64,000 nucleotides of DNA from Desulfofundulus kuznetsovii DSM 6115. GTDB taxonomy: Bacteria > Bacillota > Desulfotomaculia > Desulfotomaculales > Desulfovirgulaceae. Where the stretch lies: contig NC_015573.1 of the NCBI RefSeq assembly GCF_000214705.1, positions 136,501 to 200,500 on the forward strand, read 5' to 3'. Position 1 is the first letter of the stretch. Each line of letters opens with the position of its first letter. Shown in pieces: positions 1-64,000 of this stretch. The notes beneath the pieces are model-generated. The model saw only the letters and a list, made by a program, of their open reading frames with translations. It searched no databases and was not told the origin of the DNA. The position numbers and the translations under genes were made by a program.

Positions 1-2
1 GC

Positions 3-272
3 TGGATCCACTCCAACGGGCAGATGAACGTGCAGCGGGGAGTGGGATACAATAACCCGGAGGCGGACCGGCTGGTGGAGTTGGCTGCTGCCGAGCGAGA
101 ACCGGCAAAGAAAAAGGAGCTTTATGACCGGCTGCAGCGGCTGGTAGCAAGTGATGTGCCTCTCTGCTCCATCTACCATGATGTGTGCCTGTACGCAACA
201 AGAAAGGAAGTCCAGGATTTAACGCTGGACCCCTTCTTTAAACCGAGCTTGGAAAAGGCCTGGATTAAATAA
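3..272 (+). CDS. ABC transporter substrate-binding protein, C-terminal part (5' end outside window)
   Basis: The frame is open from the left edge to a TAA at 270-272 and gives about 89 residues. The segment YNNPEADRLVE followed by a KKKELYDRLQ stretch and a short hydrophobic tail is the usual C-terminus of family 5 (peptide/nickel) extracellular solute-binding proteins. The rest of the gene lies to the left, so it cannot be told whether it is intact. Its last 100 bases are repeated at 4396-4497, inside a second, clearly broken copy of a related gene. The role is inferred: capture of a peptide or metal complex outside the membrane. Confidence 0.7.
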   Translation, partial: WIHSNGQMNVQRGVGYNNPEADRLVELAAAEREPAKKKELYDRLQRLVASDVPLCSIYHDVCLYATRKEVQDLTLDPFFKPSLEKAWIK

Positions 273-484
273 AAAGAGTGTCAGTGGAAGCAGTTCGTTA
301 ACCCAAATAAACTGGTGGAACAGGACGGGTTGAGTTTACACTGAGTAATCCCGGCCACTGGCTCTTTGGATCTTGACATGGACCCGTTACTGTTTTCGGT
401 TGCCGGAGCAAAGTATATCGAGTATAATTTGTCCTGGAGGTGGCTTCCCTTGGTTCAAATAAGCTGGTTTTACGGAATTAAAAT
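171..484 (+). repeat. Direct repeat, copy 1 (pairs with 4396-4717)
   Basis: The end of the solute-binding-protein gene, its downstream spacer and the first bases of the DUF4160 gene recur almost unchanged at 4396-4717. After this point copy 1 continues with the DUF4160/DUF2442 pair, while copy 2 jumps straight to the sequence found here at 992-1013 (4718-4739 in copy 2). A 507-base block (485-991) is therefore present in one copy only. Confidence 0.9.
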
Positions 485-710
485 ATCCATGTATTATGAT
501 GAACATTTGCCGCCCCATTTTCACGTTGAATATGGAGATTATCATGCGGTGGTAGATATTCAAAAAGCGGTGATAATCAAAGGGGAACTTCCTAAGAAAC
601 AGGCGAGTTTGGTTATAGCCTGGACGTTGCTGCACCAGGATGAATTGATGGATAACTGGCATAACGCATATCATAAAAAAGAGCTCTTTAAAATTGATCC
701 TCTCCGGTAA
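450..710 (+). CDS. DUF4160 domain protein
   Basis: This 86-residue protein carries the DUF4160 signature FYGI-x-ISMYYDEHLPPHFHV near its N-terminus, followed by a short alpha/beta tail. I chose the TTG at 450 because GGAGGTGG lies 7 bases before it and because family members start just before the FYGI motif; the frame is open further upstream but without a site. It is followed 13 bases later by a DUF2442 gene. The two families are often adjacent and are regarded as a possible toxin-antitoxin-like pair, but the activity is not established. The equivalent position at 4690-4717 holds only its first codons with a one-base deletion. Confidence 0.75.
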   Translation: MVQISWFYGIKISMYYDEHLPPHFHVEYGDYHAVVDIQKAVIIKGELPKKQASLVIAWTLLHQDELMDNWHNAYHKKELFKIDPLR

Positions 711-723
711 AGAGGTGAACAGA

Positions 724-993
724 ATGATTCCGCCAGCGCTTATCCAGGTGTATGCCGATAAAACGGATGACTATACAATTATATGCCAGTTTGTTGACGG
801 TAAGGTAACCAGATATCATATGAGAGATAAGTTAACCGGGGTTTTTGAACCCTTGAAGAATAAAGATTTATTTAAAAACGCCCTGACCATATTAGATAAC
901 ACGGCGGCATGGGATCTGACCGGGAAAAGAGATGCATCGGAATGTTTGACCATTGATCCCTGGCAGTTGTATAACGCTGAAGATATTACCTGA
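724..993 (+). CDS. DUF2442 domain protein
   Basis: This 89-residue protein has the DUF2442 pattern: a first strand ending in Y-x-I, F-x-DGKV, then GVFEPLKN-x-DLF, and a C-terminal IDPWQLY. The ATG at 724 follows AGAGGTGA at a good distance; an upstream in-frame start has no such site. It follows the DUF4160 gene closely and the two are probably co-transcribed. In known pairs the DUF2442 partner resembles a DNA-binding or antitoxin-like protein, which is an inference here. The gene is intact although it sits between decayed sequences. Confidence 0.72.
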   Translation: MIPPALIQVYADKTDDYTIICQFVDGKVTRYHMRDKLTGVFEPLKNKDLFKNALTILDNTAAWDLTGKRDASECLTIDPWQLYNAEDIT

Positions 994-1069
994 GTTAAGT
1001 TGTCAAGGGGTTGACATATTGCAGATGGCTTGCTTTCTGCAGCGTAATGCTGTAGGATGAGTATACACA

Positions 1070-1378
1070 TCCCTTGAGCTCAAATGCCGTCGCTGCGGCC
1101 GGGTTTACCATTATGAGGTAGAAGAGCTCTTTGTTGATATTAGCCAGTACAGGAAGGAATCTGCAAACCTGCGCGATGCCCTGCTGTTCCAGGAAGACAT
1201 TGTTTGCAAGGGATGCGGCGCCGTTAACGATTATGAGTATACAAACGCAGCCATGCTGGCGTTGACGGCAGAGATAATGCTTTTGGCCGCCCGGGGGCAG
1301 AAGGCCAGTTCCTGGCTTACGTTTGGCAGGAGCACCACCTTCGACGGGAAGGAAATCCCGCTTTCAAAAATGCCCGCG
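1070..1378 (+). pseudogene. Fragment of the SEC-C/zinc-finger gene found at 6338-7342
   Basis: About 309 bases match 6641-6949 with scattered substitutions. The fragment covers the CRRCG ... CKGCG zinc-binding segment of the intact gene but has no start, no TPR repeats and no SEC-C tail. It breaks off inside the conserved KMPA sequence. With 171-484 it marks the remains of a segmental duplication of the 4.4-7.0 kb region. Confidence 0.88.
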
Positions 1379-1528
1379 CCTTTGCCGACATGAATACCGC
1401 AATTTGCGTTCTTGAAGAACAAAGCTCCCGGCCGGGTTTCTCTACTTGTCACCGGGGGTTAGGTACTTATTTTTTTGAATAATCCGGGCGGTTAGAAAGG
1501 GGTGCCGGTGCCTTCGGATTTGGTGATC

Positions 1529-1978
1529 TCACTGTCTTTGAACATATTCCCGGGGTGTAAAAACCGCAATGGCTGTTCTGCCGGAGAAATGTTTTTTGTT
1601 CCAGGTGACAATGGCCGCGGCCCCGTACATTTCTGCTTCTCTTAAAAAGATGGCGTCGCCGACGGTCATTTTCTTCAGGATGTACGCCGTTAGTTCGCTG
1701 AAGTAATCGAGACTGCCCGTTGTTTCCCCCGGGCGCTCGAAAGGGTCGAGAATTTCAACGGGATAAACCTCCGGAAACGAATATAGCCATTTTTCTTGCT
1801 CCTCAGCGGATAGGTTGAAAGAAGTGATTCCGCAAATTTCTAAGAGTGTAAAAAACGGAACGGCTGCTCTGATCCCCATTTCGTTTATTTTCTCCAGGAA
1901 CTGCTTATTCACCTTGTAATTGTTATCCCTGGGGAAAAAGCGGTCTAATAAAAAAATATTGCTATCGAGAAAAACCAT
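1529..1978 (-). CDS. PIN domain toxin (VapC-like)
   Basis: The 149-residue protein starts MVFLDSNIF, the first conserved Asp of PIN nucleases, followed by an internal Glu (LLEICG), the GDAIFLREA segment with the third acidic residue, and a TWNKKHF C-terminal motif. PIN toxins are Mg-dependent RNases, usually cutting tRNA or rRNA. The ATG at 1978 is preferred because AGGTGAT lies just upstream; a GTG nine bases earlier overlaps that site. The start overlaps the end of the antitoxin gene by 17 bases, so translation is probably coupled. All key acidic positions appear present. Confidence 0.85.
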   Translation of the reverse strand: MVFLDSNIFLLDRFFPRDNNYKVNKQFLEKINEMGIRAAVPFFTLLEICGITSFNLSAEEQEKWLYSFPEVYPVEILDPFERPGETTGSLDYFSELTAYILKKMTVGDAIFLREAEMYGAAAIVTWNKKHFSGRTAIAVFTPREYVQRQ

Positions 1979-2306
1979 AAAAATCACCTTTGGCAGCTCT
2001 GTCCATTTCCTGCCAGGAGGGAAATTCTTTTACTTTTCCCGATATCTTATCGTTTAATTGCCGCAATTCCTCTTTTGTCATGGCTAGCAACTGCGGGTGT
2101 TTTTGGCCAATCTGCCTTCGGATTTTCTGATAAAGCGAACTGCTGCTTTTGCCGCCGGTAAGATCGCTTTCCTGGAACGGTTTGATGGTTGCGACGGGTT
2201 TGCCGTAACGGGTCACCACAATTAAATTCCCTGTTTCAGTAGCGCGCAGGATTTCGTTTGTTTTGTTCTTCAATTCCCGCGTGCTGATAAAATTAATGTC
2301 TGGCAT
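1962..2306 (-). CDS. Phd/YefM-family antitoxin
   Basis: The 114-residue protein begins with INFISTRELKNKTNEIL and V-V-T-RYGKPVA, the Phd/YefM DNA-binding fold, then a longer linker and a C-terminal segment that should wrap the PIN toxin. The ATG at 2306 is preceded by GGAGGTAACGAGGC. It is the first gene of a two-gene operon with the PIN toxin downstream and overlapping. Autoregulation is likely: a 22-base imperfect palindrome lies across the -10 box of its promoter. Pairing of a Phd-type antitoxin with a PIN toxin is a common hybrid of known modules. Confidence 0.85.
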   Translation of the reverse strand: MPDINFISTRELKNKTNEILRATETGNLIVVTRYGKPVATIKPFQESDLTGGKSSSSLYQKIRRQIGQKHPQLLAMTKEELRQLNDKISGKVKEFPSWQEMDRAAKGDFYGFSR

Positions 2307-2347
2307 GCCTCGTTACCTCCCTTTGGTTCTGCCGTCCCGGACGCCTG

Positions 2348-2369
2348 TGTTGCTATGATTATAGCTACA
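2348..2369. promoter_or_regulatory. Candidate antitoxin operator (imperfect palindrome)
   Basis: The 22 bases from 2348 to 2369 read almost the same on both strands (GCTAT ... ATAGC core with outer TGT/ACA), with two mismatched base pairs. They cover the -10 box, the usual place for a Phd-family autoregulatory site. Binding is inferred. Confidence 0.5.
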
Positions 2370-2386
2370 CTTTCCTTTCCTGTCAA
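2358..2386 (-). promoter_or_regulatory. Consensus sigma-A promoter of the antitoxin-toxin operon
   Basis: On the minus strand TTGACA (2386-2381), a 17-base spacer and TATAAT (2363-2358) match the consensus at all twelve positions. The start of transcription would be near 2350, about 45 bases before the antitoxin ATG. The promoter lies inside the 3' part of the nucleotidyltransferase reading frame. Confidence 0.85.
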
Positions 2387-2696
2387 GGGGGGTGGGAGAA
2401 ATGATTGATTCATTAAGCCGCGCGAGAATCCGGAAGAATTCCTGCGCAGGCAGACCGGCCGCGGCAAGATCGATGTCGGAGTTCCTGTGGAAACTGCCTG
2501 ACCGGATTAGCGAGCCAAAAAGCCAGACCTCTTTGGCTCCGTAATTCTGAACAAGTATTTCGGCCAATTTTCCGGCTGCTTCCCTGGCCTGTCGCAGTTT
2601 CTTTCTCCGCTTCCTTTCCTCGTCTCTTTGCCTTTTGCGCCAGGCTTTTGCGTATTGTTGAAAAACCTCTTCGTCCATCAGGTTGTCACCCAGCAT

Positions 2697-3133
2697 AAAA
2701 AAAAATTATAACACAGGCTCAACGTGAATTAAAATACTGACATTTTCACTGACGGATTTTACCCTGATAATATCACAGATGGTTTATATAACCATCGAAA
2801 TTAGAACTTGACAATTTAGGTAATAATATGGTAACGTGAAAGTAATAGGAACGCCACGAAGGTGTTGATTCTTCCCTAAGGAAGGGCCTTTGTGGCGTTT
2901 TGCTTTGGGAACATGTTTGACTCAGGCCGTATGGCACGGGAAATACGCACCTTAAAAATCGGGAGGTTGGCTGAAAATGCAGTAATCATGTATGGTCGGG
3001 GTGACAGCGTCAAGAATGCACTGTTGGCTTTAAATGTATGGCGATAAGCAGAAAGGGGGGAATGCTGGTGAGACCAATCTAAGTTTGGGTATAATGCCGG
3101 GCCTCGAGCCACTTGTGAAGACTCAGATGGATT
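2697..3133. other. Gene-free stretch with one hairpin
   Basis: No convincing gene is seen. The only clear structure is a 13-bp stem, 2850-2862 with 2888-2900 (AACGCCACGAAGG arm), followed by TTTTG. It could end transcription on the plus strand, but no gene on that strand lies just upstream. Confidence 0.5.
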
Positions 3134-3589
3134 TTGAATCATATCTTGATGCCCGAGGCTCCTGGGAGGGTGGAAAATATCGCTACGGCAACGGACGATG
3201 GAAGGGTGATCTGTAAAAATGATGCCTTTTGTCCGGTGTTGGAAGCTATCAAAATGACGGGTGCCCCGTTGGACAAGATATGCCGGCATTTCACTTGGCC
3301 CTGGATCTCTGATAGCAAACCCCTCTGGTTTTTCTTTTTTGAAAAGAAAAGCGGCCAGGGCGTGTTTGTGGAGGTGGATGGCGCAAAAGCCGCAGGCTTT
3401 GTGGCTTCTGGGAATGATCCGAACGCAGTTGATAGCAACCCGGCACAATTTTTTAAAAAAGTAGTGGCTGAAAATGTGTCGGCGGAAAAACTTCTGGCCA
3501 ATCCCGGCGATTGGAACCAAAAAGTCCAGATTGACGATTATGCCCAGCCGGGGGCCAACCCGCTGGCCAGGTTGGACCTGCTGCAATAA
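3134..3589 (+). CDS. Unrecognised protein, possibly a truncated FmdE-like domain
   Basis: The 151-residue reading frame has protein-like composition but no clear start or ribosome site; TTG 3134 is only the most upstream candidate. The order NDAFCPVLEAIKMTG, a hydrophobic WFFFFE strand and SGQGVFVEV resembles the second half of FmdE (formylmethanofuran dehydrogenase subunit E-like) domains, where a Cys-containing DA-x-QxxTG segment precedes an F-x-F strand. The N-terminal H-x-CPG part of that family is absent. The tail NPGDWNQKVQIDDYAQPGANPLARL looks conserved but I cannot place it. It may be a gene remnant like its neighbours. Confidence 0.35.
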   Translation: MNHILMPEAPGRVENIATATDDGRVICKNDAFCPVLEAIKMTGAPLDKICRHFTWPWISDSKPLWFFFFEKKSGQGVFVEVDGAKAAGFVASGNDPNAVDSNPAQFFKKVVAENVSAEKLLANPGDWNQKVQIDDYAQPGANPLARLDLLQ

Positions 3590-3818
3590 CGGTGCTTTGG
3601 GTTCTTGCAAATTTTGCGAAGTGGGCGGCCCGGGTTCCTGCAAGTTACCGGGTCGCCAAAAGACAATTGCCGGTTACGTGGAGCAGCGCGCAGTCAATGG
3701 GGTTTACAGCGAGGAATACCGGGTGCGCCTGGGCATGATCCTCTGGACGGGGGGTGAAAAATGGGAATTAGAAACAGGTGCTGTTTGAGGAGAAGGTCAG
3801 GTTTGGGCAGGTGAGGCG

Positions 3819-4497
3819 ATGGTGGTGGTCCGGAACGACGACTACTGGGGCGGCAAACCCAAACTGGAAAAGGTAATTTTTAAAGTCATTCCCGATCCCT
3901 CCACCCGCCTGGCCGCCCTGCAGACCGGCGAAATTCAGGCCGTAGCCGATGTGGGCGGCATCCTGCCTGAGCAGGCGCAGGTAATTAAAGGCGATTCCAA
4001 CCTGGTTTTGTTATCCCGGCCGGTCACCACGACCCACTACCTGCTCTTCAACAACAAAAAGCCACCTTTTAACGATGTGCACCTGCGCCAGGCGGTGAGC
4101 CTGGCCATAGACCGCGCGCAGATGGTCAAAGAAGTGCTTAACGGTTACGGTGAGCCGGCGGATACCATCTTTACTTCTCTTGCCAGGGCATGGGTGGTTA
4201 AGGGGCTGTGGACAACGGACAAGAACAAGGCCCGGGAACTGGCCGCGCAGGTAAAGGCCGGCACACCGCGCAAAGTGGTTTTTATCGTCAACTCCGCCCT
4301 GGCCAACCGCTGGCCGTACAAGCCGATAGCGGAGATACTGCAGTCGGAACTCAAAGCTTTTGGATTTGAGGTTGAGCTGAAGATACTGGAAATGGATCTA
4401 CCATGATGTATGCCTGTACGCAACAAGAAAGGAAGTCCAGGATTTAACGCTGGACCCCTTCTTTAAACCGAGCTTGGAAAAGGCCTGGATTAAATAA
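3819..4497 (+). pseudogene. Broken ABC substrate-binding protein gene
   Basis: The frame from 3819 gives a family 5 solute-binding-protein segment (RNDDYWGGKPKLEKVIFKVIPD, then LRQAVSLAIDRAQMV) without signal peptide or N-terminal lobe. At 4395 the frame joins the last 34 codons (from I-Y-H-D-V) in a different frame, so the reading ends at 4406. About 100 residues between LEMD and IYHD are missing compared with intact relatives, and the frame is shifted. The tail copy is nearly identical to 171-272. This is a dead gene. Confidence 0.85.
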
Positions 4498-4717
4498 AAA
4501 GAGTGTCAGTGGAAGCAGTTCGTTAACCCAAAAAAACTGGTGGAACAGGACGGGTTGAGTTTACACTGAGTAATCCCGGCCACTGGCTCTTTGGATCTTG
4601 ACACAGACCCGTTACTGTTTTCGGTTGCTGGAGCAAAGTATATCGAGTATATCGAGTAAAATTTATCCGGGAGGTGGCTTCCCCTGGTTCAAATAAGCTG
4701 TTTTACGGAATTAAAAT
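4396..4717 (+). repeat. Direct repeat, copy 2 (pairs with 171-484)
   Basis: This is the second copy of the solute-binding-protein tail and spacer. It contains a small extra duplication (ATCGAGTAT twice near 4640) and lacks the 507-base block carrying most of the DUF4160 gene and all of DUF2442. The rest of the 4498-4903 gap has no gene. It ends with a T-run at about 4781-4790 and the ribosome site of the HEAT-repeat gene. Confidence 0.9.
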
Positions 4718-4903
4718 GAGTTAAGTTGTCAAGGGGTTGGTGCCCTGCGCCTGGCTGAAATCATTCGGGTGATGAAAATTGTTTTTTTTTGGGAGGAATT
4801 TTGGGAGTAAAAAGCGAAAATAGGTGGCAACCCCTGGATTGGTCGAAAGAAATGAAAAAATCGCGATGGGTACACACTGATAACAGGAAAGGGAGTTTTC
4901 AAG

Positions 4904-6268
4904 ATGTCTGCCCCGCTCTGGCAGTATGCCGACTATCTGCAATACGCCGATCATCCCAGCCCCCTGGTGCGCGAATGGGCCCTTAAGGGACTGGAATGCC
5001 ATTATCCTGAAAAGGGTTTACCGGTAGCGCTAAAACTTCTTCACGACCCGGATGAAGAGGTTTCTCAAGAAGCATCCCTCTACCTGGCGGAGCACGCCAC
5101 CGCCCGGGAGTGCCCCTCTCTTTTAGATGCTTTCCTTGCCCGGAAAACCAAGGCCAGTCCGGTATACTTAAAAGCTTTGGGCCGGGCCGGTTATGTCGAG
5201 GCTGTTCCCCTGCTGGTCGAACGGCTGGCGGTCACCCGGGATAAGAACGAAATGCTTATCCTTGCTGAAACTCTGGCCTCCCTGGGCGGCCCCTTAGCCA
5301 GGGAAGCTCTCTTACGGCTGCTGGCTCAAGTCAAGACGGACTCCATTCTCTGGTCAGGCGTGGCTGTTTTCTTGGCCAGGCTGGGCCAATCGGCGGATCT
5401 CCGGCAAATAGCGGCCGGTTATTTTGACCATCTGAAGACGGCTTACCCCTATCATCACTGGGGGCTGGCCGACATTGCCGGGGTGAGGGAACTGGCGAAA
5501 GCCCTGGCCCGGATCTGGACGGGTTGGGGCAAACGGCGGCAGGAACTGCTCGACTGTGCGGCGGAATACTTTGGTCCCGACTTTCCGGTGGACTGGTTTT
5601 GCTCCGCCGATCTGGCTCCGCTCTGGCGCCGGATTACCAGGGCGTCCCGGCTGGACGATCTTTCCGGGGCGGTGCTGGAAATGGGCCGGCAGGTCATCAA
5701 AAGCCAGCGGCGGGACGAAAATATGCTCACGGCAGCCGCAGCGCTCACCAGGGAGGAGAAGCCGTACCGGCGGTTGGCTGGCTTGCGCTGGCTGCTGCTG
5801 GCAAGCCTGCATCAGGAGGCGCGGGAAAATAATTCGCGCCGGATACCGGAAGAAACTGCCGGCATTTTACTGGGGTGCCTTTTTGCCCTGGCGGCGGATC
5901 CAAATTACGGTGAAGTCCCCGCGGACACCACGCCGGAGGAACGGGAACGGCTGCTGATGGAATTATTGACCGGCTCGCGGCCGGAAGTTAGCCCGGCGGT
6001 GATAGAAGAGGTGGCTGAGCTGGGTGGCCGGGTGGTAAAAGAGCTTACCGACGTGCTGGTCAAAGATCCGGCCGGTTGGGGGGCGCTACGGGCCGTTCGG
6101 GTGCTCCTCCAGCTGGCCCGCAGGCAGCCGGAAGCTTGCCTGCCTGCGGCCCCGGCTTTGCTTGCCGTGCTGGAGAACGATGCCGCCCTGGATTTAATGG
6201 AGGATTGCGTAGACGTCCTTGCTACCCTGGGGCCGGCCGTGCTTCCCCTGATTGATCGAGCTTTTTAG
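4904..6268 (+). CDS. HEAT-repeat protein, N-terminal half of a split HEAT/SEC-C gene
   Basis: The 454-residue product consists of alpha-helical repeats of the HEAT/PBS-lyase type, for example HPSPLVREWALKGL and DPDEEVSQEASLYLAEHA, running through most of the chain. The ATG at 4904 follows AAGGGAG. Such repeats are protein-binding scaffolds; no catalytic motif is seen. The frame ends with TAG at 6266-6268 after LPLIDRAF. Translation continues in the same frame beyond the TAG with further HEAT-like sequence ([16 protein letters not shown]) into the zinc-finger/TPR/SEC-C gene. A single nonsense mutation has therefore probably split an original protein of about 812 residues. Confidence 0.75.
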   Translation: MSAPLWQYADYLQYADHPSPLVREWALKGLECHYPEKGLPVALKLLHDPDEEVSQEASLYLAEHATARECPSLLDAFLARKTKASPVYLKALGRAGYVEAVPLLVERLAVTRDKNEMLILAETLASLGGPLAREALLRLLAQVKTDSILWSGVAVFLARLGQSADLRQIAAGYFDHLKTAYPYHHWGLADIAGVRELAKALARIWTGWGKRRQELLDCAAEYFGPDFPVDWFCSADLAPLWRRITRASRLDDLSGAVLEMGRQVIKSQRRDENMLTAAAALTREEKPYRRLAGLRWLLLASLHQEARENNSRRIPEETAGILLGCLFALAADPNYGEVPADTTPEERERLLMELLTGSRPEVSPAVIEEVAELGGRVVKELTDVLVKDPAGWGALRAVRVLLQLARRQPEACLPAAPALLAVLENDAALDLMEDCVDVLATLGPAVLPLIDRAF

Positions 6269-6337
6269 AACAGCTCCCGCTCGGGTGCCGAGTTTCACCT
6301 TCTGAGCATTCTCGGCCGGCTTCCCTACCCGGAAGCA

Positions 6338-7342
6338 GTGGCAATCCTGGCCAGGCAGGAGCAGCTTTTGTTTGCGGCCACGGAATCCTACTGTCTGGCT
6401 GTAAAAAGCCTGGCCAGCGCCTCCTTTCTCGAACTTTACCGGCGGGAGTGGCGCCCGGGGGAGTTTCTGCTCACCGAAACCCTCCTTTTTTTGGCCGAGT
6501 TGCACGGGCAGCCCATACCGGAACTGCCCCGGCTGCGCCGGGAGTACCGCGAATACCGGCAAAAGCAAAGAAAAAGACAGATCGCTTTGGAATCGGCCCT
6601 CGAGAAGGGAGTTCTTCCCGAAAGGGATGACGAAAGCCGCTCCCTTGAGCTCAAGTGCCGTCGCTGCGGCCGGGTTTACCATTATGAGGTAGAAGAGCTC
6701 TTTGTTGATATTAGCCAGTACAGGAAGGAACCTGCAAACCTGCGCGATGCCCTGCTGATCCAGGAAGACATTGTTTGCAAGGGGTGCGGCGCCATCAACG
6801 ATTATGAGTATACAAATGCAATCATGCTGGCGTTGACGGCGGAAATAATGCTTCTGGCCGCCCGGGGTCAAAAGGAAAGTTCCTGGCTTACGTTTGGCAG
6901 GAGCACCACCTTTGACGGGAAGGAAATCCCGCTTTCAAAAATGCCCGCCTATTTCGAGAGGCTGGTTCGGCGCTCTCCCGCCAACGCCGCGCTGCGGATC
7001 CGGTACGGAAATGTGCTGCGCCGGCTGGGCCGGGTTGAAGAAGCCCTGGCCCAGTACCAGACCGCCCTTCAGCTTGAACCGGACAACGCGGAGGCAGCAT
7101 ACGCCCTGGGCACACTCTACCAGAGCATGGGCCAGGGTGACAAAGCGGCTCCCCTGCTGGCCAGGGGGGAAGCTTTTCTGGCCGGGCAGCCTGCCGTGAT
7201 GGAAACGGCCGGGCAAAACCTCCGGGACGATCCCCCGGATAAAGTAACTCCAGTTCCGGTCAGGGTGGCCAAGATCGGGCGCAACCAGCCCTGCCCCTGC
7301 GGGAGCGGTAAAAAGTACAAGCACTGTTGTGGGCGGAGGTAA
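6338..7342 (+). CDS. Zinc-finger, TPR and SEC-C protein (C-terminal half of split gene)
   Basis: The sequence contains a CRRCG ... CKGCG four-Cys segment (about residues 106-148), two TPR-like repeats ([37 protein letters not shown]), and ends with [16 protein letters not shown], the SEC-C zinc-binding motif also found at the end of SecA. The GTG at 6338 has no ribosome site, and the frame is open back to the TAG at 6266. The segment is thus better seen as the continuation of the HEAT-repeat protein. A related fragment lies at 1070-1378. No function is known for this architecture; a scaffold or chaperone-like role is inferred. Confidence 0.75.
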
Positions 7343-7395
7343 GGCTCCGGCGTTTAATGATTCGGTTCACAAGTATTTAAAGAAGGTGATCACTT

Positions 7396-7821
7396 TTGGA
7401 GCTGGTTCCTGTTGGGGTAATTCACAGCCCTTACCGGGTGCCCGGCGAGGCGCCGCACCAGGGGCGTTTTTCCGACCGGACGGCGGAGCTGGAGATTTAC
7501 CCCCAGTTTATGGAAGGTTTAAAAGATGTGGAACATGCAACCCACCTGATTGTGCTTTATTGGTGCCACCTGGCGCGCCGGGACACGCTGCAGACAAGAA
7601 CGCCCTTTGGCCCGGAAATACGCGGTGTTTTTGCCTGCCGCTCACCTTCCCGGCCCAACCCCATTGCCTTCTGTGTGGCGGAGCTGCTGGAGGTGAAGGA
7701 AAACCGCCTGCTGGTGCGTGGGGTCGACGCGCTGGACGGGAGCCCGCTTATAGACATAAAACCGTATTCTTCTGATGTGGACAGTGTTTCCGGGGCACGC
7801 ATCGGCTGGTTTAAAAAGTAA
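7396..7821 (+). CDS. TsaA/TrmO-family (UPF0066) SAM-dependent methyltransferase
   Basis: The 141-residue protein begins VPVGVIHSPYR and contains RP-N-PIAF (SRPNPIAFCVAELL) and DALDGSPLIDIKPY, the signatures of the YaeB/TrmO family. E. coli TrmO methylates N6-threonylcarbamoyl-adenosine 37 of tRNA using SAM; this short single-domain form lacks the C-terminal extension of that enzyme, so its substrate may differ. The TTG start at 7396 has GAAGGTGAT upstream. It lies alone between the SEC-C gene and the CooC-like gene. Confidence 0.85.
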   Translation: MELVPVGVIHSPYRVPGEAPHQGRFSDRTAELEIYPQFMEGLKDVEHATHLIVLYWCHLARRDTLQTRTPFGPEIRGVFACRSPSRPNPIAFCVAELLEVKENRLLVRGVDALDGSPLIDIKPYSSDVDSVSGARIGWFKK

Positions 7822-7979
7822 ATCCAGGGGGTTCCCTGTGGCAGTTTAACCTGGCCGAATTGCGGGTCGTCAATGATTGGAGGAAGAGATGCTTTTCTCG
7901 GACAAAAGTACGTATGCGAAAAATTAAGCTGTAAAAAATTTTTTGTTGCAGGATTTTCTTTTTGTATGTAAAATAATTA

Positions 7980-8008
7980 TTGACTATAAAACAAAGATAA
8001 GGGATAAA
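7980..8008 (+). promoter_or_regulatory. Candidate promoter of the CooC-like gene
   Basis: TTGACT (7980-7985), a 17-base spacer and GATAAA (8003-8008) lie in an AT-rich stretch about 90 bases before the CooC-like start. Transcription would begin just before the attenuator-like leader. Confidence 0.5.
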
Positions 8009-8012
8009 ATTG

Positions 8013-8062
8013 GGGTCAGGAAGACCCTTTGCCGGCCTGAAGGCTGGGCAGGGGGTCTTTTT
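8013..8062 (+). terminator. Attenuator-like leader with two exclusive hairpins
   Basis: A short hairpin GGGTC-AGGAA-GACCC (8013-8027) uses the same GACCC arm that pairs with GGGTC at 8053-8057 in a longer hairpin (8022-8058) followed by TTTTT. The second is a rho-independent terminator placed between promoter and start codon, and the first would prevent it. No known riboswitch class is recognised. Confidence 0.5.
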
Positions 8063-8081
8063 GTATTTTCCGGAAAATACA
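8062..8081. promoter_or_regulatory. 20-bp perfect palindrome, candidate operator
   Basis: TGTATTTTCC followed directly by GGAAAATACA is a perfect 20-bp palindrome with no spacer. It starts at the end of the terminator T-run and lies about 20 bases before the CooC-like start. It could bind a dimeric repressor, for instance a metal sensor, or form an RNA hairpin near the ribosome site. Confidence 0.5.
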
Positions 8082-8100
8082 GGATAGGAGAGGTTTTTCG

Positions 8101-8874
8101 ATGCCCAAAATCATGATCTGCGGCCGGGGCGGCAGCGGCAAGAGCACACTGGTTACCCTGCTGGCAAGAGCGCTTGCTGAACGGGGGAAGGTGCTGGTGG
8201 TGGATACCGACGAATCGAACCTGGGCCTGCATAAAATGCTGGGCCTTTCCACCCCGGCGATGACTTTAATGGGTTGCCTGGGCGGTAAACCGGCGGTGCG
8301 CGAGAAGTTGCTGGCCTCCCTTCAGAAAAAGGGTGACGAAAGCACGGGTTTCTTCGCGGATGGTTTAAACCTGGCCAGTTTGCCCCCGGAATGTACTGGT
8401 GGGGAGTGGCCGTTGCGCTTTCTGCGTATTGGTAAAATTGAGCGCAGCATGGAAGGTTGCGCATGTCCCATGGGGGCGGTGGCCCGCTCGTTTTTAAAGC
8501 AGTTGCGGGTTGGTCAAGACGAGTGGGTGCTTGTGGATACCGAAGCCGGGGTGGAGCACTTTGGCCGGGGGGTTGTAGAGGGAGTCGACCTGGTGGTGAT
8601 AGTGGTTGATCCCTCGCACGAGGCGGTCCTGCTGGCCGAGCGGGCTAAAGCACTGACGGCGGAGGCAGGAAAGGATTTTGTGGTCGTTTTAAACAAGACC
8701 GATGCCGCAACGGAACCTTTTCTCCGCCGGGAATTATCCGCGAAAGGTATTCCGGTGCGGAGTGCGTTTGGTTTTTCGCCGGAAATCATGGAAGCCAATC
8801 TAACAGGCAATCCGTTGCCGGCAGGAAACTGCCAGGAACAGGTAAATGAGTTGCTGGCTTCCCTTGCAATTTAA
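8101..8874 (+). CDS. CooC-like P-loop ATPase (nickel-insertion accessory protein family)
   Basis: The 257-residue protein starts with MICGRGGSGKST, a deviant MinD/ParA-type Walker A, then VVDTDESN, VLVDTEAGVEHFGRGV (the switch II region typical of CooC) and VLNKTD for nucleotide-base binding. A Cys-rich CACPM lies at about residues 121-125. CooC hydrolyses ATP to help insert nickel into the C-cluster of carbon monoxide dehydrogenase in the cytoplasm. The ATG follows AGGAGAGG. The gene precedes two ABC transporters, suggesting metal supply, but no CODH gene is in view. Other MinD-like roles remain possible. Confidence 0.75.
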   Translation: MPKIMICGRGGSGKSTLVTLLARALAERGKVLVVDTDESNLGLHKMLGLSTPAMTLMGCLGGKPAVREKLLASLQKKGDESTGFFADGLNLASLPPECTGGEWPLRFLRIGKIERSMEGCACPMGAVARSFLKQLRVGQDEWVLVDTEAGVEHFGRGVVEGVDLVVIVVDPSHEAVLLAERAKALTAEAGKDFVVVLNKTDAATEPFLRRELSAKGIPVRSAFGFSPEIMEANLTGNPLPAGNCQEQVNELLASLAI

Positions 8875-8965
8875 GATTTTAAAACATTACTCCGGCCTGA
8901 TTAACAAGTGGTGATTGTCGTCCCTAGAAATTATTTAACTTGGCTGAAACAAGGGAGGAAAAAGG

Positions 8966-10087
8966 ATGCGCACGAAAGCATTGAAGGCGGGGTTCCTGCT
9001 CATTGCCCTGCTGGTTACCCTGGTTGTCCTGGGTGGGTGCGGCGCCAGAACAGCCGGGCAGGATACGGCTACGCCGCAGAAAGCCGTTGTCACCGACCTG
9101 GCCGGCCGGCAGGTGGAAGTTCCCGTTCCGGCAAATAAGGTGGTGGCCATCGGCCCCGGCGCGTTGCGGCTGGTTTGCTATGTCAACGGCGCGGATAAGG
9201 TGGTGGGTGTGGAAAACCTGGAAAAACAACAGCCCACCGGCCGGCCGTATATTCTGGCCCATCCCGAATTAAAGGATTTGCCCACCATTGGCCAGGGAGG
9301 GCCCGATTCCACCCCGGATGCGGAAAAGCTGGTCAGCGTCAAGCCGGACGTAATTTTTGTCGCCTACCTGGTAGACAGGTCTCGGGCAGATGAACTGCAG
9401 GCCAAAACGAACATTCCGGTGGTAGTGCTGAGCTACGGCAGGCTGGCCACCTTTGACGAGGACGTTTATAAGTCCCTTGAGCTGATTGGCAAAATTACCG
9501 GCAATGAGGAAAGGGCCCGGGAAGTAGTTGATTACCTGCAAAAATGCCAGCAGGACTTGCATGAGAGGACGAAGGACATCCCTGAAGACAAAAAGCCCAG
9601 GGTCTACGTGGGCGCCCTGGGCATGAAGGGAGTGCACGGCATCGAGAGCACCCAGGCCAAATATCCGCCCTTTGTGGCCGTCAATGCGCGGAATGTGGTT
9701 GACGAAACGGGTAAAACGGGAAGTGTCATGATCGACAAGGAAAAACTCCTGGAATGGGACCCCGATATTATCTTTATCGATGAAGGCGGCTTAAACCTCG
9801 TGCGGGAAGACTACAAGAAAAACCCGCAGTTTTACCGGTCGCTGAAGGCGGTCAAAACAGGCCGGATTTACGGCCAGATTCCTTATAATTACTACACCAC
9901 AAACATCGGCACCGCTATTGCCGACGCCTACTACGCCGGAAAAGTGATTTTCCCCGAACAATTTAAGGATATCGACCCGGCCCAAAAAGCCGACGAGATT
10001 TACCGGTTCCTTTTGGGCAAACCTTTATATGAACAGATGGCGAAGGATTACGGTGGATTTAAAAAGCTGGATCTGGGTGGTCAGTAA
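8966..10087 (+). CDS. Iron-complex/cobalamin-type ABC transporter substrate-binding lipoprotein
   Basis: This 373-residue protein has a lipoprotein signal (hydrophobic segment ending VVLGGC; mature Cys about residue 25), then [27 protein letters not shown] and two Rossmann-like lobes, the layout of class III (BtuF/FepB) binding proteins. It is anchored outside the cell and passes a metal complex to the FecCD-type permease that follows. The motif [21 protein letters not shown] is shared with uncharacterised relatives in anaerobes. AGGGAGG precedes the ATG at 8966. The ligand (siderophore, corrinoid or nickel complex) cannot be told. Confidence 0.85.
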
Positions 10088-10181
10088 TACCCGGGGAGTT
10101 CCCATGTTCGGAGCGAGCCGGACAATTCCAGCCCGATGGTAAAGGATGGTAAATCCCTGTTTTCGTGGGTGATAAAAAAAT

Positions 10182-11255
10182 ATGCGGCAGGTAGCGATGG
10201 AAAACATCCCGGAAAGTTACCTCAAGTATACCCAGAGAAAAGTTTTCATCATTTGCCTGCTTGTCCTTGCAACCGCCCTGCTGGGTGTCTACGCCATCAA
10301 CGCCGGGTCGGCGGAGCTTTCGCCGGCCCAGGTGCTGCTGACGCTGCTGGGCAAAGCGGAGGGACGTTTAAATATCATTATCTGGAATATCCGGTTGCCC
10401 CGGGTGCTGGCGGCGGTCACCGCCGGGGTCGGCCTTTCCGTGGCGGGTTGCGTGATGCAAAACCTCTTGCGCAACCCCCTGGCGTCCCCTTTCACCCTGG
10501 GCATTTCGCAGGGCGCGGCCTTTGGCGCCGCCGTGGCCATCATTGCCCTGGGGGCGGGGAGCACCCACAGCACCAGCGCCGATGCCGTCATCATCAACAA
10601 CCCCTACCTGGTCACCATTTCCGCCTTTGTGGGGGCGATGGCGACAACCTTGGTGGTCCTCTTCCTGGCCCAGGTCAGGGGGGTCACTCCCGAAGCAATG
10701 GTCCTGGCGGGGGTGGCCCTGGGCTCCCTTTTTTCAGCCGCCACCATTATCCTGCAGTTTTTTGCCAGCGACGTGCAGGTGGCTTCGATTGTTTTCTGGA
10801 CCTTCGGCGACATCGGCCGGGCTTCCTGGCGGGATCTGGAAATCATGGCCGCGCTAACCTTTGCCGCGCTGCTCTACTTTATGGCCAACCGGTGGAATTA
10901 CAACGCTCTGGACGGCGGGGAGGAGACGGCCAAAGGGCTGGGTGTTGATGTGGAGAAGGTGCGGCTGGCCGGGATGTTCGTGGCCTCCCTGGTCACGGCG
11001 GTAACTGTATCGTTTCTGGGCATCATCGGCTTCATCGGCCTGGTCGGCCCGCACATGATGAGGAGGGTGCTGGGCAATGACCACCGTTTTTTAATCCCGG
11101 CCTCCAGCGTAATGGGAGGGCTTTTGCTGCTTGCTTCCGATACCCTGGCCAGGACCATTATTTCCCCGGTTGTTTTGCCGGTGGGGGCGATTACCTCCTT
11201 TATGGGTGCCCCCCTGTTCCTTTACCTTCTCTCCAGGGGGTACGGCAAAAGATGA
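10182..11255 (+). CDS. FecCD-family ABC transporter permease
   Basis: The 357-residue membrane protein has the FecCD motifs RLPRVLAAVTAGVGLSVAG, NPLASPFTLGISQGAAFGA and GLVGPHMMRRVLGNDHR, with about ten hydrophobic segments. It would form the membrane channel of a metal-complex importer of the BtuC/FhuB type. ATG 10182 follows GGGTGAT at 8 bases; ATG 10197 is a possible alternative. The stop overlaps the start of the ATPase gene by four bases (ATGA), which indicates translational coupling. Confidence 0.9.
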   Translation: MRQVAMENIPESYLKYTQRKVFIICLLVLATALLGVYAINAGSAELSPAQVLLTLLGKAEGRLNIIIWNIRLPRVLAAVTAGVGLSVAGCVMQNLLRNPLASPFTLGISQGAAFGAAVAIIALGAGSTHSTSADAVIINNPYLVTISAFVGAMATTLVVLFLAQVRGVTPEAMVLAGVALGSLFSAATIILQFFASDVQVASIVFWTFGDIGRASWRDLEIMAALTFAALLYFMANRWNYNALDGGEETAKGLGVDVEKVRLAGMFVASLVTAVTVSFLGIIGFIGLVGPHMMRRVLGNDHRFLIPASSVMGGLLLLASDTLARTIISPVVLPVGAITSFMGAPLFLYLLSRGYGKR

Positions 11256-12004
11256 TCCTGTCGGTAGACGGAGTGGAATTCAGTTACGGCAGCCGGCCCG
11301 TGCTGAAGGATATCAAATTTGAAGTCAACAGGGGAGAATTTTTTTCTATCCTGGGCAACAACGGCGCCGGTAAGTCCACCCTGCTCAAGTGCCTGAACAG
11401 AATTTTAAAGCCGCAAAGAGGGACAGTTCTCATTGAAAAGGAAGACCTGTTTGCTCTCAGCCGCCGGGAAGTTGCCCGCTGCCTGGGGTACGTGGCGCAA
11501 AGATACGAAAGCACCCGGCTTACGGTCTTCGACGCCGTGCTTTTGGGCAGGAAACCCCACATCAAGTGGGGTACTACCGTAAAAGACCTGGAAATCGTCC
11601 GGAATGTGCTGGGCATCCTCGGCCTGGAGGAGTTTTCCCTGCGCTACCTGGATGAATTGAGCGGGGGAGAGCTGCAAAAGGTGGTCATTGCCAGGGCCCT
11701 GGCCCAGGAACCCCGGGTCCTCCTGCTGGACGAACCCACCAGCAACCTGGATCTGAAGAATCAATTCGAGGTTTTGAAAACAGTAAAGAAAGCGGCCAGG
11801 GAGCAGAATATAGCAGCGGTGGTGGTAATGCACGACCTCAACCTGGCCCTGCGGTTTGCGGATAAATTCCTGCTCCTGAAGAACAGGACCGTCTTTGCCT
11901 GCGGGGGGATGGAAATCATGACTCCGGAAAACATCGCCGGCGTCTACGGCGTTCCGGTGGCGGTGGAAAGGCTGGCCAACATACCCGTGGTCGTACCGTT
12001 ATAA
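11252..12004 (+). CDS. Metal-complex ABC transporter ATP-binding protein
   Basis: The 250-residue ATPase contains LGNNGAGKSTLL (Walker A), LSGGELQKVVIARAL (signature) and VLLLDEPTSNLD (Walker B), followed by the H-loop VVMHDLNLA. It belongs to the FepC/BtuD group and energises the permease encoded just upstream, overlapping it by four bases. With the binding protein it completes a three-gene importer. Downstream, 12064-12114 encodes a 16-residue frame (MRLFPVGDREFWEKLC) that may be a short remnant of another gene. Confidence 0.92.
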   Translation: MILSVDGVEFSYGSRPVLKDIKFEVNRGEFFSILGNNGAGKSTLLKCLNRILKPQRGTVLIEKEDLFALSRREVARCLGYVAQRYESTRLTVFDAVLLGRKPHIKWGTTVKDLEIVRNVLGILGLEEFSLRYLDELSGGELQKVVIARALAQEPRVLLLDEPTSNLDLKNQFEVLKTVKKAAREQNIAAVVVMHDLNLALRFADKFLLLKNRTVFACGGMEIMTPENIAGVYGVPVAVERLANIPVVVPL

Positions 12005-12149
12005 CAGCCGGGGGGTCTCCATGGTTTTTTTGAGGTAGCTGAATTTGGAAGGCAGGTGACTTTATGCGGTTATTTCCAGTGGGTGATCGCGAGTTTTGGG
12101 AGAAACTCTGTTAAGACCCTGGGATTTATTTAGAACTGGAGGTGGCACA

Positions 12150-13772
12150 ATGCCCAGAAAGTGCTTTTTAATTGTATTACTGCTGGTTATATCATTAAGC
12201 CTTCTTCTGTTTGGTTGTGGGACAGATCAAGCCAGGGATGACCGGAAACCTGGCGTAGCGAAGGGTGGGGAACAGCAGCAGGTAGATGTTATCAGGCTGG
12301 CCGGGGGAGATTGGGGTTACCCGAGTCCTTATGCCCATTATCCCAGAGGGCCGGGGATTTTTAAGATGTGCCTGATTTTTGACGGCCTTTTGGAGCGGGA
12401 CGAAAAGGGGCTCATCCCCTGGCTGGCTGAAAAATATGAAATTAAAGAAGGTGGTAAACAGTACCTGTTTACCATTCGAGACGGCGTTAAATGGCAAGAT
12501 GGGAAGCCTTTGACTGCCGGGGATGTTAAATTCACTTTTGAATATGCAAGTAAGCATCCCATGGTGTCGTCATATATCGGCAGTAAGGATATTGAAAAAG
12601 TGGAAGTGGTGGGAGATCGCCAGGTTTTGATTACCGTTTCGGAACCGAATGCAGCTATGCTTTATAACCTGGGCTTGACACGCATCATTCCCAAACACAT
12701 CTGGGAAAACGTGGATAACCCGAAGGAGTTTACAAAGCCGGAAGCAGTCATCGGAACCGGCCCCTACCGCCTGACGGAGTACAACAAGGAACATGGCACT
12801 TACCGCTTTGAGGCTTTTGAGGATTTCTGGGGGCCCAGGCAGAGAGTCAAGGTTATTGAGTTTGTGCCGGTTAGTGAAGAAATTTTGGCCTTTGAAAAAG
12901 GGGAAATCGATCTGGCGGGTGTTACTCCCGACGTGTTGCCCCGTTTTCAAAATGACCCGCAGTACAAAATAGTGAAAAATCCGGGCTTCTGGGGATATCG
13001 TCTGCTATTTAACATGGGCGATTACCCGGTTTTGCGGCATAAAGAACTCAGGCAGGCCATCGCTTACGCTATTGATGCCAAAGAATTGATTGAAAAAGTG
13101 GCCCGCGGTGCTGCTGTTCCCGGCAGTGCGGGAATCCTGCCTCCCGACCATGTAATGTATAATCCCAATGTCAAGCAATATGACCTTGATTTAAAGAAAG
13201 CGGAAGAGTTGCTGGTGAAGTTAGGTTACGACAGGCTGGACCAGAACGGTATTCGCCAAAACCAAAACGGTGAAAAACTTTCCTTCAACTTGCTTGTCGG
13301 TGAGGAAGTCAGGCTGGCGGAAGTATTGAAGGAGCAGCTGGCCAGAGCAGGTATCGAGATAAAAGTACAAAGCGTGGATATGAAGACCCGGGATACCCGG
13401 GTGCGAAACAATGAGTACCAGCTGGCTATCATAGGACACGGGGGTTGGGGCAACGATCCGGATTACCTGCGCGAAAGGTTTGCCGGCCGCTCCAGGGGAG
13501 GACTTTCACCTTCCGCTTCAGGCTTGCGGGGCTATAACAACGATGAATTAAACAACTTATTGGAAAAACAGCGCCTGGAAATGGATGATCAAAAACGTAA
13601 GCAATTAATCTTCAAAATCCAGGAAATCCTGGCTGAAGATGTCCCGGAAATACCCCTTTACTACACTACCGGTTACAACGTGTACAGGCCGGCCAAATAT
13701 GACGGCTGGATGTTCATGTTTGACCACCATTCTTTAACACATAGCAAGCTGTCTTATCTGGAAAGGGGTTAA
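12150..13772 (+). CDS. Peptide/nickel-type ABC substrate-binding lipoprotein
   Basis: The 540-residue protein has a lipoprotein signal (ISLSLLLFGC, mature Cys about residue 24) and the family 5 signature KGEIDLAGVTPDVLPRF ... LRQAIAYAIDAKELIEKV. ATG 12150 follows GGAGGTGG and is preferred over an upstream in-frame start without a site. It heads a four-gene transporter unit with two permeases and a fused ATPase. Family members bind oligopeptides, nickel chelates or other small solutes; the ligand is unknown. Proximity to a CooC-like gene makes nickel worth testing, but this is only inference. Confidence 0.88.
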   Translation: MPRKCFLIVLLLVISLSLLLFGCGTDQARDDRKPGVAKGGEQQQVDVIRLAGGDWGYPSPYAHYPRGPGIFKMCLIFDGLLERDEKGLIPWLAEKYEIKEGGKQYLFTIRDGVKWQDGKPLTAGDVKFTFEYASKHPMVSSYIGSKDIEKVEVVGDRQVLITVSEPNAAMLYNLGLTRIIPKHIWENVDNPKEFTKPEAVIGTGPYRLTEYNKEHGTYRFEAFEDFWGPRQRVKVIEFVPVSEEILAFEKGEIDLAGVTPDVLPRFQNDPQYKIVKNPGFWGYRLLFNMGDYPVLRHKELRQAIAYAIDAKELIEKVARGAAVPGSAGILPPDHVMYNPNVKQYDLDLKKAEELLVKLGYDRLDQNGIRQNQNGEKLSFNLLVGEEVRLAEVLKEQLARAGIEIKVQSVDMKTRDTRVRNNEYQLAIIGHGGWGNDPDYLRERFAGRSRGGLSPSASGLRGYNNDELNNLLEKQRLEMDDQKRKQLIFKIQEILAEDVPEIPLYYTTGYNVYRPAKYDGWMFMFDHHSLTHSKLSYLERG

Positions 13773-13778
13773 TCTTAA

Positions 13779-14780
13779 TTGAGAAGGAAGAGGGTCACCA
13801 GGCTAATGGAATATCTTTTCACCATTTGGGTCATAGTGACCCTCAACTTTTTACTTCCCCGGGCTATGCCTGGTGATCCCTTTTTGTACATGTCTGCAGA
13901 CGAAGGCCAGGAGGTGGCAAGGTTTTCGGAGGAACAGAGACAGTACTATCTTGAATACTACGGGCTGGACCGGCCTGTTGCCGCGCAGTACCTGTCTTAC
14001 CTGTCTGATTTGTTGCGGGGAAATTTGGGGTACAGCCTGTACTATAATGAGCCGGTGAGCACTATCATCCTGCGCCGGTTACCGTGGACAACTTTTCTGG
14101 TAATAGCGGCAGTGCTGCTGAGTACTGTCTTCGGTACTATTCTGGGCAGCATATCCGCCTGGTACCGGGAGAAATGGCCGGACAAATTCCTGTTCTTTTG
14201 CATGATTCTCCTGTCAGAGGTTCCGGCCTTTCTCCTGGGCCTCGTTTTACTTTTTACATTTGCCGCGGGGTGGGGATTATTCCCCCTGTCGGGGGCCATC
14301 ACGCATTTTGCCAATTATAGTAGTTGGTGGGAAAAATTGCTTGATATCTTGTATCATGCTTTCCTGCCCGTGATGGCTTTAACCATTGCCCGGCTGGGCG
14401 GTATGTATTTGCTTGCCAGAAACAGTATGACGACCGTGCTGGAAAAGGATTACCTGCGTACTGCCCGGGCTAAAGGGCTTCCCCAAAAACGCATCATTTT
14501 TCGCCATGCCTTGAGGAATGCCATGCTTCCCATAGTAACACGGGTGTTTTTAAGCCTTGGTTCCCTTGTGGGTGGCGCAATTCTGGTGGAAAATGTTTTT
14601 GCCTACCCGGGGCTGGGGCATTTAATGAGGGAAGCAGTTATGGTCCACGATTATCCGCTTGTTCAGGGGATTTTCCTGGTGGTAACCATATGTGTTTTGC
14701 TGGCTAATTTTCTAGCCGATTTAGTTTACAGGAAGCTTGATCCGCGGATTGGTGACTATAGCGGGATACATGGGGGATAA
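13779..14780 (+). CDS. DppB/NikB-type ABC transporter permease
   Basis: The 333-residue membrane protein starts with TTG six bases after the previous stop. It has the N-terminal helix and periplasmic domain of DppB-type permeases (LNFLLPRAMPGDP), about six membrane segments, and the EAA loop near YLRTARAKGLPQKRIIFRHALRNAMLPI, which contacts the ATPase. The tail ends in YRKLDPRI, usual for the family. It pairs with the DppC-type permease that follows. Confidence 0.9.
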   Translation: MRRKRVTRLMEYLFTIWVIVTLNFLLPRAMPGDPFLYMSADEGQEVARFSEEQRQYYLEYYGLDRPVAAQYLSYLSDLLRGNLGYSLYYNEPVSTIILRRLPWTTFLVIAAVLLSTVFGTILGSISAWYREKWPDKFLFFCMILLSEVPAFLLGLVLLFTFAAGWGLFPLSGAITHFANYSSWWEKLLDILYHAFLPVMALTIARLGGMYLLARNSMTTVLEKDYLRTARAKGLPQKRIIFRHALRNAMLPIVTRVFLSLGSLVGGAILVENVFAYPGLGHLMREAVMVHDYPLVQGIFLVVTICVLLANFLADLVYRKLDPRIGDYSGIHGG

Positions 14781-14782
14781 CC

Positions 14783-15646
14783 TTGGGGAGAATGCCGGAG
14801 TTGCTGGTGAAAATAGTCGAGCGGGTAAAAGAATTTTCCCTGCCGGGAAAAGCCGGTCTTGTGGTGATTCTGGTTGTCCTGCTGGTGGCTATTCTGGCTC
14901 CTTATATTTCCATCCATCCCCACAATATCTCATCGGGACCGCCTCTTGTGCCGCCGGGAGGAGGGCACCCTTTGGGTACCGACGAGCTTGGTGTCGACCT
15001 CTGGGCCCAGATATGCTACGGGGCCAGGGTCAGCTTGCTCGTGGGTTTTGGCACGGCCTTACTGGCAGCCCTGGGTGGCGGCCTGATTGGCATTGTTTCG
15101 GGGTACCTGGGCGGGTGGCCCGATAAGGTTTTCATGAGGTTAATTGATATTATGATTATATTGCCGGACCTGCCGGTGATGATTGTGCTGGCGGCTTTTT
15201 TCGGTCCCAGCCTTTTAAATATCATTTTAGTGCTGGCCCTGTTTTCCTGGGTTTTCCCCGCCAGAATCGTGCGTTCCCAGATACTGGTGTTGAAGGAACG
15301 GAGCTATATCAAATCGGCGGAGACATATGGTGCCGGCGTCTGGTATCTGATGTGGAAGCATTTTCTTCCGGAAGTTTTCCCTCTGGTGGCAGTAAATATG
15401 ATCAGGCTTTCGGGGAGGGCAATTGTTGCCGAAGCCGGGCTTTCCTTTCTGGGGTTGGGGGACCCTACTTCCAAAAGCTGGGGTTTAATCATTCACCATG
15501 CTACCAATTTTAAGGGGATATACTATACGGATTTCTGGAAATGGTGGTTGTTATACCCGTGGCTGGCCTTGATTATAATGGTAATTTCCCTGGCCTTTAT
15601 CAGCCGTGAGCTGGAACGAATGGTCGACCCGCGCATGGGAAGGTAA
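14783..15646 (+). CDS. DppC/NikC-type ABC transporter permease
   Basis: The 287-residue membrane protein contains HPLGTDELGVDLWAQICYGAR, the conserved N-terminal motif of DppC permeases, an EAA loop (YIKSAETYGAGVWYLMWKHFLPEV) and the tail ERMVDPRMGR. The TTG at 14783 is preceded by GGGGGA at six bases and lies two bases after the previous stop. ATG 14792 is an alternative but its Shine-Dalgarno would touch the codon. It forms the second half of the transport channel. Confidence 0.9.
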   Translation: MGRMPELLVKIVERVKEFSLPGKAGLVVILVVLLVAILAPYISIHPHNISSGPPLVPPGGGHPLGTDELGVDLWAQICYGARVSLLVGFGTALLAALGGGLIGIVSGYLGGWPDKVFMRLIDIMIILPDLPVMIVLAAFFGPSLLNIILVLALFSWVFPARIVRSQILVLKERSYIKSAETYGAGVWYLMWKHFLPEVFPLVAVNMIRLSGRAIVAEAGLSFLGLGDPTSKSWGLIIHHATNFKGIYYTDFWKWWLLYPWLALIIMVISLAFISRELERMVDPRMGR

Positions 15647-15671
15647 ACATTTATACCTGGGGGTATTCGCC

Positions 15672-17390
15672 GTGACCGCTGATCAATATTTGCTGGAAAT
15701 AAAAAACCTGTCCATTACGTATCACTCCGTACACCCGCCGGTAAAGGCCGTTGACGGCGTGTCCCTGCAGCTTCGAAAAGGAGAGAGCCTGGGGATTATT
15801 GGGGAATCCGGGTGTGGGAAAAGTACCCTGGCCCTGGGGATAATGGGGTTGATCAAGCAGGGTATCGTTGAAGGGGAAATAATTTACAAGGGTCAAAACC
15901 TGGTGGGGTTGCCGGAAAAGAGACTGAGAAATTATCGCTGGAAAGATATTGCCGTGGTGTTTCAAAACTCCCTGGAAGTGCTTAATCCCGTCCTCAGCAT
16001 TGGAGAACAAATAGGGGAGCCTTTGCGGGCTCATTATAACTTATCCCCCCTGGAGATTGACCAGAAGGTTGTAAAATTATTGGAAATGGCAGGCCTTGAG
16101 CCGGAGTGGCGGCACTATTACCCGCACCAGTTGTCGGGGGGAATGAGGCAGCGGGTACTTTTGGCCATGGCTTTGTCCTGTGATCCGGAACTGCTGATTG
16201 TGGATGAGCCTACCACCTCGCTGGACCCGGCAAGTAAAAATGAAATTTTGCAGTTGCTGCAGAAATTGCAGAAAAAGCTGGGCTTTGCCATGATTTTAAT
16301 ATCCCATGATTTGGGAGCAGTTAAAAAGCTTACCTCCAGAGTGATGACCCTGTACTGCGGGCGCGTGGTCGAGCTGGGGATTACCTCTGAGGTGCTTAAA
16401 AATCCCATGCACTGTTATACCCGCGGATTGCTGAATTCTTCCCCCAATTTCTTCAGGTATAAAGACCTGTGGGGAATTGGCGGGGAGCCTCCCCTGGGAG
16501 GCTCTATAGAAGGTTGTGCTTTTTATCCCCGGTGTTGCCAGGGAGAAGAAAGTTGCCGTAAGACCAGACCTCCCCTCAGGTATGTAGCCCTTGAGCGCAT
16601 GGTAGCCTGTCACAAGGGAGGCATCGAAACGTTTCTTCAGGCTGAAGGAATTCGAAAAAAGTACATATTGAAGGATAGAGAAATTGAGGCAGTGAAAGGA
16701 GTCAGCCTGGAAATTAAAAGCGGTGAGGTGGTAGCCCTGGTGGGGGAATCCGGTTCCGGCAAATCTACGCTTGCCCATATTTTGGCAGGAGTTTTGCCGG
16801 CCGATGCGGGCCAGGTATTTTTTAAAAACAAAAAAGTGGAGGGAAGATGGGCCACTAAAATGCTGGGTGGTATGCAAATAATCTTCCAGGATCCATTCTC
16901 TGCCACCAGTCACCGCATGAAGGTTCTGGAAGTGGTTAGAGAACCGCTGGACATAATTAAGTGGGGCAGTAAAGAAGAAAGGGAAGAAGAAGCAATTAAG
17001 GCTTTACAGAAGGTACAGTTGCCCGTCTCCCCGGAGTTTTTAAATCGTTACTGTTACGCCTTAAGTGGAGGACAGCGACAGCGTCTGGCCATCGCCCGCG
17101 CCCTGGTGACAAAACCGAAGTTGTTGATTGCCGACGAAGTGACCTCGATGCTGGACCCTTCCACCCAGGCCAATCTTTTAAGGGAGCTGAAAGCACTCCA
17201 GAACAGGCATGGATTTGCCATGCTTTATATTACTCACGACCTGCATCTAGCCCGTAAAATTGCCGATAAAGTTTATGTTATGTATCGAGGTGAAATAGTG
17301 GAAACGGGTGCATCCTTCGAAATATTCGAAAACCCGGAACATGTTTACACCAGAAAGCTCTTGAGGGAAGCTTTCAGAGATTTGGTTTGA
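15672..17390 (+). CDS. Fused DppD-DppF-type ABC ATPase
   Basis: The 572-residue protein holds two complete ATPase domains in one chain. The first has GESGCGKST, LSGGMRQR and LLIVDEPTTSLD, with the Cys-containing tail (CAFYPRCCQGEESC) of DppD-type proteins that may bind an Fe-S cluster. The second has GESGSGKST, LSGGQRQR and LLIADEVTSMLD. I chose GTG 15672, which follows GGGGG and gives the usual N-terminus; the frame is open further upstream into the previous gene. Normally these domains are separate genes; the fusion fixes a 1:1 ratio. It powers the two permeases just upstream. Confidence 0.9.
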   Translation: MTADQYLLEIKNLSITYHSVHPPVKAVDGVSLQLRKGESLGIIGESGCGKSTLALGIMGLIKQGIVEGEIIYKGQNLVGLPEKRLRNYRWKDIAVVFQNSLEVLNPVLSIGEQIGEPLRAHYNLSPLEIDQKVVKLLEMAGLEPEWRHYYPHQLSGGMRQRVLLAMALSCDPELLIVDEPTTSLDPASKNEILQLLQKLQKKLGFAMILISHDLGAVKKLTSRVMTLYCGRVVELGITSEVLKNPMHCYTRGLLNSSPNFFRYKDLWGIGGEPPLGGSIEGCAFYPRCCQGEESCRKTRPPLRYVALERMVACHKGGIETFLQAEGIRKKYILKDREIEAVKGVSLEIKSGEVVALVGESGSGKSTLAHILAGVLPADAGQVFFKNKKVEGRWATKMLGGMQIIFQDPFSATSHRMKVLEVVREPLDIIKWGSKEEREEEAIKALQKVQLPVSPEFLNRYCYALSGGQRQRLAIARALVTKPKLLIADEVTSMLDPSTQANLLRELKALQNRHGFAMLYITHDLHLARKIADKVYVMYRGEIVETGASFEIFENPEHVYTRKLLREAFRDLV

Positions 17391-17404
17391 TTGAATGCTT
17401 CCGC

Positions 17405-17547
17405 TGGTGTCCCGGGGGTGGTCATGGGCGGCAGCGGTCCCACTGTTTTTGGCCTGTGCCGGGATGGGGGGAAGGCCCGCCGGGTGGCCGGACGGCTTCA
17501 CCTGGGGCTGGGGCGGCTTTTGCACACCCGTTTTTTGCGGCCAGGCA
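17405..17547 (+). pseudogene. Duplicated 3' fragment of ispE
   Basis: About 143 bases match 22018-22159, the last coding part of ispE (G-V-V-M-S-GSGPTVLGLCRDEG region), with substitutions and a one-base indel. It has no start and no frame continuity. A 14-bp perfect palindrome, AGTTTGCGCAAACT at 17557-17570, follows it. Confidence 0.88.
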
Positions 17548-17653
17548 GGTTCAGATAGTTTGCGCAAACTGCTGTGTTCAGGTAAAATAATGAAAAAGCT
17601 GCGGATTAAGGCAATGCCGGAACCAAGTACGCAGGGAAATGGAGGTGCGAAAA

Positions 17654-18217
17654 ATGAGCGTCGTCCCGGGTGAGCTGGCGGCCGGCCGGCAGAGGTATAC
17701 CTACGAAGACTACTGCCGCCTTCCAGAAGGGTCACCCTATCAACTGATTGGGGGGGAACTGGTCATGACGCCCTCGCCCACACCCTACCACCAGATGGTG
17801 TCCATGAAACTGGAATTAAAAATGGCGGGTTATGTCCTGGAAAAGGGACTGGGCGTTGTTTTAGACGCTCCCATCGACGTCTATCTGGAAGAAACGGAAA
17901 CCTACCAGCCGGACATAATTTATATTTCCAACGAAAGGCTGTTCATTATCGAAGAGAAACGGATTAATGGCGCCCCGGACCTGGTGGTGGAAATCCTTTC
18001 TCCCGGTACCGGCTATTACGACCTGCGGACCAAGTACAAGGTTTACGAAAAGAGCGGTGTCAGGGAATACTGGATCGTTGATCCCCATAGTAAATCGGTC
18101 CAGGTTTTTTGCCTGAAGGGCGGGAAATATGCCCTGGACCAGGAAGTGGAGCAACAGGGGACGGTTCAATCCCATGTAATCGCCGGATTTGCGGTAGAGG
18201 TGGAAAGTATATTTTAG
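17654..18217 (+). CDS. Uma2 family (DUF820) putative restriction endonuclease-fold protein
   Basis: The 187-residue protein shows the Uma2 pattern: TYEDYCRLPEGSPYQLIGGELVM, YQPDIIYIS, PDLVVEILSPGT and a YxKSGVREYWIVDP motif, which together form a PD-(D/E)XK nuclease-like fold. The ATG at 17654 follows GGAGGTGC. Uma2 proteins are widespread in filamentous and multicellular-like bacteria and some Firmicutes, often in many copies, and their biological role is not known. It lies alone between an ispE fragment and a gene-free region. Confidence 0.88.
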   Translation: MSVVPGELAAGRQRYTYEDYCRLPEGSPYQLIGGELVMTPSPTPYHQMVSMKLELKMAGYVLEKGLGVVLDAPIDVYLEETETYQPDIIYISNERLFIIEEKRINGAPDLVVEILSPGTGYYDLRTKYKVYEKSGVREYWIVDPHSKSVQVFCLKGGKYALDQEVEQQGTVQSHVIAGFAVEVESIF

Positions 18218-18618
18218 AAAGTTGACACGATCCCGGGGCCACCTTGCCCGGCAAGGGCTGGAACCCCGGGCCGGCCTGTTCCCGTTTGCTTGGCCTTCAG
18301 CCTCCAAACGCTCTTCCATCCTTTCCTTTAACAGCTTGCCCAAACTCATACCCTCTCTTTACGGTCGTCCCAGGTCGGTGGCTTCTCCCGGCCCGGCAGA
18401 GGCCGGGGCGGATCCAGCTTCCTGTTTATGCTCATGGAAAAGAGGAAAATGAACAACAGCGCATTTCAGTTCTACCGGGAGAAAATTTATAGCCGGCTGG
18501 GATTTTGAACTTGCGGTTATTTATCCCGGCTTAGTGTTGCCCTCCGCCTACTCATGGTATTTTTCCCGGTTTATTGGTCAATACTGGTAACATGACTGTT
18601 TTGCGGAGGGCAATAAAG
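18218..18618. other. Gene-free stretch upstream of cyanophycin synthetase
   Basis: About 400 bases without a convincing gene, strong hairpin or recognisable promoter. The only functional signal seen is the GGAGGG ribosome site at 18605-18610. Confidence 0.5.
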
Positions 18619-21273
18619 GTGAAGATTCTCGATTTACGGGCCTATTACGGCAGCAACATTTACAGCTACCGGCCGGTAATTAAAATAATCCTGGATCTGG
18701 CCCCCGACGGGTGCCGGCCCACCAGCGAGCTGGGGGATTTCAACCGGCGGTTGCTGTCCCTTTTGCCCGGCCTGGGTGAGCACCACTGCTCCCGCCGGCG
18801 CCCCGGGGGTTTTGTGGAGCGGTTGAAAGAGGGTACCTACCTGGGCCACGTGGTGGAACATGTAGCCCTGGAGCTTTGCAAGCTGGCCGGCCAGGAGGTG
18901 ATTTACGGCAAGACCCGCCGGGGGGACGGGGAAACGGTTTATGAAGTAATCTTTGAATATGTTTCTGCCCCCGGCGGGCTGGCCGCCGCCCGGGCGGCGG
19001 TGGAACTGGTGCAGGCCCTGCTGGAGAAAAAGACGGTGGAAGTGGCGGAACTGGTGGAGAGGGTGCGGCAGGCTGCGGAAGAAGAATACGGCCCCAGCAC
19101 CCGGGCAATCCTTGAGGCGGCCCGCAAAAGGGGGATTCCGGTCCTTCCTTTAGGGGGAGGATTCTACCAGCTGGGTTATGGGCGGCATGCCAGGCGGATA
19201 GCGGCTACCGTTACGGATCACACTCCCTGTACTGCCGTCGACCTGGTGCAGGATAAGCAGTTATGCAACCAGTTGCTGGCTGCCCACGGGGTGCCCGTAC
19301 CCGAATCGGGGATTGCCCGCACGGTGGAAGAGGCCCTTGCCCTGGCCGAAAAGCTGGGACCTCCCGTGGCCATCAAACCAGTCAACGGGCATCACGGGCA
19401 GGGGGTGAGCCTTTTTGTGTCCGGAGAAGCCCGGGTGCGCCGGGCCTTTGAACTGGCCGGCTACTATGACCGGCGGGTGCTGGTGGAAAAACAAATTCCC
19501 GGCCGGCAGTACCGCTTGCTGGTGGTGGGAGGACGTCTGGTGGCCGCGTCTTTGCGCCTGCCTCCCCGGGTGATGGGGGACGGGCGGCGCACCATCCGCG
19601 AACTGGTGGAGGAACTTAACCGGGACCCGCAGCGTGGTGAGGGGCACGGCAGGCCCCTTTCCAAAATCCCCCTGGATGCGGTAGCCCTGGCTTGCCTCGC
19701 CCGCCAGGGTTTCACACCCCGGGATGTGCCCGGGAAAGGGCAGGCTGTTTACCTGCGGGACAATGCCAACCTCAGCACCGGCGGGACCGCTATTGATGTT
19801 ACGGAACACGTGCACCCGGCCAATGCCCGGCTGGCTGTACGGGTGGCCCGCCTGGCCGGCCTGGATGTGGCCGGCATCGACGTGGTGGCGGAGGATATCA
19901 GCCGCCCCCTGGAGGAGCAGGGAGGCGCTGTCATTGAGGTGAACGCAGCCCCGGGGCTGCGCATGCATACCCACCCGGTGGAAGGCCTGCCCCGGGAAGT
20001 GGGTGCGGCCATTGTGGATCACCTCTTTCCCCCCGGCGTACCCTGTCGCATTCCCATTGTGGCGGTGACAGGTACCAACGGCAAGACCACCACTACCCGG
20101 ATGATCGGAGCCATTTTGGCCCGGGCCGGCCTGGTGGTGGGCCTGGCTACAAGCGACGGCATTTACATTGACGGGCGGCGGGTGCTTGCCGGCGATACCA
20201 CGGGACCGGTCAGCGCCAGGCTGGTGCTGACGGAACCGGAGGTCGACGTGGCCGTGCTGGAAACGGCCCGGGGGGGCATCCTGCGGGCCGGTTTGGGTTA
20301 CGAGGGCAGTGACGTGGGGGTGGTCACCAACATCAGCGGGGATCACCTGGGACAGGACGGCATCGAGACGCTGGAGGATCTGGCCGATGTTAAGTCCCTG
20401 GTGGTGGAAACCGTGCGCAAAAACGGCTTTGCGGTTCTCAATGCCGATGATCCCCATGTGCTGGCCATGGCCGGCCGGGTCCGGGGCAAGATCATTTATT
20501 TCTCCCTGGTGCCGGATAATATCACCGTGCGCCGCCACCTGGGTGCCGGCGGCACGGCGGTGTTTGTGAAGAACGGCATGCTGGTGGTGGCCCGGGGCCA
20601 GCAGGTGCGCCGGTTGCTATCAGTACGCCGGCTGCCGGCCTCCCTGGACGGTCTTGCCCGGCACAACATCCAGAATGCCCTGGCGGCAGCCGCGGCCTGT
20701 CTGGGCCTGGGTGTATCCATGGAGCACATCCGGGCCGGCCTGGAAAGCTTTCACTGCAACCTGGAGCAAAATCCCGGCCGGTTGAATATCCTGGATGTAC
20801 AGGGCATCCGGGTGGTGATCGATTACGCCCATAACGCCGCCGGCTACCTCAGTATGGTTAATGTGTTGCGGCACTTCAAAGGTCGGTTAATTGGCGTCAT
20901 CGGCGTACCCGGGGACCGCCTGGATGATCAAATTAAAGAGGTAGGCCGCATTGCCGGCCAGAACTTTTCGGCCCTGGTGATCAAAGAAGATGCCCACCGG
21001 CGCGGGCGCCGGCCCGGGGAAGTGGCCGCCCTCCTGCGGGAAGGCGCCCTGGAAGGGGGAATGCACCCGGGGAGAATCCGGGTGGTTTTACCCGAAGGGG
21101 AGGCGGTGTTGCGGGCTCTTCTGGCGGCAAAACCAGGCGATACGGTGGCCATTTTCTACGAAAAGCTGGACACGGTGGTCAAAGCCATAGAGTTGTTTCG
21201 CGTCCGCCGGCAGCCGGGCGACAGTGAAAAAAGCAAAAACGGGCTGCAGGGAAATATTCTCCCGGCGACGTAA
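18619..21273 (+). CDS. cphA: Cyanophycin synthetase
   Basis: The 884-residue protein has the full CphA layout: an N-terminal domain (ILDLRAYYGSNIYSYRPV), an ATP-grasp domain at about residues 210-470 (VAIKPVNGHHGQGV, IEVNAAPGLRMH) and a Mur-ligase-like domain with VTGTNGKTTTTRMI near residue 480 and a C-terminal ligase tail. It builds multi-L-arginyl-poly-L-aspartate, a nitrogen and carbon store, from Asp and Arg using ATP. GTG 18619 follows GGAGGG at 8 bases. No cyanophycinase gene is in the window. The ispE start lies 34 bases downstream, so the two may be co-transcribed. Confidence 0.93.
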   Translation: MKILDLRAYYGSNIYSYRPVIKIILDLAPDGCRPTSELGDFNRRLLSLLPGLGEHHCSRRRPGGFVERLKEGTYLGHVVEHVALELCKLAGQEVIYGKTRRGDGETVYEVIFEYVSAPGGLAAARAAVELVQALLEKKTVEVAELVERVRQAAEEEYGPSTRAILEAARKRGIPVLPLGGGFYQLGYGRHARRIAATVTDHTPCTAVDLVQDKQLCNQLLAAHGVPVPESGIARTVEEALALAEKLGPPVAIKPVNGHHGQGVSLFVSGEARVRRAFELAGYYDRRVLVEKQIPGRQYRLLVVGGRLVAASLRLPPRVMGDGRRTIRELVEELNRDPQRGEGHGRPLSKIPLDAVALACLARQGFTPRDVPGKGQAVYLRDNANLSTGGTAIDVTEHVHPANARLAVRVARLAGLDVAGIDVVAEDISRPLEEQGGAVIEVNAAPGLRMHTHPVEGLPREVGAAIVDHLFPPGVPCRIPIVAVTGTNGKTTTTRMIGAILARAGLVVGLATSDGIYIDGRRVLAGDTTGPVSARLVLTEPEVDVAVLETARGGILRAGLGYEGSDVGVVTNISGDHLGQDGIETLEDLADVKSLVVETVRKNGFAVLNADDPHVLAMAGRVRGKIIYFSLVPDNITVRRHLGAGGTAVFVKNGMLVVARGQQVRRLLSVRRLPASLDGLARHNIQNALAAAAACLGLGVSMEHIRAGLESFHCNLEQNPGRLNILDVQGIRVVIDYAHNAAGYLSMVNVLRHFKGRLIGVIGVPGDRLDDQIKEVGRIAGQNFSALVIKEDAHRRGRRPGEVAALLREGALEGGMHPGRIRVVLPEGEAVLRALLAAKPGDTVAIFYEKLDTVVKAIELFRVRRQPGDSEKSKNGLQGNILPAT

Positions 21274-21307
21274 AACTATTGGTAAAACCGAAAGGGAGAT
21301 ATTGCCC

Positions 21308-22192
21308 GTGCTTGAAGTGCTGGCCCGTGCCAAGATAAACCTTACCCTGGACATTACAGGGCTTTTGCCCGATGGTTACCATCAGCTGGAAACAGTAATG
21401 CAAAGCATAGCCCTTTGCGACCGGCTGGTGTTTTCTTCCCGCCCCCAGGGCATTGAGCTCCAAACCGATAGCAGACTTATACCCCCCGGTCCGGAAAATC
21501 TGGTTTACCGGGCGGCGGAGCTTTTGCAAAGGGTTACCGGTTGCCGTCAGGGGGTACATATTTTTCTGTTTAAAAATATCCCGGTGGCCGCCGGCCTGGG
21601 AGGCGGTTCCGCCGATGCAGCGGCCACCCTGGCAGCCTTGAATCAACTCTGGTCCCTGGGCCTCTCCCAGGAGGAGTTGCTTGTTTTGGCCGCAAAGCTG
21701 GGGGCGGATGTACCCTTTTGCCTGGTAGGGGGTACCGTTTTGGCCCGGGGAAAAGGGGAGTTGCTTACTCCCCTAAAACCCCTTCCCCCTCTGGGGGTGG
21801 TGCTGGTCACCCCGCCCCTGGCCGTATCTACGGCCCGGATCTACCGGGAATACGACCGCCTTTTGCCCGGTGTTCATCCCGATACCCCTGCCATGGTGGC
21901 GGCTATTGAGCGCCAGGATATCACGGCGGTAGCCGCCCTTTTGGGAAATATACTGGAGCCGGTAACTGCCACCCTTTATACACAGGTTTACGTGGTAAAG
22001 GAAGCCCTGAAGGCGGCCGGTGCTTCGGGGGTGGTCATGAGCGGCAGTGGTCCTACCGTTTTGGGCCTGTGCCGGGATGAAGGGGAAGCCCGCCGCGTGG
22101 CCGGGCGGCTGGACCCGGGGCTGGGGCGGGTTTTGTACACCCGTTTTTGCAGCCAGGCAATAAAACTTGCGGTAATTAACGGCTCCAGGTAA
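21308..22192 (+). CDS. ispE: 4-diphosphocytidyl-2-C-methyl-D-erythritol kinase
   Basis: This 294-residue GHMP kinase phosphorylates CDP-methylerythritol in the MEP pathway to isoprenoids. Visible motifs are ARAKINLTLDITGLLPDGYHQLETVM at the N-terminus, PVAAGLGGGSADAAATL (the ATP-binding GHMP motif) and GVVMSGSGPTVLGL. GTG 21308 follows AAAGGGAGA and gives the normal N-terminus; the frame is open further upstream. Its place before spoVG/glmU/prs follows Bacillus, although here GntR, NTP-transferase and ilvA genes lie between. A copy of its 3' end lies at 17405. Confidence 0.95.
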   Translation: MLEVLARAKINLTLDITGLLPDGYHQLETVMQSIALCDRLVFSSRPQGIELQTDSRLIPPGPENLVYRAAELLQRVTGCRQGVHIFLFKNIPVAAGLGGGSADAAATLAALNQLWSLGLSQEELLVLAAKLGADVPFCLVGGTVLARGKGELLTPLKPLPPLGVVLVTPPLAVSTARIYREYDRLLPGVHPDTPAMVAAIERQDITAVAALLGNILEPVTATLYTQVYVVKEALKAAGASGVVMSGSGPTVLGLCRDEGEARRVAGRLDPGLGRVLYTRFCSQAIKLAVINGSR

Positions 22193-22229
22193 AATATAAG
22201 TGTTATGACCAGAAAAAGGGGTGGCGGCC

Positions 22230-22910
22230 GTGGAAGAACCGAGACTCATTCCAATTAAGCTGGATAATTACAAACCTTTAAGGGAGCTGGTTTTTGAATC
22301 CTTGCGGGAAGCGATTATCCAGGGCCGTCTGAAACCCGGGGAACGGTTAATGGAAATCCAGCTGGCTGAAGAAATGGGGGTAAGCCGCACTCCCGTGCGG
22401 GAGGCCATCCGGAAGCTGGAGCTGGAAGGTTTTGTGGTCATGGTGCCCCGCAAGGGAGCCTATGTGGCGGGTATTTCGGTAAAGGATATTGTCGATGTCT
22501 TTGAAGTGCGGGCGGCACTGGAAGCGCTGGCCGCCGGTTTGGCCGCAGAGCGGATTACCGAAGAAGAGCTGGAGGAGCTGGAACGGGCACTGGTGAAAAC
22601 CTACGAAGTCAGCGGCCACGACCTGGAAGCGCTGGTTGAAACGGATACCAGATTCCACGAACTCATTTATAAAGCCAGCCGGAACGAAAGGCTGGTTCAG
22701 ATCATCACCAACCTGGCGGATCAAATTCAACGCTTCCGGGCCACCTCTTTGGCCCAACCAGGGAGGACGAAGCACGCCCTGGAAGAACACAAGCAAATTG
22801 TAGAAGCCATCAGCGAACGCAACGTGGAGCTGGCCCAGATCCTGGCGCGGGAGCATATAGAAAATGCCGAACAGAGCCTGTTAAACGCTCTGGGGGAGGC
22901 AAAGGAATAA
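22230..22910 (+). CDS. GntR-family (FadR/FCD subfamily) transcriptional regulator
   Basis: The 226-residue protein has an N-terminal winged helix (LREAIIQGRLKPGERLMEIQLAEEMGVSRTPVREAIRKLE) and an FCD ligand domain (about residues 80-220) with the helical FEVRAALEALAAGLAAERI start. GTG 22230 is chosen because AGGGGTGG lies just upstream; an earlier GTG would overlap that site. FCD regulators usually sense carboxylic acids. The stop overlaps the next start (TAATG). The target is unknown; a GntR-like TGTATACA palindrome exists at 41304. Confidence 0.9.
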   Translation: MEEPRLIPIKLDNYKPLRELVFESLREAIIQGRLKPGERLMEIQLAEEMGVSRTPVREAIRKLELEGFVVMVPRKGAYVAGISVKDIVDVFEVRAALEALAAGLAAERITEEELEELERALVKTYEVSGHDLEALVETDTRFHELIYKASRNERLVQIITNLADQIQRFRATSLAQPGRTKHALEEHKQIVEAISERNVELAQILAREHIENAEQSLLNALGEAKE

Positions 22911-23671
22911 TGGTTGACGCGGTGGTTCTGGCCGGCAGTCCCAATAACGGACCGCTCAAGGAATGCAGTCCGGTGCCCTACGAAGCGCTCATTCCTATTG
23001 GCTCCAAAGCGATGGTGCAATATGTGGTGGAAGCATTAGCACTGGCCAGAGGGGTAGACAGGATTGTAGTGGTCGGACCCAGGGAGGAGCTGGCGAATCA
23101 CCTCAAAGATGACCGGATAAAGGTTGTTCCGGCAGGCAGCAGCCTTTTGGAAAACGTCCAGCGCGGCCTGAAAGAGTTGCCGGGTACCCGCCGGGTGCTG
23201 CTGGTCAGCTCCGACATTCCCCTGATTACACCCCGGGCCATTGAAGACTTCCTGGAGCTCTGTCAGGATCAGGAGGCGGATTTATACTACCCTATTGTAC
23301 CCAAGGAAGCCGTGGACAGCCGTTTTGCCAATCCCGTGCGGCGGACCTACGTCAGCCTTAAAGAAGGTATTTTCACCGGGGGCAACCTGTTTTTACTTAA
23401 CCCGGAAGTGGTTTCCCGTTGTTTGCCCCTGGGGGAGCAGCTGGTAGCTGCCCGGAAAAGCCCCCTGCGCCTGTGCCGTCTGGTGGGCCTGGGCTTTTTG
23501 ATTCGTTTTCTTCTGCACCGGGTTACGCTGGAGGAGGCCCAGGCGCGGGTTTCCCGCCTGCTGGGCATCCGCGGGGTAGTGGTAATCAGCCGCTACCCGG
23601 AAGTGGGTGTGGATGTGGACAAACCCGTGGATCTGGCCCTGGTGGCCAGAACGCTGCAGCAGGCTTCGTGA
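22910..23671 (+). CDS. MobA-like NTP transferase domain protein
   Basis: The 253-residue protein begins VDAVVLAGSPNNG and continues with YEALIPIGSKAMVQYVVEAL and VLLVSSDIPLITPRAIEDFL, the nucleotide-binding and metal-binding strands of GT-A nucleotidyltransferases. It is translationally coupled to the GntR gene (one-base overlap). Sugar-phosphate or cofactor nucleotidyl transfer is expected, but the acceptor is unknown. Relatives sit in the same place beside spoVG in related Clostridia as far as I recall, which suggests a cell-wall or sporulation link; this is inference. Confidence 0.85.
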   Translation: MVDAVVLAGSPNNGPLKECSPVPYEALIPIGSKAMVQYVVEALALARGVDRIVVVGPREELANHLKDDRIKVVPAGSSLLENVQRGLKELPGTRRVLLVSSDIPLITPRAIEDFLELCQDQEADLYYPIVPKEAVDSRFANPVRRTYVSLKEGIFTGGNLFLLNPEVVSRCLPLGEQLVAARKSPLRLCRLVGLGFLIRFLLHRVTLEEAQARVSRLLGIRGVVVISRYPEVGVDVDKPVDLALVARTLQQAS

Positions 23672-23695
23672 ACTAAATTAAGGAAGTGTTTTCCC

Positions 23696-24910
23696 GTGTC
23701 CCTTCCCCTGAATCTTGCCATGATCCAGGAGGCCAGAAAGCGCCTTGCGGGTGTTATTCACCCCACACCTCTGGATCATTCGACCACATTTTCCCGGCTT
23801 ACCGGCAGCGAGGTTTATTTCAAGCTGGAGAACCTGCAAAAGACCGGATCCTTTAAAATTCGCGGCGCCTACAACAAGATCATGTCTTTGACTTTGGAAG
23901 AGCGGCAGCGGGGTGTGATTGCCGCTTCCGCCGGAAACCACGCCCAGGGGGTGGCCTGTGCGGCCACCAGGGCCGGCATTCCCTCCACGGTGGTCATGCC
24001 GGAAGGCGCCCCCATTTCCAAGGTTATGGCCACCCGGGGTTACGGCGCCCGGGTAATCCTGGCGGGAGGAGGTTACGACGAGGCCTTTGACTACGCCCGC
24101 CAGCTGCAGAAGGAAACCGGGGCCACCTTTGTGCACGGCTTCGACGATCCCCTGGTGGCGGCGGGCCAGGGTACCATAGGCCTGGAGTTGCTGGATGAGC
24201 TGCCCGACCTGGATGCGGTACTGGTGCCCGTTGGCGGGGGCGGGCTGATTGCCGGTGTCGCCATGGCCGTTAAATCTTTGAAACCCCGGGTGCGCGTAAT
24301 TGGTGTCCAGTCGCAAGGGGCGCCGGCAGTTTATCTTTCCCTCAAAGGCGATTGCCGGCAGCAACTGGCTGCCACCGCCACCATTGCCGACGGGATCAGC
24401 GTGCGCCGTCCTGGCGAGTTTACCCTGGAGGTTATACGCCGTTATGTGGATGACGTGCTGCTGGTGGACGACGAGGAAATTGCCCGGGCCATTTTAATGC
24501 TCCTGGAGCGCTCCAAAATTGTAGTCGAGGGGGCCGGTGCGGTGGTCCTGGCCGCCCTTTTGCACGGGCACCTTTCTTTACCCGGGGCGAAGGTGGCTCT
24601 GGTTTTAAGCGGGGGAAACATTGACGTCAACATTCTCTCCATCATCATTGAGCGCGGACTGGTTAAATCCGGACGCATCATCCGCTTGCGTACCGTGGTT
24701 ACGGATCAGCCGGGCAGTTTGCAGCGCCTGCTCGGTGTGCTGGCTGCCGTTCGGGCAAACGTAATTTCCATCAACCATGATCGCATTAAACCCCAGGTGC
24801 CCTTAAAACAGGCGGAGGTTGAACTGCTGCTGGAAACCAGTGACGTGGAACATGTGGAGAGGGTCATGGCCGCCCTGTCCCGGGAAGGGTACCGGGTGGA
24901 AAGGATCTAG
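23696..24910 (+). CDS. Threonine ammonia-lyase with ACT domain
   Basis: This 404-residue PLP enzyme has the lysine motif KTGSFKIRGAYNKI (Lys near residue 55), the glycine-rich loop VPVGGGGLIAGVA, and a C-terminal ACT domain (LRTVVTDQPGSLQRLLGVLAAVRANV). It deaminates threonine to 2-oxobutyrate, feeding isoleucine synthesis or threonine catabolism. Length and single ACT domain fit the short IlvA/TdcB type. GTG 23696 follows AAGGAAGTG. It is probably co-transcribed with the NTP transferase gene upstream. Confidence 0.92.
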   Translation: MSLPLNLAMIQEARKRLAGVIHPTPLDHSTTFSRLTGSEVYFKLENLQKTGSFKIRGAYNKIMSLTLEERQRGVIAASAGNHAQGVACAATRAGIPSTVVMPEGAPISKVMATRGYGARVILAGGGYDEAFDYARQLQKETGATFVHGFDDPLVAAGQGTIGLELLDELPDLDAVLVPVGGGGLIAGVAMAVKSLKPRVRVIGVQSQGAPAVYLSLKGDCRQQLAATATIADGISVRRPGEFTLEVIRRYVDDVLLVDDEEIARAILMLLERSKIVVEGAGAVVLAALLHGHLSLPGAKVALVLSGGNIDVNILSIIIERGLVKSGRIIRLRTVVTDQPGSLQRLLGVLAAVRANVISINHDRIKPQVPLKQAEVELLLETSDVEHVERVMAALSREGYRVERI

Positions 24911-24940
24911 GAAAAATTTTTTAAAGTGAAATGGAAAATT

Positions 24941-24969
24941 GCAGGAATTTTTACATTCGTGGAGAAAAC
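24941..24969 (+). promoter_or_regulatory. Candidate sigma-H promoter of spoVG
   Basis: GCAGGAATT (24941-24949) fits the sigma-H -35 consensus RNAGGAWWW. Eleven bases later, GGAGAAAAC (24961-24969) fits the -10 consensus RNNGAATWW with two mismatches. In Bacillus spoVG is the classical sigma-H gene, which supports the call. Confidence 0.55.
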
Positions 24970-25060
24970 AGGTTAACAGGTACCGGTTAGGGCAGCTTCG
25001 GCCAGCGCTGCCCGGTGATCCAAAAAAGGCAGTATGGGTTTGCAGGAAGGTGGTGAGGGA

Positions 25061-25315
25061 GTGGTTGTTACGGATGTGCGGGTGCGCAAAATTCTCCCCG
25101 AAGGAAAAATGAAGGCCATTGTGTCGGTCACCCTGGATAACATGTTTGTTATCCACGACGTAAAGGTAGTGGAGGGGAACAAGGGCTTGTTTGTGGCTAT
25201 GCCCAGCCGCAAGACCCCCGACGGTGAGTTCCGGGATATAGCGCACCCCATCAACTCTTCAGCCAGGGCTATTATTGAAACCGCGGTGTTGCAGGCCTAT
25301 GAACAGGCCATTTAG
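25061..25315 (+). CDS. spoVG: Septation/regulator protein SpoVG
   Basis: The 84-residue protein reads [37 protein letters not shown], then [10 protein letters not shown] and [13 protein letters not shown], all hallmarks of SpoVG. SpoVG is a small nucleic-acid-binding protein that affects septation and spore cortex formation. GTG 25061 gives the usual length; AGGAAGG lies 10 bases before it. A sigma-H-like promoter lies upstream and a terminator hairpin follows at 25368. Confidence 0.95.
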
Positions 25316-25367
25316 CCTTTTCACACCAGGGCTGGGCTATGATATGTCATGTTTTTTTGTAAAAGCG

Positions 25368-25417
25368 GAGCATAGTTAAGGACCTGCACTTTTGTGGATC
25401 GCTATGCTCTCTTTTTG
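25368..25417 (+). terminator. Terminator after spoVG
   Basis: GAGCATAG (25368-25375) pairs with CTATGCTC (25402-25409) and is followed by TCTTTTT. The loop is long (26 bases). The remaining 25418-25691 before glmU holds no gene that I can support; a GC-rich CCCCTCC/GGAGGGG-like stem lies near 25645-25670. Confidence 0.6.
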
Positions 25418-25691
25418 TGCGAAAAGTATAAAAATTATCTGACAAAGAGGAGATTCATGTTTTTTGTTGAATCCTGTTGATCGGGATTAAGAACTGGTTT
25501 TTTGACGGCGGGGCTGCCGGTGGCAGCCCCTTCACGCGATTCTTTTAACTTTTCCGCCACGAAGTCCCGTGTAGCGGGGGAAAGGCAGTGCAGGGGCTGC
25601 CTGCAGTTAAGCCTGCCGGAGAGATTCGTCCGGTGGAGCAGGATGCCCCTCCAAAAGGGGAGGGGCGGTTTACCGACAAGGGGGACGCCTG

Positions 25692-27077
25692 ATGTCACTG
25701 GCGGCCGTAATTCTGGCGGCAGGTAAGGGTACGCGGATGAAATCCGACCTGCCCAAGGTAATGCATAAGGTTTGTGGCCGGCCCATGATCGAATACGTCC
25801 TGGATGCGGTCCGGGGGGCCGGGGCAGAGGAAATTGTGGTGGTGGCCGGTTATGGCGGCGACCTGGTAGCCCGTACTGTCCGGGACCGGGCAAAGGTGGT
25901 CCACCAGCACCAGCAACTGGGCACGGCCCACGCTCTGCTCCAGGCGGCTCCCCTGCTGGCCGACTTCCCCGGTACCATTCTGGTAGTTTGCGGGGACACT
26001 CCGCTGGTAACCGCCGGGACTCTGGCCCGGTTGGTGGCGGCTCATGCTGCTGCGGGGGCCAGAGCCACCGTCCTTACCGCCTGCCTGGAAGATCCCACCG
26101 GATACGGCCGGGTGATCCGGGACGGGGGAGGGCGAGTACAAAAAATTGTGGAACAACGGGATGCCACACCCGGGGAGCTGGCGGTGAGGGAAGTAAATAC
26201 GGGTATTTATTGTTTTTCCGCGCCCGGGCTCTTTACCGCCCTGTCGGCCCTCAAAAGAGAAAATGCCCAGGGGGAGTATTACCTCACTGACGTTATTGGC
26301 CATTACGTACAGCAGGGTGAGCCTGTAGCCGCGTTGAAGGTGGAAGACGCCCGGGAAGTGGAGGGGGTCAATGACCGGCGGCAGCTGGCCCGGGTGGAAA
26401 GTTACCTGCGCCGGCAGATAGTGGAAGAGCTGATGCTCTCCGGTGTGACGGTAATGGATCCCGCCACCACATTTATCGACCGGGGTGTAAAGATCGGTCG
26501 CGATACGGTGATCTACCCCTTTACCATTATCGAGGGAGATACCGTAATCGGTGAGCATTGTATCATCGGCCCGGCAAGCCGGCTGAACAATGTCCAGGCA
26601 GGCAACGGCGTGGTTATCGAGCACTCGGTAATCCGGGAAAGTGAAATCGGGGATAACTGTACCATTGGCCCCTTTGCTTATATCCGGCCGGGATGTGTTC
26701 TGGCCCCGGATGTGAAGGTGGGGGACTTTGTGGAATTGAAAAAGACGGTGGTGGGCCGGGGAAGCAAGATCCCCCATTTGAGCTACGTGGGCGACGCCAC
26801 CGTCGGTTCGGGCGTTAATATAGGTGCCGGGACCATTACCTGCAATTATGACGGGGAAAAGAAGTGGCCCACCATTATTGGGGACGGGGCCTTTATTGGA
26901 AGCAACACCAATTTGGTGGCACCGGTGGAAGTGGGGGAGAAGGCTTTCATTGGTGCCGGTTCCACCATCACCAAAAATGTGCCCCCGGGGGCCCTGGGTA
27001 TTGAGCGGGGGCGCCAGCGAAATATAGAAAACTGGCTCCAGAAGAAGTCCAAAAAAGAATGCCGTGAAGAAAAGTAA
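25692..27077 (+). CDS. glmU: Bifunctional UDP-N-acetylglucosamine pyrophosphorylase / glucosamine-1-phosphate acetyltransferase
   Basis: The 461-residue protein makes UDP-GlcNAc, the precursor of peptidoglycan, by acetylating glucosamine-1-phosphate and transferring uridylate. The N-terminal domain has [18 protein letters not shown] (nucleotide loop) and VVCGDTPLV. From about residue 250 a left-handed beta-helix of hexapeptide repeats follows ([20 protein letters not shown]), with the catalytic-site segment [22 protein letters not shown] 25692 follows GGGGGA. prs lies 98 bases downstream, as in Bacillus. Confidence 0.97.
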
Positions 27078-27175
27078 TTTTTTTGCGCCGGTGATTAAAG
27101 GAGGGGGTAGTCATGCTCCCCGGGCCGCCGGGTTGGGCACCCTGGTTTTCGGAAATCAGTGTTGGAGGTAGAAGG

Positions 27176-28120
27176 ATGTCATCGCGTAAAGAATTAAAAA
27201 TCTTTACCGGCAACGCTAACCCCCAGCTGGCCGAAGAGATTGCCCAGTACCTGGGTGTTAGTGTGGGCGCGGCCAAGGTTTCCCGCTTTTCCGACGGGGA
27301 AATTCAGGTCAAGATAAATGAAAGCGTGCGGGGGGCCGATGTTTTTATTATCCAGCCCACCTGTCATCCGGTAAATGAGCATTTGATGGAACTGCTGGTA
27401 ATGGTGGACGCGGTGAGAAGGGCTTCTGCCCGGCGTATTACGGCAGTTCTGCCCTACTATGGCTATGCCCGGCAGGACCGGAAAACCCGGGCCAGGGACC
27501 CCATTACGGCCAAACTGGTGGCCAACCTCCTCACTGCCAGCGGTGCCCGGCGGGTAATAACCATGGACCTGCATGCGGGGCAGATCCAGGGATTCTTTGA
27601 TATCCCCGTGGATCATCTCCCCGGGGTGCCACTCCTGGCCCAGTATTTCATCCAGCAGAGACTAAAGGACGTGGTGGTTGTCTCACCCGACCTGGGCGGG
27701 GTAACCCGGGCCAGGGATCTGGCCGAGCGCATTGGTGCGCCCATTGCCATCATTGACAAAAGGCGGCCCGAACCCAATGTGGCGGAAATTATGAATATTG
27801 TGGGTGACATTGAGGGTAAAAAGGTCATCATGATTGATGACATCATTGATACCGCCGGTACCATTACCCAGGGTGCGGCGGCACTGAAAAAATTTGGTGC
27901 CCGGGAAATTTACGTCTGCTGTACCCATCCGGTGCTGAGCGGCCCGGCGGTCCAGCGCCTGCAGGAAGCGCCGATCAAGGAGGTGCTGGTGACCAATACC
28001 ATACCCATACCCCCGGAAAAAATGATTGATAAAATTAAAATTGTCTCGGTGGCTCCCCTGCTGGGCGAGGCTATCATCCGCATTCATGAAGATTTATCGG
28101 TAAGCAAGCTTTTCGATTAA
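27176..28120 (+). CDS. prs: Ribose-phosphate pyrophosphokinase
   Basis: The 314-residue enzyme makes PRPP from ribose-5-phosphate and ATP for purine, pyrimidine, His and Trp synthesis. It has GDAEI-like [19 protein letters not shown], the PRPP-binding [13 protein letters not shown] and [22 protein letters not shown] 27176 follows GGAGGTAGAAGG; the upstream open frame is not needed. The length is normal. A short GC hairpin follows the stop. Confidence 0.97.
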
Positions 28121-28126
28121 AATATA

Positions 28127-28145
28127 AGGCCGGCTTAACCGGCCT
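28127..28145 (+). terminator. Hairpin after prs
   Basis: AGGCCGG (28127-28133) pairs with CCGGCCT (28139-28145) across a 5-base loop just after the prs stop. The T-run comes only 12 bases later, so termination may be weak. It lies between the convergent prs and PRC-barrel genes. Confidence 0.5.
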
Positions 28146-28219
28146 GTGGCACCGGTGCATTTTTTCGGTGCAAAGTTTCAAGGTTTTAATTTTTCCGCCA
28201 GGAAGTATTTTGTCTTATT

Positions 28220-28942
28220 TTACTTCCTTTGTGGAAATTGTTCCGGATGTTCGCTGGCCTCGCCGTTGGGACCGGGATGCTGGTGGCAGGAACAGGTGGT
28301 TTCCTCATCCCGGGGACCCCTGACCCGCTCCAGGGAGCGGTTTATTGCTTCTCCCAGTTCCCGGGTTTTCTGCCGGGTGGTATCCCAGGCCTGGCTGGTC
28401 GATTTCTGCAGCTGGCGCAGGGACTCCGCCAGCCCGCCCTCAATTTTGATTACATTGGCCAGGGCCTCGTTGCTGGTGACGATTACTTCTTTTCCGATGG
28501 TGCGGACAAAGGTGGTGTCCAAAAAGGCCCGGCCGGAAATAACGCTGTCAAGAAACCCGCCGGAAAACTCCAGGCCCACAATATCCCCGGCTTCCAGGTC
28601 CACATAATATTCATCCACCTGTCCTAAAAGGGTGCCGCTTTCCGTGACGATGCGGGCGCCGGTGATCCCGGTGCGATCCTTGACCAGTTTTACAATATCC
28701 GGCAGTTTGGCGCCCCTTTCGGCATTGCTGCTCCGGTCCACGGTAATGACATTTTCCCCTACGCTGTGCACCCGGTTGAAGGGAACATACTTTTGTTCCT
28801 TGAACCAGCCTTTTTGTTCTATAATCAGGGCGGCCACTGCTTTCTTCTCCGGGTCCACCACCAGCCCCCGGACCACGCCGATTTGCTGTCCTTCCTGCAG
28901 GCTGATCACCGGCATGCCAATAAATTGTTTGCTCTTGCGCAT
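28220..28942 (-). CDS. PRC-barrel domain protein
   Basis: The 240-residue protein has two PRC-barrel domains: KQFIGMPVISLQEGQQIGVVRGLVVDP (about 1-75) and GARIVTESGTLLGQVDEYYVDLEAGDIVGLEF (about 90-165). A charged helical tail with CSCH near the end follows. PRC barrels are small beta-domains found in photosynthetic reaction centre H subunits and in RimM; stand-alone forms are uncharacterised, though some are sporulation-associated (YlmC/YmxH). ATG 28942 follows AAAGGGGGT. It is the only minus-strand gene in the spoVG-rplY block. Confidence 0.88.
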   Translation of the reverse strand: MRKSKQFIGMPVISLQEGQQIGVVRGLVVDPEKKAVAALIIEQKGWFKEQKYVPFNRVHSVGENVITVDRSSNAERGAKLPDIVKLVKDRTGITGARIVTESGTLLGQVDEYYVDLEAGDIVGLEFSGGFLDSVISGRAFLDTTFVRTIGKEVIVTSNEALANVIKIEGGLAESLRQLQKSTSQAWDTTRQKTRELGEAINRSLERVRGPRDEETTCSCHQHPGPNGEASEHPEQFPQRK

Positions 28943-28999
28943 CTGCTGACCCCCTTTTTGGTAGCTTTCCTGTCCCTAATCCATATGCTTCATTCCGAG

Positions 29000-29028
29000 T
29001 TGATATGACCAAAAAAAGGGAATACTAG
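29000..29028 (+). promoter_or_regulatory. Candidate promoter of rplY
   Basis: TTGATA (29000-29005), a 17-base spacer and TACTAG (29023-29028) lie about 45 bases before the rplY start. The match is partial. Confidence 0.4.
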
Positions 29029-29072
29029 AGAAGAATGCGGTTTTATGCCAGGATTGAGGAGGGATGGTTACC

Positions 29073-29708
29073 ATGGAAGCCAGTCTGTTGGCGCAAGTAA
29101 GAACCGGCCGGGGGAAAGGTTACCGGCACCGGTTGGCAGCACAAGGAAAAATTCCCGCCGTTGTTTACGGCAAGGCTATCGGCAACATTCCGGTGGAGGT
29201 GGAGTTACGGGCACTGAAGAACATCCTGGCCGGTGAGGGCGGCCGGAACACCCTGATCAACCTGAAGATCACCGGAGAGGGGCAGGAGCGCCAGGATAAG
29301 GTTTTGATCAAAGAACTTCAATACGACTCCCTGCGGGGCGAGCTGATTCACGCCGACTTCCAGCAGGTCTCCCTTACGGAAAAGATTACCACCACCGTGC
29401 CGGTGGAGCTTGAAGGAGAACCGGTTGGTGTAAAGCAGGGGGGCATTCTGCAACAGCAACTGCGGGAGCTGGAAATTTCCTGCCTGCCCGCGGACATCCC
29501 CGAGGTTATCACCATGGATATTTCGGGTCTGGAAATGGGGGATACCGTTCATGTGGCGGATCTTCCCGTGCCTGCCGGTGTAAAGGTTCTCAACGATCCC
29601 GAAGAAGTGGTGGCCACAGTGGTGGCTCCGGCCATAGAAAGGGTGCCGGGCGAGGAGGAAGAAGCCGGCGAGGAGAAGGAAGCCTCTCCTGGAGCCGGGG
29701 AGGAGTAA
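29073..29708 (+). CDS. rplY: 50S ribosomal protein L25 / general stress protein Ctc
   Basis: The 211-residue protein contains the L25 fold (RTGRGKGYRHRLAAQGKIPAVVYGKAIGN) that binds 5S rRNA, followed by the longer TL5/Ctc-type C-terminal domain (VPVELEGEPVGVKQGGILQQ) and an acidic Glu-rich tail. ATG 29073 is chosen with GGAGGG 10 bases before; an ATG at 29064 would sit too close to that site. In Bacillus this gene is directly followed by pth; here about 12 kb of other genes intervene. Its last bases and terminator are duplicated at 39846. Confidence 0.95.
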   Translation: MEASLLAQVRTGRGKGYRHRLAAQGKIPAVVYGKAIGNIPVEVELRALKNILAGEGGRNTLINLKITGEGQERQDKVLIKELQYDSLRGELIHADFQQVSLTEKITTTVPVELEGEPVGVKQGGILQQQLRELEISCLPADIPEVITMDISGLEMGDTVHVADLPVPAGVKVLNDPEEVVATVVAPAIERVPGEEEEAGEEKEASPGAGEE

Positions 29709-29812
29709 CTTAACTGCATGCTTTGCAAAATCAGCGTGATCCGCTGGGGCAGGATAAAATAATAGGAAAATCGCCGGGGCTTTCAGGCATGACCGCCCCG
29801 GCGTTTTGGTAT
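29693..29812 (+). repeat. 120-bp direct repeat, left copy (rplY tail and terminator)
   Basis: These bases recur at 39846-39965 with three differences (positions 29705, 29717, 29809). They cover the last 16 coding bases of rplY, its spacer and its terminator. The right copy has no reading frame, so the left one is the original context. The two copies enclose the 10-kb sigma-54/TRAP cassette. Confidence 0.95.
29772..29808 (+). terminator. rho-independent terminator of rplY
   Basis: CGCCGGGGC (29772-29780) pairs perfectly with GCCCCGGCG (29795-29803), followed by TTTT. An identical hairpin occurs at 39925-39961 in the right repeat copy, where it would terminate the cassette operon. Confidence 0.85.
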
Positions 29813-29889
29813 AGCTGTAGATATGAAATACCAAATGGGTGCGAACTCGGGTTTACGAAATTTGTAACTTTAGGGGGGTGCGACTGAAA

Positions 29890-31971
29890 ATGCATTCTCA
29901 AGATGAGTTAGTCCTGCACTTGCCAAAAGAATATGAAATTTTAGTCGAACACCAGCTTCAGGAATATAAAACTTTCCTAAACTACTTGGCTTGCTTAAAA
30001 GAAAACTGGGAAAACTTTATTACTACAGGAAGAATAGATCAGGCCAGGTTTATTAGACCGGAAGTGTTAAGCTCCTGGAAACGTTCGAGAGAACGAGGTA
30101 TCGACCCGTATAAATTGTATCCTATTTCACTTGCGCCAAAAAATTTGAAACAAAAATTAGCAGAAAACCAGGAACTTATTGATATAGCCTCCCCATTTCT
30201 AGATGCCTTTGCTTCAAATCTCAAGGACTCCGGCTTTCGTGTGGACCTGCTGGATAAGGATCTGTACATTCTTAAGCAGTTTGGTGAACCTGGAGTGCTG
30301 GAAACGGCGAGAAAACAGGGGTCCTATCCGGGAGTAAGCAGGTGTGAGGAGGCTACTGGTACCAATGCCATTAATTTAGCCGCTATTTTAGGGCGCCCCA
30401 TACAATTGGTGGGGCCCGAACATTATAACGCCCAGCTTCAATACTGGACCTGTTCGGCCACACCTCTTTTTGATGAAAATGGGGATTTGTTGGGTGTTGT
30501 TAACGTAGCCGGGCACTATCTCAAGGTGCACCAACATACTCTGGGAATGACTATTGCTCTTGGGAAAGCAATAGAATTTAGCTGGTGTCAGAATCGCTTG
30601 CGTAAAGAAAAGGAACTGGCCAGCAAGTACATTGAAAGCATTGTCGATTCCATTTTTGATGGCTTGATTGCCCTGAACGGCGAAGGACGAATCACCGTTT
30701 TTAATCGTACCGCCGGACAACTTTTGGATATAACACCGCATGAAGCTCTAAACCAGTTAGCGGATACGGTATTGGGTTATCAACCAATCATTTTTAAAGC
30801 TTTAAGGACCGGGGAAGCTTATATTAATAGGGAGTTAATTTTTAACACCAGGAATAAACGAAAAATAGTTATTGGCAATGTGGTACCCATTACCAATAAT
30901 AATGGAGTTAACGGTGTCCTGGCAGTATTTAAAGGGTTGAGCCATGCCCGGGGCTTTATAAAAAACCTGGCTGGTTTTAAGGCTTATTTTACCTTCGAGG
31001 ATCTAATAGGCAGTGGACCGCGTTTTACCCAGGCTGTTAACCTGGCCCGGCAGTCGTCTGCCTTACCTTCCAATATTTTAATCCTGGGGGAAAGCGGTAC
31101 CGGTAAAGAAATGTTTGCCCAGGCCATTCATAACGCCAGCGGTGCGAGCGACGGTCCTTTTGTGGGTATCAATTGTGCTGCCATTCCCGCGGAATTAATT
31201 GAAAGTGAGTTATTTGGTTACGAGGGAGGAGCCTTTACCGGTGCCAAGCGTGAAGGGCAACCGGGTAAATTTGAACTGGCGGCGGGCGGAACTCTTTTTT
31301 TGGACGAGGTTAACGCCATGTCAATGGCCATGCAGGCCAAACTATTGCGGGTGCTACAAAACCGTAGCTTTACGAGGATCGGTGGAATTAATGAAATTCC
31401 CCTTAAAGCGCGGATCATAGCTGCTTCTAATAAGGACTTGTGGGAGGAAGTACGCCAGGGGAATTTTAGAGAAGATCTTTTTTACCGCTTGAACGTCATT
31501 ACCATAGAAATTCCACCATTAAGGGAGCGCAAGGAAGATATTGAAGAGTTAATCCGTCATTTTTGCCAGAAACATTCCAAACGGCTCAATTTTAACTTTA
31601 CCATTTCTGACAGGGCTCTGGAATTGCTCAAGATTTATCATTGGCCGGGGAATGTCCGGGAATTGGAAAATGTAATCGAACGCTGCGCCGTACTGGCCTA
31701 TAGTCGCTCCAGCAGCTGTATCGAGGAGCAGGATGTAATGAGTTATCCCGGCATTAAAAAGACATTTGAGATTACTAAAGAGCTACCGGATAGGGTAGAA
31801 ATTTATGGCAATGTGGGTAATTTGGAAACACTGGAAAAACAGGTGATTGAGGAAGTTTTAAAACAAACGGAAGGCAACATTTCCAGGGCCGCGGAAAAAT
31901 TGGGTATAACCAGGAAGACCCTGTACAGGAAAATAAAAAAGTTTGGTATATTGTTACCTGCCAGGAGATAA
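29890..31971 (+). CDS. Sigma-54-dependent transcriptional activator (AcoR-like, GAF-PAS-AAA-Fis)
   Basis: The 693-residue regulator has an N-terminal GAF-like sensor region (about 60-230, with RCEEATGTNAINLA typical of AcoR/DhaR), a PAS domain (about 240-350, DGLIALNGEGRITVFNRTA), an AAA+ domain (ILGESGTGKEMFAQAIH; GAFTGA loop that contacts sigma-54; GGTLFLDEVNAM Walker B) and a C-terminal Fis-type helix-turn-helix (GNISRAAEKLGITRKTLYRKI). ATG 29890 follows a GGGGGGTG site. It should activate the sigma-54 promoter at 32131 in response to a small molecule. Its DNA is AT-richer than rplY or glmU. Confidence 0.92.
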   Translation: MHSQDELVLHLPKEYEILVEHQLQEYKTFLNYLACLKENWENFITTGRIDQARFIRPEVLSSWKRSRERGIDPYKLYPISLAPKNLKQKLAENQELIDIASPFLDAFASNLKDSGFRVDLLDKDLYILKQFGEPGVLETARKQGSYPGVSRCEEATGTNAINLAAILGRPIQLVGPEHYNAQLQYWTCSATPLFDENGDLLGVVNVAGHYLKVHQHTLGMTIALGKAIEFSWCQNRLRKEKELASKYIESIVDSIFDGLIALNGEGRITVFNRTAGQLLDITPHEALNQLADTVLGYQPIIFKALRTGEAYINRELIFNTRNKRKIVIGNVVPITNNNGVNGVLAVFKGLSHARGFIKNLAGFKAYFTFEDLIGSGPRFTQAVNLARQSSALPSNILILGESGTGKEMFAQAIHNASGASDGPFVGINCAAIPAELIESELFGYEGGAFTGAKREGQPGKFELAAGGTLFLDEVNAMSMAMQAKLLRVLQNRSFTRIGGINEIPLKARIIAASNKDLWEEVRQGNFREDLFYRLNVITIEIPPLRERKEDIEELIRHFCQKHSKRLNFNFTISDRALELLKIYHWPGNVRELENVIERCAVLAYSRSSSCIEEQDVMSYPGIKKTFEITKELPDRVEIYGNVGNLETLEKQVIEEVLKQTEGNISRAAEKLGITRKTLYRKIKKFGILLPARR

Positions 31972-31992
31972 ATTTGCCCTAACTGTATTTAT

Positions 31993-32043
31993 TGTATAAA
32001 AATGACCCACTTCTAAATGACCGAGGTGGGTCATTTTTATACA
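31993..32043 (+). terminator. Long hairpin after the sigma-54 activator gene
   Basis: An 18-bp perfect inverted repeat (31993-32010 with 32026-32043; outer A/T-rich, inner GACCCAC) forms a stem whose distal arm ends in CATTTTTATAC. This fits a bidirectional terminator; a role as an activator-binding site upstream of the sigma-54 promoter is possible. Confidence 0.7.
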
Positions 32044-32130
32044 GTACTTAATGATTCCTTTGTAAACACAAAATCTTGTAAAGCTTTGTCGAATACAGAT
32101 AATCGGGAGTTTTGCAAAAGGCATTAAAGT

Positions 32131-32145
32131 TGGAACAATACTTGC
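32131..32145 (+). promoter_or_regulatory. Sigma-54 (-24/-12) promoter
   Basis: TGGAACAATACTTGC matches the sigma-54 consensus TGGCACG-N4-TTGC at the invariant GG and GC with exact spacing. It lies 52 bases before the MoaD-like start and 160 bases after the activator gene. It probably drives the whole 32.2-39.8 kb operon. Confidence 0.85.
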
Positions 32146-32196
32146 TTATTACTTGGTGCGCGGGTTCACCTGGCAGGTTAGGAAGGTGGGTAACCG

Positions 32197-32427
32197 TTGA
32201 TAACCGTAAAATTTCATACTTCCTTAAAAAGATACTGCCCCCATGGTGATGGTAGCCTGCAGCTCCAGTATAAGGAAGGGCTGACTGTAAAGAAAATATT
32301 GGAACAGTTGAACCTGAATAATGGAGCGGTGGGGCTGGTTTTGGTAAACGGCAAGATTGCGTCAGGGGAGATCCAACTAATGAGGGGGGATTGTATCGAA
32401 TTGTTCCCCATCTTTGGCGGAGGATAA
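32197..32427 (+). CDS. MoaD/ThiS-family ubiquitin-like sulfur carrier
   Basis: The 76-residue protein has the beta-grasp fold pattern and ends FPIFGGG, giving the C-terminal Gly-Gly that is adenylated and thiocarboxylated in MoaD/ThiS proteins. The TTG at 32197 follows GGAAGGTGG. It lies just upstream of an aldehyde ferredoxin oxidoreductase gene, a common arrangement in anaerobes. It may supply dithiolene sulfur for that enzyme's tungstopterin cofactor. It is the first gene after the sigma-54 promoter. Confidence 0.85.
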   Translation: MITVKFHTSLKRYCPHGDGSLQLQYKEGLTVKKILEQLNLNNGAVGLVLVNGKIASGEIQLMRGDCIELFPIFGGG

Positions 32428-32469
32428 GTTCTTTATTCTAAGTTATTGATGGCAGAGGAGGCAAAATTA

Positions 32470-34365
32470 GTGGGTTACGGTTTTACAGGTAAGATTCTCC
32501 TGGTAGACTTGACAAAGTCGGAAATATTGGTCGAAAAACCGGCAGAGGAATTCTACCGACAGTACCTTGGAGGACCGGGAATTGGTCTTTACTACCTGTT
32601 AAAAAACAACAAGCGTCATATTGACCCTTTGGGACCCGAAAACACTCTGGTATTTGCCCCCGGTCTACTAACTGGAACCAGTGCTCCCTGTGTACCACGT
32701 TATACAGTGTTGGCCAAGTCGCCACTTACGGGGGCATTGGGTAAGTCGGAAGCGGGCGGTTGGTGGGGGCCGGAACTTAAACGGGCCGGTTTTGACGCCG
32801 TAGTGGTGAGGGGTCGTGCCCCGCGGCCGGTTTATTTGTGGATAAAGGACGGCGAGGCGGAAATTAGGGATGCCTCTCACCTTTGGGGCCTGCAAACCGG
32901 GGAGGTACAGGAAGGCATCCGCCGGGAATTGGGCGATGAGAAAGTGCAGGTGGCCCAGATCGGACCGGCCGGGGAAAAGCTGGTACGGTTTGCCAATATA
33001 TGCAACAACCTGGCCCACTTCAATGGGCGCAATGGACTGGGTGCAGTAATGGGCTCGAAAAATCTCAGGGCCATTGCTGTGAGAGGTACTAGGGCAGTGG
33101 AGGTTAAAGACCGGTCAGCTGTAGGGGAGGTGTTGCGCTGGGTTACGGAACAGGTTAACATTCATCCTTTAAGTGCGGCTCTGCACGAACATGGTACGCC
33201 AATTGGCATAACGAGTAACAACGCCGGGGGATGCCTACCTACCAATAACTGGGATACAGGTTTTTTTGAGCGGGCAGAAGAAATTGGCTCCGAAGAGCTT
33301 ATCAAAAAATACCTCGTAAAGCGCGGCGGCTGTTTTGCCTGCCCCATCAGGTGTAAGAGAGTAGTGGAAGTTAAAGATGAAAATATCACTGTGGACAAAA
33401 GATATGGCGGGCCCGAGTACGAAGCTCTGGCCGCATTGGGATCTAATTGCGGTATCAGTAATTTGAAACTGATAATCAAGGCAAACGAATTATGTAACCG
33501 CTATGGGTTGGACATTATTTCCCTGGGTATGACTATCTCTTTTGCCATGAAATGTTATGAAGAGGGTATCATTGACAAAACCCATACGGACGGCCTGGAC
33601 CTGCGTTTTGGCAACGAAGAAGTTTTACTCCCTTTAATTGAAAAGATAGCCAATAGAGAAGGATTTGGAAATGTGCTAGCAGACGGCAGCAGGGCCGCTG
33701 CGGCCAGGTTCGGTAAAAAAAGTGAGGAGTACCTGATCGAGGTTAAAGGGCAAGAGGTTCCCATGCATGACCCAAGGGTGAAGAGTGGCGTTGGTCTTCA
33801 ATTTGCGCTGGCAGTTAACGGGGCCGACCACTGGTTTGCCCAGCATGACCCCTTCTTCACCAGTAAGGACGCTTCGGGTGTGCAGGCCGCTGCCGCAATT
33901 GGTCTTGGCGAAGCGGTGGAAGCAAATGACCTAAGCTATAGAAAAGTGAGGCATATCCTTTATACGAGTTATCTAAACGGCGTGTATGACATGCTTGGGG
34001 TTTGTGTTTTTGGATATATTGCCCGAAGCTTGACGCCATTGGACAAGCTATTAAACCTTGTGGAAGCGGTGACGGGTTGGAAAACCAGCTGGTGGGAGCT
34101 CTTAAAGGCCGGTGAGAGATTCCTGGCCATGGCCAAGGAGTACAACGCGCGCCAGGGGTTGACTTTCGACGACGATAGATTGCCGGAGAAATTTTTTACC
34201 TCCATGAACGGTGGTCCGCGGGACGGGGAACCAGGCCTGGACCGTGACAAGTTTTACAAAGCCGTCAGGTTGTTTTATGAAATGGCTGGCTGGGAGGTTG
34301 ATACCGGCAGGCCGGCTAAGGCTAAACTGTATGAACTGGGGCTTGACTGGTTGGTAGAGGAATAG
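32470..34365 (+). CDS. Aldehyde ferredoxin oxidoreductase (tungsten-dependent family)
   Basis: The 631-residue enzyme belongs to the AOR family, which oxidises aldehydes to acids with ferredoxin or runs the reverse reaction. It has the N-terminal GYGFTGKILLVDL and YLGGPGIGLYYLL segments, the 4Fe-4S motif CFACPIRC near residue 280 and the distal Cys in YDMLGVCVFG. I chose GTG 32470, which has GAGGAGG 8 bases upstream and gives the family's usual N-terminus; ATG 32449 would swallow that site. Co-operonic MoaD and alcohol dehydrogenase genes suggest an alcohol-aldehyde-acid route. The substrate is unknown. Confidence 0.92.
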   Translation: MGYGFTGKILLVDLTKSEILVEKPAEEFYRQYLGGPGIGLYYLLKNNKRHIDPLGPENTLVFAPGLLTGTSAPCVPRYTVLAKSPLTGALGKSEAGGWWGPELKRAGFDAVVVRGRAPRPVYLWIKDGEAEIRDASHLWGLQTGEVQEGIRRELGDEKVQVAQIGPAGEKLVRFANICNNLAHFNGRNGLGAVMGSKNLRAIAVRGTRAVEVKDRSAVGEVLRWVTEQVNIHPLSAALHEHGTPIGITSNNAGGCLPTNNWDTGFFERAEEIGSEELIKKYLVKRGGCFACPIRCKRVVEVKDENITVDKRYGGPEYEALAALGSNCGISNLKLIIKANELCNRYGLDIISLGMTISFAMKCYEEGIIDKTHTDGLDLRFGNEEVLLPLIEKIANREGFGNVLADGSRAAAARFGKKSEEYLIEVKGQEVPMHDPRVKSGVGLQFALAVNGADHWFAQHDPFFTSKDASGVQAAAAIGLGEAVEANDLSYRKVRHILYTSYLNGVYDMLGVCVFGYIARSLTPLDKLLNLVEAVTGWKTSWWELLKAGERFLAMAKEYNARQGLTFDDDRLPEKFFTSMNGGPRDGEPGLDRDKFYKAVRLFYEMAGWEVDTGRPAKAKLYELGLDWLVEE

Positions 34366-34375
34366 GATAGTACAT

Positions 34376-34387
34376 GGGGGGGGGGGG
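34376..34387 (+). repeat. Run of twelve G between the AOR and alcohol dehydrogenase genes
   Basis: A homopolymer of 12 G lies 10 bases after the AOR stop. Such tracts slip easily and can vary in length; here it is not in a coding frame. It could also be an assembly error. Confidence 0.7.
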
Positions 34388-34482
34388 ATAGCCTGTATCT
34401 TTCAGGAAAATTAAAAGTCTGAAGCTTAGAGCAAATGCGGTTGTAGAACAGTAGATACAATAATTGGAGGTGGTGCTAAAAA

Positions 34483-35649
34483 ATGCAAACGGAAATTTAT
34501 CCTTTTCGAAATCCTGGGCAAATTATTTTTGGAGCAGGCGCCTTAATGAAACTTCCCCACGAGATCAAAGCCCTTAATGGTAAAAAAGTTCTTGTTGTTA
34601 CCGATCCAGGGATTGCAAGCGTTGGTCTGCTAGATCGAGTTGTGAAGCTCTTAAAGCAAAATGACCTGCTTGTAGATACCTATGCAGAAGTTAAGCCGGA
34701 ACCGCCAGTTTCAAGTCTGGATAGCTGTGCAGCAAAGGTCAGGGAGAACCGGTATGATGTGATTGTAGGATTAGGAGGTGGGAGTGCCATCGACGTAGCT
34801 AAGGGGCTATCTGTTTTATCAGCTAACCCGGGAGTTATAAGCGATTATTTTGGTATTGAGCAGGTTCCGTGCAAGGGGCTCCCAATTATAGCCCTGCCTA
34901 CAACGTCGGGTACGGGAGCAGAGGTGACTGCCAATGCGGTATTTGTGGAGGAAACTAGTAAAGTTAAAATGACGGTCCAGTCCAGACACATCATACCCGA
35001 CGTGGCCATAGTGGACCCAGAACTGACGCTATCCTGTCCTCCTGCACTTACTGCGGCCACCGGTCTTGATGCCTTGGCGCACGCCATCGAGTCTTACACA
35101 GCCCAAAAGGCTACACCAATCACTGAGATGTATGCCCTTGAGGCAATTAAGTATATTTCCCGTTATCTCCGAAAGGCTACTTATGACGGTAAGAACTTGG
35201 AGGCGCGTACTGGCATGTCGTTAGGTAGCCTGCTAGCTGGGGTATCCCTGGCCAACGCCGGTATCAACGCTGTGCATGCTATGGCTCATTCCCTTGGCGG
35301 ACGTTTTGGTGTTTCCCACGGTGTTGCCAATGGACTACTGCTTTCTTACGTTATGGAATATAATATGATGGCAGATCTCGAAAAGTTTGCCACAATAGCC
35401 CGGGCCATGGGAGAGAATGTTGCTGGACTGACTTTGCGGGAGGCTGCTATAAAAGCGGTGGATTCTGTACGAAGCTTGTGCATTGACGTAAACATTCCCT
35501 TAAAAATTTCGTCTTTAATTCCCGGTTTTGGACGGAGAGAGGTTCAGGAACTGATTCCTGGGGTTATGTCTAATGTGCGCTGCATGTCAAATAACCCCAG
35601 AGTTCTTACAGCTCAGGAGGTCGAAGCCATTTACATGAACGCCATTTAA
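34483..35649 (+). CDS. Iron-containing alcohol dehydrogenase
   Basis: The 388-residue enzyme has the family III motifs: VGLGGGSAIDVAKGL (NAD binding), PTTSGTGAEVT, GLDALAHAIESYTA and HAMAHSLGGRFGVSHG, whose Asp and His residues bind Fe2+ or Zn2+. It interconverts an alcohol and an aldehyde with NAD(P). ATG 34483 follows GGAGGTGG. Within the operon it would feed or drain the aldehyde used by the AOR. Family members act on ethanol, 1,3-propanediol, lactaldehyde and sulfonated alcohols such as DHPS, so the substrate stays open. Confidence 0.93.
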   Translation: MQTEIYPFRNPGQIIFGAGALMKLPHEIKALNGKKVLVVTDPGIASVGLLDRVVKLLKQNDLLVDTYAEVKPEPPVSSLDSCAAKVRENRYDVIVGLGGGSAIDVAKGLSVLSANPGVISDYFGIEQVPCKGLPIIALPTTSGTGAEVTANAVFVEETSKVKMTVQSRHIIPDVAIVDPELTLSCPPALTAATGLDALAHAIESYTAQKATPITEMYALEAIKYISRYLRKATYDGKNLEARTGMSLGSLLAGVSLANAGINAVHAMAHSLGGRFGVSHGVANGLLLSYVMEYNMMADLEKFATIARAMGENVAGLTLREAAIKAVDSVRSLCIDVNIPLKISSLIPGFGRREVQELIPGVMSNVRCMSNNPRVLTAQEVEAIYMNAI

Positions 35650-35694
35650 ATTTCGGCTAGAAATTAGAAATTAGAACAAGGGGGAAGATTAAGT

Positions 35695-36732
35695 GTGAAG
35701 ATAAAAGGGATTTTAACCGTAATCGCCTTATTTTTGTTATCTGTTCTGGTTGCTGGTTGCGGCTCAGGTGACAAAAAAGACGCTAACAATGCCGGTGGTC
35801 AAAAGGCGTCTATTGTAACCCTTAAGTTGGCCCATACTTCGGCTCCTGATACAGCAATTTACAGGACGTATGAAAAATTTGCTCAACTTGTGGAGGAAAA
35901 ATCCAAGGGCAGTATTAAGGTGCAGGTATTTCCAAACGGTCAGTTGGGAGGAGACCAGCAGACCGTTGAGCAAGTCAAGGAAGGATCAATCGACATTTGT
36001 TCCAGCGGTACAAATAACATGGCTCCTTTCACAAACATGTTCCTCTTTGCTGACTTACCTTACGTTTTTAAGAGCTTAGATGGGGTGCACAAAGTGTACA
36101 GTGGTCCCATTGGTGAGGAACTGAAACAAAAGGTTGAAAGCGAATTGAACATGAAGCTTTTATTCTTTGCTGATCCAGGCAGCTTCAGAAACGTTATGAA
36201 CTCTAAGCGGCCTATAAAGACCCCGGCCGATATGAAGGGGCTTAAGTTTAGGTCTGCTGCCAGTCCTATTGAGATGGCCACAATAGAAGCCTTTGGTGCA
36301 GCCGCCACCCCCGTAACGTGGCCGGAAACCTACATGGCTCTTGAACAAAAGGTCGTTGATGGAGAGTTGCAACAGTTCCACTGGGCCGTCACTGCCAATC
36401 ATCAGGAAGTCATTAAATACGTTACCTATACTGGAGGTATTCACGCCATTCACCTGGCTTTAATGAATCTGGACAAGTTTAAATCTCTCACTCCCGAGCA
36501 GCAGAAAGCCATTTTGGATGCAGCTAAGGAAGCCCAGGAATATAACTTTGCCAACACCGAAAAGTGGAACGAGGAACTGGTTCAAAAAGTCAAGGAAGCT
36601 GGAGTACAGTTCTATACACCGACGGAGGAAGAAATGAAACAGTGGTACGCGGCAGGCCAAAAAGTTTGGGATAAATTTAAAGATCAAATTGATCAGAAGT
36701 TTCTTGAGCGTGTACTGGAAGCTCAAAAATAG
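35695..36732 (+). CDS. dctP: TRAP transporter substrate-binding lipoprotein DctP
   Basis: The 345-residue protein has a lipoprotein signal (LLSVLVAGC, mature Cys about residue 22) and the DctP fold: LKLAHTSAPDTAIYRTYEKFAQLVEEKS, FPNGQLGGDQQTVEQVKEGSIDI and the Arg-containing GLKFRSA that usually salt-bridges the carboxylate of the ligand. GTG 35695 follows AAGGGGGAAG. It captures an organic acid or sulfonate outside the cell for the DctQM channel. A strong hairpin follows the gene and probably sets its transcript above dctQM. Confidence 0.93.
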   Translation: MKIKGILTVIALFLLSVLVAGCGSGDKKDANNAGGQKASIVTLKLAHTSAPDTAIYRTYEKFAQLVEEKSKGSIKVQVFPNGQLGGDQQTVEQVKEGSIDICSSGTNNMAPFTNMFLFADLPYVFKSLDGVHKVYSGPIGEELKQKVESELNMKLLFFADPGSFRNVMNSKRPIKTPADMKGLKFRSAASPIEMATIEAFGAAATPVTWPETYMALEQKVVDGELQQFHWAVTANHQEVIKYVTYTGGIHAIHLALMNLDKFKSLTPEQQKAILDAAKEAQEYNFANTEKWNEELVQKVKEAGVQFYTPTEEEMKQWYAAGQKVWDKFKDQIDQKFLERVLEAQK

Positions 36733-36746
36733 CTATTAAAAGTAAA

Positions 36747-36778
36747 AACAGGGGGGCTTGAATGGCAGCCCCCCTGTT
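36747..36778 (+). terminator. Intercistronic stem-loop between dctP and dctQ
   Basis: A perfect 12-bp stem (36747-36758 with 36767-36778, core GGGGGGCT/AGCCCCCC) and 8-base loop lie just after the dctP stop, with few T residues after it. Such a structure usually stabilises the upstream mRNA or terminates part of the transcripts. Confidence 0.75.
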
Positions 36779-36809
36779 AAATAGACCAGGGATAGTTAGG
36801 GGTGGAGTC

Positions 36810-37316
36810 ATGATTTTGGTTTTAGAAAAAAAACTAGGCGTTCTAAGCGAAGCACTACATCGCCTGTCCAGGGTTGTTCTGGGAATCGTTGTAATTATCA
36901 TGCTATCCGCAATTTTGCTGCAAGTTTTTTGCAGGTATGTTTTAAATAGCCCCCTCCGGTGGCCCGAAGAGCTAACCACGTTTTTAATGGCTTGGATGTC
37001 CTTTGTCGGGGCGGCGGTGGCCCTAAAGGAATGGCAGCACATTGGGGTCGACGTGTTTATTAACTTGTTCCGGGGCAAGGTAAAAATCGCTATGCTTTTC
37101 ATAGTAAGAGTTTTAGTTCTGGTCTTTGTGATTTTCCTGTTAAAACAGGGAGTGGCGCTGGCGATTACCAGTATCCCCCTTCTTTCCGATGGAATGAGAA
37201 TATCCATGTTTTGGCCCAGGCTCAGCGTGCCAGTGGGAAGCGCTTTAATGCTTATTCATACCATTCACCTCATACTTCAGGATATCGTAAACTTTGCTAC
37301 TGGGGAGGTGGCATAA
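36810..37316 (+). CDS. dctQ: TRAP transporter small permease DctQ
   Basis: The 168-residue protein has four hydrophobic segments and the DctQ motifs FCRYVLNSPLRWPEELTTFLMAWMSFVGAA and KEWQHIGVDVF. ATG 36810 is chosen because GGGGTGGAG lies just before it; an ATG at 36762 would fall inside the dctP/dctQ hairpin. It joins DctM in a sodium- or proton-driven importer. The stop at 37316 lies one base before the dctM start. Confidence 0.92.
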   Translation: MILVLEKKLGVLSEALHRLSRVVLGIVVIIMLSAILLQVFCRYVLNSPLRWPEELTTFLMAWMSFVGAAVALKEWQHIGVDVFINLFRGKVKIAMLFIVRVLVLVFVIFLLKQGVALAITSIPLLSDGMRISMFWPRLSVPVGSALMLIHTIHLILQDIVNFATGEVA

Positions 37317-37317
37317 A

Positions 37318-38598
37318 ATGTCAATAGCGCTGCTGCTGGTTCCTTTTGCTATAGCCCTGCTCATCGGTGTACCGATCTCTTTCAGTCTGGGTATAGGTGT
37401 TTTGTTTTACCTGTTATTTGCCCAGGCCCTTCCCCTTGATGTTATGACCTTACAGATGTACAGCTCGGCAGCTAACTTTCCCCTTATGGCTATTCCTTTT
37501 TTTGTCCTGGCCGGGGATTTGATGAATAGGACGGGTATTACGGAAAGGCTTATCGAATTCTGCAAAATAATTTTCGGGCGAATAAAAGGCGGTTTAAGTC
37601 AGGTTATGGTAGCTACATCCACAGTGTTTGCCGGTTTAACCGGTTCAGCTACTGCTGATACCGCTGCTATGATTAAGATCCTGGGTCCGGCCATGGAAAA
37701 GGAGGGGTATGGGAAAGATTTTACCGCCTCTCTAGCCGCTGCTGCTGGAGTGCTGGGACCCATTATCCCGCCCAGCACCATCATGATTGTTTATGGTGCT
37801 ACGGTGAACACTTCAGTAGGAGCTATGTTCCTGGGTGGAATACTGCCCGGCATCCTGATTGCTGTATTATTGATGGTAACTGCATACATTATTGGACTGC
37901 GGCGAAATTTCCCAAAATCAGAAGAGCCCTTTACTATTAAAAGGCTTTTTATAGGTATTAAGGATGCCGCCCTAGCACTGGTGATGCCAATAATTATCAT
38001 GGTGGGTATTAGGGGCGGGGTGTTCACTCCAACTGAAGGGGGTGCAGTTGCGGCAGCCTATTCCATTATAATAGGCGCTTTTGTGTACAGGACTTTAAAA
38101 TTAAGAGATTTCTTTGAAAGCGCCCTGACCAGCGGGATTACTGCCTCGATCATCATGCTTGTGGTGGCTGCTTCCAATCCCTTCGGCTGGATATTATCGG
38201 TAAACCGAGTACCGCAGGATTTCGCGGAGTTTTTACTGGCTCTTACTACAAACAAGTATATTGTACTTTTGTTAATTAATGCTATTCTTCTTTTAGCCGG
38301 AATGTTCCTGGAAGGTGCCGCGATTGTGCTGTTGCTGGCCCCCATACTGGCGCCGGTGGCTGCGAAAGTTGGCGTGGATCCCGTGCATTTTGCCATCATC
38401 ATGACCGTTAATATATGTATAGGTATGGCCACGCCGCCGGTAGGCGTCAACCTGTTTGTAGCTGCGCCTGTTGCCGGTACTACCATGAGCCGGATAACCA
38501 GGGCCGTATTGCCTTTTGTATTGGCTGAACTGGTGGCACTGGCGATTATTACTTTTGTACCGCCGCTGACCCTTTTCATTCCCAATTTAATTAAATGA
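37318..38598 (+). CDS. dctM: TRAP transporter large permease DctM
   Basis: The 426-residue membrane protein shows the DctM signatures IPFFVLAGDLMNRTGITERLI, GLTGSATADTAAMIKILGPAMEKEGY and ILGPIIPPSTIMIVYG, with 12 or so hydrophobic segments. It is the ion-coupled transport channel of the TRAP system. ATG 37318 follows GGGGAGGTGG at 7 bases. The malic enzyme gene follows 48 bases later, probably in the same operon. Confidence 0.95.
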   Translation: MSIALLLVPFAIALLIGVPISFSLGIGVLFYLLFAQALPLDVMTLQMYSSAANFPLMAIPFFVLAGDLMNRTGITERLIEFCKIIFGRIKGGLSQVMVATSTVFAGLTGSATADTAAMIKILGPAMEKEGYGKDFTASLAAAAGVLGPIIPPSTIMIVYGATVNTSVGAMFLGGILPGILIAVLLMVTAYIIGLRRNFPKSEEPFTIKRLFIGIKDAALALVMPIIIMVGIRGGVFTPTEGGAVAAAYSIIIGAFVYRTLKLRDFFESALTSGITASIIMLVVAASNPFGWILSVNRVPQDFAEFLLALTTNKYIVLLLINAILLLAGMFLEGAAIVLLLAPILAPVAAKVGVDPVHFAIIMTVNICIGMATPPVGVNLFVAAPVAGTTMSRITRAVLPFVLAELVALAIITFVPPLTLFIPNLIK

Positions 38599-38646
38599 CC
38601 TGCTACTTAAACACAAAGACGGATTGACCAGGGGGGTACTATACAG

Positions 38647-39822
38647 GTGGATTATTACCAAAAAGGCATTGAACTTGTTAAGAAAAACAGGGGAAAGTTT
38701 GAAGTGGTAAGTAAAGTAACAGTTAAGGACTTAGAGGACCTCAGTGTAGCCTATACACCCGGGGTTGCCGGTCCAACCCTGAAAGTTAAAGAAAATCCCC
38801 AATTAGCTTACTCATATACTATAAAAGGTAGCTTTGTCCCGGTGGTTACCGACGGTTCGGCAGTGCTCGGGCTAGGGAACATAGGTCCTGAGGCGGCCAT
38901 GGTGGTAATGGAAGGGAAAGCCATTTTGCTAAAAGCTTTTGCGGAAATTGATGCTATTCCGTTATGCTTGGGTACCTTGGATGTAGATGAAATTGTGAGG
39001 ACTATAAAGATATTGGAACCCACCTTCGGGGGAATATTTTTAGAGGATATCTCTGCTCCAAGGTGTTTTGAAGTGGAGGAAAGGCTTAGGCAAGAATTAT
39101 CTATTCCCGTTTTTCATGATGACCAGCACGGTACTGCTATTGCTACGGCGGCCGCTCTTTGGAACGCATTGAAGGTAGTAAAAAAGAGTATTAATGAGAT
39201 ACGGGTAGTTATTAATGGGGCCGGGGCATCTGGCTACGAAACTGCCAGGCTGTTAATGACCATGGGGGTCAGGTACATGGTGGTTTGCGATACATCGGGT
39301 GCCATTTATTTGGGCCGTCCCGGTGGCATGAATAAGTACAAAAGACGGCTGGCTCAAGCTACCAACCCTTGGAAAATAAAAACTCTGGAAGAGGCCATGG
39401 TCGGTGCCGACGTTTTTATTGGTTTATCAGGGCCTGGCGTTTTAAATGAGAAAATGGTTAGGTCAATGAGTAAGGATCCCATAATTTTTGCAATGTCGAA
39501 CCCAATTCCAGAGATCTTTCCTGATGAGGCAAAGGAATATGGTGCAAAAGTTGTGGGAACTGGTAGGTCAGATTTTAAAAATCAGGTTAATAACCTGTTG
39601 GCTTTTCCGGGGGTAATGAGAGGTGCTTTAGATGTTAGAGCAAAAACTATAAACGATGAAATGAAGATTGCCGCCGCTAAAGCCATTGCTGGTTATGTAA
39701 GGGACAGCGAGCTAGATCCTGATCACGTAACTCCCTGTGCTCTGGAAAAAGAGTTGGCTTTTGTAGTTGCACGAGCGGTAGCCAAGGCTGCCAGAGACAG
39801 TGGAGTTGCGAGAGCTATCTAG
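38647..39822 (+). CDS. NAD(P)-dependent malic enzyme (cassette copy)
   Basis: The 391-residue enzyme decarboxylates malate to pyruvate. It has [28 protein letters not shown] (metal and NAD region), VINGAGASGYETARLL (Rossmann fold) and FAMSNPIPEIFPDEA. GTG 38647 follows AGGGGGG. It is the last gene of the sigma-54 operon, followed by a duplicated copy of the rplY terminator. A more GC-rich paralogue lies in the opposite direction at 40012. Its presence after a TRAP importer suggests that a C4-dicarboxylate is either the imported compound or a product. Confidence 0.93.
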   Translation: MDYYQKGIELVKKNRGKFEVVSKVTVKDLEDLSVAYTPGVAGPTLKVKENPQLAYSYTIKGSFVPVVTDGSAVLGLGNIGPEAAMVVMEGKAILLKAFAEIDAIPLCLGTLDVDEIVRTIKILEPTFGGIFLEDISAPRCFEVEERLRQELSIPVFHDDQHGTAIATAAALWNALKVVKKSINEIRVVINGAGASGYETARLLMTMGVRYMVVCDTSGAIYLGRPGGMNKYKRRLAQATNPWKIKTLEEAMVGADVFIGLSGPGVLNEKMVRSMSKDPIIFAMSNPIPEIFPDEAKEYGAKVVGTGRSDFKNQVNNLLAFPGVMRGALDVRAKTINDEMKIAAAKAIAGYVRDSELDPDHVTPCALEKELAFVVARAVAKAARDSGVARAI

Positions 39823-39845
39823 CATTTTACGGTGGAGGAGTGGCC

Positions 39846-39965
39846 AGCCGGGGAGGAATAACTTAACTGGATGCTTTGCAAAATCAGCGTGATCCGCTGG
39901 GGCAGGATAAAATAATAGGAAAATCGCCGGGGCTTTCAGGCATGACCGCCCCGGCGTTTTGTTAT
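39846..39965 (+). repeat. 120-bp direct repeat, right copy
   Basis: This is the second copy of the rplY tail/terminator segment (see 29693-29812), 117 of 120 bases identical. It begins 23 bases after the malic enzyme stop. Its hairpin at 39925-39961 probably ends the cassette operon. Confidence 0.95.
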
Positions 39966-39980
39966 GCCCGGAGGTTGCGT

Positions 39981-40010
39981 AAAAAAAACCCCCGTTGAAA
40001 ACCGGGGTTT
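39981..40010 (-). terminator. Terminator of the minus-strand malic enzyme gene
   Basis: On the minus strand a CCCCGG/CGGGGG stem is followed by eight T residues (the A-run at 39981-39988 of the plus strand). It lies just after the stop codon. Confidence 0.75.
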
Positions 40011-40011
40011 C

Positions 40012-41268
40012 TTAGCTGGCCCTCAGTTCGGTAAGGCCAGGGCCATGACGGGCAGTTAGCTCACGGGTATGCCGGGCCACCTGTTCAGGGTCTAATTTTA
40101 ACCGGGCCACTCCTGTTTGCATAGCCGCTTCTGCCACGGCTGCGGCCACCGCCGGCGCCACCCGGGGATCAAAAGGCCTGGGAATAATGTAACCGGGCCC
40201 CAGTTCCCCCGGAGTTACCAGGCCGGCGATGGCCCGGGCGGCGGCCACCTTCATGGCCTCGTTAATGTCGGTTGCCCGCACGTCCAGGGCACCGCGGAAG
40301 ATGCCCGGAAAGGCCAGCACATTATTGATCTGGTTGGGGAAATCGGAACGCCCGGTAGCTACCACTGCCGCTCCGGCCTCCAGGGCTGTATCGGGCATGA
40401 TTTCCGGTACGGGATTGGCGAGGGCGAAGACGACAGCACCGGGAGCCATGCTGCGTACCATGTCCTGTGTCACCAGACCGGGTCTTGACAGGCCGATGAA
40501 GACGTCTGCGCCGCTTAAGGCATCAGCCAGCCGGCCCTTAATTCCCCGCGGGTTGGTGCGGGAGGCCACTTCTTCCTTATACTTGTTGAGTCCGGTACGT
40601 CCGCGGTAGACCACACCCTTGCTATCGCAGAGCACGATATCCCGTACGCCCAGGTAGTGCAACAGGTTGGCCACGGCTATACCCGCTGCGCCACACCCGT
40701 TTATAACCACCCGCACTTCGCTCATCTCTTTGCCCACCACTTTTAAGGCATTAAATAAGCCGGCAGCCGTGACCACCGCAGTGCCGTGCTGATCATCATG
40801 GAAAACGGGAATGCTCACTTCCTTCTTCAACCGGCGCTCAATTTCAAAACAGGCCGGTGCCGCAATATCTTCCAGGTTAATGCCGCCAAAGGTCGGTTCC
40901 AGCATTTTAACCGTCTCGACAATTTTATCGATATCTTTGCTGCCCACGCAAATGGGAAAAGCATCGACACCCGCCAGTTGCTTGAAGAGCAGGGCTTTAC
41001 CTTCCATTACCGGCAGTGCCGCTTCCGGGCCAATGTCTCCCAACCCCAGTACGGCAGTACCGTCGGAAACGATGGCCACCAGGTTACCTTTAGCGGTATA
41101 TTCGTAAACCAGATCCTTTTGGGCGTGAATTTGGCGGCACGGTTCAGCCACTCCCGGCGTGTAGGCCAGTGAGAGATCGTGTTCGTTATCGATGGAAACT
41201 TTTCTGCCCACTTCTATTTTTCCGTGGAATTTCCGGTGCATTTCAATTGCTTCTTCATTTAGTGTCAT
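40012..41268 (-). CDS. NAD(P)-dependent malic enzyme (backbone copy)
   Basis: The 418-residue enzyme has [53 protein letters not shown] and [15 protein letters not shown]. It converts malate to pyruvate with NAD(P). ATG 41268 follows GAGGTG; an upstream in-frame start would cross the promoter. It is longer at the C-terminus than the cassette copy and more GC-rich, so it probably belongs to the older chromosome. It has its own strong promoter with a palindrome over the start point. Confidence 0.94.
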
Positions 41269-41303
41269 GGTAAACACCTCGGAAAGCCAATGTATTATGA
41301 ATC

Positions 41304-41313
41304 CTGTATACAG
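41304..41313. promoter_or_regulatory. CTGTATACAG palindrome, candidate GntR/FadR-type operator
   Basis: This perfect 10-bp palindrome overlaps the end of the -10 box and the expected start point of the malic enzyme transcript. TGTATACA-like sites are common operators of FCD-type GntR regulators; a repressor role is inferred. Confidence 0.5.
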
Positions 41314-41340
41314 TATAACAAGAAGTGGATTACCTGTCAA
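41312..41340 (-). promoter_or_regulatory. Promoter of the minus-strand malic enzyme
   Basis: On the minus strand TTGACA (41340-41335), a 17-base spacer and TATACT (41317-41312) give a near-consensus sigma-A promoter 44 bases before the ATG. Confidence 0.85.
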
Positions 41341-41432
41341 TCCAATAAATGTCTTGGCAGGCCGGTAACACCAAAGAGTCCCTCCCTACATAAAATGGCA
41401 GCAGAACCATATTTATACGGGGAGGGTAGAAT

Positions 41433-41753
41433 ATGTCCGAAGCCCAGTTGCAGTCGTATTACGGCCCCACGACTGGTATGCCCTTGCCTCTGGTTGAGCG
41501 CCTGCGCCAGCTTCAGGGGCAGCAGGTGACCATTTATGTAATGCATATCATGAGGCACCAGGTAGGGACCCTGGAGCTTACGGGTATGCTCCATGCCGTG
41601 GGTATTGATTACGTTGAGTTGCACATTGCGGGTACGCGAAATCCCATACGCTATGCCTTCATTCCCATCGTGGCCATTGGGGCTGTTGTTGCCGGTGGAC
41701 CCCTGGCATTTTCACCCGGCCCTGGAGTTTACCCGCCCTACGGAGGGCTGTAA
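41433..41753 (+). CDS. Small uncharacterised protein, possibly LSm-like fold
   Basis: The 106-residue protein starts at ATG 41433 after GGGGAGGG. It has a Tyr-rich start, then LRQLQGQQVTIYVMHIMRHQVGTLELTGMLHAVGIDYVELHI and a hydrophobic IPIVAIGAVVAGG stretch, ending in a Gly/Pro/Tyr-rich tail. The strand pattern around VTIYV ... LTGML ... DYVEL recalls small beta-barrel (Sm-like) proteins of spore-formers. I do not recognise the family with certainty. A terminator hairpin follows. Confidence 0.6.
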   Translation: MSEAQLQSYYGPTTGMPLPLVERLRQLQGQQVTIYVMHIMRHQVGTLELTGMLHAVGIDYVELHIAGTRNPIRYAFIPIVAIGAVVAGGPLAFSPGPGVYPPYGGL

Positions 41754-41765
41754 AAACAAATCCTG

Positions 41766-41792
41766 GCAAAGCTCCGGAAAAAGCCGGGGCTT
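41766..41792 (+). terminator. Terminator after the small protein gene
   Basis: AAGCTCCGG pairs with CCGGGGCTT across a short A-rich loop and is followed by TTTTTT, just after the stop at 41753 and before the pth promoter. Confidence 0.7.
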
Positions 41793-41819
41793 TTTTATTG
41801 CCCGGTAAAAACCTTGCAG

Positions 41820-41848
41820 TTGCGGGGAAGGGCCGTTGTGGATACAAT
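41820..41848 (+). promoter_or_regulatory. Candidate promoter of pth
   Basis: TTGCGG (41820-41825), a 17-base spacer and TACAAT (41843-41848) lie 26 bases before the pth start. Confidence 0.5.
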
Positions 41849-41874
41849 GGTCGTGGAAAGGAGAGAAAAAAATC

Positions 41875-42447
41875 ATGTGGCTTGTAGTGGGATTGGGTAA
41901 CCCCGGTCCGGAGTATGCCAGGACCCGCCATAACGTGGGCTTTATGGTTGTGGATAGACTGGCCCGGGATTTGGACATTAAAATCGACCGGGTGTTTTTG
42001 CGTGCCCTGGTCGGCCAGGGACAGGTGGCCGGCCAGAGATTGGTTTTGGCCAAGCCCTTAACCTATATGAACAGAAGCGGTGAAGCGGTGGCCGCCCTGT
42101 TAAACTGGTACAAGCTTACGCCGTCCCAACTGCTGGTTGTTTCCGACGACCTGGATTTACCCACCGGCCGCCTGCGCCTGCGCAAGTCCGGGGGGGACGG
42201 AGGGCATAGGGGGTTGCGGTCCATCATTGAGCTGGTGGGGAGCCGGGAATTTGCCCGTTTGCGTGTGGGCATAGGGCGTCCTTCCGGGCCGGATTGTGAG
42301 GTGGTGGATTGGGTTTTGAGCCGGTTTACAGAGGAAGAAGGACCGCTGATGGAGAAAGCAGTGGCCGATGCTTCCAAAGCCGTTCAGGTGGCCCTTACCC
42401 GGGGCCTGGATGCGGCCATGAATCTCTTTAATGCCGGCCGGGTATAG
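41875..42447 (+). CDS. pth: Peptidyl-tRNA hydrolase
   Basis: The 190-residue enzyme frees tRNA from stalled peptidyl-tRNA. It has VGLGNPGPEYARTRHNVGFMVVD with the catalytic His, KPLTYMNRSGEAV and VSDDLDLPTGRLRLRKSGGDGGHRGLRSI. ATG 41875 follows GGAAAGGAGAG. In Bacillus (spoVC) the order is ctc-spoVC-yabK(fin)-mfd; the same order is kept here with extra genes inserted. Confidence 0.97.
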   Translation: MWLVVGLGNPGPEYARTRHNVGFMVVDRLARDLDIKIDRVFLRALVGQGQVAGQRLVLAKPLTYMNRSGEAVAALLNWYKLTPSQLLVVSDDLDLPTGRLRLRKSGGDGGHRGLRSIIELVGSREFARLRVGIGRPSGPDCEVVDWVLSRFTEEEGPLMEKAVADASKAVQVALTRGLDAAMNLFNAGRV

Positions 42448-42480
42448 AGGCCGGCTTTTTTGGTTCATACTAGGATAAAG

Positions 42481-42876
42481 ATGAATCAGTTAGCTTTTAT
42501 CCCGGCCGGAGTGCTGGCGGCCGCCGTTTCCTGGCTGGTTAACGGCCTTATTTTCAGCCGTACGGGTACCTTTGCCGTGGTTTATGTGGCTCCCGGGGTT
42601 GAAGAGGCGGCCAAAACAAGTTTTGCCCTTTTTTGGGGAACATCCATTCCCCCGGCCCATTTCATCTTTGGTTTGGTGGAGGGGTTGTGGGAGGCCGCCC
42701 GGGGCGGGCGGGGTTGGGCGGCGGGGCTGGCGAGCCTGGCATCCCATGCTGCTTTCGGGCTGGCCGCCGGTTGGCTTTACCGGCTCACAGCCAGTACCCT
42801 TTTGGCCGTGACCGGATCCTATTTGCTGCACATGGGTTGGAACAAACTGGTGGTAAATCTTTCTAGGAAACCGTAA
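42481..42876 (+). CDS. Small PrsW-like integral membrane protein
   Basis: The 131-residue membrane protein carries in order GVEEAAKTS (EExxK), FGLVE (FxxxE), SHAAFG (HxxxG) and HMGWN (HxxWN). These match the spaced motifs of PrsW/CAAX-type intramembrane metalloproteases, in a much smaller frame than PrsW of Bacillus (about 220 residues). In Bacillus PrsW makes the first cut in the anti-sigma factor RsiW. ATG 42481 follows AGGATAAAG. It lies between pth and the fin-like gene, which suggests a link to sigma-factor control or sporulation; this is inference. Confidence 0.6.
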   Translation: MNQLAFIPAGVLAAAVSWLVNGLIFSRTGTFAVVYVAPGVEEAAKTSFALFWGTSIPPAHFIFGLVEGLWEAARGGRGWAAGLASLASHAAFGLAAGWLYRLTASTLLAVTGSYLLHMGWNKLVVNLSRKP

Positions 42877-42895
42877 AGATGCTAGTGTTGTAATA

Positions 42896-42978
42896 TTGAA
42901 AACCGCTTTGAGGATGCGGCGCTGTCGGTGCGGAGCACTGGAGTGAGTGAGGATACGCCGCATCCAGCAACGGTTCAC
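42896..42978. mobile_element. MITE-like inverted-repeat element, family B (short form)
   Basis: AACCGCTTTGAGGATGCGGCG (42901-42921) is matched inverted by 42956-42975. The element is about 80 bases and shares its ends and a GGAGCACTGGAGTGAG core with the larger element at 57131-57425. No coding capacity. Confidence 0.7.
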
Positions 42979-43040
42979 CGACCGCAAAGCCCCTATAAGC
43001 GCATGAGCGCTGCCTGTTTCGAGAAAGGATGCATCTATAG

Positions 43041-43262
43041 ATGAAAATAATCCATATTTGTGAGTGCTGCGATCAGGTGGTCAGGGAGGAAAGGATCAAT
43101 AGCGACGGTGCCGGCGGGCCGGTTTCTGCCGCCTTGACTGGGGAGGATTCCGGGGATATAATGAATGTGATCTTTCAGTATTGTCTTTGCGATGACTGCC
43201 GGGAGATGTTATACGGTCCTCCCGGACCCCTTTTTTACCAGGGCCCGCTCTGGTTACACTGA
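43041..43262 (+). CDS. fin: Anti-sigma-F factor Fin (YabK) family protein
   Basis: The 73-residue protein has an N-terminal CECC and a C-terminal CLCDDC zinc-binding pair and a middle LTGEDSGDIMN that corresponds to the LTxEERxDM segment of Bacillus Fin. Position between pth and mfd is the same as in Bacillus subtilis. Fin is made in the forespore and shuts off sigma-F so that sigma-G can take over. ATG 43041 follows GAGAAAGGATG loosely. A terminator follows at 43291. Confidence 0.78.
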   Translation: MKIIHICECCDQVVREERINSDGAGGPVSAALTGEDSGDIMNVIFQYCLCDDCREMLYGPPGPLFYQGPLWLH

Positions 43263-43290
43263 TGTAAACGTAGCTTGCGGTGCGTACAGG

Positions 43291-43316
43291 GCTTTAGCTG
43301 CGCTAAAGCTCTTTTT
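43291..43316 (+). terminator. Terminator between fin and mfd
   Basis: GCTTTAGC (43291-43298) pairs with GCTAAAGC (43302-43309) across TGC and is followed by TCTTTTT. Confidence 0.8.
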
Positions 43317-43351
43317 ATGATGCCCATTTTTGAAAGAGGTTCATCTTAAAA

Positions 43352-46300
43352 ATGCGTGCACTGCTGGAACCATTGCAAAAAAGTTCAGAATTTAAAACCC
43401 TGCTTGCCGCCGTGTCCCGGCAAGCCGGCCAGCATCTGGTTTTCGGCCTTTCCGGAGCCCAGCGCAGTGTGGTTGCTGCGGGCCTCATTGACGCCCTGGG
43501 CGGTCCGGTTTTAATCATTACCCCGGGGGATAGTGAAGCCTCCGTACTGGCCGATGATCTTACCTCCCTGTTGCCCGGGATTCCCGTTTACCTTTTTCCC
43601 GTATGGGAGTTGCTGCCCTACCAGGTCCTGGCCCACGGCAAAGAGGTGCTTGCCCAGCGGTTGAAGGCGCTGGTGGCCCTCTCCCGGGACGAACCCTGTG
43701 TGGTGGTGGCGCCGCTGGAGGCTGTCTTGCGCCGACTTTCCCCTCCGGAGGTCTTTCGCCGCGCCGTCATCGACCTTGCCGTGGGTCAAAGGGTGGATCT
43801 GGAGGGACTGGTCCGGCGGCTGGTGGACGTGGGTTACGAGCGGGTGGAAATGGTGGAAGGCCCGGGTCAACTGGCCTTAAGGGGCGGTATTCTTGATGTT
43901 TACCCCCTGACCTTTGAGCACCCCGTACGGCTGGAATTCTTTGACGACGAAGTGGATTCCATCCGTTTTTTTGATGCCGACTCCCAGCGTTCCATTGACC
44001 GGACCGGTGCAGTTTCCATTCCTCCCGCCCGGGAACTGGTGGTTACGGAAGAGAGTCGCGCCCGGGCGCTGGATGTCCTGGAAACGGAGTATCGCCTGCA
44101 GCTCAAGAAAGTTACCGAAAGTTCCACCCTGGAAGTGCGCCGCCGGCTGGAGGAACTGGGGGAAACCGCCAGGGAGCAAATTGCCTCCGGAGGTTACTAC
44201 CCGGGGTTGGATCAGTTTTTGCCCTATTTCTACCGCCATCCCTACACGCTGCTGGATTATATGCCCTTCGCCAATTTGACGGTGGTGGACGACCTTATCC
44301 GCATCCGGGAGCTGGCGGAGAGCATCTTCAAGGAGCGGTCGGAAACCTATAGCGAGCTGTTATCCGCCGGCCGCATTTTGCCCGGTCAGATCCATGGCTA
44401 TGTACAGTGGCAGCAAATCGAGCAGCAGCTGCACAGGCGCAAAACGGTTTATTTTTCCCTCTTAACCCGCCAGCCCCAGCATTTGATGGCCCTTGATGTG
44501 GTTACTTTTTCCACCAGGGGTATGCATTCCTTTCTGGGTCGCCTGGATGTGCTGGCCGATGAGGTGCGCCACTGGCGCAAATCCGGCTATGCCGTGGTCA
44601 TGCTGCTCTCCACCGAGGAGCGGGCCCGGCACCTGGCGGAAGAGCTGCGCAATGCCGGGTTGGACGCCTACGTGACCGGTTCCCTGGACCGGCCCGTGAC
44701 GCCCGGCAACATTGCCCTTGCCGCCGGTCGCCTGTCCGGGGGATTTGAACTGGTTTCGGGGCGGCTGGTGGTCATCACCGAGGCGGATATCTACGGCCAG
44801 AGGTGGAAAAGGACCCAGCGGGTGCGTGCCCGGACCGCCGGCCGCCCGGAACCCCTTACGGATTTAAAAGTGGGCGACTACGTGGTGCACGTAAACCACG
44901 GTATCGGGCGCTACATGGGTATTGTGTCCCTCAATATTGGCGGGGTACAGAAGGACTACCTGCTGATCAAGTACGCGGGCGAAGATAAGCTGTACGTGCC
45001 CACCGACCAGGTGGGGCTGATCCAGAAATATCTGGGGGCGGAGGCGGAAACCCCCCGGCTTTCCCGCCTGGGGGGAGCGGAATGGTCCCGGGTCAAGGGG
45101 CGGGTAAAAGAAGCGGTGCGGGAGATGGCCCAGGAGTTGCTGGCCCTCTACGCCGCCCGCCAGGCCCTGCCCGGCCATGCCTTCAGCCCCGATACGCCCT
45201 GGCAGCAGGAATTTGAAGCGACCTTTCCCTACCAGGAAACTCCCGACCAGCTCCGGGCCATCCAGGAAGTCAAAGCGGATATGGAACGCCCCCGTCCCAT
45301 GGACCGCCTGCTCTGCGGGGACGTTGGCTACGGCAAAACCGAGGTGGCTCTGCGGGCGGCCTTCAAAGCGGTCATGGACGGAAAGCAGGTGGCCGTACTG
45401 GTGCCCACCACCATCCTGGCCCAGCAGCATTACAACACCTTCCGGGAGCGTTTTGCCGGCTTTCCGGTGACCATCGAGGTCTTAAGCCGCTTCCGCACGC
45501 CGAAGGAGCAGCGCCAGGTGCTGGCGGGCCTGGCCTCGGGCCAGGTGGACATTGTCATCGGCACCCACCGCCTGGTGCAGGACGATGTGGTGTTCAAGGA
45601 CCTGGGCCTTCTGGTGGTGGACGAGGAGCAGCGTTTCGGGGTGGCCCACAAGGAAAAGCTGAAGCGGCTGAAGCAGGATGTGGATGTGCTCACCCTGACC
45701 GCCACCCCCATCCCCCGCACACTGCACATGTCGCTGGTGGGTGTGCGGGACACAAGCCTTCTGGAAACCCCTCCGGAAAACCGCTTCCCGGTGCAGACCT
45801 ACGTCCTGGAAGAGGACCCGGTGCTCATCAGGGAGGCCATCCGGCGCGAGATGGGCCGGGGTGGCCAGGTTTATTTCGTACACAACCGCGTGATGGATCT
45901 GGACCAGGTGGCCGCCTGGCTGCAGGGCCTTGTACCGGAGGCCCGCATTGCGGTGGCCCACGGACAGATGAAGGAAGAAGAACTGGAACAAATCATGCTC
46001 GATTTCATGGACGGTGCTTATGACGTACTGGTCTGCACCACCATTATTGAAAGCGGCCTGGACATTCCAAATGTCAATACATTGATTGTTAAGGATGCCA
46101 ATAATTTCGGCCTGGCCCAGCTTTACCAGCTGCGGGGCAGGGTGGGCCGCTCCAACCGCCTGGCTTATGCCTACTTTACCTTCCGCCGGGACCGGGTTTT
46201 AAACGAAATGGCGGAAAAAAGGCTGGCGGCCATCCGGGAGTTTACCGAGTTTGGCTCCGGGTACAAGATTGCCATGCGGGACCTGGAAATACGGGGCGCG

Positions 46301-46891
46301 GGCAATTTGCTGGGCGCCGAGCAGCACGGCCATATTGCCGCGGTGGGTTTTGACCTCTACTGCCGTTTGCTGGAGGAAGCGGTGCGGGAGGCCAGGGGAG
46401 AGGCGCCGGAAAAGGTGGTGGAAACCTCCATCGAACTGCCGGTGGAAGCCTATATACCCGATACCTATGTCCGGGACGCCGACCAGAAGGTGGATCTCTA
46501 CCGCCGCCTGGCTGTGGTGCGCCGGGAAGAGCAGGTGTCCGAGCTGGAGGATGAACTGGTGGACCGCTTCGGGGATCCCCCGCAGCCGGTATGCACTTTG
46601 CTTACCGTGGCCCGCTTGAGGGCCCTGGCCAGCTCCCTGGGGATTAAATCCATTACAGCCCAGCCGGGGAGTTTCCGCCTGGTGTTTGCCCCGGAGCACA
46701 ACCTCCGGGGCGAGGCGCTGGTGGAGATAAGCAAGCAGTACACCAACCGGGTAAAATTCAGCAGCAGTAACGAAGAATTTGAAATCCGCCTCCGGACCCG
46801 GAATACCCCGGACGATCCCCTGAATTACCTGGGCGGACTGGAAAATTTCCTGCGGGATCTCCATGAGGCAAACAAAGTGCATGCGGCTTAA
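43352..46891 (+). CDS. mfd: Transcription-repair coupling factor
   Basis: The 1179-residue DNA translocase removes RNA polymerase stalled at lesions and recruits UvrA. The N-terminal UvrB-like part (about 1-340) includes HGKEVLAQRLKAL and GILDVYP; the RNA-polymerase-interacting domain begins near residue 508 (KVGDYVVHVNHGIGRYMGI). The helicase core has GDVGYGKTE near residue 655, VDEEQRFG near 756, TATPIPRTL and IIESGLDIPN, then the TRG and D7 domains (YIPDTYVRDADQKVDLYRRL). ATG 43352 gives normal length. It is the last gene of the conserved block. Confidence 0.97.
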   Translation: MRALLEPLQKSSEFKTLLAAVSRQAGQHLVFGLSGAQRSVVAAGLIDALGGPVLIITPGDSEASVLADDLTSLLPGIPVYLFPVWELLPYQVLAHGKEVLAQRLKALVALSRDEPCVVVAPLEAVLRRLSPPEVFRRAVIDLAVGQRVDLEGLVRRLVDVGYERVEMVEGPGQLALRGGILDVYPLTFEHPVRLEFFDDEVDSIRFFDADSQRSIDRTGAVSIPPARELVVTEESRARALDVLETEYRLQLKKVTESSTLEVRRRLEELGETAREQIASGGYYPGLDQFLPYFYRHPYTLLDYMPFANLTVVDDLIRIRELAESIFKERSETYSELLSAGRILPGQIHGYVQWQQIEQQLHRRKTVYFSLLTRQPQHLMALDVVTFSTRGMHSFLGRLDVLADEVRHWRKSGYAVVMLLSTEERARHLAEELRNAGLDAYVTGSLDRPVTPGNIALAAGRLSGGFELVSGRLVVITEADIYGQRWKRTQRVRARTAGRPEPLTDLKVGDYVVHVNHGIGRYMGIVSLNIGGVQKDYLLIKYAGEDKLYVPTDQVGLIQKYLGAEAETPRLSRLGGAEWSRVKGRVKEAVREMAQELLALYAARQALPGHAFSPDTPWQQEFEATFPYQETPDQLRAIQEVKADMERPRPMDRLLCGDVGYGKTEVALRAAFKAVMDGKQVAVLVPTTILAQQHYNTFRERFAGFPVTIEVLSRFRTPKEQRQVLAGLASGQVDIVIGTHRLVQDDVVFKDLGLLVVDEEQRFGVAHKEKLKRLKQDVDVLTLTATPIPRTLHMSLVGVRDTSLLETPPENRFPVQTYVLEEDPVLIREAIRREMGRGGQVYFVHNRVMDLDQVAAWLQGLVPEARIAVAHGQMKEEELEQIMLDFMDGAYDVLVCTTIIESGLDIPNVNTLIVKDANNFGLAQLYQLRGRVGRSNRLAYAYFTFRRDRVLNEMAEKRLAAIREFTEFGSGYKIAMRDLEIRGAGNLLGAEQHGHIAAVGFDLYCRLLEEAVREARGEAPEKVVETSIELPVEAYIPDTYVRDADQKVDLYRRLAVVRREEQVSELEDELVDRFGDPPQPVCTLLTVARLRALASSLGIKSITAQPGSFRLVFAPEHNLRGEALVEISKQYTNRVKFSSSNEEFEIRLRTRNTPDDPLNYLGGLENFLRDLHEANKVHAA

Positions 46892-46912
46892 TCACAGGCA
46901 ATCCGCAGTAGA

Positions 46913-47009
46913 CCCAGCACTCACCGAAGAATGATGCTCTTTCCGAAACCTGCTGTGACAAGTGGTGAATGCTGGTCTTTGAAGTACAACTTTTTCGGTG
47001 AGTGCTGGG
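46913..47009. mobile_element. MITE-like element, family A (97 bp)
   Basis: CCCAGCACTCACCGA (46913-46927) is repeated exactly inverted at 46995-47009. Similar elements of 96 and 98 bp lie at 47065-47160 and 50475-50572. Internal bases near the left end (GCTCTT ... CCTG) are also shared with the 47065 copy. No coding capacity. Confidence 0.8.
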
Positions 47010-47064
47010 CGGTCCGAAGCGAAACGCGGTGCGCATCTTACGCGGGGCATATGAGTGAGCAGGT

Positions 47065-47160
47065 CCCAGCACTCACTGGAACACTAGCTCTTCCCAAAAC
47101 CTGATTTGTCAATTAAACCTGAAACACCGGGAGCAGAGTCATATTGTGGTGAGTGCTGGG
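47065..47160. mobile_element. MITE-like element, family A (96 bp)
   Basis: CCCAGCACTCAC (47065-47076) and its exact inverse (47149-47160) enclose 72 bases. The 55 bases between this copy and the 46913 element (47010-47064) match the interior of the family B element near 57340-57392 (GGTGCGCATCTTACGCGG), so the elements have been inserted into or recombined with one another. Confidence 0.8.
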
Positions 47161-47193
47161 TACCCACTGGTTGATAAGGGACGGTGATCTCCG

Positions 47194-47493
47194 GTGTCGC
47201 TGCCCGGGTTTTTAAAACAGTTTTTTTGGGACGTGGCCTTTGCCGACCTTGATGCCCGGGCCGATTATTATTTTATCATCGAGCGATTGCTGGAGTTGGG
47301 CAATGACCGGGCCATTCGCTGGGTGCTGGAACAATATACTGATGCCGAGTTGCTGGAAGTGATCAAAACCAGCCCCAGGCTTTCTGTCAAAACAGGTAGT
47401 TTCTGGCGCTGTTATTACCATTTGCAGGAGGATGAGCTTAGATGTTTGCGTCCGCCCTCCCACAGAGGGGACAAAAGGCACTGGAATTATTAA
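47194..47493 (+). CDS. DUF6922-like small protein, probable partner of the AbiEii protein
   Basis: The 99-residue protein contains FFWDVAFADLDARADYYFIIERLLELGNDRAIRWVLEQY and LSVKTGSFW, a helical pattern seen in small proteins encoded directly before AbiEii-type nucleotidyltransferases. GTG 47194 has a weak AAGGGA/GGTGAT upstream. Its end overlaps the next gene by 52 bases, so the pair is translated together. The probable role is antitoxin or regulator of the partner; this is inferred from position. Confidence 0.7.
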   Translation: MSLPGFLKQFFWDVAFADLDARADYYFIIERLLELGNDRAIRWVLEQYTDAELLEVIKTSPRLSVKTGSFWRCYYHLQEDELRCLRPPSHRGDKRHWNY

Positions 47494-48077
47494 GTTCCGC
47501 CGGCTTGCTGCGGGATTTTTACCTGGCGGGCGGCACCGCACTGGCCCTGCATTTGGGGCACCGCCTTTCCGAAGACCTGGATTTTTTTTCGCCTTTCCGC
47601 GTGGATACCCTGTTGCTCAAGCAAAGGCTGCAGGAACTGGGAAAGTTTCAGCTGCTGGATGAGCAGTGGGGGACGCTGCACGGAATATTCCGGGAAACCA
47701 AAATGAGCTTTTTGTACTACCGCTATCCGTTGCTCTTTCCTCCTGCCCTTTTCCTGGACTGCAAGGTGGCTTGTCCCCAGGATATTGCCCCGATGAAAAT
47801 AGAAGCCATTGCCTCCAGGGGGAGCAAAAAGGATTTTTTTGACCTTTATTTTATTAACCGGGAAATTGCGGACCTGCGCGAGTGCCTGGAACTTTACCGG
47901 CGCAAGTTTGCCGGAACCAACTTCAACCTGTATCATGTACTGAAAAGCCTCACTTATTTTGCCGATGCCGAAAAGGAGAGGAATCCCGTCCTGCTGCGCG
48001 ACGTCGGCTGGGACCAGGTGAAGAAGCATTTTGAACGGGTGGTACCGCCGCTTTTACGTGAGGTTTGCATGGATTAG
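47442..48077 (+). CDS. Nucleotidyl transferase AbiEii/AbiGii toxin family protein
   Basis: The 211-residue protein has FYLAGGTALALHLGHRLSEDLDFFS, the GG-x-ALAL-x-H-R-x-S-x-DLDFF motif of AbiEii (MNT-type) toxins, and a later KDFFDLYFI helix. AbiEii enzymes transfer nucleotides to targets such as tRNA and can act in phage abortive infection. ATG 47442 follows AGGAGG within the previous gene. The gene appears complete and is flanked by short inverted-repeat elements, as is common for mobile defence genes. Confidence 0.85.
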   Translation: MFASALPQRGQKALELLSSAGLLRDFYLAGGTALALHLGHRLSEDLDFFSPFRVDTLLLKQRLQELGKFQLLDEQWGTLHGIFRETKMSFLYYRYPLLFPPALFLDCKVACPQDIAPMKIEAIASRGSKKDFFDLYFINREIADLRECLELYRRKFAGTNFNLYHVLKSLTYFADAEKERNPVLLRDVGWDQVKKHFERVVPPLLREVCMD

Positions 48078-48195
48078 TATGGAGGCGGGCAGGGTTTTAT
48101 TTTCCGGCGGCGAATATACTTATTAGAGGATAAATTCAGAATTTTTTTAATCCGGGACAGTGCTTTCGTCCCGGACAAAGGGGGTAACAGGAACG

Positions 48196-50151
<1,956 letters not shown>

Positions 50152-50170
50152 ATGCCAGCGTACAAGCAAA

Positions 50171-50194
50171 AGCCCCGGGAGCTTGCTCCCGGGG
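50171..50194 (+). terminator. Hairpin after acetoacetate-CoA ligase
   Basis: GCCCCGGGAGC (50171-50181) and GCTCCCGGGGC (50184-50194) pair perfectly with a 2-base gap. There is no T-run after it, so it may act as a processing or weak termination site. Confidence 0.6.
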
Positions 50195-50198
50195 CCTA

Positions 50199-50342
50199 TC
50201 TATATAACTCAAATCAACATCGATATGTTCGGACATGGTGACCACAGTGACCGGCTTGGCCGATACCTTGATTACCGGTACGATGGGGTTACCCACAATG
50301 TTGCCCTGGCCGGTGGTGGTATGAGGTAAAACTGTTCGGTTA
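50199..50342 (-). pseudogene. C-terminal fragment of a UxaA/SuyB-family lyase
   Basis: On the minus strand the frame reads [19 protein letters not shown] and then TMSEHIDVD. This corresponds to the conserved TTGRG ... APVIKVTGNP ... MxDxxDI end of altronate dehydratase-type proteins, a family that includes the SuyB subunit of sulfolactate sulfo-lyase. No start, no upstream part and no clear stop are present, so it is a relic of about 45 codons. It was found by reading, not by alignment. Confidence 0.6.
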
Positions 50343-50474
50343 ATTAAGCAAAAGTTTAAAAAATTAAAGAGGAGAAAACCGGCTTCTTGTCAAATTAGGT
50401 CAGCAGGGCGGTCGAGCGATAGCTTAGGCCTGCCCAGCACTCACTGTAACCAGAGTTCTTTGGCGGGATGATTG

Positions 50475-50572
50475 CCCAGCACTCACCGGATCAAGGCACC
50501 TCGTAGGGACTGAAACTGCATATAGTCAGCAGTCGTACCATTAGGGAACTCCAGTCGCAGTGAGGTGCTGGG
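50475..50572. mobile_element. MITE-like element, family A (98 bp) with an extra left end
   Basis: CCCAGCACTCACC (50475-50487) faces GTGAGGTGCTGGG (50560-50572), one base longer than the perfect inverse. A further solo left end CCCAGCACTCAC lies at 50433-50444. Length agrees with the other two family A copies. Confidence 0.7.
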
Positions 50573-50759
50573 TTTCAATTCTTACGAAGGTACCTGGATT
50601 CTGTGAGCGCGTGCAAACGGCAGGTAAGTGCTATTTTCAGGCCAGTCTGGATGGAGCTTGTTAAACAAGCCGGGCAAGGAACGGCTAAAATCGCTCGTAT
50701 GAATACTTAATCCAGCCAGCAATTTTGCCTTAGCGCTTTGTATTTGAAAGGGGAGGGGT

Positions 50760-52163
50760 ATGACGTTGTCTGCACAATTCCAGGTTATCTTTGCCACGGC
50801 GGTATTTCTCATTACCTATGCGGTGATTGTTTCCGAAAAAATACACCGTTCGGTGGCTGCCCTGGCCGGTGCAGCCCTGGTGGTTCTTTTCGGAATCATC
50901 AATCCCGAGGAAGCTACGGAGGCCATCGATTTCAACACCATCGGGCTTCTGGTGGGCATGATGGTGATCGTGGGTATCACCCGGGAGACGGGGGTTTTTG
51001 AGTACCTGGCCATCAAGGCTGCCCGGCAGGCCAAAGGGGAGCCCCTGCGCATTATGGCCGCCCTTTCCCTGGTCACGGCAGTACTGTCGGCCTTTTTGGA
51101 TAACGTGACCACCGTTCTCCTCATTGTACCTGTGACCTTTGCCATTGCCAGCCAGTTGCGCATCAGTCCCATACCTTTTTTGATTGCGGAAATTCTTGCC
51201 TCCAACATCGGCGGTACAGCCACCCTGATTGGGGACCCGCCCAACATCATGATTGGGAGCAAGACCGGTTTGGGTTTTATGGACTTCATCATAAACCTTA
51301 CTCCGGTAATCGTAGTAATTTATGTATTGACTATATTTGCTTTGCGCTTGATCTACCGCCGCCAGCTGGTAGCCCGGCCCGACTTGCAGGCGGCCATTAT
51401 GAACCTGGACGAGCGGGATGAGATCAAGGATCCGGTGCTGCTTAAAAAGTGCCTTTTCGTATTGTTCCTCACCATCGGCGGTTTTGTGCTGCACCAGTAC
51501 GTCCACCTGGAGTCCTCGGTAATTGCCCTGTCCGGGGCCAGCCTTTTATTGTTGCTCAGCCGGGAGGATCCCGAGCACGCCCTACACGCTGTGGAATGGC
51601 CGGTAATCTTTTTCTTCGTGGGCCTCTTTGTGGTGGTGGGTGCGCTGGAAAAGGTGGGCGTGATTGAAGCCATTGCCCGGTTTTCCCTGGATGTAACCGG
51701 AGGGCAGCTGGTGCCGGCGGCCATGTTGATTTTATGGTTGTCGGCCATTGCCTCGGCCTTCGTGGACAACATCCCCTTTGTGGCCACCATGATTCCTCTC
51801 ATCCAGGATATGGGCCGCCTGGGGGACCTGGGCAACCTGAACCTGCTCTGGTGGTCGCTTTCCCTGGGGGCCTGTTTGGGGGGTAACGGGACCGTCATTG
51901 GCGCTTCGGCCAACGTAGTGGTCACCGGTATGGCTGAAAAGCGCGGTCATCCCATTACCTTCATCGGCTTCTTCAAGGTAGCCTTCCCCTTGATGATTAT
52001 GTCCATTGTCGTATCCACGGTTTACCTGCTGGTCTGGCACCATTTTCCCGGCATTCCCTCCATGCTGGGGACGCTGGCGGTGGGGTTAATTCTGGCCGTG
52101 CTTGTGGGGCTGTTGCAGCGGCTGGAAGCCCGCCGGTCCCGGGAAACCGCTTCCCATAACTGA
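50760..52163 (+). CDS. ArsB/NhaD-family (ion transporter superfamily) permease
   Basis: The 467-residue membrane protein has about 11-12 hydrophobic segments in two similar halves. It carries [16 protein letters not shown] and [14 protein letters not shown], the paired Asp-Asn-x-x-x/P motifs of the ArsB/NhaD/CitM superfamily, and [17 protein letters not shown]. Such proteins export arsenite, exchange sodium and protons, or move organic anions. ATG 50760 follows GGGGAGGGG. Its neighbours are two hydroxyacid dehydrogenases, which would fit an organic anion, but the substrate is not visible in the sequence. Confidence 0.87.
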
Positions 52164-52164
52164 T

Positions 52165-52293
52165 TTACGTGGTTTCCTGATTGCGGAAGGGAAGTTAAAG
52201 CCCGGTGACCGCCTGCCCCCGGAACGGGAGCTGGCCCAGCTCATGAATGTCAGCCGTACCTCGGTGCGGGAAGCCATTCAAAACCGGGAGTGA
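52165..52293 (+). pseudogene. Fragment of a GntR-family regulator (HTH only)
   Basis: In frame and starting one codon after the transporter stop, the sequence reads [18 protein letters not shown] then [12 protein letters not shown] and ends at TGA 52291-52293. This is the middle of a FadR/GntR winged helix; its first helix and the whole FCD sensor domain are missing. It is a relic of a regulator that probably once controlled the neighbouring genes. Confidence 0.85.
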
Positions 52294-52299
52294 CCAGGC

Positions 52300-53238
52300 G
52301 TGAAAATAGTTGTGAGCGAGCTCATCTGGGAAGAGGGGCTGCAAATCCTCTCCGAACTGGGAAACGTGGTTTATGATGCCAGCCTGTGGAAACAGGACCT
52401 GGCCCGGGAACTGGCGGATGCCGATGCCCTGGTGGTGCGCAACCAGACCCGGGTGACCAGGGAAATGATCCAGGCGGCCCCTCGCTTAAAGGTTATCGGG
52501 CGGTTGGGTGTCGGTCTGGATAACATCGACCTGGCGGCGGCCAGGGAGGCCGGCATTCCGGTAGTGTATGCCCGGAACGCCAACGCCATCTCGGTGGCCG
52601 AGTATGTTTTCGCGGCCATGCTTACCTTTGCCCGGCGGCTGGAGGAGGCTACCGCCCACGTGAAAGGGGGCGGCTGGAACCGCCGTTTCTACACTAGGAT
52701 GGAGTTATACGGTAAAACCCTGGGTCTCATCGGAACCGGTGAAATCGGCACCCGCCTGGCCCACCGGGCGCAGGCTTTTGGCATGAAAATACTGGGCTAC
52801 GATCCCTTTATTCCTCCCTATGAAGTGGCCTGCACCGAATTTGGCGTGCAGCTTGCCGATTTAAAGACCGTCCTTTCCCAGGCTGATTTTGTCAGCCTGC
52901 ACGTGCCGTTAAATAATGCCACCCGCAACTTGATCAACAGGGAAACCCTTTCCCTGATGAAGCCTTCGGCCTACCTGATTAACACCGCCCGGGGCGGGGT
53001 GGTGAATGAGGAGGACCTGTACAACGCCCTCCGGGAGGGTAAGATCAGCGGTGCGGCGCTGGATGTGCTTGCCCAGGAACCGCCGCAGGATTCCCCCCTG
53101 TTTAAACTGAACAATGTGATTTTAACTCCCCACATAGCCGGCTTAACTGAGGAAGCACAGGTAAAAACATCGCTTCTCGTGGCTCAGGAAGTAGTCAAGA
53201 TCCTGCGGGGCGAGCCGTCAAGCTGCGTGGTTAGATAA
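52300..53238 (+). CDS. D-2-hydroxyacid dehydrogenase (SerA-like; candidate sulfolactate dehydrogenase SlcC)
   Basis: The 312-residue enzyme has the D-2-hydroxyacid dehydrogenase layout: IGRLGVGLDNIDL, GLIGTGEIGTRLAHRA (NAD loop), NTARGGVVNEEDLYNAL, the catalytic Arg in this motif, Glu in AQEPPQDSPL and His in LTPHIAGLTEEA. It lacks the ACT/ASB domains of full-length SerA. GTG 52300 lies 6 bases after the GntR relic. Known (S)-sulfolactate dehydrogenase SlcC is of this type and is encoded next to ComC, as here. Phosphoglycerate or other hydroxyacids remain possible. Confidence 0.85.
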   Translation: MKIVVSELIWEEGLQILSELGNVVYDASLWKQDLARELADADALVVRNQTRVTREMIQAAPRLKVIGRLGVGLDNIDLAAAREAGIPVVYARNANAISVAEYVFAAMLTFARRLEEATAHVKGGGWNRRFYTRMELYGKTLGLIGTGEIGTRLAHRAQAFGMKILGYDPFIPPYEVACTEFGVQLADLKTVLSQADFVSLHVPLNNATRNLINRETLSLMKPSAYLINTARGGVVNEEDLYNALREGKISGAALDVLAQEPPQDSPLFKLNNVILTPHIAGLTEEAQVKTSLLVAQEVVKILRGEPSSCVVR

Positions 53239-53251
53239 GGGGGCGACTATA

Positions 53252-54298
53252 ATGGCAGATAAATTTTCCGTGGAAACCTTGACTAAATTTTGCCGGGAAC
53301 TCCTGGTAGCTGCCGGCGTGCCCGAAGGGGATGCGGATGTAGTTACCGATGTATTAATCGATACCAGCCTGGAAGGCATTGATACCCACGGCATCAGCCG
53401 CCTGCCTATTTACCTTTCCCGTGTTAGAAACGGGCGGATCAATGCCCGGCCGCGGATTACCGTGGAAAGGTCGGGAGCCGTGGCCGTCGTAGACGGGGAC
53501 AACGGCCTGGGGCAGCTGGTGGCCGTACGTTCCATGGAGGTGGCCATTGGTTTGGCGGCGGAATACGGCGTAGGGTTTGTGGCCACCAAACACAGCAACC
53601 ATTTCGGTGCCGCCTCCTATTACTGTAAGATGGCCGCCCGGCGGCAAATGGTAGGCATGGCCTTTTCCAACACCCCTCCCGGAATTCCTCCCTGGGGTGG
53701 CAGGCGGCCTTATTTCGGCACCAACCCCATTGCCTTTGCCTTTCCTACGGACAAGCACCCGGTGGTGGTGGACATGTCCTCTTCCACCGTGGCCCGGGGG
53801 AACATCATCCTGGCGGCCAAGGAAGGGCGGGAGATTCCCCCCGGTTGGGCCATCGATGCCGACGGGCGGCCCACCACTGACCCCAAAAAGGCGCTGGAAG
53901 GAGCGGTCCTGCCGGTGGGTGGCGCCAAAGGGTACGCCCTGGCCCTGGCCGTGGAAGTGATGTCGGGAATCATTTCCGGCTCGGCTTACGGGCCCGAAGT
54001 GGGCTGGATTTATGACGAAAGCCTGAAGCCCGTGAACATCGGCCACAGCTTTATCGCCATCGATGTGTCCCGCCTGATGCCGGTGGAAACCTTCCATGAG
54101 CGGATGGCTGATATGATCCGCGGTATTAAGGCCGTGCCTTTGGCCGAAGGGTTTGAGCGCATTTTGATCCCTGGCGAAAGGCGGCAGATGAAAGCCGACG
54201 AGAGGTTAACAGGCGGTATCCCGGTAAGCGAGAACCTGCTCAAGGAGTTTAACGAGCTGGCAGGAGAACTGGGTGTACAGCCTCTGGAGGCATGTTAA
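53252..54298 (+). CDS. Malate/L-lactate/sulfolactate dehydrogenase family (Ldh2; ComC-like)
   Basis: The 348-residue enzyme belongs to the type 2 malate/L-lactate dehydrogenase family, unrelated to the classical LDH fold. Visible are TSLEGIDTHGISRLPIYLSRV, KHSNHFGAASYY (catalytic His) and GTNPIAFAFP with VVVDMSSSTVARG. ATG 53252 lies 13 bases after the SerA-like gene, so they form an operon. ComC makes or oxidises (R)-sulfolactate; the pair SlcC + ComC converts one enantiomer to the other through sulfopyruvate. Malate, ureidoglycolate or lactate are alternative substrates. Confidence 0.87.
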   Translation: MADKFSVETLTKFCRELLVAAGVPEGDADVVTDVLIDTSLEGIDTHGISRLPIYLSRVRNGRINARPRITVERSGAVAVVDGDNGLGQLVAVRSMEVAIGLAAEYGVGFVATKHSNHFGAASYYCKMAARRQMVGMAFSNTPPGIPPWGGRRPYFGTNPIAFAFPTDKHPVVVDMSSSTVARGNIILAAKEGREIPPGWAIDADGRPTTDPKKALEGAVLPVGGAKGYALALAVEVMSGIISGSAYGPEVGWIYDESLKPVNIGHSFIAIDVSRLMPVETFHERMADMIRGIKAVPLAEGFERILIPGERRQMKADERLTGGIPVSENLLKEFNELAGELGVQPLEAC

Positions 54299-54300
54299 AT

Positions 54301-54349
54301 ATTCAGTAAAACCGTTATGAGGAGGATGCGGCGCTGTCCGGAGTAAACG
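54301..54349. mobile_element. Solo left end of family B element
   Basis: Bases 54302-54349 (TTCAGTAAAACCG ... GATGCGGCGCTGTCCGGAG) match the left end of the 57131-57425 element. No right end is present. Confidence 0.7.
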
Positions 54350-54379
54350 ACAGGGCCTGCTCTTTTAAATATTTGTACG

Positions 54380-54406
54380 AACCCCTTTCACAAGGAAGGG
54401 GTTTTT
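54380..54406 (+). terminator. Terminator after the ComC-like gene
   Basis: AACCCCTT (54380-54387) pairs with AAGGGGTT (54396-54403), followed by TTTT. Confidence 0.8.
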
Positions 54407-54593
54407 ATTTTTAGCTCTCAGATTTTGAAAGTAGGTTCGTTTATACTTTTTCGTGCCATGCCTGTACTCGGGCTAAGAAATGGGATTTTAATTCCTGTAG
54501 CCGCCTTTAAAGGTTTGATTTTTGAAATATGTACGTTACTGGTGCGGTTCAAAATGCCTAAAAAATTAAAAAAGTATGAAGTTTAGGTTCCAA

Positions 54594-54791
54594 TTTCGCT
54601 AGCTTAGTGAAAAAACGCAAAAATAGTGTGAACAGATAATATTATAATCAAAAAAATATTGCAAAACACCGGTTCCTTTGTTATAATGGCAGTGCCCTGT
54701 AAATTATAGCGAAAATATGTACAATAATTATTGAAACATGAGAAAATAATAGAATCATTAGATTGTGCTAAATTTAACAAATTCGCTATAA
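54594..54791 (+). promoter_or_regulatory. Promoter and leader of the cytochrome b / HdrD operon
   Basis: TTGCAA (54659-54664), a 17-base spacer and TATAAT (54682-54687) form a near-consensus sigma-A promoter. GCGAAAATAT follows at 54709. The TTATAGCGAA at 54704-54713 is exactly inverted at 54782-54791, and another TTTCGCTA lies upstream at 54594. The AT-rich leader is over 150 bases long. The same promoter and motif occur before the HdrA fusion gene. Confidence 0.75.
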
Positions 54792-54889
54792 GGCAGGTGA
54801 CGTATAAGATTAAGGTTATATGATTGAGGGTTAACAGGAGCAGGAAAAATTATACGGTTAATCCTGACTTTTTTAAAGGAGGGTCACTT

Positions 54890-55552
54890 GTGGATTTCGG
54901 GCATTATTTAATTGCCGGGGTTATGCCCTATGTCGCTGTTGCTTTTTTTGCTTTCGGTTTAGGGTATAGGATCGTCTACTGGTCTAAAGCCCCCATACAC
55001 CTGCACTGGGAACTGTTTCCTTACCCTCATACCGTGCCAGATCAGTTGAAAGAAATGTTAACCGAAGTTTTTACCCTGCGCAGCCTGTATCTTTTTAACC
55101 GTAAGTTCTGGCTTCCTTCGCTGATGATGCACTGGGGTTTCTATTTTGTCGTTAGTTGGCTGGTTGTTTTACTTTTGGGCTTTTCGTTTGCCCCTTACGT
55201 GGGTACGACCGGGGGGGTTTTGGCCCTTGTCGGTTCATTCTCACTGTTTTCACTACGCCTTTTGGCTGGCGAGGTGCGGAAAATATCGGTTCCGGTTGAA
55301 TATTTCAACCTTATTTTCATATTTCTGCTTGCTTTAAGCAGTTTGCTTACCGGCTTTTTGGCTGACTTCCAGGTCAGGTACTATCTTCTGAGCTTGCTAA
55401 CCCTTAAACCCGCGCTATCTATTGCAGCTGGTTACCTGATACCGTTATTGTTGTTTGAGTTGTTCCTGATCTATATTCCCTTTACGCGTATGGCCCACTT
55501 TGCGGTCAAGTTCTTTACCTATCACAAGATTAAATGGGGTGAGCTTCACTGA
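54890..55552 (+). CDS. NarI-like (respiratory nitrate reductase gamma type) cytochrome b membrane subunit
   Basis: The 220-residue membrane protein has five or so hydrophobic segments and His residues in FGHYL, HLHWELF and MMHWGFYF that could bind heme b. This is the fold of NarI, DsrM, HdrE and TmcC, which exchange electrons with menaquinone or methanophenazine. GTG 54890 follows AAAGGAGGG at 6 bases and gives the family's normal start. Its stop overlaps the HdrD-like start (TGATG). With that partner it should form a quinone-linked membrane complex. Confidence 0.85.
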   Translation: MDFGHYLIAGVMPYVAVAFFAFGLGYRIVYWSKAPIHLHWELFPYPHTVPDQLKEMLTEVFTLRSLYLFNRKFWLPSLMMHWGFYFVVSWLVVLLLGFSFAPYVGTTGGVLALVGSFSLFSLRLLAGEVRKISVPVEYFNLIFIFLLALSSLLTGFLADFQVRYYLLSLLTLKPALSIAAGYLIPLLLFELFLIYIPFTRMAHFAVKFFTYHKIKWGELH

Positions 55553-56943
55553 TGTGTGCCGTAGCAGCGCAAAAAGTATTTGATGACTATCGTGTCCTTC
55601 CGGATGAAGCGTTAAAGCCGGGTGAACCCCGGGTGGAAAAATTCCTGCAGGCCATGCGAAAGTCACTCCAGCAAAAGGAAAACTGGACCTTCTGGTTGCC
55701 CTATATCCTTTCCCTGGATACCTGCATGAAATGCGGCACCTGTGCCGAGGTCTGCCCGGTTTACCAGGCCACAGGGCGCAAGGAGATCTACCACCCGGTT
55801 TACCGTACCGACATGCTGCGGAAGATCTATAAGCGGTACTTTACCCTGCCGGGGAAACTCTTTCCCTGGCTGGTGGGGGCGGAAGACCTTACGGAAGAAA
55901 AACTCAACGCCCTGGCGGAAAACGTTTACCGGTGCACCATCTGCCGCCGCTGTTCTTACGTCTGCCCGGTGGCCATTGACAACGGGGTGATTGTGCGGGA
56001 GGCCAGGAAGATCCTTGACGCCATCGACATTGCACCGGACGAGCTGAAGCAGAAAGGCACCCGGCTCCAGTTGCAGGCCGGCAACGCCACCGGAATGCCT
56101 ACGGCGGCCTTCCTGGACATGGTGGAGTTCCTCGAGGATGAAATCGAAGAGACCAGAGGGTATCGAATTAAGATACCGGTGGATAAAGAGGGCGCCGAGT
56201 ACTTGCTCATGCACAATGCCGGTGATTACCTGGCCTTTGCCGAGACGGTAATGGGCGCCGCTGAAGTCATGCATGCGGCCGGTGTGGACTGGACCCTGAA
56301 CTCGCCGAATACAGGGGTTAACGACGCCGTCAACTACGGCGTGTTCTACAGCGACGTGGAATTTTCGGCCGTTATCAAGGCCCATGTAGAAACCGCCCGG
56401 AAATTGGGGATTAAAAAGCTGGTTGTCGGGGAGTGCGGGCATGCCTTCGAGGCGCTGAAGTACCTGATCCTGAGGCTGATCCCGCCCGAGGAGAGGCCCT
56501 TTGAAGTAATGAGCATCCTGGAGCTGGAGGACCAGTGGATCCGGGAAGGGCGCATTAAAGTTGACCCGCAGAAAAACCCGGAGCCGGTTACCTTCCATGA
56601 TTCGTGCAAGCTGGGCCGCCTGGGCGGAATGTTTGAAGAGCCCCGCCGGATCTTGAAGGCCTGCTGCCCCGATTTCCGCGAAATGACGCCCAACCGGGAA
56701 ATGAGCCTGTGCTGCGGCGGCGGCAGCGGCTTTGCCATCATGGAAAAGGGTGGTTTCCTGAAGTTCCGCATGGAAACCTACGGCAGGCTCAAGGCAGAGC
56801 AGCTTAAGGCCACGGGGGCCAAAGTCGTTGCCTGCGCCTGTTCCAACTGCAAGGCGCAGTTCCGGGAGATCATCAATTACCACAAGCTGCCCATGCGTTA
56901 TGCCGGCGTCAGCGAATTGCTGGCCAACGCCCTGGTACGCTAA
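55552..56943 (+). CDS. HdrD/TmcB-like (Fe-S) protein with two ferredoxin motifs and CCG domains
   Basis: The 463-residue protein has two 4Fe-4S motifs (CMKCGTCAEVCP near residue 58; CTICRRCSYVCP near 129) and two Cys-rich CCG-type regions (HDSCKLGRLGG near 352, CCGGGSG near 387, CACSNC near 428). The CCG domain binds the special 4Fe-4S cluster that cleaves disulfides in HdrB/HdrD. The first CCG region lacks a full double-Cys motif (VVGECGHAFE), so a non-canonical site is possible. ATG 55552 overlaps the cytochrome b stop. It would link menaquinone to a disulfide or to the HdrA proteins downstream. Confidence 0.88.
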   Translation: MCAVAAQKVFDDYRVLPDEALKPGEPRVEKFLQAMRKSLQQKENWTFWLPYILSLDTCMKCGTCAEVCPVYQATGRKEIYHPVYRTDMLRKIYKRYFTLPGKLFPWLVGAEDLTEEKLNALAENVYRCTICRRCSYVCPVAIDNGVIVREARKILDAIDIAPDELKQKGTRLQLQAGNATGMPTAAFLDMVEFLEDEIEETRGYRIKIPVDKEGAEYLLMHNAGDYLAFAETVMGAAEVMHAAGVDWTLNSPNTGVNDAVNYGVFYSDVEFSAVIKAHVETARKLGIKKLVVGECGHAFEALKYLILRLIPPEERPFEVMSILELEDQWIREGRIKVDPQKNPEPVTFHDSCKLGRLGGMFEEPRRILKACCPDFREMTPNREMSLCCGGGSGFAIMEKGGFLKFRMETYGRLKAEQLKATGAKVVACACSNCKAQFREIINYHKLPMRYAGVSELLANALVR

Positions 56944-56988
56944 AGGCAGGAGCGGTAAAGTAGACATCTATGACGCTTTCAGCGTCAC

Positions 56989-57036
56989 TGCCGTTTTGCA
57001 TACGGAAGCGAACGGAGCGAGTGCGTGCAAACGGCA
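56989..57036. repeat. Short inverted repeat after the HdrD-like gene
   Basis: TGCCGTTTTGCA (56989-57000) faces TGCAAACGGCA (57026-57036) around a GGAAGCGAACGGAGCGAG core. The right arm also occurs near 50610 (GCGTGCAAACGGCAGG). Confidence 0.6.
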
Positions 57037-57087
57037 GGCAATAGACGGATTAAGGCCGGCTGGTGCGTCGGCCTTTGCTAATTATGA

Positions 57088-57121
57088 ACCGGTGTGCGGT
57101 TGCAGCACGCCGGTTTTTTTG
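57088..57121 (+). terminator. Terminator of the cytochrome b / HdrD operon
   Basis: ACCGGTGTGC (57088-57097) pairs with GCACGCCGGT (57105-57114) with one G-T pair, followed by seven T. Confidence 0.8.
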
Positions 57122-57130
57122 GTGTAAGTA

Positions 57131-57425
57131 TTCAGTAAAGCCGCTAGGGGGGTGCGGCGCTGTCCGGAGCGAACGACTTGCGAAGCGCCGGTAACAGCAC
57201 CCGGTGAAGCGAGGCTGCTGGCTCGGCTCTCGAGGACGCCAAACGAAAGCAAATGGAAGAACACCTGCTGGTGACACATCGGGCAGTTTAATATGGTCGG
57301 GAGGTAATAGTTTCGATGGTAATCCGCAGAGAGCCAGAGCCGGCCCGAAGCGAACCGTGGTGCGCATCTTACGCGGAGCACTGGAGTGAGCGGGGACAGC
57401 GCCGCACCCAACCGGGTTCACTGAA
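57131..57425. mobile_element. MITE-like inverted-repeat element, family B (295 bp)
   Basis: The left end (57131 on, TTCAGTAAAGCCGC then GGGTGCGGCGCTGTCC) is repeated inverted at the right end (57394-57425), giving imperfect terminal inverted repeats of about 33 bp. No gene is encoded. Short or partial relatives lie at 42896, 47010 and 54301. Confidence 0.8.
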
Positions 57426-57537
57426 TGTTTACTTTTTGGTGATATTTGAGCGCCGTGATGAGAAGGGAATTGCGGGACGCGCCGCCTGACCCTGGAGGCT
57501 TCCAGTTTCTAAAATGTACATATGATAATTAATATCA

Positions 57538-57618
57538 GCGAAAATTTAACGGAATATAGTTGAAAACCTCTCCTCCCTCTGTTATAATGGGATTACCAAT
57601 TAGTCCTGGCGAAAACAT
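57538..57618 (+). promoter_or_regulatory. Promoter and leader of the HdrA fusion gene
   Basis: TTGAAA (57560-57565), a 17-base spacer and TATAAT (57583-57588) form a near-consensus promoter. GCGAAAATTT (57538) lies upstream and GCGAAAACAT (57609-57618) 20 bases after the -10 box, at the same distance as in the 54.7 kb promoter. Confidence 0.75.
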
Positions 57619-57711
57619 CACTAAAAATTCTTGAAGGCATAAGTAAATCTTATCATTAGTTTTTCACTTCCACTTAAAAGAGCTAATCCAGGTCAAGGCG
57701 GGTGTGGTCCG

Positions 57712-60700
57712 GTGAAGCAAAATAACGGAGTTTCCGGTTCGGTACTGGTGGTTGGCGCCGGGATCAGCGGCATGCAATCGGCCCTGGACCTGGCCGAAAG
57801 CGGCTTTCGGGTTTATCTGGCCGATGAGAAACCGGCCATCGGCGGCACCATGGTCAGGCTGGATAAAACCTTTCCCACCAACGATTGCGCCATGTGTATC
57901 GTTTCCCCCAAGCTGGTGGATACGGGAAGGCACCTGAACATTGAAATCCTTACCAATACCAGCTTGACGGCCCTTCACGGAGAGGCAGGCAATTTTCGTG
58001 CCATATTAAAACAAAAGGCCCGCTACGTGGACCTTTCGAAATGCACCGGCTGCGGTGAATGTGCCCGGGTGTGCCCGGTGGAGGTGGACAATGAATTTGA
58101 CGCCGGCCTGGGCAACCGCAAGGCCATTTATAAACTTTTTCCCCAGGCTACGCCCAGCGCTTACGCCATCGACAAACGGGGTATTTCTCCCTGCCGCGCG
58201 GCCTGCCCCGCCGGGGTTAACGTGCAGGGGTACGTGCAGTTGATTAAAGCCGGGAAGTATACCGAGGCATGGCAGACCATTTACCGCGACAATCCCTTCC
58301 CGGCCATTTGCGGTCGGGTTTGCACCCATCCCTGCCAGTCCGCCTGCCACCGGGCAGGCGTGGACGGGGCGGTAAATATCAGGGCCTTGAAGCGCTTTGC
58401 CGCCGACCAGGCCTATCAGGACCTTGATGCCCTCCCCCTGCCCGGGGTGGAAGAGCCCCGGGGCAAAAAGGTGGCCGTGGTGGGCGCCGGTCCGGCCGGT
58501 CTTTCGGCCGCCTATCAACTGGTCAAGAAAGGTTACGGCGTGACTGTTTTTGAGGCGCTGCCCGTGGCCGGGGGTATGATGCGGGTGGGCATCCCCGAGT
58601 ACCGCCTGCCGAAGAAGTGGGTCGACCTGGAGGTGGATCTGCTTTCCCGGCTGGGGGTGGAATTTAAATTCAATACCCGGTTGGGGAGGGACATCACCCT
58701 GGAAAGCCTGCGGCAGGGTTACGAAGCCGTTTTTCTCGCCGTGGGAGCCCACAGGAGCAGTACACCGGGGGTGCCCGGGGAGGACCTGCCGGGGGTGGAG
58801 CAGGGGATATCTTTCCTGCGCCGGGTGGCCCTGGGCGAGCCGGTGACCGTCGGGCGGCGGGTGGCCGTAATCGGCGGGGGCAACACGGCCATGGACTGTG
58901 CCCGTACAGCCGTGCGGCTTGGTGCGGGGGAGGTCTATATAGTTTACCGCCGTTCCGAGGCGGAAATTACCGCCCTCCCCGAGGAAATAGCCGCGGCTAA
59001 GGAAGAAGGCATCCAGTTTATCATGTTGACCAGCCCCGTGCGTTTCATCGGCGAAGAGGGCAGGCTGGTCAGGATAGAATGCGTGAAAAACCGGCTGGAA
59101 CATGCCCGGGACGGTGGTCGTCCCCGCCCGGTGCCCGTGGAGGGCAGCGAGTTTACCCTGGACGTGGATATGGTCATCCTGGCCACAGGGCAACAGCCGG
59201 ATCTCTCCTGCTTAAATGGCAGCATCCCGGCAGGCAACACCATTCCTGCCGATCCCGATACCCTGGCCACCGGCATCCCCGGAGTGTTTGCCGGGGGAGA
59301 TTGTGTCACCGGGCCGAAAACAGTGATCGATGCCATTGCCGCCGGCAAGGTAGCCGCTGAATCCATCCACCGCTATCTTTCCGGGCAGGATTTGAAAGAG
59401 GGGCGCCAGTTCCGGGTGCCGGAAGAAAAAATTGCCCCTTTGCGCCAGGCACCCCATGAAATACCCCGCTGTGAGCCCCGCCCCGTGATTCACCTGGACC
59501 CGCGGGAGCGAGTTAAGGGATTTGTGGAGGAAGCAGAGACCTATACCGCCGAAGAAGCGAAAAAAGAGGCAGAGCGCTGCCTGAACTGCGCCGTCTGTTC
59601 CGAGTGCCAGGAGTGTGTGCGGGTTTGCCTGGCCAAAGCCATCGATCACGAAATGCAGGATGAGGAACTGGAAGTAAATGTAGGGGCGGTGATCTTGAGC
59701 CCCGGCGGGGAGGTTTTTGACCCGGCAGGGCTGGCCTACTACGGCTATGGACGCTACCCCAACGTGGTCACCAGCATCCAGTTCGAGCGCATTTTAAGCG
59801 CTTCCGGACCCGACCAGGGCCATCTAGTGCGCCCCTCCGACGGAAAAGAGCCCCGGCGTATTGCCTGGATCCAGTGCGTGGGGTCCCGGAACCTGCGCCT
59901 GGGGCACGACTACTGTTCCTCGGTCTGCTGCATGTACGCCATCAAGGAGGCGGTAATTGCCAAGGAGCACAGCCACGGGCCCCTGGAGACCACCATCTTC
60001 TTCATGGATATGCGTACCTACGGCAAGGACTTTGAACGCTACTACCGCCGGGCGGAAGAAGAACACGGCGTGCGTTTTGTGCGCAGCCGCATCTATAACG
60101 TGGAAGAGGCGGACAATGGAAATCTGCGCATCCGCTACGTTTTGCCCGGCGGCCAGGTGCAGGAGGAAGAATTCGACCTGGTGGTCCTTTCCGTGGGCTT
60201 TACGGCCGGGGAAAAGGCCAGGGAGCTGGCCTCCCGGCTGGGAGTAGAAACTGATCCAGCGGGATTCTGCCGCTTTAATGAATTCAGCCCGGGGGTAACA
60301 TCGGTGCCGGGGATCTTTGCCGGCGGCGTTTTTGCCGGCCCCAAGGACATTCCGGAAACGGTGACCGAGGCCAGCGCCGCGGCGGGCTACGTTTCCCGGT
60401 TGTTGAGCGCCGCCCGGGGCAGCGAAACCCGGGTCAAGGAGTACCCCCCGGAAAGGCCGGTGCATAAACAGCCGCCCCGGGTGGGAGTGTTTGTCTGCCA
60501 CTGCGGCATCAACATCGGCAGCGTGGTACGGGTGCCCGAGGTGGTGGAGTACGCCAAACACCTGCCCGGTGTAGTCTACGCGAGGGAATTCCTCTTCACC
60601 TGCTCCCAGGATAGCGTAGAGGAAATTAAAAAGTGCATTCATGAGCACCGTTTGAACCGGGTGGTGGTGGCGTCGTGCACGCCGCGGACCCACGCGCCGC

Positions 60701-62139
60701 TGTTCCAGAACGTTTTGAGGGAAGCGGGGCTGAACCCCTACCTGTATGAACACGTGAACATCCGGGAGCACTCCTCCTGGGTGCACCGGGACCGGCCGAA
60801 AGAAGCCACGGAAAAGGCCAAGGACCTGGTGCGCATGGCTGTAGCAAAGGTGCGCCTGCTCACCCCCATCACCCAGACCTACACCGAGATCAACAAGGGT
60901 GCCCTGGTGGTGGGCGGGGGAGTGGCGGGCATGACGGCGGCCCTCTCCCTGGCGGAACAGGGCTTTCAAGTGAGCCTGGTGGAAAAGGAACGTGAGCTGG
61001 GCGGGAACGCCAGGTACCTCTACTACACCCTGCAGGGTTCGGACCCCCGGCAGTACTTGAACGAACTCATTGATAAAGTGCTCAACCACCCGTTGATCCA
61101 GGTGTTTACCGGGAGCCAGGTGGTGGAAGCCGGGGGTTACCCGGGGAACTACCACAGCCGCATCAAAACACCGGAAAAGGAACTGGAAATAAGCCACGGG
61201 GCGGTGGTTCTGGCCACGGGGGCCAGGGAAGCCCGGCCGCAGGAATACCTTTTAGGGCAGCATCCCCGGGTGATGACCCAGCGGGACCTGGAGGAACGCA
61301 TCCACCGGGGGGGAGTGCAGGGCCTCAACACGGTGGTCATGATCCAGTGCGTGGGATCGCGGGACGAGGAGCGGCCCTACTGCAGCCGGATCTGCTGCAG
61401 CCATGCCATTAAGAACGCCCTGAAGCTAAAGGAGCTGAACCCGCAGGCGAACATCTACATTCTCTACCGGGACATCCGGGTGTACGGGTTAAACGAGCAA
61501 TATTACACGCAGGCGCGGCAGAAGGGGATTATCTTCATCCGTTACGACCTGGGGAAAAAGCCGGAAGTGGAAGCGGCGGGCGAGGGCCTGGTGGTGAGGG
61601 CAGTGGACCACATTCTGGGGGTGGAACTGGCCATCGAGCCGGACGTGCTGGCCTTGAGTACGGGCGTGGTGCCCGGGGAGGACAACGGCAGGCTGAGCCA
61701 GCTGTTCAAGGTGCCTTTGAACAGCGACGGGTTCTTTTTGGAAGCGCACATGAAGCTGCGGCCGGTGGACTTTGCGGCGGAAGGGTTATACCTGTGCGGC
61801 CTGGCCCACTCGCCCAAGCTGGTGGGGGAAAGCATCACCCAGGCCAATGCGGCGGCCATGCGGGCGGTGACGCTGCTGGCCAGGGACAGGTTGGCCTACG
61901 TGGCCATCACCGCCACCGTCAACCCGCGGCGCTGCGTAGCCTGCGGGGTTTGCGTACAGGTATGCGACTACCAGGCCCGGAGCATAGACCCCTTGCGGCG
62001 GGTGGCCGATGTAAACGAGGCTCTGTGCCAGGGGTGCGGGGCCTGCGTGGCCGCCTGTCCCAACGGTGCTTCCCAGCAGAAGGGGTTTGAAAAGGCCCAG
62101 CTCCTGGCCATGCTGGAGGCGGCCCTGGAAGCGGTGTAG
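57712..62139 (+). CDS. HdrA-GltD-HdrA fusion flavoprotein
   Basis: The 1475-residue protein begins as an HdrA (VVGAGISGMQSALDL; FPTNDCAMCIVSPK; CTGCGECARVCP near residue 110). Where the second ferredoxin cluster should follow, a GltD/NfnB-like module is inserted (about 159-620: CRAACPAGVNVQGY, VAVVGAGPAGLSAAY, VAVIGGGNTAMDCA, GVFAGGDCVTGP). HdrA then resumes with CLNCAVCSECQECVRVC and RIAWIQCVGSRN. A second HdrA part starts near 924 (VFVCHCGINIG; VVGGGVAGMTAAL near 1064) and ends with two ferredoxin motifs near 1408 and 1440. It could bind three FAD and NAD(P)H and perform electron bifurcation. GTG 57712 has GGGTG upstream. Confidence 0.9.
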   Translation: MKQNNGVSGSVLVVGAGISGMQSALDLAESGFRVYLADEKPAIGGTMVRLDKTFPTNDCAMCIVSPKLVDTGRHLNIEILTNTSLTALHGEAGNFRAILKQKARYVDLSKCTGCGECARVCPVEVDNEFDAGLGNRKAIYKLFPQATPSAYAIDKRGISPCRAACPAGVNVQGYVQLIKAGKYTEAWQTIYRDNPFPAICGRVCTHPCQSACHRAGVDGAVNIRALKRFAADQAYQDLDALPLPGVEEPRGKKVAVVGAGPAGLSAAYQLVKKGYGVTVFEALPVAGGMMRVGIPEYRLPKKWVDLEVDLLSRLGVEFKFNTRLGRDITLESLRQGYEAVFLAVGAHRSSTPGVPGEDLPGVEQGISFLRRVALGEPVTVGRRVAVIGGGNTAMDCARTAVRLGAGEVYIVYRRSEAEITALPEEIAAAKEEGIQFIMLTSPVRFIGEEGRLVRIECVKNRLEHARDGGRPRPVPVEGSEFTLDVDMVILATGQQPDLSCLNGSIPAGNTIPADPDTLATGIPGVFAGGDCVTGPKTVIDAIAAGKVAAESIHRYLSGQDLKEGRQFRVPEEKIAPLRQAPHEIPRCEPRPVIHLDPRERVKGFVEEAETYTAEEAKKEAERCLNCAVCSECQECVRVCLAKAIDHEMQDEELEVNVGAVILSPGGEVFDPAGLAYYGYGRYPNVVTSIQFERILSASGPDQGHLVRPSDGKEPRRIAWIQCVGSRNLRLGHDYCSSVCCMYAIKEAVIAKEHSHGPLETTIFFMDMRTYGKDFERYYRRAEEEHGVRFVRSRIYNVEEADNGNLRIRYVLPGGQVQEEEFDLVVLSVGFTAGEKARELASRLGVETDPAGFCRFNEFSPGVTSVPGIFAGGVFAGPKDIPETVTEASAAAGYVSRLLSAARGSETRVKEYPPERPVHKQPPRVGVFVCHCGINIGSVVRVPEVVEYAKHLPGVVYAREFLFTCSQDSVEEIKKCIHEHRLNRVVVASCTPRTHAPLFQNVLREAGLNPYLYEHVNIREHSSWVHRDRPKEATEKAKDLVRMAVAKVRLLTPITQTYTEINKGALVVGGGVAGMTAALSLAEQGFQVSLVEKERELGGNARYLYYTLQGSDPRQYLNELIDKVLNHPLIQVFTGSQVVEAGGYPGNYHSRIKTPEKELEISHGAVVLATGAREARPQEYLLGQHPRVMTQRDLEERIHRGGVQGLNTVVMIQCVGSRDEERPYCSRICCSHAIKNALKLKELNPQANIYILYRDIRVYGLNEQYYTQARQKGIIFIRYDLGKKPEVEAAGEGLVVRAVDHILGVELAIEPDVLALSTGVVPGEDNGRLSQLFKVPLNSDGFFLEAHMKLRPVDFAAEGLYLCGLAHSPKLVGESITQANAAAMRAVTLLARDRLAYVAITATVNPRRCVACGVCVQVCDYQARSIDPLRRVADVNEALCQGCGACVAACPNGASQQKGFEKAQLLAMLEAALEAV

Positions 62140-62250
62140 GTTTGTTAGGCGCGGAGCACTAAGTGAGGGGAATAATGACGTGTCTGTCTAAAGTACCCCT
62201 GAAGCGGGTTGACTAACAACTTACGTTTAAGGTCTGAACTATCGTTTTTT

Positions 62251-62461
62251 AGCCTGTTTTGGCTCGGAAGCGAGCGACTTGAGCCAAGCGGCAAGCCAAA
62301 CTTAGCGAGGCGAAAAGCGAAGGCAGGCCCGAGGGCATGGATGCCCGAGGCCGGCAACTGAGGCAGGATGCCGAATTTGCCGGGAAGCCTGCCGGAGCTT
62401 TGAGCCGAGCATTAGTTTGGCCCGCGAGGCTCACCGGAGCGAGCGAGAGCCAAAACAGGCT
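62251..62461. mobile_element. MITE-like inverted-repeat element, family C (211 bp)
   Basis: AGCCTGTTTTGGCTC (62251-62265) is exactly inverted at 62447-62461. The interior is rich in GAGCGA/GCGAG-type short repeats and has no gene. It separates the HdrA fusion gene from the next hdrA; an AAGCGAGCGAC core recalls the repeat at 56989. Confidence 0.7.
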
Positions 62462-62521
62462 GGGTTGGAAAGTGGGGATAACTCAGGTTTAAGGCGATGT
62501 TTTAACAAGGAGGCAGCTACC

Positions 62522-64000
62522 GTGGCAACAAACAGCCAGCCAAGAGGCTCCGTGGTGGTTGTGGGTGCCGGCATCAGCGGGATGCAGTCGGCCCTGGACC
62601 TGGCCGAGGCGGGGTTTAAAGTCTACGTGGTGGAGCGGGGCCCCGCCATTGCCGGCCACATGTCCATGCTGGATAAAACCTTCCCCACCAACGATTGCTC
62701 CATGTGCATCCTTTCCCCCAAAGTGGCCGACCTGGGAGGCCATCACAATATCGAAGTGCTCACCCTGGCCGAGGTTACCGGAGTGAGCGGCGAGCCGGGC
62801 GACTTTACCGTTACCGTCCACAAACACCCCCGCTTTGTGGATTTAACCCGCTGTGTCAGCTGCGGCCGCTGCGAGCAGGTCTGCCCCCAGGAAGCGGCCG
62901 ACGACTTCAACCAGGGCCTGGGTGTGCGCAAGGCCATCTACAAACCCTATGCCCAGGCTTTTCCCAACGCCTATGTGGTGGATCCCGGCGCCTGCCTGCA
63001 GTGCGGCGCATGCGTGGAGAAATGCGCCCGCAAGGCCATTGATCACAATATGCGCGGGGAAGAATTGCAGATCCGGGCGGGGGCGGTGATCCTTTCCCCC
63101 GGCTTTGAGCTGTTCGATGCGGCTGTCCGGCCGGAGCTCGGTTACGGGCGCTTCCCCAACGTGGTTACCAGCCTGCAGTTTGAGCGGATCTTGAGCGCTT
63201 CGGGGCCATATGAAGGCCATCTGGTGCGGCCTTCCGACGGCAAAGAGCCCCGGCGCATCGCCTGGCTGCAGTGCGTGGGCTCCCGGGAGCCCCGTTCCGG
63301 GATCGATTACTGCTCGGCGGTGTGCTGCATGTACGCGACCAAGGAGGCCATCGTCGCCAAGGAACACACACCCGGGCTGGAAACAACCATCTTTTACATG
63401 GATATGCGGGCCTACGGCAAGGGCTTTGAACAGTATTACCGGCGGGCAAAAGACGAGCTGGGTGTACGCTACGTCCGCTGTGTAGTATCCGAAGTGAAGG
63501 AAATACCCGGCACCAGGAACCTGCTGCTGCGCTACCGCACCCCGGAAGGCATTTTCCGGGAGGAAGAGTTCGACATGGTGGTGCTGTCGGTGGGCATGCG
63601 CCCCGCCCGGGGAGCCCGGGAACTGGCCGCCGCGCTGGGGGTGGAGCTGAACCGGTTCGGTTTTTGCCGGAACGATCCGTTTAACCCGGTGGCTACCTCC
63701 AGGCCGGGGATCTTTGCCGACGGCGCCTTTGCCGGCCCCAAGGACATCCCCGAGACGGTGACCGAGGCCAGCGCCGCGGCGGGCTGCGTCTCCCGGTTGT
63801 TGAGCGCCGCCCGGGGCAGCGAAACCCGGGTCAAGGAGTACCCCCCGGAAAGGCCGGTACATAAAGAGCCGCCCCGGGTGGGAGTGTTTGTCTGCCACTG
63901 CGGCATCAACATCGGCAGCGTGGTACGGGTGCCCGAGGTGGTGGAGTACGCCAAACGCCTGCCGTGGGTGGTGCACGCCCAGGAGTTTCTCTTTGCCTGC
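62522..64000 (+). CDS. HdrA-like electron-transfer flavoprotein (3' end outside window)
   Basis: The open frame gives 493 residues up to the window edge: VVVVGAGISGMQSALDLAE (FAD), FPTNDCSMCILSPKVADLGGH, ferredoxin motifs CVSCGRCEQVCP (near 111) and CLQCGACVEKCARKAID (near 159), RIAWLQCVGSRE and CCMYATKEAIVAKEH, then VFVCHCGINIGSVV starting a second region. It resembles the upstream fusion protein without the GltD insert. GTG 62522 follows AAGGAGG at 8 bases. A stretch of about 210 bases (63757-63966) is nearly identical to the fusion gene, unlike its flanks. It probably works in the same complex. Confidence 0.9.
   Translation, partial: MATNSQPRGSVVVVGAGISGMQSALDLAEAGFKVYVVERGPAIAGHMSMLDKTFPTNDCSMCILSPKVADLGGHHNIEVLTLAEVTGVSGEPGDFTVTVHKHPRFVDLTRCVSCGRCEQVCPQEAADDFNQGLGVRKAIYKPYAQAFPNAYVVDPGACLQCGACVEKCARKAIDHNMRGEELQIRAGAVILSPGFELFDAAVRPELGYGRFPNVVTSLQFERILSASGPYEGHLVRPSDGKEPRRIAWLQCVGSREPRSGIDYCSAVCCMYATKEAIVAKEHTPGLETTIFYMDMRAYGKGFEQYYRRAKDELGVRYVRCVVSEVKEIPGTRNLLLRYRTPEGIFREEEFDMVVLSVGMRPARGARELAAALGVELNRFGFCRNDPFNPVATSRPGIFADGAFAGPKDIPETVTEASAAAGCVSRLLSAARGSETRVKEYPPERPVHKEPPRVGVFVCHCGINIGSVVRVPEVVEYAKRLPWVVHAQEFLFAC

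Follow-up and report, generated by a model that had tools for sequence, protein, structure and literature searches.

A bipartite box ahead of three heterodisulfide reductase-type operons of Desulfofundulus kuznetsovii looks like the mark of a small regulon

Two neighboring transcription units of Desulfofundulus kuznetsovii, one encoding a membrane cytochrome b and an HdrD-like protein (promoter P1), the other beginning with an HdrA fusion gene (promoter P2), share a 27-bp bipartite box, GCGAAA-N16-T(T/C)GAA, that recurs ahead of a distant third operon of the hdrCBA-Flx type. We consider it likely that this box is the site of one sequence-specific transcription factor, whose regulon would comprise the P1, P2 and hdrCBA-Flx-type operons. 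Co-regulation of the P1 and P2 operons is well supported; we infer that a single regulator exerts this control, and a joint function of the P1 and P2 products is likely. The arrangement looks like a small regulon for heterodisulfide-reductase-type complexes, ordinary in kind but built on an undescribed motif. Our search of the open-access literature turned up no motif described for an Hdr-type operon of Gram-positive sulfate reducers, a group in which the regulation of energy metabolism is, to our knowledge, almost unstudied. The box ties together, in a concrete way, three operons whose products tend to be treated separately.

The DNA analyzed here (the window, 64 kb) spans bases 136501-200500 of a genome that is complete in one contig of 3,601,386 bp. 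For Desulfofundulus (Desulfotomaculum) kuznetsovii 17T, a genome of 3.6 Mb with 54.9% GC has been described (PMC10907483). The host is a heat-loving sulfate reducer, and the gene clusters at issue belong to energy-conserving electron transfer. The box was defined by comparison with seven relatives, the alignments covering eight genomes for P1 and seven for P2; among the comparison genomes were D. australicus, D. thermosubterraneus, D. thermobenzoicus and Desulfovirgula thermocuniculi. Genome-wide counts for the host derive from pattern searches and profile searches. Feature positions are compiled in Table 1.

Table 1. Control elements and genes of the P1 and P2 units, in window coordinates
Feature	Position	Strand	Description
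Intrinsic terminator before P1	54379..54404	+	11-bp stem, T tail; between Ldh_2-type dehydrogenase gene and P1
P1 promoter	54659..54687	+	TTGCAA-17-TATAATGG; -35 TTGCAA at 54659, -10 at 54682; extended -10 (TGT before TATAAT)
Hdr box 1	54709..54735	+	GCGAAA-N16-TTGAA; P1 leader, about +15 to +41
Membrane cytochrome b subunit (DsrM/NarI-like)	54890..55552	+	PF02665 7e-6; NF038037 DsrM 1.7e-9, far under cut-off
HdrD/DsrK-like iron-sulfur protein, CCG domain	55552..56943	+	PF02754, PF13183; NF045796 DsrK 1e-100, 337 bits, cut-off 400
Intrinsic terminator 3' of hdrD	57086..57116	+	12-bp stem, T tail
Hdr box 2	57538..57564	+	GCGAAA-N16-TTGAA; 5' of P2, second half-site within -35 box
P2 promoter	57560..57588	+	TTGAAA-17-TATAATGG; -35 TTGAAA at 57560, -10 at 57583; extended -10
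Hdr box 3	57609..57635	+	GCGAAA-N16-TTGAA; P2 leader, about +14 to +40
HdrA fusion, 1475 aa (Desku_0187)	57712..62139	+	PF07992, PF14691, NF040770, NF009410; PMC5770442
Second HdrA-type protein, partial in window	62417..64000	+	Runs on to L063:3537

In sequence, P1 and P2 come close to the sigma-A promoter consensus, and both have an extended -10 element. A TTG(C/A)AA box, a 17-base spacer and TATAATGG, ascribed to both in the first-pass annotation, were indeed found at 54659 and 57560, and the extended -10 sequence TGTTATAATGG is present at both promoters and at no third site in the window. Each promoter is preceded by an intrinsic terminator, and the P1 and P2 units are therefore separate. 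Equally correct was the placement of GCGAAAA(T/C)AT 20-21 bases after each -10 box: GCGAAAATAT at 54709 lies 21 bases past the P1 -10 and GCGAAAACAT at 57609 lies 20 bases past that of P2. Genome-wide, the pattern TATAATN{17,25}GCGAAA gave 4 matches including P1 and P2, compared to 1 for the reversed control; the remaining matches (in L005 and L006) were set aside, their context not being conserved and an hdr gene being absent nearby. In relatives from two genera the P1 promoter is 68-84% identical, with flanks at about 50%, and the P2 promoter is 84-97% identical across five relatives.

Alignment with the relatives revealed that the conserved unit is the bipartite box and not GCGAAA, the second half-site, TTGAA, 16 bases past each GCGAAA, having been missed in the earlier reading. 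The half-sites stand in direct orientation, 22 bp apart, and an A+T pattern precedes the second half. The further GCGAAA copies that had been listed on either strand fared differently: the one at 57538 was confirmed and shows strong conservation, whereas those at 54594 and 54782, of which the second reads GCGAAT, are absent in relatives. ATGTACA, proposed as common to both leaders, is not supported: it occurs eight times in the window, at P2 (57514) it precedes the -35 box and is outside the leader, and at P1 it is not conserved, the Desulfofundulus relatives having ATGTAAA or ATGTTAA instead. At P1, most Desulfofundulus relatives carry an extra, weaker upstream copy of the box (GCAAAT-N16-TTGCAA or similar) that ends in the -35 box, and the upstream copy in Desulfovirgula reads GCGAAA-N17-TTGAAA. 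Within the genus, the two boxes of a promoter start 71-72 bp apart (P2, and P1 of relatives). The window's own P1 has a single copy, in the leader, and lacks the upstream box because the DNA 5' of about 54640 is unrelated to that of the relatives. A repeated element between hdrD and P2 was rejected as a control site, as it represents a mobile repeat.

The P1 box is 82-93% identical in relatives, compared to 48-57% for its up- and downstream flanks, and at P2 the identities are 90-97% for box 2 (five relatives) and 79-96% for box 3. In orthologous promoters, the box is thus conserved beyond the flanking DNA, as looked for in a regulon. It was found in 8 of the 9 family genomes, representing three genera, and the 22-bp step is the same in Desulfovirgula, both at P1 and at hdrC. 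Within the order (113 genomes), the boxes and cytochrome b/HdrD orthologues of at least 83% identity mark the same 8 genomes. The one family genome without the cytochrome b/HdrD pair has an hdrCB operon, at which no box was found.

GCGAAA or GCGAAAA by itself was rejected as a signal, being too common in the window (34 and 13 copies per 64 kb, respectively). For the 34 GCGAAA copies, a 16-base gap to TTGAA occurs three times and all other gaps up to 59 total three, while a box arose by chance in 0.1% of Markov resamples of either intergenic region and in both together in 0 of 20,000, the bipartite pattern behind both calculations having been picked after the sites were seen. Evidence independent of that choice comes from the third operon, from conservation and from expression. 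In the 3.6-Mb genome, GCGAAAN16TTGAA has 4 matches, 3 of them in the P1/P2 region; in the nine family genomes, GCGAAAAYNTN12TTGAAR has 15 matches, 14 of them at the P1/P2 locus, and its reversed control has 0. Other matches to the bipartite pattern (in L055 and L062) were dismissed, having neither a conserved context nor an hdr gene near. A profile search of the host genome returned 4 sites with E <1e-3, all of which belonged to the training set, and a next best at E 0.9; the absence of further sites is not circular. Across the nine family genomes, all profile sites with E <0.02 fall at the same four places, the one beyond the P1/P2 region being the hdrCBA-Flx-type operon, in the host 1.25 Mb distant. 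The motif is accordingly rare, with four sites in 3.6 Mb, every one ahead of hdr operons. Profile matches in other families of the order (G059, G046, G039 and others) were discarded for their inconsistent hdr context; that in G046 has an hdrA gene near, but on the opposite strand, and lies beside a terminator.

The third operon was located by the 10-mer TAGCGAAAAT before its second half-site had been recognized. A search for this 10-mer upstream of other redox genes had been suggested in the first-pass annotation, and it proved productive: the sole other genomic copy lies about 50-60 bp 5' of the start of an hdrC-hdrB-hdrA operon and has a second half at the same spacing. The operon continues with MvhD-type, AsrA/HydB-like and AsrB/HydG-like genes, together an Hdr-Flx-type set. 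The bare 10-mer is not enriched (2 genome matches, 4 for the reversed control), and it counts as evidence because both copies precede hdr operons and carry the second half. The hdrC box has TCGAAA as its second half, with a step identical to that of the P1 and P2 boxes. It is kept in 8 of 8 genomes with the cytochrome b/HdrD pair, with GTGAAA as the first half in one of them, and is present in Desulfovirgula, whose HdrB is only 68% identical. In Desulfofundulus, hdrC has a poor promoter with a promoter-box spacing unlike that of P1 and P2, to which it bears no likeness otherwise. The poor promoter and altered spacing, like the missing upstream box at the window's own P1, weigh against one shared factor.

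The genes of the P1 unit resemble DsrMK of the DsrMKJOP complex in that a cytochrome b and an HdrD/DsrK-like protein are encoded in one operon. However, both proteins remain under the curated cut-offs (DsrM 37 of 300 bits, DsrK 337 of 400 bits) and are thus not assigned to this family, the JOP genes are missing downstream, and DsrK-like paralogues occur elsewhere. In the P2 operon, the fusion protein joins an HdrA, into which a GltD-like NAD(P)H:flavin domain is inserted, to a second HdrA module, and the second HdrA-type gene is followed by genes for an MvhD with an in-frame TGA, an FrhB-like protein, HdrC and HdrB. Gene by gene, this operon corresponds to the annotations of Desku_0187-0192 in a proteomics report (PMC5770442), which describes it as a lactate-induced 'novel formate dehydrogenase complex' and whose authors themselves note the missing catalytic domain. 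In contrast to this name, the P2 domains are of the HdrA/MvhD/HdrBC type and include a GltD-like NAD(P)H module, and domain searches found no formate dehydrogenase catalytic subunit encoded in the operon.

According to the same report, Desku_0187-0192 and Desku_0185 were more abundant on lactate, Desku_0184 and Desku_0186 were not detected, and the hdrCBA-Flx proteins receive no mention in the text (PMC5770442). Assigned by position alone, Desku_0185 is almost certainly a P1 gene: the gap between hdrD and Desku_0187 is only 770 bp, mostly mobile repeat, so that Desku_0185 should be hdrD or its cytochrome b, barring two small annotated ORFs between them. The lactate proteomics therefore lends independent, though indirect, support to co-regulation of P1 and P2. 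Common control of the two units, as originally proposed, is thus supported by a box that is nearly unique in the genome, by its conservation across three genera, by the third operon and by the proteomics (PMC5770442). It is likewise an argument for the lactate-induced complex working with cytochrome b/HdrD, a point that the authors of the proteomics study did not decide (PMC5770442).

The half-sites are direct and lie 22 bp, or two helical turns, apart, which argues for a protein on one DNA face; the factor would be a dimer or a subunit pair making these contacts. At P2, and at P1 of relatives, one box sits over the -35 region and the other at about +14 to +41. Given near-consensus sigma-A promoters with one box on the -35 and another downstream, repression by occlusion or roadblock should be the likeliest mode, and on these grounds the factor most likely represses rather than activates. 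Looping between the paired boxes is possible. Repression would be lifted during lactate growth, the lactate response presumably acting via the box. We put forward more tentatively, as a possibility below even chances, that a dedicated new regulator, with two boxes flanking the polymerase site, coordinates two soluble Hdr complexes, which probably bifurcate electrons, with a menaquinone-linked HdrD module in the membrane, making the three one substrate-switched electron-transfer unit.

The likeness between P1 and P2 extends over about 100 bp; a 38-nt stretch around the promoters is 71% identical, the leaders can be aligned, and the two operons lie 2.9 kb apart. Common descent could explain some of this likeness. 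Yet it is improbable that they are simply copies of one ancestral promoter region, alike through duplication and without a shared regulator, since the box has been conserved longer than its flanks, recurs 5' of P2 and is found again 1.25 Mb away at hdrC, whose promoter is unrelated and shows no further likeness. We regard as very improbable that the downstream boxes work at the RNA level, as a leader element recognized by an RNA-binding protein or acting through folding. Boxes 1 and 3 do lie in the transcribed leader, and the window's P1 leader has a stronger predicted fold than shuffled sequences (z -3.4), pairing TATAGCGAA with TTCGCTATA; but the partner in this hairpin is absent from relatives, for the P2 leader there is no such advantage over shuffles (z +1.2), and box 2, the best conserved, sits upstream of the promoter. 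An Rfam search gave no family match up to E 1.

Instead of binding a transcription factor, the box might itself be an alternative promoter, for example of an ECF-type sigma factor, with GCGAAA as the -35 and T(T/C)GAA as the -10 element, giving each operon a housekeeping and a regulated promoter. Its constant 16-bp gap is among the spacings usual in promoters, the genome encodes at least five good matches to sigma region 4 (PF08281), which is a necessary condition only, and at Desulfofundulus hdrC the second element has a plausible distance from the ribosome-binding site and ATG. In Desulfovirgula hdrC, however, this element abuts the ribosome-binding site just before the ATG, so that a start there would cut the leader, and the conserved AT pattern ahead of the second half would be unusual in a spacer. 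We know of no ECF promoters that the half-sites match, and consider this reading unlikely. The chance is likewise small that the factor is the NarL-type response regulator of a nearby kinase/regulator/PAS operon (L063:9274-13081). This operon lies about 10 kb downstream, adjoins cytochrome b/hdrD convergently in Desulfovirgula, and is present in 8 of 8 box genomes and missing from the one boxless family genome. In contrast, the kinase/regulator operon is kept in 39 genomes, mostly boxless, and orthologues 56-70% identical occur with the same kinase in about 31 genomes without recognizable hdr boxes. YeiH-type transporter genes adjoin the operon in the genomes looked at, boxless ones included, and its location is therefore otherwise explained; moreover, it has no box in front of itself.

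With a transcription factor as the preferred reading, the box can be compared to known operators. Rex and HcpR of sulfate reducers control single-factor regulons with a shared operator, recognized by phylogenetic footprinting. Similarly, the Hdr motif stands before several redox operons, beside sigma-A promoters, and co-occurs with these operons, but it is a direct repeat with a 22-bp step and not a palindrome, and has only four sites per genome. Closer in geometry are the AraC/XylS operators (araI1-I2, Pm), direct repeats of about 21 bp whose promoter-proximal half overlaps the -35 box. The Hdr box shares this geometry but is not a member, since the genome lacks an AraC-type protein; such a regulator was excluded because PF12833 had 0 matches in the complete host genome, whereas 8 of 8 relatives were positive. 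The Spo0A box, TGTCGAA, has a CGAA core in common with the Hdr box, and one relative has TGTCGAA at a site near hdrC, whereas the Hdr core is AGCGAAA or GGCGAAA and is followed by a second half-site 22 bp on.

In the window, the region around P1, the promoter of the cytochrome b/HdrD operon, and cytochrome b itself (protein identity 84%) have strongly diverged from the relative G002, although the adjoining HdrD shares 99.6% identity with its counterpart there; this points to local recombination, with a junction at about 54640, upstream of P1. For this HdrD, the archaeal MAG relatives (L205, L208; Archaeoglobus, 66% identity; Candidatus Geocrenenecus, 56%) are nearer than the bacterial DsrK-like paralogues, and a transfer between domains is possible.

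Between hdrD and P2, the promoter of the HdrA-fusion operon, lies a repeat of ~310 bp with matching ends, which we interpret as a MITE-like insertion. Comparison of relatives revealed that its site is empty in G002 and occupied in G003 and G005, and diverged copies are present elsewhere in the genome.

In the P1 leader, TATAGCGAA of box 1 (GCGAAA-N16-TTGAA) is able to form base pairs with TTCGCTATA, which lies at 54782 (z -3.4 for the RNA fold); this pairing was seen in the window only and is not conserved in relatives. The inverted repeat ATAAGTAAATCTTAT of the P2 leaders recurs in looser form after box 1 at the relatives' P1.

In-frame TGA codons, probably encoding selenocysteine, interrupt both the P2 operon's MvhD-like gene and hdrA of the distant third (hdrCBA-Flx-type) operon, whereas the Desulfovirgula hdrA is uninterrupted.

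The kinase/NarL-type/PAS operon may be a sensor module related to sulfate or sulfite. In the genomes inspected it adjoins transporter genes of the YeiH type (PF03601), and the NarL-type regulator has a single-copy orthologue in 39 of the 113 genomes of the order.

Positions of the features discussed (L063 continues the P2 operon past the window end; L097 holds the third operon)
Feature	Position	Remarks
Diverged P1 region and cytochrome b	54590-55552	
P1 leader with pairing	54707-54788	
~310-bp repeat	57125-57433	ends TATTCAGTAAA...TTCACTGAATG
Further copies	54296-54351; L097:3746-4054	first one partial
Inverted repeat ATAAGTAAATCTTAT	57638-57658	directly after box 3; conserved across P2 leaders
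MvhD-like gene	L063:3633-4120	GG-TGA-HPGDC
Third-operon hdrA	L097:9196-11214 (- strand)	CSA-TGA-II
Kinase/NarL-type regulator/PAS membrane sensor operon	L063:9274-14862
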